A stretch of 64,000 bases of DNA from contig MKGP02000070.1 of assembly GCA_001913845.2 (NCBI GenBank), positions 1 through 64,000 on the forward strand. Direction: 5' to 3'. Below the pieces are notes generated by a model. It worked only from the letters and a program-made list of their open reading frames with translations. It was not told the DNA's origin and did not search any database. Shown piece by piece: positions 1-64,000 of the stretch. Position 1 is the stretch's first letter. The number at the start of each line of letters is the position of its first letter. Source of the DNA: Limnothrix sp. CACIAM 69d. GTDB taxonomy: Bacteria; Cyanobacteriota; Cyanobacteriia; CACIAM-69d. The translations under genes were made by a program, and so were the position numbers.

Positions 1-72
1 TCCCCTTCGCCCCCCTTGGGAGAAGGGGTTGGGGGATGAGGGCTGTTAGCTGATTCGTGCAGGAGGTCTAAT
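1..72. repeat. MITE-like repeat, partial copy (cut by window edge)
   Basis: The stretch ending in gcaggaggtctaat at 59-72 is close to the reverse complement of 17344-17397, with only scattered mismatches over about 50 bases. The same outer end (tagacctcctgcac) recurs at 59952. The element lies just after the stop of the GAF-domain gene, which reads toward it. Its remaining part lies left of the window. I infer a small non-autonomous mobile repeat. Confidence 0.6.
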
Positions 73-105
73 CACCACCTCATCACCAGGGCGATCGACC
101 TGAAG

Positions 106-2358
106 TTAGCGATCGGGTTCTGGTGGCAACACGGCCACCCGGATAAACCGCAACCCATTGGCCCCCTGGAGCGATTCCACCTCACCGCTCTCGCGCTTGG
201 AACCAATCATGCCCTCGCGTTCCAAGTAGCGTAGATATTCCTGATATTCGTGGCCCTCGTCCTCCGTGGCATAAACCACCGTGAGGCAGCCGGGCTGGGT
301 AATTCGTTCCCCTGTGATCGCGTCGCGGGCCTTGTCGATCCGCTTTTTGACAATTTCATAGCGCGTGTCGCGGGTTCCTCGCACATCAAAGAGCTTTTCG
401 GTGTTTTCATCATGCAGAATATCCACCGTGGAACCCTGCACCAACACAAGATGCGTCAAGCGTAATTGGTCGCTGAGGGTGCGCTCAATTTCAAAGCCCA
501 TCCGCGCACAGGCACAGATGGCTCGCAGTTGCTCGTACCGCAGGCTGCGGAGGTGAAAGCTGGTGAAGTCGGGATAGATGGAGCCACCGGCATAGATCAT
601 GTGATCAATGCCGTCGGTGGATTCAATGTCGCAGTAGTGGGGGGCGATCGACTGCATTTTGCTTTGGCAGCGATCCCAGGTTTCCCGCATCCGCCGATTA
701 ATTTCGCTCACCAAATGGTCATATTCGGCGCGGGCTTCGTAGACGGCCCCATGGGGATTGTCGCAAGCTTGGCGATAGGCGGTGACGGCGGCGGCGGTGG
801 CCGGATCCAACCCTGCCAGATAATCCAAGTCGTCTTCAATGTTTTCCCGCAGGTATTGGGCCCCGCGCACTTCCGCTTCCACGGTCACGCCGCCTTCAAG
901 GTTATGGATATATTCCTGCAAGTCCAAGCGCAGTTGCCGCAACAGGGGCAGGTCTTTGGCCGCGCAAGCAGAATCAAGAATGGCCAAGGCTTGGCGAAAC
1001 TGGGACAGCAAATCCGTTTGAATGGCCCGATCGCGCGCGAGAGATGAACCGCGAATGTCGGAGATGCCATAGAGCGGATAAACATTTTCAAAGGCGATCG
1101 GCTGGGGTGGCAGGCCCCAACTGCGCCGCTCTGCCTCCTGCAAAAATTTCCATTCCACGGCCGGGTGAATGTTGCTGAAGTGGGACTGGCCGGCCTGGCG
1201 CAAGGCCACAGCTAAGGAAGGTTGCAGCAGTTCCGCTCGATTGATGTCCAGCAGGTCAAAGTTATCGGGCAGACGACTGGCCACCCCCACTAACCCCATC
1301 AACAAGGGGGGACGATCGCCCGCCTTATCCCGCAGCAACAGGGGAATCAACAGCAGCGATCGGGCCCCGCGATCGCGCAAATCCTGCTCTAGGGGCGTGA
1401 CGGCCTGGGTGGCCAAATCCCGAACGATCGTCACCCGCTCCAACTGCATGGCCGCCAAGCAGGGCGATTCGCGCAAGTCCCCCAGGTCATAGCCCCGGAC
1501 GGTGCGCAGCCGCGCCTCATTCCCCAGGGTTAATTGCAGCCGATCGCCATCGGTGCGCAACACAAAGGTGGCATCACCAGCAAAGAGCGATCGCATGGAT
1601 TGCCCCACCTCCCGGAACTTCTCCGGCTGCAAGATGGAATGGCCATTCAGCAACAGGCGACCCAACCGGCGTAATTGCTCCCGCGCGGTCACATCCCACC
1701 CTTCCAACAATAGTTGCCCCTTGAATTGACACCATTCCAACTGAAACGCGCTTTCAAAGGAGGGCAAGGAGGTGGAGGCTTCCATCAGGGTTTGCACATC
1801 GGGGGCGATCGACTCAAACACCAAGGCCCCCGGCCGCATCCACAATTCCAACCAGCGATCGGCCACTTGCACCAGTTTTGGGGCATTCAGCAACCGCCGA
1901 ATTCGGCTGTCCTTGGGGTGGCGATCGAGCAACAGGCGGTAGGCCACCTGTCGCCGCAGCCAATCGCGCAAGACTTCGGTTTCTAATCCCGGCAACAAAT
2001 CCGCGAGCGATCGGCCAACGGCCACCAAACCACGCACCGACTCCTGGCGACCGGCCAGCTTCACCGCCTGACAAAACGCCGCATTGGCCATGTCCACTTC
2101 AAAGCTGTCCGGCTGCACCACCGCAAGCAACACTTGGCTATGGGTCACAACATCCACCATCGTTTCGCTGGCAGTCGATAACAGGTTCTCAATGGGGGAA
2201 TTCTGATCAATGGCGGAATCCATGGCGGAGTCCGTGGCGGCAGCATCGGCTGTGGTGCTGTCTAAGTCCGCAGGAGGTTGCACTTCGATCGGCAGAATGG
2301 ATTGGCCCGCCTCAAGGATTCTGAGGGTGGTTGCTGAAGGGGTACTGGATTCTGACAT
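106..2358 (-). CDS. GAF-domain cyanobacterial sensory/regulatory protein
   Basis: A 750-residue soluble protein starting at ATG 2358. Residues 1-60 are a low-complexity Ala/Asp/Ser leader. Residues about 70-215 look like a PAS-type sensor segment. Residues about 235-400 read as a GAF domain (alternating hydrophobic strands, with a run such as SLLLIPLLLRDK typical of its later strands). The C-terminal 350 residues are a helical, charged module that I cannot assign; it ends in a possible small alpha/beta domain. No histidine kinase, GGDEF or cyclase motifs are visible, so the output is unknown. It is likely cytoplasmic. The ligand cannot be deduced. The downstream side is a repeat element; upstream is a 490-bp spacer that presumably holds its promoter. 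Confidence 0.7.
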   Translation of the reverse strand: MSESSTPSATTLRILEAGQSILPIEVQPPADLDSTTADAAATDSAMDSAIDQNSPIENLLSTASETMVDVVTHSQVLLAVVQPDSFEVDMANAAFCQAVKLAGRQESVRGLVAVGRSLADLLPGLETEVLRDWLRRQVAYRLLLDRHPKDSRIRRLLNAPKLVQVADRWLELWMRPGALVFESIAPDVQTLMEASTSLPSFESAFQLEWCQFKGQLLLEGWDVTAREQLRRLGRLLLNGHSILQPEKFREVGQSMRSLFAGDATFVLRTDGDRLQLTLGNEARLRTVRGYDLGDLRESPCLAAMQLERVTIVRDLATQAVTPLEQDLRDRGARSLLLIPLLLRDKAGDRPPLLMGLVGVASRLPDNFDLLDINRAELLQPSLAVALRQAGQSHFSNIHPAVEWKFLQEAERRSWGLPPQPIAFENVYPLYGISDIRGSSLARDRAIQTDLLSQFRQALAILDSACAAKDLPLLRQLRLDLQEYIHNLEGGVTVEAEVRGAQYLRENIEDDLDYLAGLDPATAAAVTAYRQACDNPHGAVYEARAEYDHLVSEINRRMRETWDRCQSKMQSIAPHYCDIESTDGIDHMIYAGGSIYPDFTSFHLRSLRYEQLRAICACARMGFEIERTLSDQLRLTHLVLVQGSTVDILHDENTEKLFDVRGTRDTRYEIVKKRIDKARDAITGERITQPGCLTVVYATEDEGHEYQEYLRYLEREGMIGSKRESGEVESLQGANGLRFIRVAVLPPEPDR

Positions 2359-2848
2359 TGTTGATTAACCCTAACTCTCCGAAACATCCCCGACAAATAA
2401 ACGGTTTTGAAAGACTGGGTTAAGGACGGCCAAGACCGAATCAACTGAATCAATGGAACCAACGGGACTGATCAACATGCTGGGGCAAGGGGCGCTGCTG
2501 TGGAAACCCGGCCCGCGTTCGCCCATTGGCCAAGAACGTTGCCTCAGTCACCCAATTGACTGATCTCGGATGATGAATCGCCGATCGCGGGTGGCTAATC
2601 ATGAGTCGCCCATCTCAAGTCGCTCATCTCAATCACCAATCGTCGATCGCCAACTCATCCATGAACCGTGATTTAACCCAAGCGATGCACCAACCCTGAC
2701 TGCGCAAGCCCGATGCTGATCATCATCAGCAATCAGCCCACCAAACTTGCTTCGACCCAAGACAAGATTCCTGACGATTCGATCCTAGCTTTCAGGGTTC
2801 TGGACTGGGGAGTCTTTTCTTGCGTTTTGATGAGTTTTGCGATCGCCC
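2359..2848. other. Spacer without a convincing gene
   Basis: The spacer separates the start of the GAF gene from the 3' end of the histidine kinase. Around 2565-2660 it holds degenerate short repeats built on gatcgc and cgctcatctcaa. The only open frames are short and lack coding character. The promoter for the leftward GAF gene should lie here, but no clear -35/-10 pair stands out. Confidence 0.5.
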
Positions 2849-4756
2849 CTAGGTTGTTAAGGGGGCCGGGTCAATTGCCGCAGATGCCGCAGGGACGGGC
2901 CGTTGCTCGATCGGGATGGTGATTACAAACGTGGCTCCCTGGCCCGGCTCCGTCACGCATTCCAGCGATCCCTTGTGCCGATCGGCCACCACCTGATAGG
3001 AAATGGACAGCCCCATTCCCGTCCCTTTGCCCACCGGCTTCGTGGTGAAAAAGGCATCAAAAATCTTGGATTGGGCCGCCGTGGCAATGCCTGGGCCATT
3101 GTCGATAATTCGGATTTGGAGCTGATTGGGGTCAAGCAGGGCCGTGGCGATCGTAATTTGTGGATCCAATGTGCCAGACTCTTCCAACGCATCGATCGCA
3201 TTTACCAACAGGTTCATAAACACCTGATTGAGCTGACCCGCATAACATTCCACCGAAGGCATGGCCGGATCGTATTCGCGGTGGATGATGATGGCCGGTT
3301 GGGTTTCGCTGCCTTTCAAGCGATGGTTCAAGATTGTCAGGGTGCTGTCAATGCCTTCGTGGATGTCCACTCGTTTCAAATCCGATTCATCCAACCGGGA
3401 AAAAATTCGCAACGATTGCACAATGCCGCAAATGCGCTCGGAACCAATTTCCATGGATTTCAGGAGTTGCGGCAAGTCGGCCTCTAGAAATTCCAGGTCG
3501 ATCGCCTCGGCATAGGCCGTTAAGGTGGGGGACAGTTCCGGCTGTTCCTGGTGCAATAGCTCCAAAAAACCCAACAGGCCGTGGATATACTCCTTTGCAT
3601 GGCCCAAATTGCCGTAAATGAAGTTGATCGGGTTATTGATTTCGTGGGCCACGCCGGCCACCAACTGCCCCAGGCTGGACATTTTTTCGGACTGAACAAC
3701 TTGCACCTGCGCCTTTTGCACCTGTTCTAGGGCTTTGGACAGTTCAGCGGTGCGCTCCAACACCCGTTGCTCCAGTTGTTCCGCTAGGCTTTGCAATTTG
3801 GCTTCGGCCAGTTGTCGATCGAGAATTTCTTCTCGCAACAAACGGTTGGTTTCGCGAGTTTGGGCGATCGCCACCCGTAGCCGCATCGGTTGGCGCACCA
3901 GCAGGAAGGTCAACACCGTGCCCAGGACGATCGCCACCACTTCGCCCACCCGCAACCAGAGCATGGAAGTGGAAACCACTGTCCAGCCTTGGGTAGGCAC
4001 GGCGGCCAGTTGCCAGCGCCCCGTAAGCAACGGAATTTCCAAAATCACCGGATCGCGATCGAACACGGTGGCCGACCCAAACAGCAACCGCCCCACCCCA
4101 TTGGCCCCATGCTCATAGATGGCGTATTCCGTGCTGTTGTCGTTGTTGAGCAAGTCCGCATCTGCCAGCAGGGCCAGCTCATCAAAGATCACAACCACCA
4201 TGCCCAACAGGGGCGATCGACTGGAGCAGCGCCCATCGCAAACGGGGATGTAGCCCAAGTAGCGTGCCCGGTTGGTGTAGGGCTGGGGCATTCGGGAAAT
4301 AAGACCACTGGGAATTAGGCGTTTAAACCGCTGTTGTTGTTGGCGGTAGTCATCCAAAACGGCTTGGGTTTCTGTGTTTGGCGGATAGGCCAAGATTTGC
4401 AGTGCTTGGGGATCGTTCAGAGGCGGCGGTTGACCGGGCTGGGCCGATCGCACCAACAGCACCGCAATCACCCCCTGTTGCTGCTGCATGAGCGATCGCA
4501 CAAAGGCGCTGAACTGGCCTTGGGATAGGGGCCCCGCATTCAGCTCGTAGGGAATAATCCCTTGGGCCGTTTGAATGCGAGCATTCAGGGCCGATTCCAG
4601 CCGGGCCCGCTTGGCGCTCAGGCGGGCCAAGAGGCTGGAGCGGGCTTCTCCAACAAATCGATCGCGAGCGATATCATCCACCACCCAAGCCGCAACGGAA
4701 GACAGCAGGGTAAAGGCAGCAGCGGCCAACGCGGGCACGATCATCGATCGATTCAT
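2849..4756 (-). CDS. Membrane sensor histidine kinase with extracytoplasmic CHASE-like domain
   Basis: A 635-residue two-component sensor kinase. A first membrane segment lies at about residues 5-26, and a periplasmic sensor region of about 230 residues follows. A second membrane segment is at about 268-288, then a coiled coil at 295-355 (LAEQLEQRVLERTAELSKAL). The HisKA H-box is AHEINNP with phospho-acceptor His371. The HATPase domain shows an N-box (NLLVNAID), a G1 box (DNGPGI), and a GKGTGMG lid. It belongs to the cyanobacterial EINNP class of kinases. No response regulator is adjacent, so it is an orphan kinase whose partner is unknown. A second kinase with the same architecture and a similar catalytic core lies at 35248-37458, so the two are probably paralogs. 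Confidence 0.9.
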   Translation of the reverse strand: MNRSMIVPALAAAAFTLLSSVAAWVVDDIARDRFVGEARSSLLARLSAKRARLESALNARIQTAQGIIPYELNAGPLSQGQFSAFVRSLMQQQQGVIAVLLVRSAQPGQPPPLNDPQALQILAYPPNTETQAVLDDYRQQQQRFKRLIPSGLISRMPQPYTNRARYLGYIPVCDGRCSSRSPLLGMVVVIFDELALLADADLLNNDNSTEYAIYEHGANGVGRLLFGSATVFDRDPVILEIPLLTGRWQLAAVPTQGWTVVSTSMLWLRVGEVVAIVLGTVLTFLLVRQPMRLRVAIAQTRETNRLLREEILDRQLAEAKLQSLAEQLEQRVLERTAELSKALEQVQKAQVQVVQSEKMSSLGQLVAGVAHEINNPINFIYGNLGHAKEYIHGLLGFLELLHQEQPELSPTLTAYAEAIDLEFLEADLPQLLKSMEIGSERICGIVQSLRIFSRLDESDLKRVDIHEGIDSTLTILNHRLKGSETQPAIIIHREYDPAMPSVECYAGQLNQVFMNLLVNAIDALEESGTLDPQITIATALLDPNQLQIRIIDNGPGIATAAQSKIFDAFFTTKPVGKGTGMGLSISYQVVADRHKGSLECVTEPGQGATFVITIPIEQRPVPAASAAIDPAPLTT

Positions 4757-4976
4757 TCGAGATTTCAGACTCTTGGGGGAGGTCTCAAAAAGGGTTAATC
4801 AACATCATCAACAGCTAGTCAATCGTTCAGATCAATTCGGGATGAACTCGGATGAACCATCATCCAGCACATTGCTGGCAGGGGCGATCCAGAACCCATC
4901 CGGAACCGATCGAAAGCGCCTGAGGAACTCATCTCATCGGGAACTGATCCAGGCCATCCAGCCATCACAACGCTGG

Positions 4977-5858
4977 TCAGGATCCGGGGGTCAAAAACGC
5001 TTCCACGGCCGATCGCATCACGGCCACCGGGGCCGGCTGACCCAACCAGCGGGACAGGGCCACCGCCCCTTGTTGCACCAACATTTCCAGCCCATCGATC
5101 GTTTGCAAGCCCCGATCGCCCGCCATTTGCAGAAAGCAAGTGGGACGCGGCGTGTAAATCAAATCGTAGGCAATGCTGCTGGGGGGCAACAGGGCCAACT
5201 GAGCGATCGAAAGGGGCGAGTCGGCCGCCAAGGGATGCATTCCCACGGGAGTCGAGTTCACCAGCAAATCCGTGGCCGGAAGCACCCGATCGAGGTCTGA
5301 CCACACCAGCGTTTCTAGGGCGATCGACAGGGGGTTTGGGGGCCCAAAGTGCTGTTGCAGGGCCGCCAGTTTTTGGGGGTCGCGCCCGGCCACCACCATC
5401 CGATCGCACCCCAACAGCTTGGCTCCGGCAATCACGGCTCGGGCCGCGCCCCCCGTGCCCAACACCAGGGCCGTGGCCCCCTGCCAATGGGCACGCAACA
5501 CCTTGAGCGGGGCCACGAAGCCGTCCACATCGGTGTTGGTGCCGGCCCAGCCCCGATCGGTTCGCCACAGGGTGTTTACGGCCCCGACCGATCGAGCCAC
5601 ATCGGAAATCTCTGCCAACAGGGGCATCACCGCCTGCTTATGGGGAATGGTGACGCTCAGACCCAACACCTCCACCGCCGCAAAGCCATCCATCGCCTTA
5701 GTCAAGTCTGCGGGCTTGACCGGAAAAGCCACATAAACCGCATCGGCCCCCAAACTGGCGATCGCCTGGTTATGCATCACTGGCGAGAGGGAATGGCCAA
5801 TGGGATCCCCAATCACGCCAAGCAATCGCGTTTTACCGGTAATGGGCGATCGATTCAT
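4977..5858 (-). CDS. aroE: Shikimate dehydrogenase (NADP+)
   Basis: Reduces 3-dehydroshikimate to shikimate with NADPH in the aromatic amino acid pathway, in the cytoplasm. The N-terminal substrate-binding domain carries GDPIGHSLSP, the catalytic lysine motif IPHKQ, and VGAVNTL. The NADP-binding domain has the glycine motif GTGGAARA followed by an AGRDP strand end. Length is about 293 residues, usual for AroE. I chose ATG 5858 because it gives the usual short leader before ITGKTRLLGVIGDP; a GTG four codons upstream (5870) is also possible. It lies between two leftward genes with no tight operon spacing. Identification is firm. Confidence 0.96.
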   Translation of the reverse strand: MNRSPITGKTRLLGVIGDPIGHSLSPVMHNQAIASLGADAVYVAFPVKPADLTKAMDGFAAVEVLGLSVTIPHKQAVMPLLAEISDVARSVGAVNTLWRTDRGWAGTNTDVDGFVAPLKVLRAHWQGATALVLGTGGAARAVIAGAKLLGCDRMVVAGRDPQKLAALQQHFGPPNPLSIALETLVWSDLDRVLPATDLLVNSTPVGMHPLAADSPLSIAQLALLPPSSIAYDLIYTPRPTCFLQMAGDRGLQTIDGLEMLVQQGAVALSRWLGQPAPVAVMRSAVEAFLTPGS

Positions 5859-5898
5859 ACTTGAAGACACGTTTTCAAGATCTCCTGTCTCAAGGACT

Positions 5899-5950
5899 GA
5901 TGAACTAGATGAGCTAGATGGATTGATGAACTAGATGGATTGATGAACTG
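5899..5950. repeat. Short tandem repeat upstream of aroE
   Basis: The unit gatgaactagatg(gatt) is repeated about three times with small variations. It lies directly upstream of aroE, in the leader region for leftward transcription. A second small repeat (cttcaagacttcaatg) follows at about 5985-6015. These look like slippage products; a regulatory role is not shown. Confidence 0.55.
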
Positions 5951-6030
5951 AGAAGTTTGCCTGCGGGCTTAAATCCTTGCAAGCTTCAAGACTTCAATGC
6001 TTCAAGACTTCAATGCTCCACACCCAAGAT

Positions 6031-6864
6031 TTACCAACGATCGAACTGCAAAATCCAATAGTTGAGCGCCCGCAGACGGCTGACCACCTCGACCGCCAAA
6101 GTTTGCACCATTGCCGACGGATCGAACCATTGATTATCAACCGCCATCGATCGAAAGCAACTATAGGTTGGCAAAGTTTCCACCGTGATATCCCGAGCCT
6201 GGGTGAGCCGAAATCCCGTTTCTTGGGCCAGATTCCGATAGGAATTGAGGGTATAGCTCAAGTCAAACCCACCATAAAATCCAGTACTATCCAGAGGAGA
6301 TTTGAGATTAGGCAACAGTGCTAACAAATCACTGGGCAAAAAGTCTGAGATAGCCAGTTGACCACCCGGCTTCAGAACACGGCGCACTTCTTGGAAAAAT
6401 CGCTGTCGATCGGGAAAGTGAAAAATACATTCCACCGCCAACACCACATCAAAAGACGCATCCGGAAAAGGCAGCTCGATCGCATTAGCCTCCACCCATT
6501 CAATGGTGTTGTTATTTTGCGGAGTCACCCACTGTTTCGCCCGATCAAGCTGGCGCGGGTCAATGTTCACCCCCGTCAGTTGCAGGTTTGAAAATTGTTG
6601 GTTCAGGCTGGCGATCGTGCCGCCAAACCCGCAGCCCACATCCAGCACCTTGGCCCCATTTTGAATCCGCGTTGTGCCATACACCTCACGGGTGAGCTGC
6701 TCGGCCGCTTCATCAAAGGCGGCAGGACTAATTTGGGCCCGATCGGGATCAGCCCAATAGCCCCAATGGACATGGCGGCGGAAGGCCGTTTGCACAGCGG
6801 GCGATCGATCCAGCAAGCCCAACAAAGCATCGAAGTAGGGGAGATTAACCGTTGAGGGAGCCAT
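6031..6864 (-). CDS. Class I SAM-dependent methyltransferase
   Basis: A 277-residue Rossmann-fold methyltransferase. Motif I is VLDVGCGFGGT at about residues 92-102. An acidic motif II region (TGVNIDP) and the motif IV region (ASFDVVLAVECIFHF) follow, and then RVLKPGGQLAISDF, a motif-V/VI-like strand. The N-terminal region with HVHWGYW is typical of the group that includes sterol/tocopherol-type and glycine/sarcosine methyltransferases, which act on small molecules. The exact acceptor cannot be read from sequence. The start at ATG 6864 is the only good one. No membrane segment or signal peptide is seen. A 9-bp stem-loop lies 60 bp upstream. Confidence 0.85.
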   Translation of the reverse strand: MAPSTVNLPYFDALLGLLDRSPAVQTAFRRHVHWGYWADPDRAQISPAAFDEAAEQLTREVYGTTRIQNGAKVLDVGCGFGGTIASLNQQFSNLQLTGVNIDPRQLDRAKQWVTPQNNNTIEWVEANAIELPFPDASFDVVLAVECIFHFPDRQRFFQEVRRVLKPGGQLAISDFLPSDLLALLPNLKSPLDSTGFYGGFDLSYTLNSYRNLAQETGFRLTQARDITVETLPTYSCFRSMAVDNQWFDPSAMVQTLAVEVVSRLRALNYWILQFDRW

Positions 6865-6923
6865 AGATTTTCAGCGACTGACCGCGAGGTGATTACAGCG
6901 AGGTTGACAGCAATGGCAAAACT

Positions 6924-6944
6924 CAACATTGAGTTTCAATGTTG
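6924..6944. promoter_or_regulatory. Inverted repeat upstream of the methyltransferase gene
   Basis: Perfect 9-bp arms (caacattga / tcaatgttg) around a 3-base loop lie in the divergent spacer between the leftward methyltransferase gene and the rightward exoribonuclease gene. It could be an operator or RNA hairpin. There is no direct proof of function. Confidence 0.35.
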
Positions 6945-7118
6945 GAGCCGCAAGCGATTGAAGGCAATTGAAAGCAATTGTATGTGTCCATTCAACCTAA
7001 CCCACCGGTTGATTAACGCTCCGAATTCCGGCCGACAACCTCTCCCGGGCGATCGGTTCGCGGGCCCAGTCAATCCCCTACACTAAGAGCCGAACTGTGC
7101 AGGCTTGGTGTCGAGTCT

Positions 7119-9149
7119 ATGGACAAAGGAACGCTGGTTGAATTGCGACTCGATGACGAGCGGGTGTTGGCCACAATCGATCGCCCGGAAGGCAAAAAAC
7201 TCTTCATCGCGATCGGCGAGCAGGGCAAAAACCACAAGATCCGTCCCCAGGATGTGACCTACACCGTTGGGGGTGGGTTTCAGCCCGCCGACATTGCTGC
7301 CTTTCGAGCCGCCACAGCGCCTTACTTTGACCCCGACAGTTTGGAAGTGGCTTGGGAACTGCTGTGCGAGGAAGACAACCGCGCCGTGGATGCCAAGGAA
7401 CTGAGCCTCATTCTTTTTTCGGAAGCTTCGCCGGTCACTTGTTACGCTGCTCACCGGATGCTGAGCGAGGATAAGCTATTTTTTAAGCAGAAGGGCGATC
7501 GCTACGAACCTCGACCCGCTAGCCAAGTCTCAGAAATGCGCCGTCAACAGGAGCTGACCCGGCAGCGAGAACAGGAACAGCAGGCCTTTTGCGAGTGGGT
7601 TCAATCGGCCGTCAGCAACCCGGGCGATCGCCCCGAAATTCCCGACGATTCTCCATTTCGTCAGCGCCTTGAATTACTGGAACGGTATGCCGTCCAAGGC
7701 GATGAAATGACCAATCGATCGGCTGCGTTAGACTTACTCGCAAAGCTCGATCGCCCGACCACCGAACGCGGTGCATTTGATCTGCTTGTGGCCCTGGGCC
7801 TGTGGAGTCCCCACGAAAATTTGCACTTGCGGCGATCGCAACTGCCCACCCGTTTTTCTGCCAAGGTGCTTGATGTGGCCCGTGCGTACCTCGAATCCCC
7901 ACCCCCCGATCTGGATCGCGATCGGCTCGACCTCGTTCACCTCAAAACCTACACGATCGACGACGAAAGCACCCGCGAAATTGACGACGGTCTCAGCCTG
8001 GAATTCCTCAGCGATGGCACCGAGCGCATTTGGGTACACATTGCCGATCCCACCCGCTGGCTAGAACCCGGAAACGAGCTAGACCTCGAAGCCCGCCGCC
8101 GCGCCACCACCGTCTATTTACCCACGGGCCCCGTGCCCATGTTTCCGCACGAGCTGGCCACCGGCCCCATGAGCCTCGTGCAAGGTCGGCAATGCTGCGC
8201 CCTCAGCTTCGGTATTGTTCTCAACGAAGATGGCTCCGTTGCGGACTACCAAATTCGCGCCAGTCACGTCAAACCCACCTATCGCCTCACCTACGACGAC
8301 GTGGACGAAATGCTCGATTTGGGCATCACCGACGAGCCACAACTCACAGCCCTGGCCAAGTGGGCCAAGCGCCGCGAGAGCTGGCGGGCCAGCCAAGGGG
8401 CAATCCGCATTGAAATGCCCGAAACCTCGATCGCCGTCAAGGATGACGAAATTGAAATCCGTGTCCTGGGCGATTCCGCCGCACGGGGACTGGTGGCAGA
8501 AATGATGATTCTGGCCGGGGAAGTGGCCGCCCGCTACGGCCAAGAACATAGCCTGCCGATGCCCTTCCGCAGCCAACCCCAACCGGAACTGCCCCCCGCA
8601 GAAGAATTGATGCTGTTGCCAGCGGGCCCCGTGCGGGCCTGTGCCATCCGCCGCTGTATGCCCCGCAGCGAAATGAGCACCACGCCCGCCCGCCACTCCA
8701 GCCTCGCCCTGGATACCTACACCCAAATCACCTCACCCATTCGCCGCTACACCGACCTATTAGGTCACTTTCAAATTAAGGCGCACCTGCGAGGCGAAAC
8801 CCTGCCCTTTTCGATTAACGAAATGCAGGAGTTGGTGCAAGGGGTGAGTTCCACAGCCTATGAGGCCACTTTAGTGGAGCGCCAAACCACGCGCTATTGG
8901 ATCTTGGAATATTTACGGCGCAACCGCGGCCCCTGGCAAACCTTGATGTTGCGATGGTTGCGCGAAGATGACGGTCTGGCGGCGGTGCTGCTGGAGGATT
9001 TGGGGGTGGAGCTGGCAACGCGATTCCATCGCGATCTGTCGCCGGGCGATCGCCTCTGGTTGGAGGTGAGCCACGCGGATCCACGCCAAGATTCCATCCA
9101 GTTTCGGGAAACGGCGGTGGATGGGGCGCTGGCTGAATCGGTTTTGTAG
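7119..9149 (+). CDS. RNase II/R-family 3'-5' exoribonuclease
   Basis: Hydrolyses RNA from the 3' end as part of mRNA turnover and RNA processing. The protein has 676 residues. The N-terminal ~240 residues hold cold-shock-like and helical parts. The RNB catalytic domain spans about 265-560, with the acidic cluster DDESTREIDDGLS at about 286-298 and HIADPTRW, which supply the Mg-binding aspartates. ITSPIRRYTDLLGH near 545 is the typical C-terminal RNB signature. The S1 region at the C-terminus is short. Length matches the cyanobacterial RNase II-like enzyme rather than long E. coli RNase R (about 800). The related Zam protein is another possible name. ATG 7119 gives a clean N-terminus. Confidence 0.92.
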   Translation: MDKGTLVELRLDDERVLATIDRPEGKKLFIAIGEQGKNHKIRPQDVTYTVGGGFQPADIAAFRAATAPYFDPDSLEVAWELLCEEDNRAVDAKELSLILFSEASPVTCYAAHRMLSEDKLFFKQKGDRYEPRPASQVSEMRRQQELTRQREQEQQAFCEWVQSAVSNPGDRPEIPDDSPFRQRLELLERYAVQGDEMTNRSAALDLLAKLDRPTTERGAFDLLVALGLWSPHENLHLRRSQLPTRFSAKVLDVARAYLESPPPDLDRDRLDLVHLKTYTIDDESTREIDDGLSLEFLSDGTERIWVHIADPTRWLEPGNELDLEARRRATTVYLPTGPVPMFPHELATGPMSLVQGRQCCALSFGIVLNEDGSVADYQIRASHVKPTYRLTYDDVDEMLDLGITDEPQLTALAKWAKRRESWRASQGAIRIEMPETSIAVKDDEIEIRVLGDSAARGLVAEMMILAGEVAARYGQEHSLPMPFRSQPQPELPPAEELMLLPAGPVRACAIRRCMPRSEMSTTPARHSSLALDTYTQITSPIRRYTDLLGHFQIKAHLRGETLPFSINEMQELVQGVSSTAYEATLVERQTTRYWILEYLRRNRGPWQTLMLRWLREDDGLAAVLLEDLGVELATRFHRDLSPGDRLWLEVSHADPRQDSIQFRETAVDGALAESVL

Positions 9150-9280
9150 CCTGGGGGTTGGGCTGAGCAAGACGAGTGATAAAAACAGGTCTGGCAAAAG
9201 GGGGCTGGTCAAACCCGGCGCGCAAGAAAATGGCGCATAAGAAAATGGCGCGAGAAAAATAAAAAAATTACCTCGTCCAG

Positions 9281-9312
9281 TTGCGTGCAAATGGCTCACC
9301 ATCCCCTATAAT
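9281..9312 (+). promoter_or_regulatory. Possible sigma70-type promoter of tRNA-Pro
   Basis: A perfect -10 hexamer TATAAT lies at 9307-9312, 57 bases before the tRNA. A weak -35 (ttgcgt) is at 9281-9286, with a long 20-base spacer. The A+T-rich run just upstream (9258-9270) could act as an UP-like region. The -10 is convincing; the -35 is not. Confidence 0.4.
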
Positions 9313-9368
9313 TCTGAAGGTCAAATTTCGCGCCGGTCAAATTACTGGCTCGATCGCGGAATCTGCCT

Positions 9369-9442
9369 CGGGATGTAGCGCAGCTTGGTAGCGCACCTCG
9401 TTCGGGTCGAGGGGGCCGCTGGTTCGAATCCAGTCATCCCGA
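9369..9442 (+). tRNA. tRNA-Pro (anticodon CGG)
   Basis: A 74-base cloverleaf. The acceptor arms CGGGATG / CATCCCG pair fully, with discriminator A at 9442. The D-arm contains agcttggta. The anticodon stem cctcg/cgagg holds the loop TTCGGGT, giving CGG, which reads CCG proline codons. The T-arm has the standard GGTTCGAATCC. CCA is not encoded. It stands alone between the exoribonuclease gene and kaiA. Confidence 0.95.
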
Positions 9443-10148
9443 TTGTATTTCCCAATTTACTGTTATCCAGGGTTCGCAACGCTGGATTCTTCCTCATTCT
9501 GCCTCCATAGAAACTGCTGGTGCTTTTGGCGGCCCGACTGCCGATCGCCCTAGTTTCCCTATGGCTCAAACTGATGGCTTAAACTAATGGTTTAAATTTC
9601 CTTAAGCCAATGGTTTAAATTTTTTTGAGGGGTTCTTGGGTCTTTGGTGTTGGCTTTCCTTGGCCTGCGGTCGCCCCTGCCCGATCGCCCAGTCCTCCGA
9701 GTTTGCAATGCGGGTTCCACCTGGCGATCACCCCAGTGAACTCCCCAAACGGCCAGCCCCCTTGCCCATGGGGCCGCCCACCATCACCCAGCAATTGAGT
9801 TAAATTATCCCTGTATTACTGACCCCGAGTATCATCCTGGCAATGAACCAGAGGAAATGCTCCCAGACGGCCCCTAGCCATCTTTCACCGTCAACCGTCC
9901 GTCCCGTTCTGCAACAGAACTGGCCATGGCCTGCATGATCAGCCCATTGTCCTCCTGATCCCAATCATTCAATTTTCTTATTTTGATTTCTTATATTGGT
10001 GACAGCAAAAAATTATTAAAAATCATTCCCGATCGCGCCCCCAGCCCCCCTCAAGATCGCCATTGATCGGCAAAACCCACTACGATAGAGCCACTTCAAG
10101 CTCAAGATAGCAAAGCCCCTTTTTGTTTAACCCCATTCTGCGAAAATC
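9443..10148. other. 706-bp spacer between tRNA-Pro and kaiA
   Basis: It contains a direct repeat aatggtttaaattt (around 9585-9625) next to a T-run. It also has a minus-strand open frame of 32 codons (9874-9972, TTG start) with protein-like composition but no ribosome-binding site. The last 200 bases before kaiA turn A+T rich and should carry the kaiA promoter. I see no clear consensus promoter. A longer minus-strand frame across the tRNA is an artefact. Confidence 0.45.
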
Positions 10149-11000
10149 GTGCGATATTACTTAGCAATTACTGCGCTCACAAACTCATCAGAGAGCACTG
10201 AAGTCCTATGCAAAATCCTTGATACTGCTCGTTATCAAACGCAATACCACGAAACTTTAGAATCATTCTTGGCTGCCATTCAGCAAAACCAGCAGGAAAT
10301 TGATTGTCTCATTATTCAAGAGGATCCACTGCTTGAGCAAACCATTGAGCAGCTCTCTACCGCTAACATCATTCTTCCGGCAGTTATTTGGTGTTCCCGA
10401 TCGCAGAATTTACCCAAAAAACCCTGGATTTATCATGCGGCTGAAGTGATTGCCTCAGAGCAAGACCTCGAAATTTTCCGCCGATCGATCGATCGCGCCA
10501 TCAACAATTTTCTATACCTAACACCAATCGGCTCGAACCTTGGTCAGGCAAATGTTGCCACTGCCTCTGCCGTTCCCACCAATGCAGTGAACCTGCTTGA
10601 GCAACAGAAACGACTGACAGACAAACTCAAAGAGCGCTTAGGATATTTAGGTGTGTATTACAAGCGCGAACCCAAGCTGTTTCTCAGAAACCTGCCCGCC
10701 GAAGACAGGCACGCTCTCCTACAGGAATTGAGAAGCGAATATCGCGAAATTGTCCTGGCTTATTTTGCAGAGGATGGCACCGTCAATATGCGGGTCGATC
10801 GCTTTGTGGAGCAGGCTTTCTTTGCGGATATGTCTGTTTCGCAAATTGTAGAAATTCACATGGAGTTGATGGATGCCCTTGCTACTCAACTCAAGCTGGA
10901 AGGACGCAGTGAAGAAATTCTTCTAGACTATCGACTCACGCTCATTGATATCATTGCCCACCTCTGCGAGATGTATCGACGCTCTATCCCTCGCGAGTGA
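10149..11000 (+). CDS. kaiA: Circadian clock protein KaiA
   Basis: KaiA binds the C-terminal tail (A-loop) of KaiC and stimulates KaiC autophosphorylation; KaiB sequesters it at night. The 283 residues match full-length KaiA (284 in Synechococcus elongatus), not the short C-terminal form seen in some cyanobacteria. Residues 1-135 form the pseudo-receiver domain, which lacks a phosphorylatable aspartate pocket (IDCLIIQED). A linker runs from 136 to 175. The four-helix KaiC-binding dimerisation domain follows, with YLGVYYKR, FLRNLP and HMELMD(A/E). The start is GTG 10149. The gene uses more A/T-ending codons than kaiC and kaiB do. It heads the kai cluster but is separated from kaiB by 792 bp, so independent transcription is likely. 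Confidence 0.97.
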   Translation: MRYYLAITALTNSSESTEVLCKILDTARYQTQYHETLESFLAAIQQNQQEIDCLIIQEDPLLEQTIEQLSTANIILPAVIWCSRSQNLPKKPWIYHAAEVIASEQDLEIFRRSIDRAINNFLYLTPIGSNLGQANVATASAVPTNAVNLLEQQKRLTDKLKERLGYLGVYYKREPKLFLRNLPAEDRHALLQELRSEYREIVLAYFAEDGTVNMRVDRFVEQAFFADMSVSQIVEIHMELMDALATQLKLEGRSEEILLDYRLTLIDIIAHLCEMYRRSIPRE

Positions 11001-11792
11001 TGGGCCCTAATTCATCGTCTAACAATACAGCGCTGGCGAATTATGCGAATTAATAGATCTGTGCATGAAGCCATTTCGTTCAAAGGGCAAAAACGCGACT
11101 GGCCGCTTGCAATTATTCTTGCAATTTATTTTTAAATAGCTTCTTTTAGATCACGCTCAGAAATTGCTTTCACGTCATTTTTTAGTCCAATTATTATTAA
11201 TTTCCGTCAAGAATGAAGGTTTCGTAGATTAATTGATTCAAATCAGGAAACTTAAGAATCTTTTCTGATTACCATCTGACAGTCGGGTTATTATATTAAA
11301 TAAAATCAAGTTCCATGATCTTTGGCCTATTGTTCGTTTACAAGTTAGCTACGGGCTGCGCCAAAAGCTCTAGGATTAACGCTTTGATTTTTTGTTTCTC
11401 CCTGTCAATCGTTGTCGTCGCAGTTGGCATCAAGCCATTTTCGCGTTCCTTCTCACGTTCTGAGTGCAGGTGACCCTATCCGATTCAAGAGTCAGTTTGA
11501 CAAGTCAGTACAAGCTGTCAACAGAAGATTTCGGCATATTTCGACCAAACTGCCATCAAACTGCCATCAAACTGCCATTGATGAACTGAATTTTGAGGAT
11601 GATGACTGGAGCGTGGTCTGCTCGATAACAGATTGGGAGTAAGTTTTCCCCAGCCCTTGGGGAGAGTCCTGTGATTGGCAGGGATCTGATTCCGGTTTTA
11701 GGGACTCCGGTAACCTTGCATTCTCAACGGGTCTTGTATTTACCCAAATTCCCGTGGACAGAACTTCCTAAACTCAACTCGTTGTATTGCTT
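11001..11792. other. Long A+T-rich kaiA-kaiB spacer
   Basis: The 792-bp spacer is strongly A+T rich at 11090-11310 (for example ttattatattaaataaaatc). It carries a three-fold direct repeat of aactgccatca near 11545-11580. A 76-codon TTG-started frame (11412-11642) exists but lacks a recognisable domain. Just before kaiB, ttgcat (11716) and tattta (11737) could be a weak promoter with a 15-base gap. The promoter for kaiB is expected here. Confidence 0.5.
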
Positions 11793-12107
11793 ATGAGTCC
11801 CCTCAAAAAAACCTACGTTCTCAAGTTATACGTAGCAGGGAATACTCCCCATTCAGTCCGGGCCCTGAAAACCCTGAAGAATATTTTGGAAGATGAGTTT
11901 CAAGGGGTTTATGCGCTGAAGGTCATCGATGTGCTAAAAAATCCCCAACTTGCTGAGGAGGATAAGATTTTAGCCACCCCAACCCTCGCCAAAATTCTGC
12001 CCCCGCCAGTGCGGAAGATTATTGGCGATTTGTCCGATCGCGAGCGGGTGTTGATTGGCCTCGATCTGCTCTATGAAGAATTGGCGGATGATGAGGCTGA
12101 ATACTAG
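11793..12107 (+). CDS. kaiB: Circadian clock protein KaiB
   Basis: A fold-switching thioredoxin-like protein. In its rare fold it binds the KaiC CI ring, captures KaiA, and controls output kinases. The 104-residue product begins [18 protein letters not shown] and has the conserved segments [38 protein letters not shown] and [22 protein letters not shown]. These are near-identical in character to S. elongatus KaiB (102 residues). I chose ATG 11793 over an upstream TTG (11787) because it gives the conserved MSP N-terminus. The C-terminus is acidic, as usual. The gap to kaiC is 444 bp, wider than in the usual kaiBC operon. Confidence 0.98.
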
Positions 12108-12551
12108 AATCAGTAGGGTTTTGCGATGGATCGTGGGATGCTGTTTAGGCTCCGAGGCGATCGGGAACGGCAAAACCAACCCCCAAATGCCCGGCGGGTG
12201 GGTTCGTTCCGGTGCATCGGTTGCCTTGGTGTGCCGCGATCGCGGGCCCCACACCCCGATCGACTGTCCCATCTAGCCCCAATCAATCAGGTTCGATCCC
12301 TGTTGCGTTTAGCATTGTGCTCGGTATCATGCTCGGCAGTTGAGCCTCTCCATTTGGCAATCTGGATCTGCCCCTTGGTGATGGTTAACCCTCGGGGGCC
12401 ATGCCCGATCGGGTTAAAGGCCCCAGCCCTCAGACACCATTTCCATTCCCTGGTTTTCCATTCCCTGGCATTTCCTTGGCACGGGTGGCTGAATGACTGG
12501 CAACTCCGATAGCGTTGATTCCTTAGGAAACAGATATAAACAGATATCACT
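12108..12551. other. kaiB-kaiC spacer (444 bp)
   Basis: kaiB and kaiC are normally closely spaced and co-transcribed; here 444 bases separate them. Open frames of 100-128 codons occur on both strands but are Arg/Pro/His-rich and look like shadows. A repeated block ttccattccctgg occurs twice at about 12440-12470. The repeat acagatat(aa)acagatat lies just before the kaiC ATG. No strong ribosome-binding site is seen for kaiC. The spacer may hold a separate kaiC promoter or a long internal leader. Confidence 0.5.
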
Positions 12552-14066
12552 ATGACCGGTGTTCAAAAAATTCGGACGATGATTGAGGGCTTTGACGACA
12601 TTAGCCATGGCGGGCTACCTGTCGGTCGAGCAACACTCGTAAGCGGAACATCTGGTACTGGGAAAACGCTAATTGCGATCCAGTTTCTTTATAACGGAAT
12701 TGTTTATTTTGATGAGCCGGGCATCTTTGTCACCTTTGAGGAATCGCCCGCCGACATTATTAAGAACGCAGGCAGCTTTGGTTGGAATTTGCAACAGTTG
12801 GTAGATTCGGGGAAGCTGTTTATTTTGGATGCTTCCCCGGATCCAGAAGGGCAAGATATTGTTGGTAATTTTGACCTGTCGGCCCTGATTGAACGCATTC
12901 AATACGCCATTCGGAAATACAAGGCCAAGCGGGTTTCGATCGACTCAATCACCGCTGTTTTTCAGCAATATGACGCGGCTTCGGTGGTACGTCGGGAGAT
13001 CTTTCGATTGGTGGCCCGCCTGAAGCAAGTGGGCGTGACCACCATCATGACCACGGAGCGGGAGCGAGAATATGGCCCCGTGGCTCGGTTTGGGGTTGAG
13101 GAATTTGTTTCGGATAATGTGGCGATCGTCCGCAACGTGCTGGAGGGGGAACGCCGTCGCCGGACGATCGAAATTCTGAAGCTGCGGGGCACAACCCACA
13201 TGAAGGGAGAATATCCCTTCACCATCACCAACCAAGGAATCAGCATTTTCCCGCTGGGAGCCATGCGCCTCACTCAGCGATCGTCCAATGCGCGGGTATC
13301 GTCCGGGGTGCTCACCCTCGACTCCATGTGTGGCGGCGGCTTCTTCAAGGATTCGATTATTTTGGCCACAGGCGCAACCGGTACGGGCAAAACCCTGTTG
13401 GTCAGTAAATTCATTGAAGACGCTTGCCAAAATGGCGAACGCGCCATCCTCTTTGCCTACGAAGAATCGCGGGCCCAACTCTCTCGAAACGCCTATTCCT
13501 GGGGCATTGATTTTGAGGACTTGGAAAGCCGTGGATTGCTCAAAATTCTTTGTGCCTATCCGGAGTCAGCGGGCTTGGAAGATCACTTGCAGATCATCAA
13601 GTCTGAGATTGCTGAGTTTAAACCCTCCCGCATCGCGATCGACTCCCTTTCAGCCCTGGCACGAGGGGTCAGCAACAACGCTTTCCGCCAATTCGTGATT
13701 GGGGTGACGGGGTTTGCCAAGCAAGAAGAAATTACCGGTTTCTTCACGAACACCACCGACCAGTTCATGGGATCCCACGCCATCACCGATTCCCATATTT
13801 CCACCATCACCGACACCATTTTGATGTTGCAGTATGTGGAAATTCGTGGGGAAATGTGCCGGGCCATTAACGTGTTCAAAATGCGAGGCTCGGAACACGA
13901 CAAGGGCATTCGTGAATACACCATCAGTCGCAACGGCCCAGAAATTCGCGACTCGTTCCGCAACTACGAAAAAATCATCAGTGGTTCCCCTTCGCGGGTC
14001 AGCGTGGACGAAAAAACGGAACTGTCGCGAATTATGCGCGGGGTTCAGGAAAAGTCCACGGACTAA
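12552..14066 (+). CDS. kaiC: Circadian clock ATPase/autokinase KaiC
   Basis: The core clock protein: a double-RecA hexamer that autophosphorylates and dephosphorylates with a daily cycle. It has 504 residues (519 in S. elongatus), about 14 residues shorter at the N-terminus. The CI domain has Walker A GTSGTGKT at about 32-39 and catalytic glutamates in TFEES (63-64). The CII domain has Walker A ATGTGKT near 275 and YEES glutamates at about 304-305. The phosphosites are Ser417 and Thr418 in DSHISTITDT, equivalent to Ser431/Thr432. The KaiA-binding C-terminal tail (ISGSPSRVSVDEKTELSRI) is intact. All residues needed for a working oscillator appear present. The start at ATG 12552 leaves the protein without the extended N-terminal leader. 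Confidence 0.98.
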   Translation: MTGVQKIRTMIEGFDDISHGGLPVGRATLVSGTSGTGKTLIAIQFLYNGIVYFDEPGIFVTFEESPADIIKNAGSFGWNLQQLVDSGKLFILDASPDPEGQDIVGNFDLSALIERIQYAIRKYKAKRVSIDSITAVFQQYDAASVVRREIFRLVARLKQVGVTTIMTTEREREYGPVARFGVEEFVSDNVAIVRNVLEGERRRRTIEILKLRGTTHMKGEYPFTITNQGISIFPLGAMRLTQRSSNARVSSGVLTLDSMCGGGFFKDSIILATGATGTGKTLLVSKFIEDACQNGERAILFAYEESRAQLSRNAYSWGIDFEDLESRGLLKILCAYPESAGLEDHLQIIKSEIAEFKPSRIAIDSLSALARGVSNNAFRQFVIGVTGFAKQEEITGFFTNTTDQFMGSHAITDSHISTITDTILMLQYVEIRGEMCRAINVFKMRGSEHDKGIREYTISRNGPEIRDSFRNYEKIISGSPSRVSVDEKTELSRIMRGVQEKSTD

Positions 14067-14164
14067 GCAATTCAGGAATAAATTCAGCAACCCGAAACTT
14101 TTTGCCAGACTCCTGACTCCTGTAGCCTAGGGGGGAAAGAGGCTCTAGATGATTGAGCCGAATT

Positions 14165-15250
14165 ATGGGCTGCTTTATCACATCACTGTTTGTCACGCTG
14201 ACCCAAGGGCGGCGATGGTTTCACCATCGCTGTGTTCGCTGGTGGCTGTGGGTAGGGGCGGCAATGATTGTGGCGACGATTCCCGCTTGGGCCGTGCAGG
14301 CGCTGACGCTGGATCAGGTGGATGCGATCGCCTCGCAAGTCACGGTGGTGATTGCCCAGGGGCTGCAAAAGGGAGACATTGAACAGCGCCAAGAATGGAA
14401 TCCGGGGTCTGGGGTGCTGGTGGCTCGGGAAGGGCAAACCTACTACGCCCTAACGGCGCTGCATGTGGTGCGGACGCGGGGCACGGTCTATGGGGTGCGC
14501 ACCAGCGATGGTGAGGTGCATTTCATTGATGACGAAAATGATCCGAGCAATATCATTCCCCTGGGCAATGAACAGGATGAAATGGGTTCCGCGATCACGG
14601 GGATGGATTTGGCCCTAGTGCGTTTCACCAGCAATCTGGATTATCCCGTGGCAGTGATGGGCAATTCCCGGCGGATGGGGCGGGGCGATCGGGTGGTGGT
14701 GTCTGGCTGGCCCAATCCCGAGGACGACAGCGCCCGCCGTGAACGGATTTCCAGTTCAGGGGCTTTGGTGGCCATTTCCCCCAATCCCTTAAGCGATGGG
14801 GGCTACAGCGTGCTCTATGACAACCTAACTCGGCGGGGGATGAGTGGCGGCCCGGTGCTGAATGGGGATGGGGAGTTGGTGGGCATTCACGGCCGCGGTC
14901 GGGGTGACTCCAATGGTTGCAACCAAGGTTTGCTGGGGGTTGATGCTTCGGGGAATGATTTGGGGCGATCGCTCGGTCAAGCCTTGGAAGGAAACACCGA
15001 TGCAAGCTGTGGGATGCAAACGGTGCATTTTTTGAGTGCGGCGGAGGCGGCCCGCATCCTGTTGGCCTATGAGGATCCGCCTGTGGATGAGCAATTGATT
15101 GCACGCGGCTTGGCCCAAAAGCCGAAGGCAGACACGGTGGAGGATATCTACGCGGCGTTTACCTTTGATGTGCGATCGCTCCTGCGCGATCAACCTTCGG
15201 GGGGGTGCGGCAGCGTGCTGTTGGGTGATCCTTGCGATCGGCCTTTCTAG
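14165..15250 (+). CDS. Exported trypsin-like serine protease
   Basis: A chymotrypsin-fold protease of about 361 residues. The N-terminus is Arg/His-rich and is followed by a hydrophobic segment (WWLWVGAAMIVATIPAWAVQA), a signal peptide or anchor, so it should act in the periplasm or lumen. The catalytic triad is readable: His100 in TALHVV, Asp148 in MDLALVRF, and Ser227 in RGMSGGPV. There is no PDZ domain, so it is not a complete HtrA/Deg protease. The C-terminal ~100 residues hold Cys residues and a helical tail of unknown role. ATG 14165 is preferred; a TTG at 14153 is also in frame. It follows kaiC by about 100 bp but has no known clock link. Confidence 0.85.
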   Translation: MGCFITSLFVTLTQGRRWFHHRCVRWWLWVGAAMIVATIPAWAVQALTLDQVDAIASQVTVVIAQGLQKGDIEQRQEWNPGSGVLVAREGQTYYALTALHVVRTRGTVYGVRTSDGEVHFIDDENDPSNIIPLGNEQDEMGSAITGMDLALVRFTSNLDYPVAVMGNSRRMGRGDRVVVSGWPNPEDDSARRERISSSGALVAISPNPLSDGGYSVLYDNLTRRGMSGGPVLNGDGELVGIHGRGRGDSNGCNQGLLGVDASGNDLGRSLGQALEGNTDASCGMQTVHFLSAAEAARILLAYEDPPVDEQLIARGLAQKPKADTVEDIYAAFTFDVRSLLRDQPSGGCGSVLLGDPCDRPF

Positions 15251-15563
15251 GCGCAACTTCCGCGCGAAATCGTCCTGAGGGAATGGGCATGTGATAGTTT
15301 CGATCCGAAATCCATAACCCGAGCGCAAGCCCCTGCGGTTGGTTAGGGATTGAAGCAAGGGCGATCTGCCTGTGGTGTGCAAAGGGAGTCTGGGCAGGAT
15401 GACGGCAGCAGCATTAGAAACCGATTCAGAAACCGATTCAGAAACCAAGGCGGCAACGGCCATTCCGCAGCTCAAAATGCATCAACCCATGCATCAACCC
15501 CCGATCGGGGCCATCACCGCTTCAGGGCGATCGCGGCAGGCCGGTGGGTTCCGATCAAGGGCC

Positions 15564-17147
15564 ATGGTGCGATCGGTCTTGGGATCCCTATTGGGAGCGC
15601 TGGTGGGGCTGCTGGCGGGAACCAGCGGAGTTGTGGCCCAAACCTTGGAAGCGATTGATCCGACGGGGACTGACCCGATCGACCCCGAAACCGCGATCCC
15701 CGCCCAAGCCCAGGTCACCTCCGTTTCTGCCCTCAGCGATGTGCAGCCCACCGATTGGGCGTTCCAGGCTCTGCAATCCCTGGTGGAGCGCTACGGCTGT
15801 TTGGCGGGCTATCCCGATGGACTGTTTCGGGGCGATCGGCCCTTGGGCCGGTTTGAGTTTGCCGCCGGTTTAGCCGCTTGCTTAGAGGCGATTCAAACCC
15901 AGCTCGATCGCGCCACCGATGCCGCAGTTCAACGGGACGACCAGGCCGCCCTGAGCCGCCTACAAACGGAATTTCGATCAGAACTAGAGCAGCTCACGGG
16001 ACGAGTCAACCGCCTGGAAACCACCACCGCCCGCCTGGAAAGTCAGCGCTTTAGCCCCACCCTGTTGATGGGGGGCGAAACGATTTTTGGTCTGTCGGCG
16101 GCCGCGGGTGACAATCCGCCCGGTGATAACGAAAATCCCGCCACCTTTGCCCACTTGACCCGCTTGCAATTCGTCACCTCCTTCACGGGGAAGGATCGAC
16201 TGCGGCTGCAACTGGCCACGGGCAACCTGGGCAACAACGGCTATGCCAGTCGCCAATCTTTGGGCACGGACATGGCCCGCCTCTCGTTCCAAACGGATTT
16301 GGACAACAACATTCAGTTAGACCTGTTGGATTATCGGTTTGCGGCCTGGGGCGATCGGGTGGTTTTGACCCTGCGGCCCGTCGGCTTTGACCTCAGCAGC
16401 GTCCTCACGGCCAACTCGCCCTTTTTCGACACCGGCCGCGGGGCTATCTCTCGGTTCGCGGAAGGCAGCCCCCTGTTTAAACTGGCGGCCCTGGATGGGG
16501 GCGTGGGGGCAGATTGGCTGCTGTGGGAGCGGGGGCGGCTGCAATTTGCCTATGGCGCGGGCAACAGCGCCCGATCGGATCAGGGCATCTTTGGGAGCGA
16601 TCGCAGCGCTTGGGGGGTGCAACTGCTGACCAAACCGGCTGCCACCTTGCTCACGGGCATCGCTTACATCAACGCCTATGACGATCGGGGCTATCTCAAC
16701 ACCTTCACCGGCAGCCTCAACGCCGACCTGTCCGGCAAGCTCGATTCCCCGGCCCAAATCCACGGCCTCAGCGGCACATTGCAATGGCGGTTATCGGAAG
16801 CCCTCACCCTGGCGGCCTGGGGAGGCTGGGTTTGGACCAATTACATCGATCGGGAAGCCACGGCCCTGTCCAACACCTATGCGGTGTCCTTGGCCTGGTC
16901 AGATCCCTTTGGCCGCGAGGGCGATCTTTGGGCCTTTTTGGTGGGCCAGCCCCTGCGCCTGGTGAAAGGCACGGGCGATGTGGAAGATGATTCGGGCCAG
17001 GGAATGCACCTGGAAACCTTCTATCGGTTGAAGGTGGGCGATCGAATTTCCATCACGCCCGGTGTTTTTGTGGTCACCCAAGCGGAGCATGAGGCCGATC
17101 GCGGGGCGATCGTGGTGGGAACTATCCGCACCACATTTCGATTCTGA
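15564..17147 (+). CDS. Cyanobacterial outer-membrane porin (SLH + OprB/SomA type)
   Basis: Forms outer-membrane channels for small solutes or ions. From ATG 15564, a signal peptide of about 26 residues ends at VVAQT. An SLH domain follows at about residues 50-110 (DVQPTDWAFQALQSLVERY, with CLAGYPDGLFRGDRPLGRFEFA), which tethers the porin to cell-wall polymer. A coiled coil comes next (LEQLTGRVNRLETTTARLES). Then comes a C-terminal beta barrel of about 370 residues that ends in Phe (TTFRF), the outer-membrane insertion signature. The frame stays open to GTG 15372, but that adds 64 low-complexity residues (ETDSETDSET, MHQPMHQPP) before the signal peptide, so I prefer 15564. Confidence 0.88.
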   Translation: MVRSVLGSLLGALVGLLAGTSGVVAQTLEAIDPTGTDPIDPETAIPAQAQVTSVSALSDVQPTDWAFQALQSLVERYGCLAGYPDGLFRGDRPLGRFEFAAGLAACLEAIQTQLDRATDAAVQRDDQAALSRLQTEFRSELEQLTGRVNRLETTTARLESQRFSPTLLMGGETIFGLSAAAGDNPPGDNENPATFAHLTRLQFVTSFTGKDRLRLQLATGNLGNNGYASRQSLGTDMARLSFQTDLDNNIQLDLLDYRFAAWGDRVVLTLRPVGFDLSSVLTANSPFFDTGRGAISRFAEGSPLFKLAALDGGVGADWLLWERGRLQFAYGAGNSARSDQGIFGSDRSAWGVQLLTKPAATLLTGIAYINAYDDRGYLNTFTGSLNADLSGKLDSPAQIHGLSGTLQWRLSEALTLAAWGGWVWTNYIDREATALSNTYAVSLAWSDPFGREGDLWAFLVGQPLRLVKGTGDVEDDSGQGMHLETFYRLKVGDRISITPGVFVVTQAEHEADRGAIVVGTIRTTFRF

Positions 17148-17343
17148 TCATTTAAGTCGTCTTGTAAGTCATCTTGAGCAGGCCCGTTCAAGCATCACCT
17201 CAGAACCGGGCAACCGCCCAGCCTTGGGTTACGGGCCTGCGTATAGGTATGCAAATTAACCGGATTCCTACGGAAAAACCCTGGGTAAATTGATAGGGGA
17301 CAGTTGAAATCGGCAGATTCATTCAGGTGCAATCCCGATTCAA

Positions 17344-17518
17344 TAGACCTCTTGCGCGAATCAGCTCACAGCTCTCATCCCCCAACCCCTTCTCCCCAGG
17401 AGGGCGCAGGGGAGCCAGAAATCGGGAATAGCGACGATTTTGTTGTTGGTTGTCAAGTCCCTCTCCCGACTTGGGAGAGGGATTTAGGGTGAGGGTTTTG
17501 ATTGATGCAAGAGGTCTA
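17344..17518. mobile_element. MITE-like element with 12-bp terminal inverted repeats
   Basis: Perfect terminal inverted repeats tagacctcttgc (17344-17355) and gcaagaggtcta (17507-17518) bound a 175-bp element with no gene. The interior holds two hairpin-prone blocks (ccccaaccccttctcccc; ccctctcccgacttgggagaggg). The left half matches the copy at the window start. The rest of the 17148-17813 spacer holds no gene. Which transposase moves it is unknown. Confidence 0.6.
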
Positions 17519-17813
17519 ATTTCCCTAGCACAGACCCACGAAACCACAAACAGCACCAGTAGCAGTGGCAGTCCCGAGCGGAATCGGAGACATTGGAAAT
17601 GCAGACTACCGTTAACAGGTTCAGTGACCGGGGCTAATCATCCAGTTCCGTCGTTTAGCTGTGCATTCTCAGTCGTGCATTGTCAGTCATGCATGATTTA
17701 AGCCACACCATGAGGTGAGGCGTGCATTGTGGGGCCATACATTGTTTCGTTCTGCATTAGCTATGCCATTGAGTGATCGAGTCGTGAGTAGGATTCTGGG
17801 TGGTTGATTCGTC

Positions 17814-19019
17814 ATGCAGCACGTTCCATCAAAACCCATTTCGGCTAAGCCACGGTCTCGATCGGCGCGGGGCAGTCAGTGGGATGCATTCGTTTTCCTT
17901 GAGGTGTTCGACAACGAGGGCGGCATCCAAACCTATAACCAAAATTTGCTGACGGCTTACGCTTGCGTAGCGGAGCCAAATCGCCAAGGCCGGGTCTGGA
18001 TTCTGCGCGATCGCCCCATGGCTAAACCCCCGATCGGGGAAGGGCGCTTGGAATTCAACTGTTTTGGCGGGGCCAAGTCCCGGGCGATCGGGCGGTTGCA
18101 AATGCTGGCCAGCCTGGCCTGGAATCTGTGGATTGCGCCACCGCGCCAGGTGTTTTGTGGCCACATCAATCTTGTTCAGGCGATCGCCTGGATTTGCCAG
18201 GTGCGGCGTATTCCCTACACGGTGCTGACCCACGGCAAGGAAGTTTGGGATCCCCTCTCGCCTCCGGCTCGCCGGGCCTTGCAGCGGGCCGATGCCCTTT
18301 GGATTGTTAGTCGCTATTCCCGCGATCGCGCCAGTCAGGCCAATCAGCTCAATCCCGATCGGGTGGATTTGATGCCCTGTCCGGTGGATGGCACGGTGTT
18401 CCGGCCAGGGCCCAAACCGCCGGAACTGTTGGCGCAGTACGGCTTGGCCGATTGCAAGGTGCTCATGACCGTGGCGCGGCTCTGGCCGGGCGATCGCTAC
18501 AAAGGGGTGGATGTGACCATTCGGGCCCTGCCGCTGATTGCCCGAGCCGTGCCCAACGTGAAATATCTGGTGATTGGTCGCGGCGAAGATCGCCCCCGTT
18601 TGGAGGCCCTGGCCTGTGAGATGGGAGTGGGCGATCGCGTGGTGTTTGCGGGGTTTGTGGCCACGGAAGCCCTGCCGGACTTCTACCGAGCCGCCGACCT
18701 CTACGTCATGCCCTCCCAAGAGGGATTTGGCATTGCCTACCTGGAAGCCATGGCCACGGGCGTGCCGGTCATTTCCGGTGATGACGACGGTTCCGCCGAC
18801 CCCTTGCAGGATGGTCGATTAGGGTGGCGTGTGCCCCACCGGGATTCGGAAGCTGTGGCCCGCGCCGCCATTGCTGCCTTGACGACCAGGGGCGATCGCC
18901 GTTGTGATGGGGCATGGCTGCGGCAAGAGGCCCTTGGCCTGTTTGGGGTGGATGCCTTTCGCGATCGCCTGCACCAGCTCCTGAACCGCAGCCCCCAGCG
19001 CGGCCCTCGCAAACCCTAG
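17814..19019 (+). CDS. Glycosyltransferase family 4 (GT-B) for surface polysaccharide
   Basis: Transfers a sugar from an activated donor to a growing glycan at the cytoplasmic membrane face. It has 401 residues with a GT-B fold. The N-terminal half shows DNEGGIQTYN (glycine-rich acceptor loop). The C-terminal half shows TVARLWPGDRYKGVD, LVIGRGEDRPRLE, VVFAGFV and the donor-binding EX7E-type motif SQEGFGIAYLEAMATGVPV. No membrane helix is seen. It leads a co-directional run of four polysaccharide genes (to 22045). Donor and acceptor cannot be deduced. Confidence 0.9.
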   Translation: MQHVPSKPISAKPRSRSARGSQWDAFVFLEVFDNEGGIQTYNQNLLTAYACVAEPNRQGRVWILRDRPMAKPPIGEGRLEFNCFGGAKSRAIGRLQMLASLAWNLWIAPPRQVFCGHINLVQAIAWICQVRRIPYTVLTHGKEVWDPLSPPARRALQRADALWIVSRYSRDRASQANQLNPDRVDLMPCPVDGTVFRPGPKPPELLAQYGLADCKVLMTVARLWPGDRYKGVDVTIRALPLIARAVPNVKYLVIGRGEDRPRLEALACEMGVGDRVVFAGFVATEALPDFYRAADLYVMPSQEGFGIAYLEAMATGVPVISGDDDGSADPLQDGRLGWRVPHRDSEAVARAAIAALTTRGDRRCDGAWLRQEALGLFGVDAFRDRLHQLLNRSPQRGPRKP

Positions 19020-19035
19020 GTTCAGGAAATCCTTG

Positions 19036-19095
19036 ATCGCCCAATTTCAATCGCCCAATTTCAATCGCCCAATCCCTCAATTGCCCAATCCCTCG
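19036..19095. repeat. Tandem repeat between glycosyltransferase genes
   Basis: A 14-base unit atcgcccaatttca occurs twice exactly, followed by two 16-base variants (atcgcccaatccctca, attgcccaatccctcg). Further degenerate copies continue to about 19170. The next gene begins with its own internal repeats, so slippage has been active over about 250 bases here. Confidence 0.7.
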
Positions 19096-19177
19096 ATTTT
19101 TGCCCCCTGGATTCGCCCAATTTTTCGATCTTCAAGCCCTCGATTTCCCCAATCTTTCGATTCCCCAATGTTATGCT

Positions 19178-20275
19178 ATGGGCGCTTTATCCCCGGAACC
19201 TCTCCCCACTGAGTCGCCAGCTTCAGAAACCCCAACTCCAGCCAGCCAAACTCCAGCCAGCCAAACTCCAAACTCAGTAACCCCAGACTCACCCACTCCA
19301 AACGCCCAAACTTCGGAGTTCCCAGGCCCAGAAACCAACGCGCGGGAACCCCTAATTTCTGCGATCATTTGCACCCACAATCGAGCGGAATATCTGGGCG
19401 GGGCGATCGATAGTCTGCTGAGCCAAGATTGCGGGGCAACGCTCCCCTACGAAATTGTGGTGGTGGACAATGCTTCCACCGATCACACGCGGGAAGTGGT
19501 GGAAGCACGCCTGATTCACCCCCGATTGCGCTACGTTTACGAGTCGATCACAGGCTTGTCTGTGGCCCGCAATGCCGGAGCCAAAGCCGCCCGCAGTCAC
19601 TTGCTCGCCTATTTGGACGACGACGCAGAAGCCAGCCCCCAATGGTTACGGATGCTCTACGAAGCATTTGCCCAAAACGATCGCCTGGCCATTGCCGGGG
19701 GGCGCGTTACCCTGCTGTGGCCCCCGGGGCGATCGCGCCCGCGCTGGCTTTCCGATGGCATGACTGAACCGTTGGGGGCCTATGACTTGGGCGATCAACC
19801 GATCATCATTCACAATCCGGGACAAACGCCGCGCGGCTTGAATTATGCAATCCGTCGGTCTTTTCTCGATCGGGTGGGCGGTTTTGACCCCAGCCTAGGG
19901 CGCGTGGGGAAAAAATTGCTGTCGAACGAAGAACTAATGATGACCGAACGGGCGATCGAACTGAACTGGCAAGTGGGCTACATTCCCGCCGCCCATGCCG
20001 CCCACAACGTTGCCCCAGAGCGATTGAATCCCCGATGGTTTTTAAATCGCGCCTGGTGGCAAGGCATCAGTGAGTGCTATCGCGAACAACTGGCTGGACG
20101 GGCGGGCTTGCGCCAGTTTGGCTTGGCGGGCGATCGGTTCCTGCGGGGCCTCTGGAAAGCCCTTCGCCACTGGCGGGATCCTGCCATTCGTTTTGACAAC
20201 CTGGTCTATGCCTATGGTCAGTTGGGCTACCTGTGGGCCATCCTCCGCACCCTCATGGGTCGTCGGGCATTATAG
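19178..20275 (+). CDS. GT2 glycosyltransferase, HpsE-like
   Basis: A family 2 inverting glycosyltransferase of about 365 residues from ATG 19178. Residues 1-55 are a Pro/Thr/Ser/Gln repeat leader (TPASQTPASQTP) encoded by a DNA tandem repeat. The GT-A domain begins at LISAIICTHNR. It shows VVVDNASTDHT, the metal-binding YLDDDAE (DXD), and GGFDPSLGR..LLSNEE (the ED-type catalytic region). The layout and context fit the hormogonium polysaccharide enzyme HpsE; this is inference. A TTG at 19100 would add 26 residues. The variable N-terminal repeat is probably disordered. Confidence 0.85.
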   Translation: MGALSPEPLPTESPASETPTPASQTPASQTPNSVTPDSPTPNAQTSEFPGPETNAREPLISAIICTHNRAEYLGGAIDSLLSQDCGATLPYEIVVVDNASTDHTREVVEARLIHPRLRYVYESITGLSVARNAGAKAARSHLLAYLDDDAEASPQWLRMLYEAFAQNDRLAIAGGRVTLLWPPGRSRPRWLSDGMTEPLGAYDLGDQPIIIHNPGQTPRGLNYAIRRSFLDRVGGFDPSLGRVGKKLLSNEELMMTERAIELNWQVGYIPAAHAAHNVAPERLNPRWFLNRAWWQGISECYREQLAGRAGLRQFGLAGDRFLRGLWKALRHWRDPAIRFDNLVYAYGQLGYLWAILRTLMGRRAL

Positions 20276-20403
20276 GCTTGGCCCTCGTGATCATCGTCGA
20301 TGTCCCCGTTCCCCATTACCCCTAAAATTCGTTCGATTCGGCTTCATTTTTCGCTAAATCACCCCTGTCTCCGCCATCCGCTGCTGTCTCACCCCCCTTC
20401 AGC

Positions 20404-21369
20404 ATGACCATTCATCCGCAACAAATCACCAGCAACACGGTTCCCGTTTCCGTGCTCATTCCGGCCAAAAACGAAGAGGCCAACCTGCCCGCCTGTCTTG
20501 AAAGCGTGGCTCGGGCCGACGAAATTTTTGTGGTGGATTCCCACAGCGACGATCGCAGCGTTGAAATTTGCAAAAGCTACGGCGCAACCGTCGTGCAATT
20601 TCAGTTCAACGGTCGTTGGCCCAAAAAGAAAAATTGGTCGCTGGAAAATCTGCCCTTTCGGAATGAATGGGTTTTGATTGTGGATTGTGATGAGCGAATT
20701 ACCCCGGAGCTATGGGACGAAATTGCTGAGGCGATCGCCCGTCCCGGTTTCGCGGGTTACTATCTCAACCGCCGCGTCTTTTTCCTAGGGAAATGGATTC
20801 GCTATGGGGGTAAATATCCCGATTGGAATCTGCGATTGTTTAAGCATCAATCGGGTCGCTACGAAAACCTGGGAACCGAAGAAATTCGCAACACGGGAGA
20901 CAACGAGGTTCATGAGCATGTTTTGATCAATCCAAGCCATGGCCAAGTGGGCTATCTCAAGGAAGATATGCTGCATATTGACTTCCGGGATATTTACCAG
21001 TGGCTAGCTCGCCACAATCGCTATTCCAATTGGGAAGCCCAGGTCTATTTAAATCTATTAGAAGGGCGCGGCAAAGACGGAACCTTGAAGGGCAATCTGT
21101 TTGGAAATGCCGTGGAGCGGAAGCGGGCCCTGAAGCGGTTGTGGGTGCGGTTGCCTATGAAGCCCTTCATTCGATTTGTGCTGTTTTATATTATTCGGCT
21201 GGGATTTTTGGATGGTTATCCCGGTTATGTGTATGGTCGGTTGCTGAGTCAGTATGAGTTTCAAATTGGGGTTAAGCTCTACGAATTGCGCAAGTCGGGC
21301 GGGCAGTTGAACCAACAGCAACAACCCAAATCCAGTCCCCGATCGGCTTCGTCGTCACTCCATTCCTGA
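20404..21369 (+). CDS. GT2 glycosyltransferase (WaaE/KdtX-like)
   Basis: A 321-residue GT-A transferase. It shows VSVLIPAKNEEANLPACLES at the N-terminus, FVVDSHSDDRS for nucleotide binding, VDCDERITPEL (DXD-type metal site), and WIRYGGKYPDWNLRLFK. This last block is typical of the lipopolysaccharide core beta-glucosyltransferase WaaE family. A C-terminal amphipathic or membrane-associated region follows (FIRFVLFYIIRLGFLDGYPGYVYG). The tail is Gln/Ser-rich. It is the third gene of the polysaccharide cluster and ends 10 bases before the acetyltransferase gene, so the two are probably co-transcribed. Confidence 0.9.
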   Translation: MTIHPQQITSNTVPVSVLIPAKNEEANLPACLESVARADEIFVVDSHSDDRSVEICKSYGATVVQFQFNGRWPKKKNWSLENLPFRNEWVLIVDCDERITPELWDEIAEAIARPGFAGYYLNRRVFFLGKWIRYGGKYPDWNLRLFKHQSGRYENLGTEEIRNTGDNEVHEHVLINPSHGQVGYLKEDMLHIDFRDIYQWLARHNRYSNWEAQVYLNLLEGRGKDGTLKGNLFGNAVERKRALKRLWVRLPMKPFIRFVLFYIIRLGFLDGYPGYVYGRLLSQYEFQIGVKLYELRKSGGQLNQQQQPKSSPRSASSSLHS

Positions 21370-21379
21370 GGCATCGCCT

Positions 21380-22045
21380 ATGACTGTGCCCCATAATTTT
21401 GAGCGGGCAACCCAATCCTATGCCCACCCCGATCGGGTGAACCCTGTGGTGACCGATGAGCCAGCTTGGTTTGATCTCAGTTGCTATGATCAATCTTGGT
21501 TCGATCGGGGGCGGCCCGGCTGGTTTATTTTGTTGTGGTGGTTCATTCAAGGCACTTTGTTTCCCCTCTCTCCCCACCCGGCCAATGGGTTTCGCTGTTG
21601 GTTATTGCGCTGTTTTGGGGCAAAGATTGGTAAGCGCGTAGTGATTCGATCGAGCGCTCGATTTACCTATCCTTGGAAAGTAAAAATTGGTGATTGGTCT
21701 TGGGTTGGAGATCATGTCACGTTCTACAGTCTCGATCGCATTGAAGTGGGTTCCCACTGCATCATTTCCCAAGGCAGCTATCTTTGCACCGGCAGTCATG
21801 ATATTCGCGATCGCGCCTTTGGGTTGTTGGTGGAACCGGTGGTAATTGGTAATGGCACTTGGGTCGCGACGGATTGTTTTGTGGCCCCCGGCGTGAGCAT
21901 TGGCGCAAACAGCATCATCGGCGCAAGAAGCACGGTACTGATGAATATTCCCGCTCGCTCGATCGCTTGGGGAAACCCTTGCAAACCCCAACGAGCACGA
22001 TCGCTCGATCGGGATCAGTCATCCTCCACAATTCCATCCCAATAG
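21380..22045 (+). CDS. Hexapeptide-repeat acetyltransferase (WcaF-like)
   Basis: Left-handed beta-helix O-acetyltransferase that decorates polysaccharide sugars using acetyl-CoA. It has 221 residues. An N-terminal region with LLWWFIQGTLFPLSPHPANGFRCWLLRCFGAKIG is followed by hexapeptide rungs (IGKRVVIRSSARF, IGDWSWVGDHV, IEVGSHCIISQGSYLCTGSHD, VIGNGTWVATDCFVAPGVSIG). The SHD motif with the catalytic His of the WcaF/WcaB class is present. HpsU of the hormogonium polysaccharide locus is a possible equivalent. It is the last gene of the cluster. Confidence 0.88.
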   Translation: MTVPHNFERATQSYAHPDRVNPVVTDEPAWFDLSCYDQSWFDRGRPGWFILLWWFIQGTLFPLSPHPANGFRCWLLRCFGAKIGKRVVIRSSARFTYPWKVKIGDWSWVGDHVTFYSLDRIEVGSHCIISQGSYLCTGSHDIRDRAFGLLVEPVVIGNGTWVATDCFVAPGVSIGANSIIGARSTVLMNIPARSIAWGNPCKPQRARSLDRDQSSSTIPSQ

Positions 22046-22109
22046 GCACTGATTAGGACTGCTTGGCCCTGATGAATCGACACTAATCGACACCCAGTGA
22101 TCAAGTAGA

Positions 22110-23204
22110 TCAAGTTGGCTGATTGAACGAATCAACGCCAATCGAAGCCAGCAGTAATTCTGCCCCGTAACGCACCGGATCCGTGCAGGGGCGATCGGTC
22201 AAGGCCGCCACCCGATCGCACTCGGCCCTTGCCTCCGCCTCCGACAGATGCGCCGTGTTCAGGGCGATCGCTGCCACGGGCGCTGGGGCATAGGTTCCGG
22301 CCGCTCGTGCCACCGCTTCATAAAGGGCCACCACATCCGGCAATGGCGGAATCGGGCAATGGGGCAAATCTCGCAAATGAACTTGCCCGGCCCGATGCAC
22401 CAAAATTAAATGGGTGGGCTGCGATCCCCGCAACAATGGCAAGGTGGCCGTTGATCCCGGATGCAGCAATGATCCTTGGCCCTCGATCGCTAACAAATCC
22501 CCCTCGCCTAAGCCCTCCGCGTCTTGGGCCGCCTGCAACAGGGCCCGCTCCACCGCCCCCGCCGCAAAATCCACCCGCACCGCATCCAGGGCCACCCCCT
22601 GCCCGGCAATCATCAACCCCGCTTGACCCGTGCCCACAAAATGCGCTTGTCGGCCCTGGCGGCGGGCTGCTCGGCACAGTTCCAAGGTGGTGGACATCTT
22701 CCCGATCGCCATATCTGTGCCCACGGCTAAAACCCGCACCCCCGGCAGCAACCGCGCCAACCCTGACCCGATCGTCAGGCCCGTTGGTTCCACCCGCACA
22801 TCCCAAATCCATTGCCCCGGCTGTTGGCAGCCCACCCAATCGGGCGCTTGACTGAGGGGGCGATGCAGGCCATTCACCAGGGAAACCCCCGCCCGCAGCG
22901 CCTCCTTCAGTTCCGTTTCCCACTCCGCCGGCAAAATTCCCCCCGAAGGCGCAATCCCAATCAGCAAGGTATCGACCCCCAGGGCGATCGCCTCCTGCGC
23001 ACTGGCCACCACGGGAACCGGGCGATCGATCCCCGTTAGGGCAACCAGGCTAGCACCGGTCGCATCGCGATCGATCACTGCCACCACCTCCGCCGCGCTG
23101 TAGCGCAAGAAGGCGAGACCCGTTTTGCCGCGTGGGCCTCTCAACCCCTCATGTAACAAAACCCCTACCCGTCGCCCCGCCAAGCGCGGATTCAGAAAGT
23201 CCAT
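22110..23204 (-). CDS. DUF1611 / DgcN-family P-loop protein
   Basis: About 365 residues from ATG 23204 (a TTG four codons upstream is also open). The N-terminal Rossmann-like domain has RVGVLLHEGLRGPRGKTG and AVIDRDATGAS. The C-terminal domain carries VGTDMAIGKMSTTLEL, a P-loop-like nucleotide-binding motif, then HFVGTGQAGLMIAGQGV and EGQGSLLHPG. This is the DUF1611 architecture. Some members (DgcN) act as D-glutamate N-acetyltransferases paired with an epimerase/racemase DgcA. No DgcA neighbour lies in this window, so the function remains open. Confidence 0.85.
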   Translation of the reverse strand: MDFLNPRLAGRRVGVLLHEGLRGPRGKTGLAFLRYSAAEVVAVIDRDATGASLVALTGIDRPVPVVASAQEAIALGVDTLLIGIAPSGGILPAEWETELKEALRAGVSLVNGLHRPLSQAPDWVGCQQPGQWIWDVRVEPTGLTIGSGLARLLPGVRVLAVGTDMAIGKMSTTLELCRAARRQGRQAHFVGTGQAGLMIAGQGVALDAVRVDFAAGAVERALLQAAQDAEGLGEGDLLAIEGQGSLLHPGSTATLPLLRGSQPTHLILVHRAGQVHLRDLPHCPIPPLPDVVALYEAVARAAGTYAPAPVAAIALNTAHLSEAEARAECDRVAALTDRPCTDPVRYGAELLLASIGVDSFNQPT

Positions 23205-23343
23205 CGATTCTCTCAACTACGGATGCTTGGGCTGATTTACTGAACTAGTTTGCTGGACTGGTTTGCTGGATTCGTTTGCTGGACTTGCTGGCTAAATCGG
23301 CATGTTCAGTTCGCTGAATTTGGGCTGCAACTTAGGCCGATCG

Positions 23344-23583
23344 CTAGCGTTCAATCCAGGGCACGGTACGCAACCATTCCCATACGCCCGTATGTCTTCG
23401 CTGCGTCACATTTTGGCTATGCTCTGCAACGGCCATTTTCAAATCCTCAGGGCTAAATTCATAGCCCAACCGACAGGCCACATCGGCAAATTCTTGGGGC
23501 GTTTTCACAGACTTGAAATATTGTCGAATCTGTTCGCTCTGGGCAGCAGCAATTAAGAAGCGATCGGCATTATCAATAGACAT
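23344..23583 (-). CDS. Nif11-like small protein
   Basis: A 79-residue protein. The first 50 residues follow the Nif11 leader pattern: RFLIAAAQSEQIRQYFKSV, then TPQEFADVACRLGYEFSPEDL. Family members are either stand-alone proteins of nitrogen-related loci or leader regions of ribosomally made peptides. Here there is no GG cleavage site, no Cys/Ser-rich core, and no lanthionine or nitrile-hydratase-like neighbour, so a peptide precursor role is doubtful. The tail is basic and Trp-rich (TGVWEWLRTVPWIER). ATG 23583 is the start. Confidence 0.7.
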   Translation of the reverse strand: MSIDNADRFLIAAAQSEQIRQYFKSVKTPQEFADVACRLGYEFSPEDLKMAVAEHSQNVTQRRHTGVWEWLRTVPWIER

Positions 23584-23680
23584 AACTCAGCACCGAAAAG
23601 ACACCAAAATGGATGACCCTTGAGGCCCCTGAAAAGCACCTTTGGAAACCACCCGGGGGAAATCACCCGAGTAAAAGACC

Positions 23681-24292
23681 TTAGGGACAAAACAACGTGT
23701 CGCGCGTGGCCCGGCCCGTCACGGGATTCACCCCATCCGCCACCGCACAAAGCTTGTCTAGGGTGTCCGATCGCAACAACACATCCGTAAAGTCCGCTCC
23801 CGTAATTTTGACACCGGGAATATTAATGCTGGCGGCAAAGGCTCCTTCTAGCACCGCATTGGTCAAATCTGCATTGACTAATCGGGCTGAATCAAGGGTG
23901 GAATTTCGTAAATTTGCACCGCTCAAATTCGCTGATTCTAAGTTTGCGGCAAAGAAGCGAACTCCTTCAAGATTCGCGTTATGAAAGTTTGCTTCCCGCA
24001 GATTGGCTTTGGTGAAGTCATCATCTCGCAAATCTTGATTGGAAAAGTCTGCACCCACCAACGAGAAGCGGTTGTAATTTTCTGCCCAAGCGGGTTCCGC
24101 CAATCCACCCCAACCCGCCAGCAAGGTCAGCCCCAAACTCAAGGCCAGCAGTGGCAACACAACCCATCGCCGCCAAGGATGATGCATTGAATGGTTACTC
24201 AACTCAACTGCATCTGCTCGATCGAGGTGAGCATCAAGGTTTTGAAGACGAGCTTCGTTAGCTTGAGTCATTGTCACAAAAATCTTTAACAT
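23681..24292 (-). CDS. Exported pentapeptide-repeat protein (thylakoid-lumen type)
   Basis: 203 residues. Residues 40-70 form a signal sequence (RRWVVLPLLALSLGLTLLAGW, ending at EPAWAEN). The mature part is a run of A(D/N)LXX pentapeptides (ADFSNQDLRDDDFTKANLREANFHNANLEGVRFFAANLES) that folds as a right-handed beta-helix, with a C-terminal CAVADG..TLFCP region with two cysteines. This is close in layout to plant thylakoid-lumen 15-17 kDa proteins. Location is inferred as lumen or periplasm; the biochemical role is unknown. ATG 24292 gives a long leader; an inner ATG at 24271 is possible. Confidence 0.85.
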   Translation of the reverse strand: MLKIFVTMTQANEARLQNLDAHLDRADAVELSNHSMHHPWRRWVVLPLLALSLGLTLLAGWGGLAEPAWAENYNRFSLVGADFSNQDLRDDDFTKANLREANFHNANLEGVRFFAANLESANLSGANLRNSTLDSARLVNADLTNAVLEGAFAASINIPGVKITGADFTDVLLRSDTLDKLCAVADGVNPVTGRATRDTLFCP

Positions 24293-24776
24293 CGCTGAAA
24301 ACTCCCAAATTTAATCTCCATGAACAAGATTGCGCTTTCTATAAGCACTAACAGTTACCAAGATCAAAGGTTTCAAGCATGAATCTCGCGTCAGAGATCT
24401 GAGCTGTGAAACACCGGCTTAAATTGGGTTTGCACTGTATAAACAACCTCTAGGAGATTATCAAACCTAGGGATCAGAAACCAAGCTGTAATTACAAGCT
24501 GAAATTAATTGTAGGATCGTGACCCGATCGCCCTAAATACACCCTAAAGAGCTAAAAGCCCCAAGCCCCGATCAACGACTCATCACCACCCATCATTAAT
24601 TGAAGACGCTGATTGAAGACACTCGATCAATCAACTACCAATTGAGAGGAATTTAAACAACAGCAATCCACTCAGGACGATTGGCTCAGGTTAATCAATC
24701 TGATAGTCATCTAGGGCAATTTACCTGAGAGCGATGAATTCAGGTTAATTAACCCAAGATAACCAGCCCAGGGCAA
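24293..24776. other. A+T-rich spacer
   Basis: The 484-bp spacer contains no plausible gene. It has degenerate repeats around caggttaat(c/t)aa and agggcaatt(t/a)a at about 24690-24785. The promoter of the pentapeptide gene (leftward) should lie near 24300-24400. Confidence 0.5.
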
Positions 24777-25643
24777 TTAACTTAGGGGAGCAAGCTCCGG
24801 TGGAAAATCATCATCGGTGGGAAAAGGCAGGGTTTCATCAATCATGCCCTCGGATGGTTCATCGTCCACGGGGCCAAGGGGAATAAACTCCTCTTCTTCA
24901 TCTTCTTCAGTGCTTTCGCTGGCCACAAGCAAAACGGTGATGTTGTCACGACCACCGCGATCTTTGGCCGACTGCACCAGACGTTCCACCAACTGATCGA
25001 GCTGGTGGGCCGAAGGCATTTGGCAAAGATGATGCAAGATTTCGGAGTCGGATAATTCCTCCGTGAGACCGTCACTACAGAGCAGCAATTGATCCCCCAA
25101 TCGAAACTCAAGGGGATAAATTTCCACTAACTCCAGCTCTCGCCGTCCCAGGCATTGCATCAACACATGTCGCCAGGGGTGCGATCGGGCCTGCTCTTGG
25201 CTCAGGTCGCCGCTTTCAACGGCCCGGGCCACCCAGGTGTGATCTTTGGTGAGTTGCAGCAGGTGTTGCTCCCGCGATCGATAGAGGCGCGAGTCACCCA
25301 CATGCACCTGCCACCACTGGTCATCGCGATACATAATCGCCACGATCGTCGTGCCCATTTCGGCCCGTTCCGGATGGCGAACTTGGTCATCCAAAATGGC
25401 ATCGTTGGCTTTCTCGATCGCCACTTCCAACAGGGCCGGTGAGGAAGCCTCTGATTCCCAAGCTTGCAGGATCACTTGGCTAACCACTTCGATCGCAATG
25501 CGGCTAGCTTCCTGTCCACCCGCATGGCCGCCCATTCCATCCGCAACGATGAATAACCGACCTTCAGGATCGACAAACAAATTATCTTGATTGACACTTC
25601 GCAGCATTCCGCGATCGGTCAATCCCGAGGCTCGAAACTTCAT
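24777..25643 (-). CDS. PP2C-type protein serine/threonine phosphatase
   Basis: Removes phosphate from phosphoproteins using a two-metal centre. 288 residues with all PP2C motifs: SGLTDRGMLRSVNQDN at the N-terminus, VADGMGGHAGG (metal-binding Asp), GTTIVAIM, HVGDSRLYR, TKDHTW, LLCSDGLTEELSD and DRGGRDNITVLL. The fold ends at about residue 240. A highly acidic C-terminal tail (STEEDEEEEF, TDDDFP) follows and may modulate interactions. It resembles cyanobacterial tPphA/PphA-like enzymes. The substrate is unknown; possible partners in this window are the Ser/Thr kinase at 38277 and the ABC1 protein directly upstream. Confidence 0.93.
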   Translation of the reverse strand: MKFRASGLTDRGMLRSVNQDNLFVDPEGRLFIVADGMGGHAGGQEASRIAIEVVSQVILQAWESEASSPALLEVAIEKANDAILDDQVRHPERAEMGTTIVAIMYRDDQWWQVHVGDSRLYRSREQHLLQLTKDHTWVARAVESGDLSQEQARSHPWRHVLMQCLGRRELELVEIYPLEFRLGDQLLLCSDGLTEELSDSEILHHLCQMPSAHQLDQLVERLVQSAKDRGGRDNITVLLVASESTEEDEEEEFIPLGPVDDEPSEGMIDETLPFPTDDDFPPELAPLS

Positions 25644-25763
25644 GGGCGAACGGGACGGGGGTAGAACAGGGGCAATCAGGATTGGCAGCCAACCGAACGC
25701 TGAGCGCGGGTGGCAGCGATCGCGGTCTATCGAGCTTGGTTGGCCATGGAGCGCGTCGGAGAG

Positions 25764-25782
25764 TGAGGGGTATCACCCCTCA
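25764..25782 (-). terminator. Stem-loop after the ABC1 gene
   Basis: A perfect 8-bp stem tgaggggt/acccctca with a 3-base loop lies 13 bases past the stop of the leftward ABC1 gene. It is not followed by a T-run on the minus strand, so it is at best a weak terminator or an mRNA 3'-end stabiliser. Confidence 0.35.
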
Positions 25783-25795
25783 AATCCCTAGGACT

Positions 25796-27478
25796 TTAGA
25801 ACATCTTCTCATAGCGATCCATCCGCCGCAGCAAGCGCAAGAGGGCGATCGCGGGGAGGAGGCCGATGCCACCGGGAATCACTGCGAACCATCCGTATCC
25901 TGTGCCCACCAAGATGGCACTACAGAGGGCAAAGCTACCAGTCAGGATTGAGTAGTTGGTGGCCACTTGGGCATTGCTCAGACGACGCAGTACGCGATCG
26001 GTTTCCGTGGCCCGCACTCGCAAGCGCAGGTCACCCCGATCGAGCTTTTCGATCGTGTCATCAATGCGACGCGGCAAACCCAGGGCCGTTGAACTCATTT
26101 GCGCTGCCTGGCGACCTAACTCGCCCAGTAAGTCTCCGGCAGCCTCCGGTTGATTTCCATTCATCAGTTGCATCGCGTAGGGTTTAGCGACCTCCATAAA
26201 ATTAAACTCAGGATCTAGGCCCTTGCCTACCCCTTCCAAGGTTGAAAATGCCCGCATCACGAAGGTAAATGTCGCCGGGAACCGAAAAGGCTGGCCGTAG
26301 GCGATTTCATACAGATCATCGCTGATGGCGGTCACGGACTGGGTTTCAAAGGGTTTGTCCATGAAGTTGTCCAGCATGTACTGGATCGATCGGCGGACGG
26401 GCCCCGTGTCTCCGGTCGGTTGCAGCGCCCCCAGCGAAATCAGGGAGTTCATCACCCGCTCACCATTCTTTTGGGCAATGCCAAAGAAGGTTTCCATCAA
26501 CCCCGTGCGGACGTTGGCATTAATCTGCCCCATCATCCCGAAGTCATAGAAAATCAGCGCTCCATCTGGACTCACCGCCAAGTTGCCCGGGTGGGGATCC
26601 GCGTGGAAAAAGCCCCCTTCGAGGATTTGCTCCAGGTAGGCCCTGGCTCCCAGCTCGGCCAGGGTTGATCGATCGAGTCCAGCCGCTTCAATCGCCTCAT
26701 AGTGGCTGATTTTGATGCCGGGGACATATTCCAAAACAATCGTCCGAGGTGAGCAATAGCGCCAGAAAACCTTGGGTACACGCACCCAATCCGCATGGCG
26801 AAAGTTCCGCCGGAAGCGATCGGCGTTGCGTCCTTCGTTTAGATAATCAATTTCCTCGTACAAGATCCGGCAGCATTCTTCATAGATGCCCAACCAATCC
26901 CGACCGGGGCCCCAACGGGGATGGTTTTGGAAATAGCGGGCAATGCCCTTCAGAATGGCCAAATCGATTTGGAACAGCTTTTTCAGACCCGGGCGCTGCA
27001 CCTTCACCACCACTTCTTCGCCCGATCGCAACTGGGCCTTATGCACCTGGCCCAAACTGGCGGCCGCCAAGGGAATAGGGTCAAAGCTCTGGAAAAGTTC
27101 CTGCACCGACTTGCCCAAGTCTTGGCGAACGATCGCTTCCACTTGGTCATAGCCAAAGGCCGGTACGCGGTCTTGCAGCTTCGACAGTTCCTCCACATAT
27201 TCCGCAGGGAACAGGTCAGCGCGCGTCGAAAACAGTTGACCCACTTTGATGAACGTGGGCCCCAACTGGAGCAGCGTATCGCGCACCCAAATGGCCTGTT
27301 GGCGGCGGCGGGCCTTTTGTTTGGCCTCCGTCATGCCTCCGCGATAGCTCCAGGGCTTGGTATCAATCCAAAGCCACAACAGCCAAAGGGTGACAAAAGT
27401 CCAGATATCAATAAAGCGGCGGGGGCGGGAGTACCGCTCGCGGTTCCATCGGTAAGCTTTGCTGTCGTACGTTTTCAC
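25796..27478 (-). CDS. ABC1/UbiB-family atypical protein kinase-like protein
   Basis: The ABC1K family regulates prenyl-lipid (quinone, tocopherol) metabolism and photosynthetic membranes. About 560 residues. Family hallmarks are the KxGQ motif (FIKVGQLFSTRADLFP), AASLGQVHKAQL (Ala-rich loop replacing the kinase P-loop), the VKVQRPGL lysine, FFHADPHPGNLAV, and the FYDFGMMG metal-binding DFG equivalent. Two hydrophobic helices close the C-terminus (SFALCSAILVGTGYG, FAVIPGGIGLLPAIALL). The frame is open for 83 more codons upstream but overlaps the preceding gene. GTG 27478 has GGAG about 8 bases ahead and gives the family-like KTYDSKAYRWNRE start. Probably co-transcribed with the DUF6825 gene (28-base gap). 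Confidence 0.93.
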   Translation of the reverse strand: MKTYDSKAYRWNRERYSRPRRFIDIWTFVTLWLLWLWIDTKPWSYRGGMTEAKQKARRRQQAIWVRDTLLQLGPTFIKVGQLFSTRADLFPAEYVEELSKLQDRVPAFGYDQVEAIVRQDLGKSVQELFQSFDPIPLAAASLGQVHKAQLRSGEEVVVKVQRPGLKKLFQIDLAILKGIARYFQNHPRWGPGRDWLGIYEECCRILYEEIDYLNEGRNADRFRRNFRHADWVRVPKVFWRYCSPRTIVLEYVPGIKISHYEAIEAAGLDRSTLAELGARAYLEQILEGGFFHADPHPGNLAVSPDGALIFYDFGMMGQINANVRTGLMETFFGIAQKNGERVMNSLISLGALQPTGDTGPVRRSIQYMLDNFMDKPFETQSVTAISDDLYEIAYGQPFRFPATFTFVMRAFSTLEGVGKGLDPEFNFMEVAKPYAMQLMNGNQPEAAGDLLGELGRQAAQMSSTALGLPRRIDDTIEKLDRGDLRLRVRATETDRVLRRLSNAQVATNYSILTGSFALCSAILVGTGYGWFAVIPGGIGLLPAIALLRLLRRMDRYEKMF

Positions 27479-27506
27479 CCTCGACTCCGTGCGGTGCGTC
27501 TCGACT

Positions 27507-27827
27507 CTAGCTTGGGTTGGCTTCGCTGCGGTATTGCTTAATCTCTGACCTGAGGCGGGCAATTTCGGCTCGCAGATCATCGAGTTCAGCTTGCACATCG
27601 TCGCCACCGGAAGCGCTGCTGCTGGTGCGTCCATTGGTGGCGACGGCTTCGGCCTGTTGGGCCCTGGCCAGGGCCTCTTCGACCAGTTGACGCAGGTTTT
27701 CCCGCTGTTCGGCATCGAACTTCCCAAGCTCGCTCAACCAATCGGTGGCAGTTCGCTCGATTTGTTCGTTTACCACTTCAGCGATCGCGCGACCAACAAA
27801 GAAGGCATGGACAAGCGGGTTACTCAT
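27507..27827 (-). CDS. DUF6825-like small cyanobacterial protein
   Basis: A 106-residue protein starting [19 protein letters not shown], the usual start of this cyanobacterial/plastid family, so ATG 27827 is preferred to an ATG 17 codons upstream. Residues 15-70 are helical. Residues 78-102 form a coiled coil ([19 protein letters not shown]). No enzyme motif is seen. It sits immediately before the ABC1 kinase gene, and a shared function in membrane or quinone biology is likely but inferred. Confidence 0.75.
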
Positions 27828-28094
27828 GAAACTCGCGGGTGAAAGTACTTGGAAGGCGATCGGGGATCGGAAGGTCAAGCGCTAGTTGAGAGCTAGGGTG
27901 CGCGCATAATCGCTTTTAGGCAGGGCCGGAGCGGGCTAGCGCGACCGCTCTGAATTATAGCGTGGTGGTTTTGGGCTGGCAGGTTTGGCATGAGCAGTTT
28001 AGGGCTGGCTGGGGGATTCGCACCTGCGGCCTAGTCAGGGATCAAGATCAGGGATCAGGATCAAGGGCGCAGAACTTCAGGCCAGGGTATGCCC

Positions 28095-28982
28095 TTAGGG
28101 CGTGCTGCTGCTGTCTGGGGCAGAGCCACTGCCAGCGCTGCCCCCGTTGTTAGCGCCGGATGCCCCGCCGCTGGCTGGGGCGCTGGAGCTGCCACCGCTG
28201 GGGCGACGCTCAACGGCGGCTGGCTCCGGTGCGGGGCGGCGCTCTGTGGTCGGGCGGCGTTCTGTGACGGGGCGCGGCTCGGGGTTGGCGGGGCGATCGG
28301 GCGCGGAGCGGGGTTCTGAGGGGGCTGAGTTGCTGGCCGGCTCGGGGGCACTGGTTCCCGACGGTGAGCGATCGGCCGTTGAACCGCGATCGCCCGAGTT
28401 GGAGCGATCGGGGCGATCGGGTCGGTCATTCGCTGGGTTGGCCGTTCCCGAATTGCCACCGGAGGGATCCACCAGCGGTGTGCTGTCAGTCGGTGGCGCG
28501 TTGCCATCAGGATTATCCAAGGGACTGGGACTGGCCAGGGGCACGCGATCGGCGGTGGGATCCGCTGGTCGAGGGCTGTTGCGCACGGGCCGCTCGATCG
28601 GGGCAATGCGTTGGCTGCGAATCGCCGCTGAGCTATCCCGGTGAGGATGACTGCGAATTTGCTGCAGCACTAGGTCAGGAATGCTGGGATCGGCTGGATC
28701 CAACTCTTGTTCAGCGGTTTTGGACACCGGCCAACCTTCACGCGGTGGGAAGGACTGCTCTTCTCCCGCCAACCAGTTCAGGATGGGGGGGGACTCGAAC
28801 CGAATGCCGAAGAGGTTCATTTCGCCGGATCGCACGACGGCCACTGCTCCCGCGCCCAGCATGGAAGCACAGGCAGCGGTAACCAAAAACAAGGGAGCAA
28901 TCCAGCGGCTTCGTTGCGGTTGGGGAGAAGAAGGGTTCAAAGCAAACCTCGGGGCATCGGAGAGGGGTGGATGCCGCTTCAA
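28095..28982 (-). CDS. Hypothetical single-pass membrane protein with disordered Pro/Ser/Arg-rich tail
   Basis: 295 residues. A hydrophobic segment at about 27-50 (WIAPLFLVTAACASMLGAGAVAVV) acts as a signal anchor. A short folded region follows (EMNLFGIRFESPPILNWLAGE and PSIPDLVLQQIRSH). From about residue 125 the chain is low complexity: repeated RPDRPDRS, TERRPTTERRPAPEP and a Gly/Ser-rich end. The only in-frame start is TTG 28982, which makes the exact N-terminus uncertain. The family is unknown to me. The tail is probably periplasmic and disordered. Confidence 0.6.
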   Translation of the reverse strand: MKRHPPLSDAPRFALNPSSPQPQRSRWIAPLFLVTAACASMLGAGAVAVVRSGEMNLFGIRFESPPILNWLAGEEQSFPPREGWPVSKTAEQELDPADPSIPDLVLQQIRSHPHRDSSAAIRSQRIAPIERPVRNSPRPADPTADRVPLASPSPLDNPDGNAPPTDSTPLVDPSGGNSGTANPANDRPDRPDRSNSGDRGSTADRSPSGTSAPEPASNSAPSEPRSAPDRPANPEPRPVTERRPTTERRPAPEPAAVERRPSGGSSSAPASGGASGANNGGSAGSGSAPDSSSTP

Positions 28983-29069
28983 CTCTTAAGAATAAGTCAA
29001 GAGTTTTTCTTTCGTAAAGATTCACAACAATTGCGATCCTGTCCCTGGGTTGCGATCGCCCCCAAAGCC

Positions 29070-31883
29070 TCAGCCCACCGGACTTTGTGGCGGATAGTGG
29101 GTTTTCACCCAAGTGATCGCTTCGGTGCGATCGCCCACCAGCCGATCCAAACAAGCCCCTCGCAACTGACCCAAAATTTCTCGAAATTGCTTACCCGGCG
29201 CATAGCCCAACTGTTGTAGATCTTTGCCATTCAAAGGGCTGGTCACTTGGCTCAAGCGGGTGAGGTAGTGCCAAATTTGCCGCCTTGTCACCCGATCGCT
29301 GTGGAGGCTGACCAACAACAGCAGCGGTCGGCTCCAGGATTCCAAAACCTGCACTTGGTCGCTGGGGCGATCGCATCGGGCCAATTTTGCGGGCAAGGTG
29401 GTTTCCGCGATCGCCAGTTGTTCCAGCCGTTGAATGCTGGCTTCGGTGAGCTGTAACCGGCGTGCTACCTCGGCGCGATCGCCCGGGGCCAAGCTGGCCA
29501 GCAAGGTTTCCAGCAACAGTTCCCAACGATGGAGACCGGCCACCGCCCGATCGTCCCCCCAAGCCAACACCCCCGCCGCCCAAACCCAGGCCACCCAGCG
29601 CACCGCCTGTCGAAGCGATCGGGTCAGTTTCAACGTGGGGTGGATGCAACGCAGGGCCTCCAGGCGATCGAGCAAATCCAGGGCCGGCAACCAAAAATCC
29701 GTCTGCAAAATGTATTTCAGCTCGGCCTTCAAGCGGGTTTCCAGGGCGGGTTGGCGGCGCTGCCCTCCCAAGGGCGATAGTTGGGCCATGGCATAGCGGA
29801 TATAGCGCTCTGTTTGGGTTTCGATCGTGAATCCCAACTTGACCGCAAACCGCACTGCTCGATAGATCCGCGTGGGATCCTCAATAAAACTGTTGGCATG
29901 GAGCACCCGCACCAGTCGATCGCCCAAATCCACCATGCCCCCAAAAAAGTCCAGCACCTCACCGGGATTGGGTTCCGTCAGCCGCACCGCCAACGCATTC
30001 ACCGTAAAATCGCGCCGATACAAATCCTGTTGAATGGAACTGGCTTCCACTTCCGGATTGGCCGCTGGATAGGGATAAAACTCCGTGCGCGCCGTGGCAA
30101 TGTCCACCCACAGGGAATCGAACAGCGGATCTCGATGCCACAACAGAGCGGCCGTTTGAAATTGCCCATGGACTTGTAAACGTACCCCGGGATAGTCCTG
30201 GGCCAGGGCTTGGGCCAAACTCACAGCGGCTCCGGTGTCTGGCGCGATGGCTTCTGAGGCCTCTGGAGGATTCGCCCGGGGTTGATGGCAACCATCCACC
30301 ACCAAGTCCAAATCCAACAGGTGCAACGCTTGGGCCGCGTCACTCAGGAGCAAATCGCGCACCCCACCCCCCACCAGGTACAGTTGCCAGCCCCTGGCCT
30401 GGGCCAAAGCCGCCGCCCGATCGAGCAGTTGTCGCAAGGGCGGAGTGAGCCGCGACAGCAGGGGGCAAAAATTCCCGATTGCGGCGATCGGGTCTGAGAG
30501 GGCAGGGGTGGGCTGTTGCTGTCGATCGCGATGGAATCGGCGCAACACATCGGTACGGGTCACAATCCCCACCAACTGCCCACCCCGATCGAGCACCGGG
30601 AGCCGGCCAATGTCATAGGTCACCATCAGGGCTTCGATGGCCGCTAGGGTTGTTTCCGGGGTGATGGTTTTGAGTTGGGTGGTCATGTAGCCCTTGACGG
30701 GGGCATGGTGAAACCCGTGGTGAAGTGCAATGTCCAAATCTCGCCGGGACACAATCCCCACCAACTGCCCACCCCGATCGACCACGGACAGGCCGGAATG
30801 GCCATAGCGCAACAAAATTCGCTGGGCTTCGTCGATCGAGGTTTCCGGCAAAATCGTCCGCACGGGTGACGACATCAAATCCCGCGCGATCGGGGGATGG
30901 GGCAACTGCGCCGCAAAGGCCGCCATCAGGGATTTCAACAAGGTCGCCGCCTGCTCGATCGGCTCCGCTGGCTCTGAATCCCAATGCACCGTGCCCGCCG
31001 CCGCCTGGGCATGGCCACCTCCCCAAGGAGCCAACAATGCTCCCCAGTCCGGGCCCACCAACCGCGATCGCCCCACCAACGATAGCCGCTGGCCACGAGA
31101 CCCCTCCCGCGTGCCATAGAGCGTGCCCAGTAGCAAACTATCCGCCCCGATCGTGTCCACCAACCGCGAGGCCACCGTTGAAAGACCGGGCACGTATTGA
31201 TCCGCCGTCAGCAACACCCAGGTCAAGCGGGCCCCGGCCACCACTTGGGTTTGTTCTGGGTGGCCATGCACTTGGTCGATCGCCTCCGCCAACAGCCGTT
31301 GCAACAGGGGCGACAAACTCGGATCCAAATAGGTGGCAATGGCACTGACGCTGGCCCCTTGGGCCATTAACCAAGCCAGGGCCGCCGCATCCCGCGCCGT
31401 GGCGGTTTCATAGGTCAAAGATCCGGAATCCACATGAATCCCCAAGGCCATCACCGTTGCCTCGGCCGGTGTGAGGGGCCGCTGCAAGTCGCCAGCCCGT
31501 TGCAATTGCTCCACCATCAGGGTGGTGGTGGCCCCCACCGCTTCGATTTGTTGTCGGGTGGCGGGAATATCCCCCACGGATCCCAAGTGATGGTCATAGA
31601 GGGCGATCGCGTTTAACTGGGGCAAGTCCAGCCATTCCGCCAACTTCCCCAGTCGATCGCGCTGTTGCGTATCCACCACCACGAGCGATCGAATCCGCTT
31701 CGGATCCACCGATCGCCGTTCAATCAAGGGATACTCATCGCGATGGAGCGCCAAAAACGCCTGCACTCCCGGATGCGCCCCGCCCGCCAGCACAATTTTG
31801 GCCCCCGGGTGCAGGCAGGCCCAGCCCACCGCCGCGCCTAGGGCATCAAAATCCACCGTCATGTGGCACAACACAAGATCCAT
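29070..31883 (-). CDS. DHH-DHHA1-CBS-CBS-tRNA nucleotidyltransferase fusion
   Basis: About 937 residues joining three modules. Residues 1-300 are a DHH phosphoesterase (HMTVDFDALGAAVG, VVVDTQQ, LYDHHLGS) with a DHHA1 glycine-rich segment (APWGGGHAQAA). Residues about 335-450 are two CBS domains (DLMSSPVRTILPETSIDEAQ; GYMTTQLKTITPETTLAA) that usually sense adenine nucleotides. Residues 505-930 are a class II CCA/poly(A) polymerase with LVGGGVRDLLL and LDLDLVVDG (metal-binding aspartates), RRDFTVNALA, and EDPTRIYRAVRFA. It probably adds CCA or A to RNA 3' ends. The DHH partner may degrade short RNA. Such fusions are known in cyanobacteria. ATG 31883 is preferred to TTG 31907. Downstream of thioredoxin by 55 bp. 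Confidence 0.93.
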   Translation of the reverse strand: MDLVLCHMTVDFDALGAAVGWACLHPGAKIVLAGGAHPGVQAFLALHRDEYPLIERRSVDPKRIRSLVVVDTQQRDRLGKLAEWLDLPQLNAIALYDHHLGSVGDIPATRQQIEAVGATTTLMVEQLQRAGDLQRPLTPAEATVMALGIHVDSGSLTYETATARDAAALAWLMAQGASVSAIATYLDPSLSPLLQRLLAEAIDQVHGHPEQTQVVAGARLTWVLLTADQYVPGLSTVASRLVDTIGADSLLLGTLYGTREGSRGQRLSLVGRSRLVGPDWGALLAPWGGGHAQAAAGTVHWDSEPAEPIEQAATLLKSLMAAFAAQLPHPPIARDLMSSPVRTILPETSIDEAQRILLRYGHSGLSVVDRGGQLVGIVSRRDLDIALHHGFHHAPVKGYMTTQLKTITPETTLAAIEALMVTYDIGRLPVLDRGGQLVGIVTRTDVLRRFHRDRQQQPTPALSDPIAAIGNFCPLLSRLTPPLRQLLDRAAALAQARGWQLYLVGGGVRDLLLSDAAQALHLLDLDLVVDGCHQPRANPPEASEAIAPDTGAAVSLAQALAQDYPGVRLQVHGQFQTAALLWHRDPLFDSLWVDIATARTEFYPYPAANPEVEASSIQQDLYRRDFTVNALAVRLTEPNPGEVLDFFGGMVDLGDRLVRVLHANSFIEDPTRIYRAVRFAVKLGFTIETQTERYIRYAMAQLSPLGGQRRQPALETRLKAELKYILQTDFWLPALDLLDRLEALRCIHPTLKLTRSLRQAVRWVAWVWAAGVLAWGDDRAVAGLHRWELLLETLLASLAPGDRAEVARRLQLTEASIQRLEQLAIAETTLPAKLARCDRPSDQVQVLESWSRPLLLLVSLHSDRVTRRQIWHYLTRLSQVTSPLNGKDLQQLGYAPGKQFREILGQLRGACLDRLVGDRTEAITWVKTHYPPQSPVG

Positions 31884-31938
31884 CGATCGCAGCCCATCCC
31901 GCAACAAACCGTTATTGGTTCGTTGGATATTGTTCCCT

Positions 31939-32259
31939 TTAACTCAACTTGCGCTCTAGGTGGGCAATGAGATGCTCCGCCTTCATAAACCCTTCGATTC
32001 GATCGATCGCCTGGCCGCCCTTAAACAAAATCAGCGTCGGCAGGGCTGTCACCTGGTGTTGAGTTGCCAAATCGGGATAGCGATCGGCATCAATCTTCAC
32101 CACTTGCAGGTGATCATGCAGCCGCACACTCACCTCCTCCAACACTGGCGACAACATTTGGCAAGGGCCACACCAAGTGGCATAAAAGTCCACAAGAACG
32201 GGTTTTTCAGCTTCCCGAATCATGGCATCAAAACTCGTGAATTCTTTCGATGTCGCCAT
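31939..32259 (-). CDS. Thioredoxin (y-type-like)
   Basis: A dithiol-disulfide oxidoreductase of 106 residues, cytoplasmic. The active site WCGPC lies in VLVDFYATWCGPCQML, with the cis-Pro loop TALPTLILFKGG. The C-terminal DRIEGFMKAEHLIAHL favours the cyanobacterial/plastid y-type group over m-type; this is a judgment by eye. The start ATG 32259 is fixed by an excellent ribosome-binding site (aaggaggagagcc before ATG); the frame itself is open 48 codons further upstream. It may be co-transcribed with the DHH-CBS gene that follows. Confidence 0.95.
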   Translation of the reverse strand: MATSKEFTSFDAMIREAEKPVLVDFYATWCGPCQMLSPVLEEVSVRLHDHLQVVKIDADRYPDLATQHQVTALPTLILFKGGQAIDRIEGFMKAEHLIAHLERKLS

Positions 32260-32871
32260 GGCTCTCCTCCTTGGGCAGGGGTAATTATTTAGAGAAAATC
32301 GCAATGATCGCAATGATTCGTGATCGCAAGTCTCAAGCAAACTCAGCCGATCGTAGCCCCATCTTTTGGCCAAGTTGGTCAAGATCGATCGAGTGATTCT
32401 CAATTTCTCATTTAAGATGAAACCGCGAAAAAATCGCGAAAACAGCGGCTTGAAATGGCTTGGAGCCTGAAAATTTCAACGCTACAATGGAACCAATTTG
32501 TCCCTGTTGATCTAGGGCTGATCAAGCTTAGACTGAGAATTAGTCCTTCACGCGATCCGTTCGCAATCAATTAAGGCGAAAGTTTGAGAGCAACGCCGAG
32601 GGCCAGAGCATTTGACCGCCTTGCTTCAATCGCGATCAGGCAAGGGGTTTAAACCCCTTGTCTTACCCCTTGTCTCACCAGTTGTCTCACCAGTTGTTCC
32701 ATCCCTTGCTCTGCCCCTTGTCCCACGATCTGTTAAGGGCAAAGTCCGAGATGATGATGATTGACTGATGGGCCTAATCAATTAGGTTTGATCAGTTGGG
32801 CTTGATCAGTGTCGCCTTGATGGTTGAATGGTTCGGTGATTCTCGTTTGATCCTGTGCGGAGCTTGGCACA
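32260..32871. other. Divergent spacer between thioredoxin and cinA
   Basis: The 612-bp spacer holds no convincing gene. It carries a perfect palindrome at 32641-32660, then four degenerate repeats of ccccttgtctcaccagttgt up to about 32730, and a small repeat of gatcagttgggcttgatcag near 32785-32810. Promoters for both flanking genes must lie here. Confidence 0.55.
32641..32660. repeat. Perfect 20-bp palindrome
   Basis: caaggggtttaaaccccttg is fully self-complementary. Nearly the same palindrome is found at 53652-53671 (ttaa core kept), and its arm begins the long inverted repeat at 63191. This marks a dispersed REP-like family. Confidence 0.65.
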
Positions 32872-34119
32872 ATGACCCCCAGCGCTGAAATTATTTGTGT
32901 CGGCACTGAGCTGTTGCTTGGCGACATTCTCAATGGTAATGCTCAGTTTTTGGCACAACAACTGGCGGCATTGGGCATTCCCCACTATTACCAAACGGTG
33001 GTTGGCGACAATCCCCAGCGACTGCAACGGGCGATCGCCACCGCTTGCCAACGATCGCGCATTTTGCTGTTTACGGGCGGCCTGGGCCCCACGCCCGATG
33101 ACTTAACCACCGAAACGATCGCCCAGTTTTTTGATGTGCCCCTGGTGGAACATCCGGCCGTCATTGCCGACATTGAACAAAAATTTGCCCAGCGCGGCCG
33201 CACTATGGTTCCCAGCAATCGTAAGCAGGCCCTGCTGCCGACCGGTGCGGCCATTTTGACCAACCGGGTGGGCACGGCTCCGGGCATGATTTGGCAACCG
33301 GTTCCGGAATTGTTGTTGATGACCTTTCCCGGTGTGCCCAGCGAAATGCGCACCATGTGGGCGGAAGTGGCCGTGCCTTACCTGCGAGATCACGGGTGGT
33401 CGCGCCAAACGATCGTCTCCCAAACCCTGAAGTTTTGGGGCATTTCCGAATCGGCCTTGGCGGAACGGGTGGCGGACTATTTAGCCAGTCCGGATCCGAC
33501 GGTGGCTCCCTATGCCAACCGAGGATCGGTGAAGTTGCGGGTGTCGGCCTGTGGGGCAACGGCGGCCGAAGCCCTAGCCAAAATTGAGCCGATGGTGGCG
33601 CAAATTCGCGATCGCGTGGGGCCCGATTGCTATGGCTTGGATGAGGACACATTGCCGATCGTGGTGGGTCGATCGCTCCAAGATCGAGGCGAAACCCTAG
33701 CGGTGGCGGAGTCCTGCACCGGTGGCGGCTTGGGACAGTTGCTGACGGCGGTGGCCGGCAGTTCCACTTACTTCCTCGGCGGCATCATTGCCTACGACAA
33801 CCGGATCAAAACAGCCCTGTTGGGGGTTTCGGCGGAAACGTTGGATCGCTTCGGAGCCGTCAGCCACGAAACAGCAAAGGAAATGGCGATCGGGGCCCGC
33901 GATCGGCTCGGCAGCACCTGGGCCATCAGCATCACCGGGGTGGCCGGGCCCGGCGGTGGCAGCGAGGCAAAACCGGTAGGTCTGGTCTATGCGGGCATTG
34001 CTGGCCCCGATGGGGTCACCACCCATGAAATGCGCCTCGGGATCCAGCGCGATCGGGAATGGATCCGCCACGTCAGCGCCTGCACCGCGTTGGATTTCCT
34101 GCGTCGCCGCTGGCTATGA
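32872..34119 (+). CDS. cinA: CinA-family nicotinamide mononucleotide deamidase-related protein
   Basis: 415 residues with two domains. The N-terminal MoCF/molybdopterin-binding-like domain has IICVGTELLLGDILN, TGGLGPTPDDLT, AVIADIEQKF and TAPGMIW. The C-terminal CinA domain (from about residue 250) has TLAVAESCTGGGLGQLLTAVAGSS, FLGGIIAYDN and SITGVAGPGGGSEAKPVGLVY. The C-terminal domain is the NMN deamidase in the pyridine nucleotide salvage pathway; the N-terminal domain has ADP-ribose pyrophosphatase activity in some members. The length is normal. Its stop overlaps the end of the convergent DUF2227 gene by 6 bases. Confidence 0.96.
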   Translation: MTPSAEIICVGTELLLGDILNGNAQFLAQQLAALGIPHYYQTVVGDNPQRLQRAIATACQRSRILLFTGGLGPTPDDLTTETIAQFFDVPLVEHPAVIADIEQKFAQRGRTMVPSNRKQALLPTGAAILTNRVGTAPGMIWQPVPELLLMTFPGVPSEMRTMWAEVAVPYLRDHGWSRQTIVSQTLKFWGISESALAERVADYLASPDPTVAPYANRGSVKLRVSACGATAAEALAKIEPMVAQIRDRVGPDCYGLDEDTLPIVVGRSLQDRGETLAVAESCTGGGLGQLLTAVAGSSTYFLGGIIAYDNRIKTALLGVSAETLDRFGAVSHETAKEMAIGARDRLGSTWAISITGVAGPGGGSEAKPVGLVYAGIAGPDGVTTHEMRLGIQRDREWIRHVSACTALDFLRRRWL

Positions 34120-34803
34120 AGTTGACCGGTTTTTTGCTCGTTTAGTCTGCTTAGGTTGAGGGTTGCGGGCTTGACCACTGCGCGATGGACGGTTGCGGGC
34201 CGGTTTGCGGGATGAGGTTCGAGCACCGGGCGATCGCCCTCGGGCTTGGCTGGTCGATCGCTTGGCCCGGCGGGCGCGTCGTTTTTGCCAAGAGCTGAGA
34301 TGATCCGTCGCAATATGAGACAGGGCCCCCACCTCCAGCCCCACAAACCCCGCCGTCAAAAACGGGAACTGATCAACCCACAGCCATTGACCGATCGCCC
34401 GGGTTTGGGCCAAGGTGGCCGCCTCAAAGCTGGCATAGCGATCGGCCCCGCCCAACAGAGAAAACCCGATCGCCGCCAATCCCAACAGCAGCAACCATCC
34501 CAACCCCAGGGCGATCGCCAAATACAACACCCGCAAGGTCGTGCCAATCAGCGGCCCATGGGACCAGGTGGAGCGGTGGCGAATCAGTTTTTGGTAAGGA
34601 ATCCAAATGATGCGTAGGGGGCCCCAACGTTGGAATGGGTGCGATCGAATATCGAGATCTGGACTGAGCCAGTAGCCGCCCACCACACAGCCGATCGCAC
34701 TCGCAGCGGCCAGCCCCAGATCCGCCGTCACCCCCAATGCCGCCAAGAACCAAATCCCGGCCGTGTTCATCGTGATTCGATCGTGAACCAATCCGGCAGC
34801 CAT
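34114..34803 (-). CDS. DUF2227 membrane protein (putative metal-binding)
   Basis: About 229 residues from ATG 34803. The start MAAGLVHDRITM resembles the family's GRTHDRIT-type opening with a metal-binding His-Asp, and this decides the start over an ATG 18 codons upstream. A further His/Asp set appears in WLSPDLDIRSHPFQRWGPLR and HRSTWSHGPLIGT. Three to four membrane helices follow (GIWFLAALGVTADLGLAAASAIGCVVGGY; VLYLAIALGLGWLLLLGLAAIGFSLL; FLTAGFVGLEVGAL). The C-terminal 50 residues are very basic and probably bind nucleic acid or phospholipid. The function is not known. The gene ends tail-to-tail with cinA, overlapping by 6 bases. Confidence 0.8.
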   Translation of the reverse strand: MAAGLVHDRITMNTAGIWFLAALGVTADLGLAAASAIGCVVGGYWLSPDLDIRSHPFQRWGPLRIIWIPYQKLIRHRSTWSHGPLIGTTLRVLYLAIALGLGWLLLLGLAAIGFSLLGGADRYASFEAATLAQTRAIGQWLWVDQFPFLTAGFVGLEVGALSHIATDHLSSWQKRRARRAKRSTSQARGRSPGARTSSRKPARNRPSRSGQARNPQPKQTKRAKNRSTS

Positions 34804-35247
34804 AGGGGCAGGGCGCAAATGCTGATAACGAAAGCAATATCCAAAAAAGCTGATCACCCAAAACTAGGCTGATCTACACCAGCCATAGCACCAGCCATCA
34901 AACCAGTTAATGAACCGAAACTAGGCCCATCTTGAGCCAGAGGAGCCAGTCCTGGCAAGCGATCGGGCAACAGATCACGCTTCTTGCCATTAAACGCGAT
35001 TAAAACTCAGCACAGAATTACGCTGTGCTTATGAATTCGGCATCTGAAATTTGAAAATTGTAATCAAGTCAATTATTTATTAAAACTTATTCTCAATTAG
35101 GATGAAGGTCAGGGTGTCAATCGCTACAGCCGCCAGCGGGTCACTCACTGGCTCTCGGGGCGGTGACCTGATTCGTTGCCCCCAAACCATGGCCCCATCA
35201 CCAATTTTTGACCGTTGGCCCCACTAACCCCCACCCGCGATCGCCCC
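34804..35247. other. Divergent spacer with A+T-rich segment
   Basis: The stretch 34980-35100 is A+T rich (gaaaattgtaatcaagtcaattatttattaaaactta) and likely contains the promoter of the histidine kinase. No gene or clear hairpin is seen. Confidence 0.5.
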
Positions 35248-37458
35248 ATGGGGATGGATCCAATCAGCAAGTTTTTGATCGTGAAGAAGTTACCGTCAAG
35301 TGCCACGCGCTGGCCGGAGCGTTTTTGGAGGCTATTTCACCTCCGTCAAGCCCCCGAACCCTCCACCCGGGAGCCAATTGAGAGTCATTGGCCCACTCAA
35401 ACTACCGAATGGTTGACCGCCACTTCAGCCCACCCCCCAGTGAACAACACCCACCTCAACACCACTCCCTTGACACCCGCTTGCCTAATCATGCCTGTCG
35501 CTGCTCGTCGAACCGATCGGCCGGGATCTGCGCCACCCCCACCCCCCGCCCCGTCCCTAACCCCTGTTCCCTATCGTCGTTACGGGCCCGTTGCCATTGC
35601 CTTGTTGGTGGGAGTGGGGCTGTCGGCCTGGGCGGCCAACTGGGCGGCCGATCGGGACTTGGCCCAAGCCCGCGCCCAACTGCAACAACAAACCCAACAA
35701 TTGGGCAACAATCTTCGTGATGACTTAGAACAAATTACCCGCACCACCCGTGCCGGGGCTTTGATGTTCGATCGCCGTCGCCCCGCCTCGGCCGCCGAAT
35801 TTCAATCCATCAGCCAAAACCTCCTGTCCGACGTGGCCAACACGGCCGATACGGCCTGGGTTCAGGCCGATCCCCAAACGGGCCCCTATGTTCAATTTCA
35901 ACTGGGGCAAGGCATCCAGTCCCTTGGCGGTCGGCAATCCGGTCAGCGAGCAACAATCCCCCCTGCCCTGAAAACTTGGCTGAAGCGGGCCCAGTCCTTT
36001 CAGCGGCCCCTAACGATGATTGTGTCCAATCCAGATCCTCGGCTGCTGACGGTGCAGGGAACCGACCAGGGCTGGTTTGTGACCCAAACGGAAATTACCC
36101 GATCGCTCCACCTCACCCGTGGACAAACGGGCGTGTTGGATTTGGATATTTTCCTGTTCGATCGCCCGGTGGATTATTTGCAATCCCAGCTAGCCAACCC
36201 CAGTAGCTTCGATCGCATCCTGCCGATCGCTAGCACAGCCCCTTGGACTGTTGGGGCCCAGCAGGCCTTGCGTTGTCCTTGGAAAGGCCCTTGGGACATT
36301 TGCACCCAATCCATTAACGTGGGCGATCGGGAAATGTCCCTGCTCGTGTTACCCCATCAAATTTTTTCGCCCTTCCTGTTTCCTAACAGCATTGCGGCCT
36401 TTCTCGTGGGCTTAAGCCTCACCGCCAGCATTGCCGCCTATCTGTTCAACAATATTCGGCGAGTCGTGGTGCAAGAATCACTCCTTAACCAAGTGATTTA
36501 CAGCAACCAACAGCTTCAGGAATCTCGCTTAGCCCTACAAGATCGCACTGAAGATTTAGAAACGGCCCTTCAGGAACTACAAGAAGCCCAAACACACCTG
36601 ATTCAAAGCGAAAAATTATCAAGCTTGGGGCAATTGGTGGCCGGAATCGCCCACGAAATCAACAATCCCGTGAGCTTCGTGCATGGTAATTTGCATCACG
36701 CTTCAGAATATGCCACGGAACTTTTAGAAGCCGTGATTGCTTACCAAGATACCATCGATCGCCACAACCAGCAATATGCCAAAACCCCTCATTTCGTCCC
36801 GATCGCCCAGCCCGAGACCCTTGATTTAGATTACATCGCCGATGATTTTCCCAAGCTGCTCACCTCCATGCGCGTGGGAACCAATCGCATTCGGGAGATT
36901 GTGAAATCCCTCCGAATCTATTCCCACGTCACCACCGAAGCCAAGGAGCCGGCCAGCCTTCATGAGTCCATTGATCGGGTTTTGATGATCTTGAACCATC
37001 GGATTCAGGAGCTAAAACCCGACCTCAATATCATTCGTCAAAATGGCTCTTTACCTGCCGTTGACTGCACGATCGGGCAAATTGATCAGGTTTTAATTAA
37101 CCTGTTGGTTAATGCCATTGATGCGATCGAAGAACGCTGGCAAACGGCTCCCCCGGCCCAAGAATTGCCTACCCTTACGATCACGACCCAAACCCTCAAT
37201 TTGTCTTGGGTCCAAATTGAAATTACCGACAATGGGATTGGGATGAATGAAGTGACTCGCGCCAAATTATTTGACCCGTTCTATACCACCAAGCCCGTTG
37301 GCAAAGGCACAGGATTGGGCATGGCGATCGCCTATCAAATTATTGTGGAGCGTCACTACGGCTCGATCGACTGTCGATCGATTCCCCACCACGGCACAAC
37401 CTTTGAAATTAAGCTGCCCATCACCCGAGACATCGCCAGCGCCGCCACTTCTGCCTGA
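35248..37458 (+). CDS. Membrane sensor histidine kinase with CHASE domain
   Basis: About 736 residues from ATG 35248. The first 110 residues are a Pro/Thr-rich leader; an inner ATG (35491) would place the start just before the first membrane helix, so the true start is uncertain. Then comes a membrane helix (VAIALLVGVGLSAWAANWA), an extracytoplasmic CHASE-type domain with RAGALMFDRRRPASAAEFQ, and a second helix (IAAFLVGLSLTASIAAYLF). A coiled coil leads to HisKA with His469 in AHEINNPVSF. The HATPase domain has NLLVNAID, DNGIGM and GKGTGLGMAIAYQI. The catalytic core closely parallels the kinase at 2849-4756. There is no adjacent response regulator. Confidence 0.9.
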   Translation: MGMDPISKFLIVKKLPSSATRWPERFWRLFHLRQAPEPSTREPIESHWPTQTTEWLTATSAHPPVNNTHLNTTPLTPACLIMPVAARRTDRPGSAPPPPPAPSLTPVPYRRYGPVAIALLVGVGLSAWAANWAADRDLAQARAQLQQQTQQLGNNLRDDLEQITRTTRAGALMFDRRRPASAAEFQSISQNLLSDVANTADTAWVQADPQTGPYVQFQLGQGIQSLGGRQSGQRATIPPALKTWLKRAQSFQRPLTMIVSNPDPRLLTVQGTDQGWFVTQTEITRSLHLTRGQTGVLDLDIFLFDRPVDYLQSQLANPSSFDRILPIASTAPWTVGAQQALRCPWKGPWDICTQSINVGDREMSLLVLPHQIFSPFLFPNSIAAFLVGLSLTASIAAYLFNNIRRVVVQESLLNQVIYSNQQLQESRLALQDRTEDLETALQELQEAQTHLIQSEKLSSLGQLVAGIAHEINNPVSFVHGNLHHASEYATELLEAVIAYQDTIDRHNQQYAKTPHFVPIAQPETLDLDYIADDFPKLLTSMRVGTNRIREIVKSLRIYSHVTTEAKEPASLHESIDRVLMILNHRIQELKPDLNIIRQNGSLPAVDCTIGQIDQVLINLLVNAIDAIEERWQTAPPAQELPTLTITTQTLNLSWVQIEITDNGIGMNEVTRAKLFDPFYTTKPVGKGTGLGMAIAYQIIVERHYGSIDCRSIPHHGTTFEIKLPITRDIASAATSA

Positions 37459-37471
37459 TTGATCAGCCACT

Positions 37472-38179
37472 TCAGCAGGGGCTGATGCCCAATGGCTCCA
37501 GGTTCAGGTGCGCCGCCGCAGCAGCCAGGGCCACACGATCGCGCCAATTGTCCACGTGGGGCAAATAGCCCAGCACGGGCACATGGGTCAGGCTTTCAAT
37601 CAAACCGATGGGGGCCAAAGCTTCTCGATCGGCCGCGCTCACGGCCGTCACTTCATTCAGCACAATGCCCCGCAGCGGAATTTGGTATTGGCGAGCCAGG
37701 GCCACATTCGCCACCGTTTGGGCGATCGCCCCCAACTTGACCGGCACCACCAACACCAACGGCAACCGCCAAGCGGCCACCACATCCGCAAAGGTCAACT
37801 CCCAAGTGACCGGCGACCCCAAGCCTCCGGCCCCTTCAATCAAAATGAAGGAGCGATCGCGCTGGAGGGTTTGCAGAGCTTGCCAGGCCAAGGCCAGGTC
37901 GATCGTTTTGCCTTCGCGTTCCGCCGCGATCGGGGGAGCCAAGGGAGCCTGAAGCCGAATGGGATTAAAGGATTCGGGGCTTTGGTTCAAGTCCGCAAAC
38001 AGTTCCCCATAAATTTCCCGATCGCCCTCCCCAGACTGCACCGGTTTCAGCAGGCCCAAGGCCCCTTGTTTCTGACAATGCTGTTGCCAATAGGCCGCCA
38101 GTGCCAGCACAAAGACCGTTTTGCCCACTTCCGTATCGCTCCCCGCGATCGCCAGTTGCTGCGGTCGTCTTTCGCTCAT
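37472..38179 (-). CDS. bioD: Dethiobiotin synthetase
   Basis: Forms the ureido ring of biotin from 7,8-diaminopelargonate, CO2 and ATP. 235 residues. The N-terminal P-loop is AGSDTEVGKTVF, then LLKPVQSG (substrate lysine), LIEGAGGLGSPV (second Gly motif), and VVPVKLGAIAQTVANV. This is the full BioD pattern. ATG 38179 is the start. It converges with the histidine kinase gene, with only 13 bases between stops. No other bio gene lies in the window, so the biotin genes are scattered. Confidence 0.94.
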   Translation of the reverse strand: MSERRPQQLAIAGSDTEVGKTVFVLALAAYWQQHCQKQGALGLLKPVQSGEGDREIYGELFADLNQSPESFNPIRLQAPLAPPIAAEREGKTIDLALAWQALQTLQRDRSFILIEGAGGLGSPVTWELTFADVVAAWRLPLVLVVPVKLGAIAQTVANVALARQYQIPLRGIVLNEVTAVSAADREALAPIGLIESLTHVPVLGYLPHVDNWRDRVALAAAAAHLNLEPLGISPC

Positions 38180-38276
38180 CCCCGTCCTCCTGTTGGTTTA
38201 GCGTGCTTCCATAGGCTTCAGCCCTCTCAGGCCGATCGCCGTGCCGCTCCTTGCTCCAAGGGTTTAATGACAGTTT

Positions 38277-40208
38277 CTACCGAACCCGCACGGAAATCTC
38301 AAAGGGCATTTCCAAATCCGAAGACACCTCAATGCCGTAGTTGCCGCCCACAGGCGCTTCCAAGCTGACCGATCCTTCCAGTCCTTCCATGTCCGGAATT
38401 GGGCCATTGGGGCCAAATACCGTGGCTCGCAAGCCGGAAGGAATACTAATTGAAATCTGCTGACCCGCCTGGGCCTCAAAACCAAAGGTTTGGGGAACTT
38501 GGGGCTGAGTCACGCCTCGGAAGTTGCGCGAAGTCGGCTGACGGGCTGGTTCTGGGCTGGGGCTGGGAGTTGGCTCCGGAGTCGGGGTGGGCGTTGGTGT
38601 GGGGCTTGGCTCTGGACTGGGGGAAGCGGGAGCCGCCGCTAGCCGTAAACGCAGGCGGTAGTCTCCCCTGGGCGCGCCGGGGGCCACGCGCACTTGCAGG
38701 GCATATTCGCCAGCCACGGCAATCACGCCATCCCATTGGCGCAGATCTCGGCTCGATCGATCCGCCGGATCACCGTCGGGAGCCAGAAGACTCGCAATCA
38801 CGTTATTACCTGCCACGGAAATGCTGAGGGGTTGCTCAGCGCCGGCCTGAAAACGATAGATCAGGGTTTCGTTTTCGCCCAGGGTACGGGAATCTTCAAA
38901 GTCTCCGGCGGGCTGAAGGTTCAACCGCTGGGTGGAGACCACAGGCGAGGCGATCGGGCTAGGGGACGGGGTGGGAGATGGCGTGGGGGAAGGGCTAGGC
39001 AGCGGCGGACTTTCGGAAGCCGTCTCGGTGGGTGTGGGGTTGCTGTTGTTGGGCGATCGGCTCAGGAATTGATTCACCAGCGACCAGGAACCCACTCCCG
39101 TCCCCACCACCAACAACACGCCCAACACCGTCACAGCCCAAGGGTTATCCATCAAGGATCCTCGGGGTTCCACGCTCCAATCGGGGCCGGGAGTCGGGGC
39201 CGGTGCGGGCGATCGCGGGGCGACTGGCGGCGGTGCAGCCCGGCCCACCACCACCGTGGCCATGGTTGAAGGGACAGTTCCCGTGGGATGAGCGGCTGGG
39301 GCCGAAGCGGCCGGGGTTGGGGATGAAGTGGAGGGCGAAGGGGTCACGGGGCGGGCCGTCGCCTCCAACGTCACATCCTGCAAGGCCTGAAGCACCAAGG
39401 AGGCAGAGGGATAGCGCTCCGTGGGTTGATAGGCCAGCATCCGCCGCAACAGATCCCCCAAGGATGGCGTGAGGGGCACATACTGATCCCAATGCCAGGT
39501 CAGGGTGCGATCGTCTAGCAAATCCTGGGGTTCCCGCCCCGTCAGCAACACCAATACCGTGGCTGCCAAGGCATAGAGATCGCTGCTGGGGTAAGCGCGG
39601 CCCGTTTGAATTTGCTCGCTGGGAGCATAGCCACTTTTACCGACGGTGGTGGCCTGAACGGCCGTGGCTCCCGGTTGCTGAAAGCGGGTGGCCATTTCTT
39701 TGATGGCCCCAAAGTCAATCAACACGGGAAGTCGATCGTGCTCCCGCAGAATAATGTTTTCCGGCGAGATATCCCGGTGAATGATCCCCAAATTGTGCAG
39801 ATAGCTCAACACGGGGAGCAACTGCTGCAAGAGATAGAACACTTCCCCTTCCGCAAAGAGCTGGCCATGGTGCAGGCGGCTATCCAGGAGCGATCGATAG
39901 GTATTGCCCTGCACGTAGTCCTGCACCAAAAACAGGCGACCTTCCGCCTCAAAGGTGGCTTGAAACTTGGGAATTTGGGGGTGATTGATTTGGTAAAGAA
40001 CCGCCGCCTCGCGCCGGAACAGTTCATTGGATTTTTCGAGGGCGTAGGCATCGCCCACGGGCGGCGTGAATTCCTTGAGGGCACAGCGCTCGCCAAATCG
40101 CCCCAAATCCTCCGCCAGGTAGGTGCGCCCAAAGCCACCCTGTCCCAACACTTCCACAAGGCGATAGCGATTTTGGAGAACAGTTCCGGGGGGCAGGGAC
40201 GGTTGCAT
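38277..40208 (-). CDS. Serine/threonine protein kinase with Pro-rich linkers and two C-terminal beta domains
   Basis: 643 residues. The Hanks-type kinase domain spans 14-280: LGQGGFGRTY, the catalytic lysine in ALKEF (Lys45), HRDISPENI (Asp146, with Ile where Lys or Leu is commoner, as in cyanobacterial SpkC-like kinases), DFGAIKE (Asp165) and SGYAPSEQ in the activation segment. A Pro/Ser/Ala linker leads to one membrane helix at about 356-379. The outside part has two beta-rich domains (about 425-535 and 570-643), each preceded by a repetitive linker of Ser-Pro/Thr-Pro units; the first resembles a PPC fold. The kinase probably senses outside or lumenal conditions. Substrates are unknown. Confidence 0.92.
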   Translation of the reverse strand: MQPSLPPGTVLQNRYRLVEVLGQGGFGRTYLAEDLGRFGERCALKEFTPPVGDAYALEKSNELFRREAAVLYQINHPQIPKFQATFEAEGRLFLVQDYVQGNTYRSLLDSRLHHGQLFAEGEVFYLLQQLLPVLSYLHNLGIIHRDISPENIILREHDRLPVLIDFGAIKEMATRFQQPGATAVQATTVGKSGYAPSEQIQTGRAYPSSDLYALAATVLVLLTGREPQDLLDDRTLTWHWDQYVPLTPSLGDLLRRMLAYQPTERYPSASLVLQALQDVTLEATARPVTPSPSTSSPTPAASAPAAHPTGTVPSTMATVVVGRAAPPPVAPRSPAPAPTPGPDWSVEPRGSLMDNPWAVTVLGVLLVVGTGVGSWSLVNQFLSRSPNNSNPTPTETASESPPLPSPSPTPSPTPSPSPIASPVVSTQRLNLQPAGDFEDSRTLGENETLIYRFQAGAEQPLSISVAGNNVIASLLAPDGDPADRSSRDLRQWDGVIAVAGEYALQVRVAPGAPRGDYRLRLRLAAAPASPSPEPSPTPTPTPTPEPTPSPSPEPARQPTSRNFRGVTQPQVPQTFGFEAQAGQQISISIPSGLRATVFGPNGPIPDMEGLEGSVSLEAPVGGNYGIEVSSDLEMPFEISVRVR

Positions 40209-41100
40209 GGGACTCGGGGCGATCGAAGAACAGTTGAAATGGCGATTCAGTCAGGCAATAGTCAGGCGATGATCGAGCAAAAACTCAGGCGAAATTCAGG
40301 TGAAATTCAGAGAAAACCAATTTATTCCGTGACTTGCAGCGCCCCATTAGATCGATCAATTGTTTGATCGAACCATTAAAGGACTCGGGTGATTTTGATT
40401 ATTCAGACGCAACCGGCGCTAAAACCAATTTATAGGGCTGAATGAACCGATCAGACTTGGGGCGATTAGCGGCATTGTTGTCACCCAACCCCCATTTCCC
40501 CTGATTATCCCAGGTCTGCGATCAATCGCCCGGCACAACCGCCCAAGAAACTGGGCGGCGGTTGTTGGTTGAAGATCCATTGGGTTGGATCTCCATTGGC
40601 TCGCGATTTCGCTGAGTCCCTAGCCGCCTCCTTTGGGGTAGCAGGTTGAGCCGCATCTGCCGCCAGATGCAGCCTGGGCTTGTCCCGTGGCGATCGACTC
40701 GGGAACTGGCCGGAACTCGCTGTGGCCCGCGTCACCAGTTAGGGTCTTGTCCCTGTCTGGGGTTGGGCTGGGTGTTGAATTGCCCGTTTGGGCAACCCTC
40801 GGGACTCATCCTAGCCGATCGGGCTAGGGGATGGTCGATCGCCCCATTGAACTCGTTAAACTGCCCCCGTTTTCTGTCACAATTGCCGCCCGATCGTGCA
40901 AAGGTTTCTGACGGTTCCTGACCAGATTCCTGCAGCAGCAATTGCTCACGGATGTTATCTGATTCCTGTCGTCACGGAGCCTGATCAGCCGTCTGGTCAA
41001 GCCTTGGCGACTACCCTTGGCGATCGGCTCACAACCACCCATGTCATTGAATGCGGGGACGCAAATCCAAAGAAAATTGGAAGGAAATGCTAAGATTGCC
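40209..41100. other. 892-bp divergent spacer between kinase gene and prsA
   Basis: No recognised gene. The region 40540-40700 has several hairpins: cgcccaagaaactgggcg (40548-40566 area) and catctgccgccagatg (near 40655), so a structured RNA is conceivable. A 65-codon plus frame (40896-41093) ends 7 bases before prsA but shows no domain. Promoters for both flanking genes lie here. Confidence 0.45.
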
Positions 41101-42123
41101 ATGAACGCGCTTCGAGGGTCTGCCGTGATTTGCTCTGCGACTTCTCCGCTGCCGACTTCGCATCGCGAAGTGACGGAAAAGAGCCGACTTCGCATCTTCT
41201 CAGGATCGGCAAATGTCGCCTTGGCCGAAAAAGTTGCTGCATACCTGGGGTTACCGTTAGGACCAATGGTTCGCAAACGGTTCGCCGACGGTGAGCTTTA
41301 TGTTCAAATTCAGGAGTCAATCCGGGGTTGTGATGTTTATCTGATCCAACCGGTTTGTCGCCCTGTGAATGACCATCTAATGGAATTGTTGATCATGGTG
41401 GATGCTTGCCGCCGGGCTTCGGCGCGCCAAGTCACCGCTGTGATTCCCTACTACGGCTATGCCAGGGCCGATCGCAAGACGGCTGGCCGGGAATCGATTA
41501 CGGCCAAGCTGGTGGCGAACCTGGTTGTGAAATCCGGAGCCGATCGGGTGTTGGCCATGGACTTGCATTCAGCGCAGATCCAAGGCTATTTCGATATTCC
41601 ACTCGATCATGTTTTTGGTGCGCCAGTCCTGATCGACTACCTCGAAAGCAAGAACCTGTCGGATATTGTCGTGGTGTCGCCCGATGTGGGCGGGGTGGCG
41701 CGGGCCCGCGCCTTTGCGAAGCGCCTGAACGATGCGCCCCTGGCGATCATTGACAAGCGCCGCCAAATGCACAATGTGGCGGAAGTGCTGAATGTGATTG
41801 GTGATGTGAAGGGCAAAACGGCCGTTTTGGTGGATGACATCATCGACACAGGCGGCACACTCACGGAAGGGGCCCGGATGCTGCGTCGGGAAGGGGCACG
41901 CCAGGTTTATGCCTGTGCCACCCATGCGGTGTTGTCTCCTCCGGCGATCGAGCGCTTGTCCAGTGGGTTATTTGAAGAGGTGATTGTCACCAACACGATT
42001 CCCATGATGGATCACCACCATTTTGACCAGCTCACGGTTTTGTCGGTGGCGAATGTGCTGGGTGAAACCATTTGGCGCATCCACGAAGACACGTCAGTTA
42101 GCAGCATGTTTATCAATGACTAA
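41101..42123 (+). CDS. prs: Ribose-phosphate pyrophosphokinase (PRPP synthetase)
   Basis: Makes PRPP from ribose 5-phosphate and ATP, feeding purine, pyrimidine, histidine (see hisA downstream) and NAD synthesis. 340 residues. Family blocks seen: RIFSGSANVALAEKVA, RKRFADGELYVQIQESIRGCDVYLIQP, IPYYGYARADRK, MDLHSAQIQGYFDIP, VVVSPDVGG, and the PRPP-binding loop VLVDDIIDTGGT. The class I length is normal. The frame is open upstream to 41017, but cyanobacterial enzymes begin close to the conserved RLRIFSGS block, so ATG 41101 is preferred. A terminator-like hairpin follows. Confidence 0.96.
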   Translation: MNALRGSAVICSATSPLPTSHREVTEKSRLRIFSGSANVALAEKVAAYLGLPLGPMVRKRFADGELYVQIQESIRGCDVYLIQPVCRPVNDHLMELLIMVDACRRASARQVTAVIPYYGYARADRKTAGRESITAKLVANLVVKSGADRVLAMDLHSAQIQGYFDIPLDHVFGAPVLIDYLESKNLSDIVVVSPDVGGVARARAFAKRLNDAPLAIIDKRRQMHNVAEVLNVIGDVKGKTAVLVDDIIDTGGTLTEGARMLRREGARQVYACATHAVLSPPAIERLSSGLFEEVIVTNTIPMMDHHHFDQLTVLSVANVLGETIWRIHEDTSVSSMFIND

Positions 42124-42556
42124 TATCCATGATTCAAGGATGTGCCTGCGGAGCTAGCTGATTGGGGCTGAGGTTCACTGATGGATGGTGGAGGGGGCGA
42201 GTTCGTTCAGAAGGTGACTTCTGGCCATTGCTCCTGCAAGGACAAAATTCCTAAACATTGTCCTAAAACTCAAGGGTGACGGACGATCGACCGAGAAACC
42301 CAACGGGGGCGTTCACGGTCGATCGTTTGTTTTCGCTGGTTTTTTGAAATTGCCATTTGGGGCGATCGAGCGCGGTTAAGCGTAATTGGGTGCGATCTTG
42401 ACCACCTGAAACTGTTGATCAACATGGGTTGATCAACCCATTTCGATGCAGGGGGCCATCCAGAACCTGGTTAATGCCCTGTGTTGCGAATTACAGCCTT
42501 CAGGTAGATTGATTGGGGTTTCTGATTTTGTATTTTCTGAAGGATGAGGATTAGCC
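42124..42556. other. prsA-hisA spacer
   Basis: Apart from the hairpin at 42283-42335, the spacer shows only short sequence echoes (gatcaacatgggttgatcaac at about 42417-42437, an inverted repeat that may be an operator). No gene. Confidence 0.5.
42283..42335 (+). terminator. Probable Rho-independent-like terminator of prs
   Basis: A perfect 11-bp stem (acgatcgaccg 42283-42293, cggtcgatcgt 42316-42326) encloses a 22-base loop and is followed by ttgttttc. It lies 160 bases after the prs stop. The long loop makes it less than ideal. Confidence 0.45.
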
Positions 42557-43339
42557 ATGGATATTTTTCCGGCGATCGATCTGTTGGGTGGACGTTGTGT
42601 CCGGCTCTTTCAAGGTGACTATGATCGCGCGGAAACCTTTGGTGATGATCCGGTGATGGTTGCCCAGCGGTGGATGACGGCGGGGGCCAGTTGGTTGCAC
42701 CTGGTTGACTTGGATGGAGCCAAAACGGGAGAACCGGTGAATCTCCAGGCGATCGCGGCCATTACCCAACAACTGGGCGATCACCCGATTCAAATCCAAG
42801 TGGGGGGCGGCATCCGCACCCGCGATCGCGCGGCCCGTCTGTTTGAGCTGGGGATCACCAGAGCAATTGTGGGAACCGTAGCCGTGGAGCAGCCGGAGGA
42901 AGTGGCCGCCTGGTGCGCTGAATTTCCTGGACGGATCGTGATTGGCATTGATGCCCGCAATGGCTGGGTTGCAACTCGGGGTTGGCTGGAAACCTCCGAA
43001 GTGCGGGCGGTGGAATTGGCCCAGCGCGTTCAGGACTGGGGCGCGGCGGCCATTGTTTACACGGATATTCACCGGGACGGCACTTTGGCGGGCCCCAACA
43101 AGGAAGCCCTGCGCGAGCTGGCGGAAGGGATTTCCATTCCCGTAATTGCCTCCGGAGGCATCAGTTCTGTCACCGATTTATTGGGGCTGCTGGCCCTGGA
43201 GCCGGTGGGAGTCACGGGAGCGATTGTGGGTCGTGCCCTCTACACCGGCAACGTGGATCTCAAGGAGGCCATCCAAGCTGTGGGCCCGGGGCGGATTCAG
43301 GACATCCCCCTGAATTTTGGTCAGGAGGCGATCGGGTAA
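42557..43339 (+). CDS. hisA: ProFAR isomerase (HisA)
   Basis: 1-(5-phosphoribosyl)-5-[(5-phosphoribosylamino)methylideneamino]imidazole-4-carboxamide isomerase, step four of histidine synthesis. 260-residue TIM barrel. It shows [20 protein letters not shown] with the catalytic Asp at the first strand, [23 protein letters not shown] (phosphate loop), [39 protein letters not shown] (second catalytic Asp) and [12 protein letters not shown] 42557 is clear. The gene is alone, not in a his operon. It converges on the M16 peptidase gene. Confidence 0.97.
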
Positions 43340-43439
43340 CTCAGCCGCCGGATCGGACTCAGAATCTACAGCGATCGAGGGCCCCAGCCCGGGCTAGCGA
43401 TCGCCCAACCATCGCCCAGCAGTCGCCCAATTCTCAGCC

Positions 43440-44759
43440 TTAATCTTGGGCAACAGCAGGACGCAGAATCACCAATCCATAGGCCTGGGGATTTAGATAT
43501 TGCTGGGCGGCCCGCTGCAAATCTTCTGGGGTCAGGCAACGGACGGCATCGGGATATCGCAGGGCCGCATCCACATTGCCAACCAAGGTTTGGTAGTAGC
43601 CATAGAGGTTCGATCGATTCGCGGGGGTTTCATTGCCGAACACAAACCCGTTAGCCACCCGCGCCCGCACCCGATCGACCTCCGCCATGCTCACCGGTTC
43701 CGAGCCGATACGCGCCATGTGATCTTGCAAGCGGGCTTCCAGCTCTGGCAAATGCTCCGGCTCACAATGGGCCGCCAAATAAAACGTGCCTTGAGCACGG
43801 TAGGTCAAATTGGTGGCCGAAACCTTGGACACCAATCGCCGCTCTTCCCGCAAGTCCCGCACCAGGCGCGAGGTGCGGCCATGGCCCAACACCGCCGCCA
43901 ACACATCCAGCGGATAGGTTTCCCGCAAGTCCTGTAGCCCCGGAACGCGCCAGAGCATGATCAGGCGGGCCTGTTGCAACGATGGGTCAATAATTTCCCG
44001 GCGTTCAACGCGATCAAACGGCAACTCCGGAATCAGCGATGGCGCGGCCACGGGCAAATCAGACCAGTCCCGATCGCGCCAGGCCTCGTTGAAGCCAGTT
44101 TCCAAAATTTCAAATAACTGCTCCGGCGGCAAATTGCCCACCGCCACGGCCGTCACCGACTGAGGGCGATAGTGGCGATCATGGAAGTCGCGCATCTGCT
44201 GCACATCCAAGTGGGTAATCACTTCCGTGGGGCCCAACACCGGCCGGTTATAGGGCAAGGTCTCAAAGGCCAGATTCATCACCGCTTGGAAGGTGCGACG
44301 GCGGGGATTGTCTTGGCTGCGGCGGATTTCTTCGAGCACCACATGGCGCTCCCGGTCAAATTCCGCGGCCGGCAACTGGGGCCGCAAGGCCACGTCAAAT
44401 TGCAAAGGAGCCAGGGCTGCAAAATCCTGGGGAGCAGCGGTCAGATAAAACTGGGTGTAGTCTTGGCTGGTGGCAGCGTTGGTGACCGCTCCGCAGGCTT
44501 CAATCCGCTGTTCGAATTCTCCGAGGGCGAGCCGATCGCTCCCTTTAAACACCATGTGCTCCAAAAAGTGGGCCATGCCATTAATGGATTCCGGTTCGAT
44601 CGCTGAACCAGCATTGACCCACAAACTGAGATTGACCGCCTCAACGGGCATCTGCTCCACAATCGCGAGTGCACCACAGTCTAACCGCCGAATTAACGGC
44701 CCAGTACGGACGGTTTCGATCGGCGGCAGGGCCGGGGCAAACAAGCTTGGCGACATCAT
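43440..44759 (-). CDS. M16-family zinc metalloprotease
   Basis: 439 residues. The inverted zinc-binding motif HFLEH is present (in GMAHFLEHMVFKG), with the downstream glutamate in EEIRRSQDNPRRR..., typical of M16B processing-peptidase-like enzymes. The second inactive-domain region follows (VAAVLGHGRTSRLVRDLREERRLV), with the R/Y pair (NRSNLYGYY) near the C-terminus. There is no signal peptide, so it is probably cytoplasmic. Many cyanobacteria carry two adjacent M16 genes; only one is seen here. Physiological substrates are unknown. ATG 44759 is the start, followed directly by a second ATG. Confidence 0.93.
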   Translation of the reverse strand: MMSPSLFAPALPPIETVRTGPLIRRLDCGALAIVEQMPVEAVNLSLWVNAGSAIEPESINGMAHFLEHMVFKGSDRLALGEFEQRIEACGAVTNAATSQDYTQFYLTAAPQDFAALAPLQFDVALRPQLPAAEFDRERHVVLEEIRRSQDNPRRRTFQAVMNLAFETLPYNRPVLGPTEVITHLDVQQMRDFHDRHYRPQSVTAVAVGNLPPEQLFEILETGFNEAWRDRDWSDLPVAAPSLIPELPFDRVERREIIDPSLQQARLIMLWRVPGLQDLRETYPLDVLAAVLGHGRTSRLVRDLREERRLVSKVSATNLTYRAQGTFYLAAHCEPEHLPELEARLQDHMARIGSEPVSMAEVDRVRARVANGFVFGNETPANRSNLYGYYQTLVGNVDAALRYPDAVRCLTPEDLQRAAQQYLNPQAYGLVILRPAVAQD

Positions 44760-44805
44760 TGGCTCAGCTCGCGGAAAGGTAGGATTTAGTTAGACCGCTA
44801 TTAGC

Positions 44806-47529
44806 CTAGACCGATTTCACCTCACTGTGCTGGCTGGTGCGGTTACTAGCGGGATCGGCGATCGGGTTTTTGGGGGTGGGCGTTGTTTTCGTGGTCTCCA
44901 GGGGGCCGCGGGCCTCAATCAGGTCAATGGCGCGGCTGACACTTTCCGGGAAAACCACCACTAACCCGCCATCCACCGCCCGATCGAGGGCCGTATTCAC
45001 CGCCGTCGTTTCATCCAAGATGGTTTCAAACCGGCGAACCCGCGCCATCCCTTCCTGACGAGCGGCGGTGATGCCCGCTTCAATTTGGCGCGCCGCACTG
45101 CCCCGGGCCCGGCCGCGATTGTCGTCATCTTCCTTGATCAGAATTTCATCGAACATTTGGGCCGCCAGCTTGCCCAGCAATTGAAAGTCCTCATCACGGC
45201 GATCGCCCGGGCCACCGACCACGCCCACCTTGGTACCGGGCCAGTTTTGGACAAACACGCCCACCGCTTCATAACCAGCGGGATTGTGAGCGTAGTCCAC
45301 TAGGGCATGGTAGCGACCCAAATCAAACAGATTCATCCGCCCCGGAGTTTGCTTGGCACTGGAGGTGAAGGTCATCAGGGCCTGACGAATCGCCTCAATG
45401 CGCACCCCTTGGGCAAAGGCGGCCAAACTGGCGGCCAGGGCATTGGCAATTTGGAAGGCGGCCTTTCCGCCCAGGGTGAGGGGAATGTTTTCGGCTCGAT
45501 CGATCCGCAGGGTCCAATCGCCTTTGAGAATCGACAGGTAGCCATTTTCATAAACAGCGGCCAAGCCTCCCTGTCGGGCATGTTCCCGCACGATCGGGTT
45601 CTCCGGGTTCATGGAGAAATAGGTGACCTGGGCCAACACATGCTCCGCCATGGCCGCCACCAGGGGATCATCCGCATTTAATACCGCATAGCCATCGGGG
45701 GCCGCGGCTTCCGCCACCACGGCCTTTACACGGGCCATTTGCTCGATTGTGTCGATGTCCCCCAGTCCCAAATGGTCAGCGGCCACATTCAGCACCACAC
45801 CCACATCGCAGCGATCGAACGCCAAGCCCGATCGCAAAATCCCCCCCCGAGCCGTTTCCAGAATGGCCACTTCCACGGTCGGATCTTGCAGGATCAAATT
45901 GGCACTTTGGGGGCCGGTGTTGTCTCCGGGTTCCACCATGTATTCCCCGATATAAGTGCCGTCCGTGGTCGTGTAGCCCACCACTTGTCCCGTTTGGCGA
46001 TAGATATGGGCAATCAGGCGGGTGGTGGTGGTTTTGCCGTTGGTGCCGGTCACCGACACGATCGGCACATGGGCCGGCGACCCGGGCGGAAACAGCATAT
46101 CCAGCACCGGTTCCGCCACGTTGCGGGGAATGCCTTCGCTGGGCTGCACATGCATCCGGAAGCCCGGCGCAGCGTTCACTTCAATCACCACACCCCCGTT
46201 TTCGCGCAGGGGGCGGGAAATATCGGGCGTAACAATATCAATCCCGGCAATATCCAAGCCAATGATCTTGACCACCCGTTGGGCTAACCAGACGTTTTCC
46301 GGGTGAATTTCATCGGTGCGATCGATCGCGATGCCGCCGGTACTCAGGTTCGCCGTCCCTCGCAAGTAGCAAATTTCACCCCGATCGAGCACAGTATCGA
46401 GGGTCAGGCTTTGCCGTTCCAGCATTTGCTCCAAAGGGCGATCGATCGTGATTTTGGTGAGCACATTATCGTGGCCACTGCCCCGACGCGGATCGCGATT
46501 GGTTTCGTCAATCAACGCCTGAATGGTCGATCGCCCATCCCCAATCACCCGAGCCGGTACGCGCTCCGCCACGGCCACCACCTGACCATTGACCACCAAC
46601 ACCCGGTGATCATTCCCCTTATAAAACCGTTCCACCAAAATCGTCTGGGACTTGGAATCGGCCATGGCCATTTCATAGGCCTCTTCTGCCGCTTCCCAAG
46701 ATTCAATATCCAGGGTGATCCCCCGGCCATGGTTACCGTCCAAGGGCTTAATCGCGATCGGATAGCCACCGACCTCCTCGATCGCATCCTGTAGTTCGTC
46801 GAGGTATCGAACGGTTGTCCCCCGAGGAACCGGCACGCCCGCATCGGCCAAAACCCGCTTGGTGCCGTCCTTGTCGCAGGCCAACTCCACCGCCAAGATC
46901 CCCGTGCGATCGCTCAGGGTCGCTTGCACCCGCTTTTGGCGAACCCCATACCCCAACTGAATCAGGGAGCGTGCCGCCAACTGCCGCCAGGGAATTCCCC
47001 GCCGCTCTGCCTCGCGCACCAGGGATTCCGTGCTGGGGCCAAGGGCTTCCTCTGCCCGAATTTCCTCCAAATCCTGCAAGTCCTGCTCTAGCTCGGCCCG
47101 GGGATAGCTGCCCGAGTCCACAATGCTGCGGCACAAACGCACGGCTGCTCGGGCCGCATACCGCCCGGCCCGCTCGTTTTCATACTCGATCGCCACCAAA
47201 TAAACCCCCGGCTCCGAGGTTTCCCGCGTGCGCCCAAACCCCACGGGCATCTGCGTCAATTCCTGAAGTTCCAAGGCCACATGCTCCACGATGTGCCCCA
47301 TCATCGTGCCTTCGCGCACCCGCTCCAGAAAACCACCCCGCTTGCCCCGCGAGCAGTGATGCTCCATTAAGCTGGGCAGGGCTTCCACCAGTCCTTCGTA
47401 GAACCCCGGAATCTCGTTGGAGGGGCGATCAGCCAAGTCCGCCAAATCCAAACGCAAAACGACAAGCTTATGGCGGCGAATGCTCCAATAATTGGGGCCG
47501 CGGAGCGTCTGGACTTTCAGGATCTTCAT
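44806..47529 (-). CDS. cphA: Cyanophycin synthetase
   Basis: Polymerises Asp and Arg into cyanophycin, an intracellular nitrogen store, using ATP. 907 residues. An N-terminal domain (1-160, with the family start MKILKVQTLRGPNYWS) is followed by an ATP-grasp domain (about 210-480: GYPIAIKPLDGNHGRGI, EVNAAPGFRMH) that adds Asp. A Mur-ligase-like domain (about 490-870: VTGTNGKTTTTRLIAH, LETARGGILRSGL, DYAHNPAGYEAV, GDRRDED) adds Arg. The length is typical of CphA1 (about 870-900). The C-terminal 30 residues are a Pro/Thr-rich tail. The usual partner cphB (cyanophycinase) is not next to it in this window. Confidence 0.97.
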   Translation of the reverse strand: MKILKVQTLRGPNYWSIRRHKLVVLRLDLADLADRPSNEIPGFYEGLVEALPSLMEHHCSRGKRGGFLERVREGTMMGHIVEHVALELQELTQMPVGFGRTRETSEPGVYLVAIEYENERAGRYAARAAVRLCRSIVDSGSYPRAELEQDLQDLEEIRAEEALGPSTESLVREAERRGIPWRQLAARSLIQLGYGVRQKRVQATLSDRTGILAVELACDKDGTKRVLADAGVPVPRGTTVRYLDELQDAIEEVGGYPIAIKPLDGNHGRGITLDIESWEAAEEAYEMAMADSKSQTILVERFYKGNDHRVLVVNGQVVAVAERVPARVIGDGRSTIQALIDETNRDPRRGSGHDNVLTKITIDRPLEQMLERQSLTLDTVLDRGEICYLRGTANLSTGGIAIDRTDEIHPENVWLAQRVVKIIGLDIAGIDIVTPDISRPLRENGGVVIEVNAAPGFRMHVQPSEGIPRNVAEPVLDMLFPPGSPAHVPIVSVTGTNGKTTTTRLIAHIYRQTGQVVGYTTTDGTYIGEYMVEPGDNTGPQSANLILQDPTVEVAILETARGGILRSGLAFDRCDVGVVLNVAADHLGLGDIDTIEQMARVKAVVAEAAAPDGYAVLNADDPLVAAMAEHVLAQVTYFSMNPENPIVREHARQGGLAAVYENGYLSILKGDWTLRIDRAENIPLTLGGKAAFQIANALAASLAAFAQGVRIEAIRQALMTFTSSAKQTPGRMNLFDLGRYHALVDYAHNPAGYEAVGVFVQNWPGTKVGVVGGPGDRRDEDFQLLGKLAAQMFDEILIKEDDDNRGRARGSAARQIEAGITAARQEGMARVRRFETILDETTAVNTALDRAVDGGLVVVFPESVSRAIDLIEARGPLETTKTTPTPKNPIADPASNRTSQHSEVKSV

Positions 47530-48189
47530 CGGAGGCAGTGTTGAGGAAGGTTCAAAAAGAACGGGGAGATGCGTGACCCAACCGTCATCTAACGAGTCAG
47601 CGACACCGAAGGATTAGCTTAGTCTCAGTGCTGACGATGATACTGAACTGTTCCTGAGGAACAATTTTTTCAGAATTCTTAGCTGTCAGGTTAGCCGCTT
47701 GGTTCACAAACAGCAACAGAGGCCAGGGGCAATGAACGGGGATTGATCGCCCCAAATGACCAAGGCGTTATTTAGTGGGACATAGACCCGATCGACAAAG
47801 CCTTGGGGCCGCCCTGTGATCACGCCCCTGCGAGCCATGTTGGCGATCAAGCGGGTCTCCGGGTGGGGATCAAAAGAAATCTGGAAGAATGGGCGGCGTG
47901 ATCCGGATTCGCCGGTTACCGAGCTGGGTCTGGATCGGCCGGGGCCGGGGCGGTTTAAGATGAAATCGCGTTGGATTGCTCGCTAGCCAACCCGCTAGAC
48001 GGCATCTGAAATGATTAGTGATGCGGATCAGTGATGCGGGTGGTTGTGATTGTCGCGATCATAACGATGTTGTCGATCATCAACAATTAATCCCGCTTGT
48101 CATCTAAATTCCGCTTGTAGTCCCTCGTGATTGAGGACGCAGCAGTCCTTCATGCTCCGTTTTGCAACGCCCGATCGAACTCGAAACCC
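47530..48189. other. Divergent spacer between cphA and psbP
   Basis: The 660-bp spacer shows no gene; the frames crossing it are short or are shadows. In particular, cphB is not here. It contains repeats such as gatcag/tgatgcg near 48010-48050. Promoters for cphA (left) and psbP (right) are expected. Confidence 0.5.
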
Positions 48190-48756
48190 ATGCAATTTTC
48201 GTCCCTGAACCGCTCCACTTGGAAACGCCTCGCGATCGCGTTGTTGCTGACGGTTGTGGTGGCGCTGCAAGCCTGCGCCGCTCCGGCCAGCGGCTTGAAG
48301 GCCTACATTGATGCCACCAAAGGCTATCGATTCCTGTACCCGATCGGGTGGGTGGCCGTCAAAGTGGCCGGCGGGCCCGATGTGGTCTTCCATGACCTGA
48401 TCCAAGAAACCGAAAACGTCAGCGTCGTGATCAACCCCGTTCCCAGCGGCAAAGCCCTGCCCGATTTGGGAACCCCCAGCGAAGTAGGTTATCGCCTCTC
48501 CAAGAGTGCGATCGCCCCGCCCGGCTCCGGACGCACCGCCGAACTGGTGAACGCCGAGTCCCGAGAAGCCAACGGCAAAACCTACTACTTGCTGGAATAT
48601 GCCGTGAAGCTGCCTAACCAGGAGCGCCACAACCTGGCCAGCGTTGCCGTCAGCCGTGGCCAGCTCTACACCTTGAACATTTCCGCCTCCGAAGGGCGTT
48701 GGGACAAGGTGAAAGACATGTTTGAAACGGTTGTTCGATCGTTCTCCGTAGACTAG
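48190..48756 (+). CDS. psbP: CyanoP (PsbP-like) photosystem II lipoprotein
   Basis: 188 residues. The N-terminus has a basic start and hydrophobic core (LAIALLLTVVVALQAC) with the lipobox LQAC, so Cys is lipidated and the protein is attached to the lumenal face of the thylakoid membrane. The mature part shows the PsbP-fold pattern: YIDATKGYRFLYPIGW, VVFHDLIQETENVSVVINPV, LGTPSEVGYRLSKS, YYLLEYAVKLPN and LYTLNISASEGRW. CyanoP aids photosystem II assembly. ATG 48190 gives a compact signal peptide; a GTG 21 codons upstream is unlikely. A hairpin terminator follows, then maf. Confidence 0.93.
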   Translation: MQFSSLNRSTWKRLAIALLLTVVVALQACAAPASGLKAYIDATKGYRFLYPIGWVAVKVAGGPDVVFHDLIQETENVSVVINPVPSGKALPDLGTPSEVGYRLSKSAIAPPGSGRTAELVNAESREANGKTYYLLEYAVKLPNQERHNLASVAVSRGQLYTLNISASEGRWDKVKDMFETVVRSFSVD

Positions 48757-48930
48757 GCAACTTGGCCTCAACTGGGGCGACAGCGACAACCAACGGGCGA
48801 TCGGCCACACTCAGGCGATCAATAGGCGATCCATATCGGTGGCGAAGTGGCGATCGATCTCAATGGCAGTCAAACCAATGGCAGTCAACTGGATAACGAC
48901 TGATCGATCACTACCGCGTCAATCATTCAG

Positions 48931-48966
48931 ACAGGGCAATGGCAAGGCTGTTGCCCTGTTTCCTTG
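48931..48966 (+). terminator. Probable terminator after psbP
   Basis: A perfect 9-bp stem acagggcaa/ttgccctgt (48931-48939, 48951-48959) with an 11-base loop is followed by ttccttgg. It lies between psbP and maf, 175 bases after the psbP stop. The weak T-run lowers certainty. Confidence 0.45.
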
Positions 48967-49108
48967 GTAGGGTCTGGGCAATCCTGACCAAACCCTACCG
49001 CCACCCTTTCACCCAAACTTGCGCCGCTTCCTCATCCGTGGATTCACCCCGGATTCACCCCCCGTCAACCCCATCTCCTAACCTTTCGATTACTAACTGA
49101 CCAAGACT

Positions 49109-49768
49109 ATGCCTAACCCCTTGCAATTGGTGTTAGCTTCCGCCTCTCCTGCTCGCCGCAAACTCCTCCAGATGGCGGGCATTCCCCCGATCGTTTGTCC
49201 CAGCGATTTCGATGAAGATTCCGTCACCGTTTTTGATCCAGGACAACTGGTGCAAGTGCTGGCCCAGGGCAAGGCACGGGTGATTGTCAATCGGCTGCGG
49301 CAGGAACCGGCCCTGCGGCAGTCCCTATTGGGATCCCCTGAGCTGGGCAGCTCGATCGTGGTTTTGGGTTGCGATTCCGTGCTGTTGGTGAATGGGGAAG
49401 TCTATGGCAAACCCGACTCACCCGCCGAGGCCATGGAGCGCTGGCAACAAATGCGGGGAAAAATTGGTGATCTGTACACGGGCCATGTGCTGATTGATTT
49501 GGCGAGCGATCGGGAGTTGATCCAGTCCGCCACCACCCGTGTTCATTTCGCAACTCCCACCGATGCCGAAATTGCGGCCTACATCGCCACGGGCGAACCC
49601 ATGCAATGCGCCGGGTGTTTTGCCCTTGAAGGGCGCGGCGGCCTGTTTGTGGAGAAAATCGAAGGCTGCCACATGAATGTGATTGGCCTCAGCCTGCCGC
49701 TCTTGCGTCGCATGTTAGGGGAGTTGGGATACGACATAACGCAACTTTGGCAAACCCCAGCCCTTTAA
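49109..49768 (+). CDS. Maf-like nucleotide pyrophosphatase
   Basis: Hydrolyses non-canonical or regulatory nucleoside triphosphates (dTTP/UTP/m7GTP class) to monophosphates. 219 residues. Motifs seen: [18 protein letters not shown] at the N-terminus (the Maf signature with S/R residues), [35 protein letters not shown], and [26 protein letters not shown]. These are the canonical blocks, and the length is slightly above the usual 190-210. The Maf-specific substrate class cannot be assigned by eye. ATG 49109 is clear. Confidence 0.95.
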
Positions 49769-50351
49769 AGACAAACTGGAATCGCTGGCGGCTGTGTCGG
49801 CTCCCACCTTATGGGCCGGATTGGGTCTTGGGCCCGTTGTGCCAGATTTATATCCAATCCAGATCCAGTCCATACCCAGTCAATTTTCGTCAATTCCAGC
49901 AACCCGCTCCAGAATTTCAGCCTGAAATTCAGCCTCAGCGGTGGATCTTGGTATTCAGGCGCATTTTTAGCCTTTCTGTCGCTCAATTCACTGGTGACAC
50001 GGGAGCTAAGGGCGGTACGATTGAAATTTAGGGGCAACAAGCATCAACTTTTCAGTTTTGATCGACATCACCGGCCGGCGATCAAAACGGAAAAATTGCG
50101 ATCTATCCAAACCAACTTCGTGCAAAGCAAACAGAGCCGGATTGGTCATTTTGTTTAATGGTGCGGTAGTTTCTGCCAGCGCTGCGATCGGGATTTTTAC
50201 GACTGTTTTGCAGCGCTTCAACTGGTCTGAATCCCACCAGCAAGTTGATAATTAAAATCTGGCATTTACGGAAGCGAAGTTTCGATGTTTAGGTGGATGG
50301 GGTTGCATCGCCAGCCATCGATCGCCGCCGACGAGGTTTAAGCATGTGTTC
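49769..50351. other. 583-bp spacer with long hairpin
   Basis: It contains the hairpin described at 50045-50098. Several short open frames on both strands (71-115 codons) mirror each other across this region and lack domain character. An A+T-rich stretch at 49880-50020 precedes the hairpin. The promoter of the downstream kinase gene probably lies near 50230-50330. Confidence 0.45.
50045..50098. repeat. Long near-perfect inverted repeat (hairpin)
   Basis: Arms of about 20 bases (caacttttcagttttgatcg and cgatcaaaacggaaaaattg) pair with two mismatches around a 14-base loop containing ccggccgg. The inner 10 bp are perfect. It may be a structured leader or a small-RNA element; I cannot assign it. 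Confidence 0.6.
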
Positions 50352-51611
50352 ATGAATTTTTCCAATTCGGCCAGTGTGCCCAATCGCCCACCCACGGCTT
50401 CCGGCTCCAACCACGAATCGGTTCCTTCCGAGTCACAGTCTCTGATTGTGGCGCTGGTTGGAGGCAATGAAACCTCAGAACGCCTGATTTGGGAATCTCT
50501 GATTCAGGAGTCTGGTCACGTGTTGTTCGATCGCTGGACGATCGACTCTTTAGCTCAATTGCGATCCCAAACGGATCCACCCCTGCGTGAGCTGGCTAAG
50601 GTGGAGCTGTTGGTGCTGTTGGTCATGCCGGAAACGGTGAAACCGATGCTGGCACTAGTGGATTGGCTATATCGCCAATCGGGGCTGCCCTCTTTGGTGG
50701 TGGTGATGCGTCCCCTGCCCTCCTCGATCGCGCCGTTGGTTTCAGCCCTTACCCATGGCGGCATTTGGGGCGTGGTGGGCTTGCCTTGGACTCCCGAGCA
50801 AGGGCGGGCCATGCTCGATGCGGTGAGTAGCCGATGCTTAGCCGATCGCGAAGCCCGGCGCTGTCAGGTGTCATTGGAACAGCAATTGATCGATCGCAAC
50901 CAACTGGCCGCGATCGCCCTCCATGACTCCCGCAGCGCGATCGGAGCCATTCAATCCTATGCCCAACTCATGGATCGGTTTTGGGATCATTGGCCCGCCG
51001 AACAACAGCGAGCCTACCTGAAGCGGATCGGTTGTTTAGCGGAAAAAACCCTTTCGGAATTTAACGATCTCACGGTCTTAATTGAGGCTGATTCCGGCCG
51101 ATTGCGGTTTGAACCCGCTTGGTTAGATGTCTCTGCCTTACTTCGAGAAGTGGTCGATCGTTGCCAACAAATTGCACCCGCCCTGTGCCACATCACAATC
51201 CACGATCGCCTAGATCATTCTCAAATTTGGGCCGATGCTCGCCTATTTCGGCTGATTACCAATAACCTCTTGGACAATGCCATCAAATATTCACCGGATG
51301 GCGGCACGATCGAGGTCTTTCTATCGCAACAAAGTAACTTCCTACTCTTGCAGGTTCGCGACCATGGCATTGGCATTTGCAGCGCCGATCAGGAACGGAT
51401 TTTTCAACAATTTACCAGAGGATCCAACGTCGCTGACATCCCCGGCACTGGATTGGGTTTAGCCATCATTTCCCAATGCGTTCAATTACATCACGGCAAA
51501 ATTGAACTCGATAGTGAACTACAGCAAGGCAGCATGTTCACCGTTTGGCTACCCATGATCGCACTAGGTTCTACGAATCATCACGCTGCTTCCGGCTTTG
51601 CGGATGGCTAA
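50352..51611 (+). CDS. Soluble histidine kinase with receiver-like N-terminal domain
   Basis: About 420 residues, no membrane segments. Residues about 30-160 have the alternating pattern of a response-regulator-like or pseudo-receiver domain (LIVALVGGNETSERLIWESL, VELLVLLVMPETVKPMLALV, PSLVVVMRPLPSSIAPLV); the phospho-acceptor Asp is not obvious. The HisKA region has His191 in IALHDSRSAIGAIQSYAQLM, an unusual H-box with HD in place of HE. The HATPase domain is complete (NNLLDNAIKYSPDGG, DHGIGI, GTGLGLAI). It is a cyanobacterial-type hybrid; partners are unknown. A GTG two codons upstream is equally possible as start. Confidence 0.85.
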   Translation: MNFSNSASVPNRPPTASGSNHESVPSESQSLIVALVGGNETSERLIWESLIQESGHVLFDRWTIDSLAQLRSQTDPPLRELAKVELLVLLVMPETVKPMLALVDWLYRQSGLPSLVVVMRPLPSSIAPLVSALTHGGIWGVVGLPWTPEQGRAMLDAVSSRCLADREARRCQVSLEQQLIDRNQLAAIALHDSRSAIGAIQSYAQLMDRFWDHWPAEQQRAYLKRIGCLAEKTLSEFNDLTVLIEADSGRLRFEPAWLDVSALLREVVDRCQQIAPALCHITIHDRLDHSQIWADARLFRLITNNLLDNAIKYSPDGGTIEVFLSQQSNFLLLQVRDHGIGICSADQERIFQQFTRGSNVADIPGTGLGLAIISQCVQLHHGKIELDSELQQGSMFTVWLPMIALGSTNHHAASGFADG

Positions 51612-52074
51612 CCCACGCTTATCGTTTCAACCCAAGTTCGTTGCAAATTTTGCAAGTGTTCGTTTTCAATTTTGCCAACGCCGGATGAATTCAAGTCATT
51701 AACGCCAGTACCCAAATTCCAAAAGCTGTTGCCTTTTAACTACATTTTCTCTGGTTGATCATTCAAGCTTTCGCAAGCCAGAGAATTTTAAAAAATCAAG
51801 TTCAAAGGCAACGACTTTAGAGGATAGTTCGAGAAGAAGTATGGTCAAGACTGAAAACCAGTTCAACCATAATTGAGTAGCAGTCTGTTGATAATTTTAA
51901 TAATTGGCTTGATCGAAAACTGATCGAATTTAATTGATCAGTACCGTGATTTCACTGAATCTTTACTAGCTGATCAGGTTAGGCATTCAGGCCAGTTGAT
52001 GGAAGTTCCTTGAATACTTGAAGTTGATTGATAATCGCCTTACGATCATCAACACCAGATGAGGTGGTCGCTGC
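51612..52074. other. A+T-rich spacer
   Basis: No gene is seen. The sequence is rich in gatcaatt/aattgatc-type echoes at 51890-51975 (tgatcgaatttaattgatcag, a possible operator). The promoter for the DnaJ-WD40 gene is expected in the last 150 bases. Confidence 0.45.
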
Positions 52075-53598
52075 GTGTCTCAACTGACTCTGACTCAGTG
52101 CTATCAATTGCTAGAAGTTCAGGCTGATGCATCAATCGAAGCAGTTAAGTTAGCCTATCGCCAATTAGCCAAAGTTTGGCATCCCGATCGATTTGTTGAG
52201 GATCCGGAGCTATGCAAAATCGCAGAAGCAAAGCTCAAGCAAATTAATGCGGCTTATCAGCAAATTAGGGAGCACCTGACCCAAATCGGCACTCAACCCG
52301 TAACCAACCAGCCTCCACAAGCGCCATCACCCGCCACAGCCCAAGGCACAACAGCCAGGGCTAATCGTGTTCGGGTCTCATCCCGGCCTGGGCCTGCGCG
52401 ATCGCCTGCTCAAATTTTTTATGGCTATGCGATCGACTGCATGGCACGAGGAAGCTACACGGCGGCCCAAAACTATTTGAACGATGCCATTCGCCTAGAG
52501 CCGGACTATTTAGCAGCCTATGAGTTGCGCTATGAGGTGGCCAAACGCAAGGGGTCTGATTATCTGGCTCGACAAGATTGGCAAAAAATTCAGGAACTGC
52601 AACGGAATCGAAAGGCACGCCAAAAGTCTAGTGCTCGCCCTCCTGCACCACCGGCCACCAACACCCCCGAATCCATGGTGGATCGCTTCAGCACCATTCG
52701 TGGGCCAATCTTGAACCATCAGGGCCCGGTCATCGCCATGGCCTTGGAAGCTTCGGGATTACGGCTAGGAACGATCGGTCATGATCGATGGCTGCAACTA
52801 CAGAGCCTTGATGCTGCGGCAAATGAGTCACAATCACGGCAATTTGAGGCAGAACTAACGGCTCTGGCGGTGAGTCGGGATGGGTATCTGTGGGCGATCG
52901 GCTCCGCCGATGGTGTGATTTGGATTTGGGATGGTCGGCGGCAACGGGTGGGGGCAACACTGGATGAACGGTGGTTAAACTTTGGGGCTGGGATTAACGC
53001 TTTGAGGTTTGCACCTGACGGGTTTGGATTGTGGAGTGTTGATACCCAAGGAACGGTTTGCCATTGGGACTTGAAAGCGGGGCGATCAACCTTGCGATGG
53101 TCAGCCATCGAGCTACAGCGCTCTTCGGAAGTACCCGCACCACAGGGATCTGACTTGAACGCTGTAATGAGTGCCTGCGGTCGAGCGGCATTATTGGGCG
53201 GGCAGTCCTGCGGGCTACAATTGCTGGATTTACAACAGTCCAAAATTCAGCGGCGATGGTCACTCTCACAACCGGTGAATGCTTTGGCTTGGAGTCTCGA
53301 TCGACGGGCGATCGCCCTAGCCCAAGGAGCGACGATTCAACTATCCCTGGCCTCCCCCAAACCCACTACCCGATTGTTACAGGGCCATCAAGGGCCCGTG
53401 CGAGCAATGGCGTTTGCTCCCCATAGCACTTGGTTCCTGAGCACGGGGGATGATTGCACACTTCAGTTTTGGAACCTATCGACCGATCGCCCGCTAAAAA
53501 CCCTGAGCCTGCCAGCGCCTGGCCGGGCATTGGTCACCGATGGCAAACGGATCTTCTGTGGACTGGAAACAGGAGCTGTCATGCTGATTGGAGAGTAG
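52075..53598 (+). CDS. DnaJ-TPR-WD40 fusion protein
   Basis: 507 residues. Residues 8-68 are a J-domain (YQLLEVQADASIEAVKLAYRQLAKVWHPDRF) with the HPD motif, which would stimulate a DnaK ATPase. A disordered Pro/Thr/Gln linker follows. Residues 113-160 look like a TPR-type helical pair (AIDCMARGSYTAAQNYLNDAIRLEPDYLAAYEL). From residue 213 the chain is a degenerate WD40 beta-propeller (ILNHQGPVIAMALEASG; GHQGPVRAMAFAP...TGDDCTLQFWNLS is the clearest repeat). This suggests a DnaK co-chaperone that recruits clients through the propeller. The start is GTG 52075; there is no good alternative. Confidence 0.85.
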   Translation: MSQLTLTQCYQLLEVQADASIEAVKLAYRQLAKVWHPDRFVEDPELCKIAEAKLKQINAAYQQIREHLTQIGTQPVTNQPPQAPSPATAQGTTARANRVRVSSRPGPARSPAQIFYGYAIDCMARGSYTAAQNYLNDAIRLEPDYLAAYELRYEVAKRKGSDYLARQDWQKIQELQRNRKARQKSSARPPAPPATNTPESMVDRFSTIRGPILNHQGPVIAMALEASGLRLGTIGHDRWLQLQSLDAAANESQSRQFEAELTALAVSRDGYLWAIGSADGVIWIWDGRRQRVGATLDERWLNFGAGINALRFAPDGFGLWSVDTQGTVCHWDLKAGRSTLRWSAIELQRSSEVPAPQGSDLNAVMSACGRAALLGGQSCGLQLLDLQQSKIQRRWSLSQPVNALAWSLDRRAIALAQGATIQLSLASPKPTTRLLQGHQGPVRAMAFAPHSTWFLSTGDDCTLQFWNLSTDRPLKTLSLPAPGRALVTDGKRIFCGLETGAVMLIGE

Positions 53599-53651
53599 TA
53601 GCGCAGCAGGCTTAATTTATTGGGTCAAAACGGCAAAGGCAGTCGTGGTAA

Positions 53652-53671
53652 CAAGGGGCTTAAGCCCCTTG
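53652..53671. terminator. Perfect palindrome between convergent genes
   Basis: caaggggcttaagccccttg lies between the end of the DnaJ-WD40 gene and the end of recJ and could act as a terminator or 3' stabiliser in both directions. There is no T-run. It is a sister of the palindrome at 32641-32660. Confidence 0.4.
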
Positions 53672-53793
53672 CTGCCTAACGATTTGGTGGCGATCACAGT
53701 CAGTTGACTTGGCATATCACGTTAAGGCAGTCGCGCTAGTAGGGTTTGCAACTGGCTGAACTCCCACCTTTTTCACTTTGCGATCAACGGTGA

Positions 53794-56127
53794 TCAACGG
53801 GCTTGGAGGCGCGGATCCAGATCCTGAAGTGCGGCTGGAGACATGGTGGCGAAATATTGATGGTGAAAGCGCTCTTCTTGAACGATCGCCCAAAATTGTG
53901 CGATCGCCCGCGATCGGCTGGTCGCTTCGGTTTTCATGCCGTCCAGAGCTTGGGGTTGAAACCTCAGGTGGCCATCCTGCTCAATGGGGTTCAGGCCGAT
54001 CGCCGCCAGGGCATCCAGGCCGAGTTCAATCGCCTGGGGGCTGAGGGCTAATCGCTCTGCGAGCAATGCTCGATCGACGGTTTGGCCAGTGCGGCTCAGA
54101 TATTTCGCCATCCCCAACAGGGTTTGCCAGGTGCGATCGGGGCTGGGTTCCAAAGTCGGCTGATAGGTCAGGGCGATCGGGCATTGATCGTCCAGGGCTT
54201 GGCGGGCGATGTGCTGCCAGTCTTCCCAACGGGTCGGGCATTGATCAACCCACAATATCTCGGCGGGCGATGGCAAGTCGGCGGCAGGTAACCCTTGCCG
54301 ATAATCCCAAACGGGAATCGTACCAGCGAGATCGCGCACCAAGGGGCAATCGGCTGGGCGCACTGCCAAGGGCCGCAATTGATAGCACTTATCGCGGGCA
54401 TTGAAATCCAACTCCGCCACCAAGTCACAGGATCCCTTGGGAATGGCTTCCGGCAAACAGTCCCACCAAATGCCCGGGAAAGGTTCAGTGGCCGAGTCAT
54501 CTTGAATTTCAAAGCAGGTGTAGAGATACCGCAATTTTTGGGATCCCAGGTGCAGGCGGCGGACTTGCAGATTTTGGAACCGAACTTGCCGAATCAGCAA
54601 GCGCGGGGCCGGGTTCCCCATGCCGCAAGGTTCCAGCCACTTCAGGGCTTGAAACAGGGCCCGTCCTCGATCGAGCAGCAAGTCTGCCACGGTTACGGTC
54701 AAATCGGCCGTGATGGGCTGGGGCGATCGGGCGGGGCAGCGTTGACGCACTTCCCGTTCCAGGGCTTGGGTAAACAAATCCAGATTGGCCGCCGGCAAAG
54801 CCAACCCCGCCGCCAGGGGATGGCCCCCAAATCGATCGAGCAAATGGGTTTGTTGCTTCAGGACTTCGTAAAAATCCAGACCCGGGAGCGATCGGGCGGA
54901 TCCCTTCGCCATCTCGCCTTCCAGGGTCAGCAACACCACGGGGCGGTTAAATTCCTGCACCAGTTGACCCGCCACTAACCCCAAAACACCCAAGGGCCAG
55001 CCCGCTTCCGCCAATACAATCACAGCGGTGGTGGACCAATCGATGGCGGACAGGCGCGATCGGGCCCGCCACAGCACATCGTTTTGCAGGGCTTTGCGGC
55101 GACTGTTGGCCGCTTCCACTTGGTCAGCTAATTGGCGACACCGATCGCGATCGCGACTGGTTAGCAGTTCAATGCAAAAGTGAGCATCGCCATAGATGCG
55201 GCTGGCCGCATTGATGCGCGGGCCCAGGCCAAAGGCAATATCAGAGGGGCGATCGCCCGTTTTCTTGCATCGCTCCAGCAACAGTTGTAATCCGGGGCGA
55301 TCGGTTTTTTGGAGATGCTGCAACCCCACTTGGGCCAAGTACCGAGCATCGCCCCGCAGTTCCACCAAATCCGCAATTAGCCCGATCGCCACCAGATCCA
55401 GCAGGGCCGCCAGGGGCCGTTGGGGAACCCTGGGCAAAGCTTGGTAAAGGGCTTCCACCAATTTGTAAGCCACGGCCACACCGGAAAGGCTGGCCAAGGG
55501 CGAATCGGCCGGGACTGCGCGGGGGTTCACCAACGCCACCAAATCCGGCCGTTGGTCGGGCAAGCTGTGGTGATCGGTCACAATCACCTCCAAGCCCAAG
55601 TTCCGCGCGATCGCCAACTCCGCCAGGTTGGTGCTGCCCGTATCGCAGGTCACAATCAGTTGCCAACCGGCCGCCGCCAGGGACTCCAGACCCGATCGGG
55701 ATAGGCCATGGGACTCTTTGAGGCGATCGGGCACAAAATAAGTGAGCCGATCGCCCTGGGGGAAAAACTGCCCCAACCCATCCCACAGCACCGCCGTGGC
55801 CGTCACGCCATCCGCATCAAAATCCCCCCAAATGGCCACTCGATCGCCCCGTTCATGGGCCAACACCAACCGCGCGATCGCCTGGGCCATTTCGGAGCCA
55901 AATCCTTCTGGCCCCGTGGGTTGATAGTGCGCCGCCGAGAGCCACCCGGCCAAGGTGCGCGGATCGCGCCAACCCCGTTCCCACAACACTTGGGCCAGCC
56001 ACCGGGCCCGATCGCCAGTTGCTGATGCCCCCAGCATTACCAGGACAGATCGCACCGCCGCTACCCAATCAGGCGGCGGCAATTCACTTGGCTGTTGCCA
56101 GGGAAGATCAGTCCAACTAGTAGACAT
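53794..56127 (-). CDS. recJ: Single-stranded-DNA-specific exonuclease RecJ
   Basis: Degrades single-stranded DNA 5'->3' in recombination and mismatch repair. 777 residues. DHH-superfamily motifs: WGDFDADGVTATAVLWDGL (motif I), TCDTGSTN (motif II), VIVTDHHSLPD (DHH, motif III), VALVNPRAV, and SGVAVAYKLVEAL. The DHHA1-type GGH motif appears as RFGGHPLAAGLAL. Residues 500-777 are an extended C-terminal region, longer than in E. coli RecJ (577 total) but usual for cyanobacteria. ATG 56127. It is transcribed divergently from the helicase gene, with a 91-bp shared promoter region, so it flanks the proposed defence operon. Confidence 0.95.
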   Translation of the reverse strand: MSTSWTDLPWQQPSELPPPDWVAAVRSVLVMLGASATGDRARWLAQVLWERGWRDPRTLAGWLSAAHYQPTGPEGFGSEMAQAIARLVLAHERGDRVAIWGDFDADGVTATAVLWDGLGQFFPQGDRLTYFVPDRLKESHGLSRSGLESLAAAGWQLIVTCDTGSTNLAELAIARNLGLEVIVTDHHSLPDQRPDLVALVNPRAVPADSPLASLSGVAVAYKLVEALYQALPRVPQRPLAALLDLVAIGLIADLVELRGDARYLAQVGLQHLQKTDRPGLQLLLERCKKTGDRPSDIAFGLGPRINAASRIYGDAHFCIELLTSRDRDRCRQLADQVEAANSRRKALQNDVLWRARSRLSAIDWSTTAVIVLAEAGWPLGVLGLVAGQLVQEFNRPVVLLTLEGEMAKGSARSLPGLDFYEVLKQQTHLLDRFGGHPLAAGLALPAANLDLFTQALEREVRQRCPARSPQPITADLTVTVADLLLDRGRALFQALKWLEPCGMGNPAPRLLIRQVRFQNLQVRRLHLGSQKLRYLYTCFEIQDDSATEPFPGIWWDCLPEAIPKGSCDLVAELDFNARDKCYQLRPLAVRPADCPLVRDLAGTIPVWDYRQGLPAADLPSPAEILWVDQCPTRWEDWQHIARQALDDQCPIALTYQPTLEPSPDRTWQTLLGMAKYLSRTGQTVDRALLAERLALSPQAIELGLDALAAIGLNPIEQDGHLRFQPQALDGMKTEATSRSRAIAQFWAIVQEERFHHQYFATMSPAALQDLDPRLQAR

Positions 56128-56218
56128 CCCGGATTCTCACGAAACTGCAAACCTATTCACTATCATCAGAGGCATAGCTCGAAAAATCTGTTGCAACCTG
56201 ATTGGCTGTTGGTGATTC

Positions 56219-59200
56219 ATGGCTCAACTTGAAGATTTGACAGTTGGTGCAACCGTTTCAGGGATCTTGCTCAACCAACCCGTAACCATTGTTGCAACCA
56301 TTGTCGCAACCCAGGAGTGTGACACGGAGGCGATCGAGCTGATCTACAAAGACCCAACAACAGGGCGCACAGGGAATCTGTTGATCTTCCGCGATGATGC
56401 CGCCAGCCTCGACATTGTGACCCATGGGCAACCTTGGAGTTTTGAGGGCGACGGGGAAGCGCTGCGCCTGGTGTCAGAAGCCCATCGAATTCGGCTTGCT
56501 TACCTGTTCGATCCGTTGCTGGCCGTGCACACCTCCGTGGTCGAACCCTTACCGCACCAAATTACGGCGGTCTATGGTGAAATGCTGGGTCGGCAACCTT
56601 TGCGGTTCTTGCTAGCCGACGATCCTGGGGCCGGCAAAACAATCATGGCCGGTCTGCTGATTCGTGAGCTGTTGCTGCGGGGGGATCTGCAACGTTGCTT
56701 GATTGTTTGCCCCGGTAGCTTGGCCCTGCAATGGCAAGACGAACTCTTTCAGAAGTTTCACTTGCCCTTTGAGATTCTAACGAACGATCGCCTAGAGGCC
56801 GCGAGAACCGGGAATGGCTTTGCGGAAACGCCCTTCGGCATCGCCCGGCTAGACAAACTCAGCCGCGATCGCGATTTGCACACCAAACTAGCCGCGACGG
56901 ACTGGGATTTGGTCGTGATGGACGAAGCCCACAAGCTCTCCGCCGCCGTTGTTGGGGGCGAGGTGCGCGAGACCCAGCGCTACAAACTGGGCAAGCTCTT
57001 GTCGGGGTTAACGCGCCATTTTTTGCTGATGACCGCCACGCCCCACAACGGCAAAGAAGAGGACTTTCAGCTTTTTTTGGGGTTACTCGATGGTGATCGC
57101 TTTGAAGGCTGCTTTCGGAGCGGGGCCAAGACTGGGGATGCGTCGGATTTGATTCGCCGGTTGGTCAAAGAAGATTTGCTCAAGTTTGATGGCAAGCCCC
57201 TGTTTCCTGAGCGACGGGCCCGCACGGTTCAGTACCAACTGTCTGACCTCGAAGCGTTGCTGTACAAGCAGGTGACGGATTATGTGCGGGACGAATTTGA
57301 CCGGGCCGACCAGCTTTTGAATGATGGACGGCGGGGCACGATCGGGTTTGCGCTGACGATTTTGCAGCGGCGCTTGGCTTCTTCTCCCGAAGCGATTTAC
57401 CAATCTTTGCGACGACGGCGCGATCGACTGCAAAAGCGATTGCGCGAAGAAGCATCCCTGAAACGTGGCCTAGATGCGGAGTTGGGATTTGGGCCCACGA
57501 TTAACCCGGAGGATTGGGACGACGACTTCGAGGATGCGTCCGGAACCGAGCGCGAGGCCACCGAAGAAGAGGTGGTTGATCGGGCAACGGCCGCGCGCAC
57601 CGTTGCCGAATTGCAGGCGGAAATCGATCGCCTACAGGAACTCGAACAACTGGCGCTACGGGTGCGACGCAGCGGCAAGGATCGCAAGTGGGATGAGCTG
57701 TCGCGGGTGATCCAAGAGGTGTTTCTGACCCGGGGCAATCCATCCCCGGAGGCGGAGCTAGAGACTGAGGGGGCGACCGAATCCCGATCGACCCGAAAGC
57801 TGGTGATCTTTACGGAGCACCGGGACACGCTGAATTATCTGAGCGATCGAATTAGAACCCTGCTGGGACGACCGGAAGCGATCGTCACCATTCACGGCAG
57901 CATTGGCCGAGACGAGCGCAAGCGCGCGGAAAATGCCTTTAAGCAAGATCCAGCGGTGGAAGTGTTGATCGCGACGGATGCGGCGGGGGAAGGGATTAAC
58001 CTCCAGCGGGCCCACCTGATGGTCAACTACGATTTGCCATGGAATCCCAATCGGCTGGAACAGCGATTTGGGCGCATCCACCGGATTGGTCAAACGGAAG
58101 TTTGCCATCTGTGGAACCTAGTGGCGGCGGAAACCCGCGAAGGCGATGTGTACCTGGCCCTGCTGAAAAAGCTAGAAATCGAACAGGCGGCCCTGGGGGG
58201 CAAGGTGTTTGATGTGCTGGGCAAGGCGATCGCGGGCAAAGAATTACGGGAATTACTGATCGAGGCCATTCGCTACGGGGAGCGACCGGATGTGAAGGCC
58301 AAGCTCGATCAAGTGGTCGATCGCCTCGATCACGATCGCCTGCGTGAGTTGCTGGAAGAACGGGCCCTGGCCCGCGACTCGATGGATATGAGCCAGGTGC
58401 AACAAATTCGCGCTGACATGGAACGGGCGGCGGCCCAGCGGCTCCAGCCCTACTTCGTGTCCGCCTTCTTTCTCGAAGCCTTCCAGCAATTGGGAGGCTC
58501 CATTCGCGAGCGGGAACCCAGGCGCTATGAAATTACCCATGTGCCATCGGTGATTCGCAATCGCGATCGGGCGATCGGCCAAGGTCGCCTGCTCCGGCGC
58601 TACGAGCGCATTTGCTTTGAGAAATCCTTGATGAAGCCGGTGGGCAAGCCCGATGCTGACCTGATTTGTCCTGGGCATCCCCTGTTGGATGCCACGCTGA
58701 GTGTGATCTTGGAGCGCCATCAATCGACCTTGCAACAGGGCGCGATCCTGGTGGATGACAACGACCCCAGCGAAACGGCCCGAATTTTGGTGTATCTCGA
58801 CCATGGGATTCAGGACGGCCGGATCGATCGCGCGGGCAACCGGCGGATTGTGTCGCGACGGATGCAGTATGTGGAAATTCCCCTTTGTGCGGCTTGTTTG
58901 GCGGGCCACTGCACGCCCGATCGCCACGAGGAGCACGAGGGCCACAACATGGGCTATGCACCCTATTTGGACTATCGATCGATCAGTCCTGAGGAGCGGT
59001 TGCTGCTGACTCCGCTCTTGGATCGGCTGGGATCGCGCCAAGATCTAGAACAACGGGCGCGCAATTATGCCATCAAGCACTTGGTCAACCATCACTGGCA
59101 AGAAGTCCGCGATCGCACCGAGCAAACCATCAGCAAAATCCTGCAAGCCGTGCGGGAGCGCCTAACCCAAGAAATCCTATATTGGGATGGCCGAGCCAAC

Positions 59201-59890
59201 CAGCTTGACGAGCAAGAAAAAGCCGGTAAGCCCAATGCCCGTCTCAACTCCACCAAGGCTCGCGAACGGGCCGACGAACTCGTGGCCCGGATGGACAAAC
59301 GGATCGAAGAACTAGAACAGGAGAAGCAACTTTCCCTGTTGCCGCCTACGGTGGTGAGTGGTTCTCTGGTGGTTTCGATCGGGCTGTTGCAGCGACTCCA
59401 GGGCAAGCGCGACTCGGGCCCCAACACCTTCGCGCGGGAAACCCGGCGGGTGGAGCTGGCGGCCATGGCGGCGGTGATGGCGGCGGAGCGGGCGGCGGGG
59501 CGCGAGCCTCAGGATGTGAGTGCCCAAAAATGCGGTTATGACATCTGCTCGACCGACCCGGCCACGGGCCAAAAATATTTGATTGAGGTCAAGGGACGGA
59601 TTGCGGGAGCCACTACGGTGACGGTGACGCGTAACGAAATTACCGTCAGCCTGAATTCGCGTCACTACTGGCTGGCGCTGGTGCAAGTGCCGATCGACCC
59701 CAGCTTCAGGGAGGGCGATGCATTTCGGGTGCGCGAGCGATCGGCCACCTATCAAGTGGGTCACGGGGGCTGCGTGGTGCGATATGTGCATCGGCCCTTC
59801 GATCGCGAACCCGACTGGGCCGTGACCAGCATCAACTACGACTGGCGCAAGCTCTGGGAGCGGGGCACGGAAACAATCTGGAAACAATAG
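56219..59890 (+). CDS. SNF2-type DEAD/DEAH helicase with C-terminal DUF3883-like domain
   Basis: A 1223-residue superfamily 2 helicase/translocase. Walker A is DDPGAGKT (134-141), Walker B DEAH at 235-238, motif III MTATPHNG, and the helicase C-terminal domain includes IFTEHRDTLNYL, ATDAAGEGINLQ and motif VI QRFGRIHRIGQ (615-625). A long insertion at about 420-500 is acidic and coiled. Around residues 890-915 there is a Cys/His cluster (CAACLAGHCTPDRHEEHEGH), a likely zinc site. Residues about 1085-1165 (GYDICSTDPATGQKYLIEVKGR) resemble DUF3883, a nuclease-like fold found in restriction systems. It leads the methylase and HEPN genes. I infer an anti-phage helicase, similar in role to class 1 DISARM DrmD or other methylase-linked helicases. 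Confidence 0.88.
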   Translation: MAQLEDLTVGATVSGILLNQPVTIVATIVATQECDTEAIELIYKDPTTGRTGNLLIFRDDAASLDIVTHGQPWSFEGDGEALRLVSEAHRIRLAYLFDPLLAVHTSVVEPLPHQITAVYGEMLGRQPLRFLLADDPGAGKTIMAGLLIRELLLRGDLQRCLIVCPGSLALQWQDELFQKFHLPFEILTNDRLEAARTGNGFAETPFGIARLDKLSRDRDLHTKLAATDWDLVVMDEAHKLSAAVVGGEVRETQRYKLGKLLSGLTRHFLLMTATPHNGKEEDFQLFLGLLDGDRFEGCFRSGAKTGDASDLIRRLVKEDLLKFDGKPLFPERRARTVQYQLSDLEALLYKQVTDYVRDEFDRADQLLNDGRRGTIGFALTILQRRLASSPEAIYQSLRRRRDRLQKRLREEASLKRGLDAELGFGPTINPEDWDDDFEDASGTEREATEEEVVDRATAARTVAELQAEIDRLQELEQLALRVRRSGKDRKWDELSRVIQEVFLTRGNPSPEAELETEGATESRSTRKLVIFTEHRDTLNYLSDRIRTLLGRPEAIVTIHGSIGRDERKRAENAFKQDPAVEVLIATDAAGEGINLQRAHLMVNYDLPWNPNRLEQRFGRIHRIGQTEVCHLWNLVAAETREGDVYLALLKKLEIEQAALGGKVFDVLGKAIAGKELRELLIEAIRYGERPDVKAKLDQVVDRLDHDRLRELLEERALARDSMDMSQVQQIRADMERAAAQRLQPYFVSAFFLEAFQQLGGSIREREPRRYEITHVPSVIRNRDRAIGQGRLLRRYERICFEKSLMKPVGKPDADLICPGHPLLDATLSVILERHQSTLQQGAILVDDNDPSETARILVYLDHGIQDGRIDRAGNRRIVSRRMQYVEIPLCAACLAGHCTPDRHEEHEGHNMGYAPYLDYRSISPEERLLLTPLLDRLGSRQDLEQRARNYAIKHLVNHHWQEVRDRTEQTISKILQAVRERLTQEILYWDGRANQLDEQEKAGKPNARLNSTKARERADELVARMDKRIEELEQEKQLSLLPPTVVSGSLVVSIGLLQRLQGKRDSGPNTFARETRRVELAAMAAVMAAERAAGREPQDVSAQKCGYDICSTDPATGQKYLIEVKGRIAGATTVTVTRNEITVSLNSRHYWLALVQVPIDPSFREGDAFRVRERSATYQVGHGGCVVRYVHRPFDREPDWAVTSINYDWRKLWERGTETIWKQ

Positions 59891-59922
59891 CGAGAACTGC
59901 GGGATAGACCACACACCCTCCA

Positions 59923-60130
59923 CTACGATTAGGGCAGGACTTTGAAGGGACTAGACCTCCTGCACAAATCAGCAAACCCCTTGTCTCAAGATGAGCCGAT
60001 AAACGATCATTTCGTAGGTTGGGTTGAGGCACGAAACCCAACAGCGACAAGCTTGGTGCCGATCGAGTTGGGTTTCGCAAAGCTCAACCCAACCTACTAG
60101 CTACGATTACGAAAGGACTTTGAAGGGACT
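59923..60130. repeat. Repeat cluster at the helicase-methylase junction
   Basis: Direct repeats of about 30 bases (ctacgatta..aggactttgaagggact) at 59923-59952 and 60101-60130 flank an insert. The insert starts with the MITE-like end tagacctcctgcac (59952) and includes an inverted repeat (gtaggttgggttgag at 60014, ctcaacccaacctac ending 60097) with an inner gaaacccaac/gttgggtttcg pair. The second direct-repeat copy is the leader and ribosome-binding region of the methylase gene. Confidence 0.65.
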
Positions 60131-60135
60131 GAATC

Positions 60136-63054
60136 ATGGCGGATCGCAAAAAGTTGATCGAGGTGGCGTTGCCCCTGGAAGCGATCAACATGGAATCGGC
60201 GCGGGAAAAGTCGATTCGCCATGGTCACCCCAGTACGTTGCATTTGTGGTGGGCGCGGCGGCCGTTGGCGGCTTGTCGGGCGGTGTTGTGGGCTTCGTTG
60301 GTGGATGACCCGAGCAGTTGGCCGGAGAAGTTCCCGACTGTGGCCGCGCAGGAGCAGGAACGGCAACGGCTGTTTGACATCCTGGGACGGATCGAGACGG
60401 AAACGGACAAGAAAGGCAACACCAAGCAAGTGGTGCGCGGGTTGGTGTCTTGGGATCAGATCAACGATCCCAAGTCGGGTGTGTTGGAGCAGGCCCAAGC
60501 GGAAATTGCCCGATGTTTGGCTTGGGAGCGCGGTGAGGAACCGCCCCAGGATCCGGCGGCTGTGCGGGATTACATTGCGCGGTATGCGCCGCCGGCCTAT
60601 GACCCCTTTGCGGGGGGTGGGTCGATTCCGTTGGAGGCCCAGCGGTTGGGATTAGAGGCCCACGCGAGCGACTTGAATCCGGTGGCGGTGTTGATTAACA
60701 AGGCGTTGATCGAGATTCCGCCGAAGTTTAAGGATCAGTACCCGGTGAATGGGGACGATCGAGCTAAGAAAAATATTTCGTCCTGGCGGGGCGCTCAGGG
60801 ATTGGCGGCGGATGTGCGGCACTACGGGGCTTGGATGCGCGATCGCGCTTTTGAGCGCATTGGGCATTTGTACCCGAAGGTGGCGCTACCGACGGAGTTG
60901 GGCGGCGGCGAGGCGACGGTGATCGCTTGGCTGTGGGCGCGGACGGTGACTTGCCCAAACCCGGCTTGTGGTTGCTCGATGCCGTTGGTGCGGAGTTTCC
61001 AGCTTTCGACCAAGAAGGGCAAGGAAGCTTGGGTGGAGCCGGGTGTGGTGCGTCGGGATGGCCAGCCGCCCCAAATTCAGTTTGTGGTGCAGTCGGGTGA
61101 GGGAACGCCGCCGGAGGGAACGGTGGAACGCAAGGGGGCGCGGTGTGTGGCCTGTGAAACGCCTGTGCCGTTGGAGTATGTGCGGTCTGAGGGCCGCGCG
61201 GGGCGGATGGGCGCTCAGTTGATGGCGATCGTGGCGGAAGGAAAATCGGGTCGCATTTATCTGGCTCCGACGGCAGAACAGGAAGCAATCGCTAATTCTG
61301 CTGAACCGGACTGGAAACCGGATACAGATTTACCGAAGGAAGCGTTGGGTTTTCGTGTCCAAAACTACGGCATGACGAAACACGCTGATCTGTTTACGAA
61401 TCGCCAATTGGTTGCGCTAACGACGTTCAGCGATTTGGTGGCAGAAGTGAAGGAAAAGGCGATCGCGGATGCAGTGGCGGCGGGCTTGCCCAACGATGAT
61501 CAACCCCTCAGTGAAGGCGGCATAGGAGCTAGGGCTTATGGAGAGGCGATCGCTACTTATTTGGCTTTTTCTGTTGATCGAAGTGTTGATCGAAATTCAA
61601 CTATCTGCTCATGGGACTCAAGCCCCAAGATGGAAGCGCTTAGAAATACATTTGCCAGGCAAGCAATTCCAATGACCTGGGATTTTGCAGAAGGCAATAC
61701 CTTCAGTAATTCATCTGGCAATTGGACTAGTAATATTGACTGGGTAGTAAAAGTTATCGAAGGGTTATCTCTGGAGTCCACATCTAAGGTCTTTCAACAT
61801 AACGCAACCACAGAACATCTAAATGATATTGAGAAGAAGGTAGTCTCTACAGATCCACCCTATTACGACAACATTGGTTACGCCGACCTTTCAGATTTTT
61901 TTTATGTTTGGCTACGGCGCTCGCTTAGTTCTATCTATTCAACAATCTTCAGTACCCTCTTAGTTCCTAAATCTCAAGAGTTAGTTGCTACACCCTATCG
62001 TTTTGGTGGCAGTAAACAAAAAGCCCAAGAATTTTTTGAAGAAGCTCTAGGACAGGCTTTTCAACGAATGTATGAGGTTTCTCATGCCGATTATCCGCTA
62101 ACGGTTTACTACGCCTTTAAGCAAGCGGAAACCGACCAGAAGGGTAAGGATAACGAATCCATTGCCTCTACGGGTTGGGAAACTATGCTAGAGGGCCTCA
62201 TCAAAGCCAACTTCAGTATCAACGGCACTTGGCCGATGCGCAGTGAACTCAGCAATCGAATGGTTGCATCAGGAACCAACGCGCTTGCCTCCTCGATCGT
62301 TCTGGTTTGTCGCCCCCGCTCTGCCGATGCTCCCAAAACAACCCGGCGGCAATTTTTGAGCGAACTGAAACGGGAACTACCCGAAGCCCTCAAAACTCTT
62401 CAACAGGGCAACATTGCCCCCGTAGACCTCGCCCAAGCCAGCATTGGCCCCGGTATGGCCGTTTATTCGCAATATGCCGCCGTCCTCGAAAACGACGGAT
62501 CGCCCCTGCGCGTCCGCACCGCCCTGCAACTGATTAACCAACTGCTCGACGAATACTTCACCGAACAAGAAGGCGAATTCGACGGCGACACCCGCTGGGC
62601 CCTCACCTGGTTTGAGCAACACCAGTTCAACCCCGGCCCCTACGGCGAAGCGGAAACCCTCTCCAAAGCCCGTAACGTCAGCGTCCAAGGCCTCGTGGAA
62701 TCCGGTATTTTGGAAGCCAAAGCCGGCAAAGTACGCCTGCTGAAGCGAGACGAACTCCCCAAAGGCTGGAACCCCGCCCAGGACGATCGCACCCCCGACT
62801 GGGAAGCCACCCAACACCTGATTCACTGCCTCGACAAGGATGGCGAACTGGCCGCCGCGGCCCTGTTGGCGGCCCTGGGCGATCGATCCGAACGGGCCCG
62901 CGACCTGGCCTATCGGCTCTATAGCCTCTGCGACAAAAAAGGCTGGGCCCAAGAGGCGATCGCCTACAACAGCCTCGTGATCGCCTGGCCCGAACTCCAA
63001 CGCCTCGGACAGCCGATCGCCGACTCCGATAGTCAACTAGGTCTGGGGATCTAA
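60136..63054 (+). CDS. DUF1156 zinc-ribbon DNA methylase (adenine/cytosine-amino type)
   Basis: 972 residues. The first 80 residues are a classic DUF1156 start (LIEVALPLEAINMESAREKS, HGHPSTLHLWWARRPLAACRAVL). The SAM-binding motif is DPFAGGGSIPLEA (from 156). A zinc ribbon uses Cys273, Cys278/280, Cys337 and Cys340. The catalytic motif DPPYYDN is at 573-579, so it should methylate an exocyclic amino group (N6-adenine or N4-cytosine). The C-terminal ~330 residues are a helical module of unknown role. In defence loci such enzymes mark self DNA. The middle (about 61540-62080) is much more A+T rich than both ends, suggesting recombination. ATG 60136; the leader gaaggg may serve as ribosome-binding site. 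Confidence 0.92.
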   Translation: MADRKKLIEVALPLEAINMESAREKSIRHGHPSTLHLWWARRPLAACRAVLWASLVDDPSSWPEKFPTVAAQEQERQRLFDILGRIETETDKKGNTKQVVRGLVSWDQINDPKSGVLEQAQAEIARCLAWERGEEPPQDPAAVRDYIARYAPPAYDPFAGGGSIPLEAQRLGLEAHASDLNPVAVLINKALIEIPPKFKDQYPVNGDDRAKKNISSWRGAQGLAADVRHYGAWMRDRAFERIGHLYPKVALPTELGGGEATVIAWLWARTVTCPNPACGCSMPLVRSFQLSTKKGKEAWVEPGVVRRDGQPPQIQFVVQSGEGTPPEGTVERKGARCVACETPVPLEYVRSEGRAGRMGAQLMAIVAEGKSGRIYLAPTAEQEAIANSAEPDWKPDTDLPKEALGFRVQNYGMTKHADLFTNRQLVALTTFSDLVAEVKEKAIADAVAAGLPNDDQPLSEGGIGARAYGEAIATYLAFSVDRSVDRNSTICSWDSSPKMEALRNTFARQAIPMTWDFAEGNTFSNSSGNWTSNIDWVVKVIEGLSLESTSKVFQHNATTEHLNDIEKKVVSTDPPYYDNIGYADLSDFFYVWLRRSLSSIYSTIFSTLLVPKSQELVATPYRFGGSKQKAQEFFEEALGQAFQRMYEVSHADYPLTVYYAFKQAETDQKGKDNESIASTGWETMLEGLIKANFSINGTWPMRSELSNRMVASGTNALASSIVLVCRPRSADAPKTTRRQFLSELKRELPEALKTLQQGNIAPVDLAQASIGPGMAVYSQYAAVLENDGSPLRVRTALQLINQLLDEYFTEQEGEFDGDTRWALTWFEQHQFNPGPYGEAETLSKARNVSVQGLVESGILEAKAGKVRLLKRDELPKGWNPAQDDRTPDWEATQHLIHCLDKDGELAAAALLAALGDRSERARDLAYRLYSLCDKKGWAQEAIAYNSLVIAWPELQRLGQPIADSDSQLGLGI

Positions 63055-63083
63055 ATCCGGCTGCGGAAACTTACGCTAGATAT

Positions 63084-63494
63084 TGAGGAGTGAGGAGCGA
63101 GAATTGAGGAGTGAGTTAGCCCTAGGGCACATCATCATTTCCTAGGATCAAGCTGAAAAAGCCAATTTTCTACGCCCCAACCCCGGTAGACAAGGGGCTT
63201 AGGGCCTGTCATCAATTCCATCGCTGTAGGGGTTGGGTCTCCCAACCCTGACCCGAGCGATCGCTCCAAACCCGTCCAAGTCTAGGAATATCACGGATCG
63301 TGGGGGCTGGGCGGGGAGACCCCGCCCCTACAACTGATCGGTTGGGAGAACGCAAGAATCAGGGTTTCAGGGATTTGATGACAGGCCCTAAGCCCCTTGC
63401 CCCCCACGATCAAGCAACGCAAGAATCAGGGTTTTAGGCAATTTGACGACCCTCCCCAACTGCTCCCTCCTCAATTCTCGCCCCTCCATCCTCA
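63084..63494. repeat. Nested inverted-repeat element filling the spacer
   Basis: Outer arms 63084-63115 and 63463-63494 pair at about 28 of 32 positions. Inner arms 63191-63215 and 63375-63399 (caaggggcttagggcctgtcatcaa) are perfect over 25 bases. Further inside, tgtaggggttgggtctccc pairs imperfectly with ggagaccccgcccctaca. A direct repeat of about 32 bases (cgcaagaatcagggttt...) overlaps the right arm (63351, 63419). No gene lies inside. The arrangement fits one or two stacked MITE-like palindromes. It ends 13 bases before the next start codon. Confidence 0.7.
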
Positions 63495-63507
63495 CCTCTC
63501 ACACACC

Positions 63508-64000
63508 ATGGCCCTAAGCAACCACGAACGAGTTGGCCGCGCGCTCAAGCTCCTGCACGAGGGACTCTATCCCTACCTTGAGCGAGAAATGCAAGCCACC
63601 TACAAGGCCCAATGGCTCCTGCGGGCTGCCGCTTTTTTTGACAAAGACAGCACCACCGCCCAAGCCAAGCTCAAAACCGATCTCTACGACTTCCTCAAGT
63701 TCATGTGGAACGAGTGGAATGAGGTATTTCGCAAAACCCTCGGCAAGGCCGAACGCAGCCTGTTGTCCGAGTGCCAAGATATCCGCAACACCTGGGCCCA
63801 CAATTCCACCTGCACCACCGATGATGCCTATCGGGCCCTCGACACGATCGAGCGGCTGCTGTCGGCCGTGTCCGCCCCCGAAGCCAACCAGGTCGAAAAA
63901 CAAAAACAAGAGCTGTTGCGCGCCCGGTTTGAAGACCAAGCCCGCCGCGAAACCCGCCGCACCGCCTCCACACCCACAGACGGCCAACCCCAGGCCGGCC
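63508..64000 (+). CDS. Swt1-type HEPN domain protein, N-terminal part (gene cut by window end)
   Basis: An open frame of 164 codons from ATG 63508 that continues past the window. It begins MALSNHERVGRALKLLHEGL and has YLEREMQATYK, the start typical of Swt1-like HEPN domains fused to DUF499/AAA ATPases. The HEPN RNase motif R-x4-H is present as RNTWAH (Arg93, His98). The last ~30 residues visible are charged, with QARRETRR, a linker. I infer a large ATP-binding protein of the same operon as the helicase and methylase; the ATPase part is not in the window. No Shine-Dalgarno sequence is clear, since the nested repeat ends just upstream. Confidence 0.8.
   Translation, partial: MALSNHERVGRALKLLHEGLYPYLEREMQATYKAQWLLRAAAFFDKDSTTAQAKLKTDLYDFLKFMWNEWNEVFRKTLGKAERSLLSECQDIRNTWAHNSTCTTDDAYRALDTIERLLSAVSAPEANQVEKQKQELLRARFEDQARRETRRTASTPTDGQPQAG

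Follow-up and report, generated by a model that had tools for sequence, protein, structure and literature searches.

The window analysed here, a 64,000-nucleotide stretch of contig MKGP02000070.1 of Limnothrix sp. CACIAM 69d, ends in a colinear run of three forward-strand genes, hmaA-hmaB-hmaC (56219–66867), each of which matches its PADLOC model with E=0 and which together make up the gene content of an Hma system. The first, hmaA (56219..59890), encodes a SNF2-type helicase with a NOV_C domain (Pfam SNF2-rel_dom, Helicase_C and NOV_C). It is followed by hmaB (60136..63054), which encodes a DUF1156 DNA methylase of 972 aa that matches its PADLOC model over the full length and carries the Pfam DUF1156 domain in residues 11–82. 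Only the start of hmaC lies in the window (63511..64000); the gene crosses the window border, runs on to contig position 66867 and encodes a HEPN_Swt1 domain and a DUF499 ATPase (both Pfam matches). As judged from these similarities, the locus is a putative helicase-methylase-ATPase (Hma) defence operon, alias DUF499 BREX-related, and the hmaB product is the predicted methylase of this anti-phage system. Two other genomes of the genus were compared, one of which (G001) possesses the operon. Similarity to G001 starts at the start codon of hmaA (56219); nothing in the G001 contig matches the compared 2.2 kb upstream of it, and the left context of the operon thus differs between the two genomes. 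The intergenic segments around hmaB (59940–60110 and 63160–63400) have many dispersed matches, 80–90% identical, in all three genomes of the genus and belong to REP-like or MITE-like families.

In the AlphaFold2 model of HmaB (pLDDT 86.8), a Rossmann core is interrupted after strand 2 by a long insert (residues ~200–510) and resumes near residues 516–572. The SAM-binding motif I, DPFAGGG (residues 156–162; 60601..60621, forward strand, as for all features of hmaB below), comes after strand 1 of the modelled core and is near-invariant in 67 homologues. The predicted target-recognition insert separates core strands 2 and 3 (60733..61665, edges approximate), the same insert in which PMC12839542 places the target-recognition domain (TRD) of these systems. 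In the catalytic motif IV, DPPYYDN (residues 573–579; 61852..61872), D573, P574, P575 and Y576 are invariant in 67 homologues. The order of SAM motif, insert and DPPY motif is that of alpha-class enzymes. The DPPY motif and PMC12839542 point to N6-adenine as the likely base target; PMC8565338 calls HmaB an m5C enzyme. A PDB sequence search with HmaB found no relative, and a Foldseek search with the model found no match at E <= 0.001; VIA-align recovered only the class I methyltransferase core, aligned to Trm11/Trm14/TrmN-type methyltransferases with Z about 16.

Several homologues contain additional sequence in the insert. In-frame extra sequence is found near residues 205–312 in L166 (G028), L034 (RI_101), L170 (G326), L176 (G069) and L177 (G101); in G028 and RI_101 it consists of interspersed-repeat peptides, for example NHGDTEDTENLRDLCASVV, and is apparently tolerated. 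A DUF559 domain (Vsr-like endonuclease), flanked by such peptides, is present in frame near residue 255 in L174 (G010, Pfam match) and L007 (G021, same sequence type). Mediterraneibacter (G388:C1:240715-245708; L179, L208) encodes two tandem hmaB-like genes, the second being 41% identical to the first over the initial 760 residues.

The sequence-only reading had described an A+T-rich segment at 61540–62080, with different codon choice and with DPPYYDN inside it, between GC-rich gene ends, and each of these points was borne out. The GC content of 61540–62080 is 0.409, compared to a window mean of 0.566 and to 0.622 and 0.609 at the gene ends (60136–61244 and 62341–63054, respectively); the catalytic motif does fall within the segment. 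Codon adaptation to hmaA usage drops from 0.7–0.8 to 0.40–0.53 across codons 451–650. GC3 of the segment is 0.308, as opposed to 0.569 ± 0.032 in 5000 synonymous shuffles using the codons of hmaB itself (z −8.3; 0/5000 as low); the shuffles never reach the observed value and, therefore, amino-acid composition does not explain the dip. The composition plot, which had been named as a check, is anything but flat. Equally AT-rich windows of the same length are rare in the 64 kb (71/6346), and the other two places where they occur are largely intergenic. The edges given for the segment were less accurate: the best two GC3 change points lie at 61237 and 62107, and a milder first dip (GC 0.49) at 61245–61400 had been overlooked. 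HIP1 sites, which that reading had noted in the GC-rich ends, do occur there at 60839, 61459 and 62956, but a fourth site, at 61546, is situated on the left edge of the segment and is the only one within it.

Comparison with G001 points to replacement of the same region. In G001, hmaB appears split over two contigs, with residues 314–453 missing. The dS between the two genes is 0.30 for residues 1–313 and 0.28 for residues 721–972, but rises to between 1.4 and saturation in residues 471–720. This synonymous saturation extends to residues 571–690 despite 70–93% amino-acid identity, so protein-level selection is not its cause. Amino-acid identity falls to 32% in residues 481–510. Judging from dS, a BLASTN gap (61545–61784) and the alignment, the probably recombined tract spans 61545..62340, with a fuzzy right edge (62300–62340). 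Thus, of the two breakpoints that had been proposed, the left one (near 61540) holds, and the right one (near 62080) should be moved to 62300–62340. The HIP1 palindrome GCGATCGC at 61546 coincides with the left breakpoint and G001 has no HIP1 there, which may be chance. The middle of the G001 gene is likewise AT-rich, yet of different sequence, so either or both middles may have been replaced. When 388 genomes of the class were searched for a possible source of the middle, no close donor emerged, the best match having 77% amino-acid identity (G185). In trees of the hmaB ends, this genome and G001 are sisters with support of 100/100. In the tree of the whole middle they are not, yet the AU test does not reject their sisterhood (p 0.27) and the tree of residues 571–735 groups them (98/91); accordingly, this case is one of divergence, not of topology, and we do not claim a topological conflict for the pair. 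A second sharp mosaic segment, absent among the Thermus alleles described below, is the C-terminal half of hmaC (contig ~65500–66750, beyond the window): hmaC is 95–100% identical to that of G001 at the amino-acid level up to ~65490, after which dS jumps from 0.00 to 0.5–0.7 within one 60-codon block.

The same pattern recurs in other lineages. Close pairs of homologues from other groups have low synonymous divergence at both ends of the gene and high divergence in the middle, as in L043/L066, with pS values of 0.23/0.82/0.22. Among cyanobacteria, the middle of hmaB comes in two deep types that have switched at least six times on the tree of the ends. The sequence-only reading had set congruent trees of all segments as an observation that would tell against recombination; the ends and the middle are in conflict, as the ends reject one middle type as a clade (AU test, p 6e-4) and a clade recovered with the ends is in turn rejected by the middle (p ~6e-35). 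The tested clades were chosen after tree inspection, which makes these p values optimistic, and the log-likelihood differences are large (67 and 78).

The finest resolution comes from ten plasmid hmaB alleles of Thermus thermophilus, which have a mean identity of 96% outside residues 353–560. Their variation forms three boxes, residues 383–417, 478–510 and 523–550, with mean nucleotide identities of 62%, 61% and 82%, respectively (minimum 50% in the third). The four-gamete test fails for each pairing of boxes, so the boxes have been exchanged separately; two pairs of alleles, L124 vs L126 and L131 vs L133, differ in a single box, the second. Between Nodularia and Anabaenopsis, the differences are found almost solely in the same boxes and in a loop at residues 701–720. 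In the gene studied here, hypervariable box V1 (residues 383–417; 61282..61386), in which the Nodularia and Anabaenopsis proteins are 25% identical at residues 401–420, and box V2 (residues 478–510; 61567..61665), which includes the stretch that is 32% identical to G001, are loops of the insert in the model. Box V3 (residues ~521–560; 61696..61815) is situated where the insert returns to the core, and family conservation is lowest at residues 526–570. A possible fourth variable loop, V4 (residues 701–718; 62236..62289), is 53% identical between the Nodularia and Anabaenopsis proteins and 88% identical in nucleotide sequence at ~705 among the Thermus alleles, and has low pLDDT at residues 705–718. 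The V1 of this genome is 87–97% identical to that of six distant cyanobacteria and 30–57% identical to that of most others; one Thermus V1 allele closely resembles it. DPPYYDN and the sequence after it are conserved, with no exchange there in Thermus or in Nodularia and Anabaenopsis, and the motif is, on this comparative evidence, a passenger in the longer tract that separates this genome from G001. The sequence-only reading had placed the likely target-recognition part in the AT-rich segment, and this needs correction: the segment as a whole does not represent the presumed specificity part, and the hypervariable boxes lie upstream of the motif.

The partner proteins behave differently from HmaB in the Thermus set. 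HmaC has no box, with at least 92% and mostly 97–100% identity in every 30-codon window, and no co-variation with the HmaB boxes was seen among these alleles; HmaA likewise has no box (92–100% mean identity per 90-base window). The near-constancy of HmaA and HmaC, set against the shuffled HmaB boxes, speaks for HmaB being the protein that reads the DNA word. In strain SG0.5JP17-16, the hma operon on plasmid NC_017273.1 contains a TnpB-related gene (L131:7618-9204) between toxin-antitoxin genes.

Taken together, the dS jump relative to G001, the discordant cyanobacterial trees and the box reassortment in Thermus bear out the proposed mosaicism, and the view that the middle of hmaB is mosaic through recombination is well supported by these sequence comparisons. 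The exchange and its location are direct observations; how the composition dip arose is a separate question. Of 84 near-complete homologues, which represent many phyla, 83 have an amino-acid-corrected GC3 in residues 471–710 below that of their ends, by a mean of 0.19. The family profile declines from residue ~270–330, reaches its minimum at 481–570 and recovers past 720. These data allow for an intrinsic AT-richness, with selection on synonymous sites or DNA properties over the insert keeping GC3 low in all lineages and making this strain unexceptional. The dip is also present in nine further Firmicutes alleles (it is absent in the AT-rich host L077), and the GC3 of the middle follows that of the host with a slope of 0.80; it is shifted downward, not towards one value, so that there is no clean regression to a common pool composition. 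However, intrinsic AT-richness predicts neither saturated dS between sister species nor tree conflict nor box reassortment, and the scatter around host GC3 is twice as large in the middle as at the gene ends (0.109 vs 0.054). Furthermore, alleles of the same box differ in GC within one species: the V2 block ranges from 43 to 61% GC among the Thermus alleles, in a gene of ~70% GC, which points to composition going with the imported allele and not with the site. We regard the intrinsic reading as unlikely, but such a cause may contribute to the family-wide bias, which import explains only partly; import alone accounts for a bias that is almost always downward only if donors are regularly AT-richer. 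The gradient in homologues, which had been put forward as a refutation of recombination, does exist but does not refute it, because this region has been replaced repeatedly and separately in different homologues.

Two other mechanisms that could produce a local mosaic appear very improbable. One is the footprint of intein homing, in which entry or loss of an intein at DPPY^YDN is accompanied by repair that co-converts the flanking coding sequence. An intein of ~433 aa with Hint and LAGLIDADG domains does occupy exactly this site in two other cyanobacteria of different families (L173 of G046, confirmed by Pfam, and L175 of G148, by sequence), and the site, ~61863/61864 in the window, is near the centre of the tract. 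However, the intein is absent from G001 and from this genome, where the 972-aa HmaB has neither an in-frame insert nor a Pfam Hint match. The family dip is deepest upstream of the site, at residues 481–570, and the Thermus boxes are located 60–190 residues upstream, with 92–100% identity mostly retained at the site itself. The other mechanism is programmed phase variation, with a recombinase or silent cassettes switching the hmaB middle within one genome. The arrangement of the variation in discrete boxes at constant positions is reminiscent of cassette systems and the G001 assembly breaks within hmaB, but hmaB and its middle each have a single match in their own genome, no recombinase gene is found among the immediate neighbours, and the G001 break is near the site of interspersed repeats in homologues. 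Fast point mutation under diversifying selection without exchange, suggested by the peaks of amino-acid divergence in the boxes, is hardly credible given that synonymous sites are saturated even at 70–93% amino-acid identity and that box alleles of nearly the same sequence are found on different backgrounds.

We therefore favour, with considerable though not complete confidence, the reading that the middle of hmaB is exchanged by recombination, that its recognition loops are under selection and that specificity is probably altered as a result. The GC-rich ends (the DUF1156 part with the SAM site and the C-terminal helical part) would form a scaffold evolving with the host, and the middle would be replaced through homologous recombination with hmaB alleles from other lineages, the conserved sequence on either side serving as anchor. 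In the present case, a tract of about 61545–62340 would have been replaced either in this genome or in G001. We infer that the dip reflects donors that are on average more AT-rich; the catalytic motif would have come along as a passenger. Selection would most likely act on three (perhaps four) short loops in or just after the recognition insert, upstream of the catalytic motif. By analogy with other methylases, HmaB probably sets the specificity of protection as well as of attack and box exchange likely changes DNA specificity, so loop replacement would probably alter which DNA word is marked by methylation in the host and targeted in the phage. Phage pressure, which we also infer, would favour new words, and exchange probably lets the defence change the protected word with its other components left as they are. 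A more speculative extension, to which we give distinctly less than even credence, is a combinatorial recognition code in which three to four loops, exchanged independently across species and phyla, would each read part of the DNA word with an unchanged helicase and ATPase, the AT bias marking a permanently travelling module.

If this reading is true, HmaB alone would set the specificity of a defence system that has been reported from 26 phyla (PMC8565338), its target word would be predictable, and perhaps changeable, from loops of ~30 residues, and such exchange would explain how these systems keep pace with phages adapted to one DNA word. The existing Thermus strains already offer naturally occurring box combinations from which the code could be read; a literature search turned up no methylome paper on Thermus strains carrying these plasmids.

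Hma, as defined by PADLOC (PMC8565338), corresponds to the Type-1 DUF499-centred BREX-related (BR) systems of PMC12839542, and the locus described here shares with them the hmaA-hmaB-hmaC gene set, the DUF1156 methylase with a TRD insert after core strand 2, and the HEPN and DUF499 ATPase protein. Unlike in the present analysis, recombinational exchange, hypervariable boxes and a composition dip are not described in the accessible parts of these accounts. Nor was any report of recognition-box exchange in HmaB or DUF1156 proteins found in the searchable full-text literature. In BREX, PglX/BrxX has been found by experiment to be the specificity factor for methylation and attack (PMC11341690); as with PglX, a single methylase would set the specificity of both marking and attack in a multi-gene defence system, a role presumed for HmaB. 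PglX differs in being a gamma-class enzyme with a C-terminal TRD, whereas the TRD of HmaB is an insert before the catalytic motif. Type I HsdS of Helicobacter (PMC3077401, PMC3983042) likewise exchanges recognition modules by recombination to change specificity, as we suggest for HmaB, but HsdS forms a specificity subunit of its own and its recognition sequences can also change position within the gene, whereas HmaB boxes were seen only at homologous positions. The closest parallel in pattern is Type III modA of phasevarions (PMC3311624), with conserved ends, a variable central recognition domain and mosaicism by horizontal recombination; in modA12, the exchanged part also has a lower GC content. 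HmaB resembles modA in the conserved ends and variable centre of close relatives and in tree conflict with shared alleles on different backgrounds. It belongs, however, to a different methylase family, and modA domains are exchanged mostly as one unit, whereas the short boxes of HmaB reassort separately. Swapping of recognition domains is thus already known from modA and HsdS; separately reassorting boxes in HmaB appear to be new in the literature searched.
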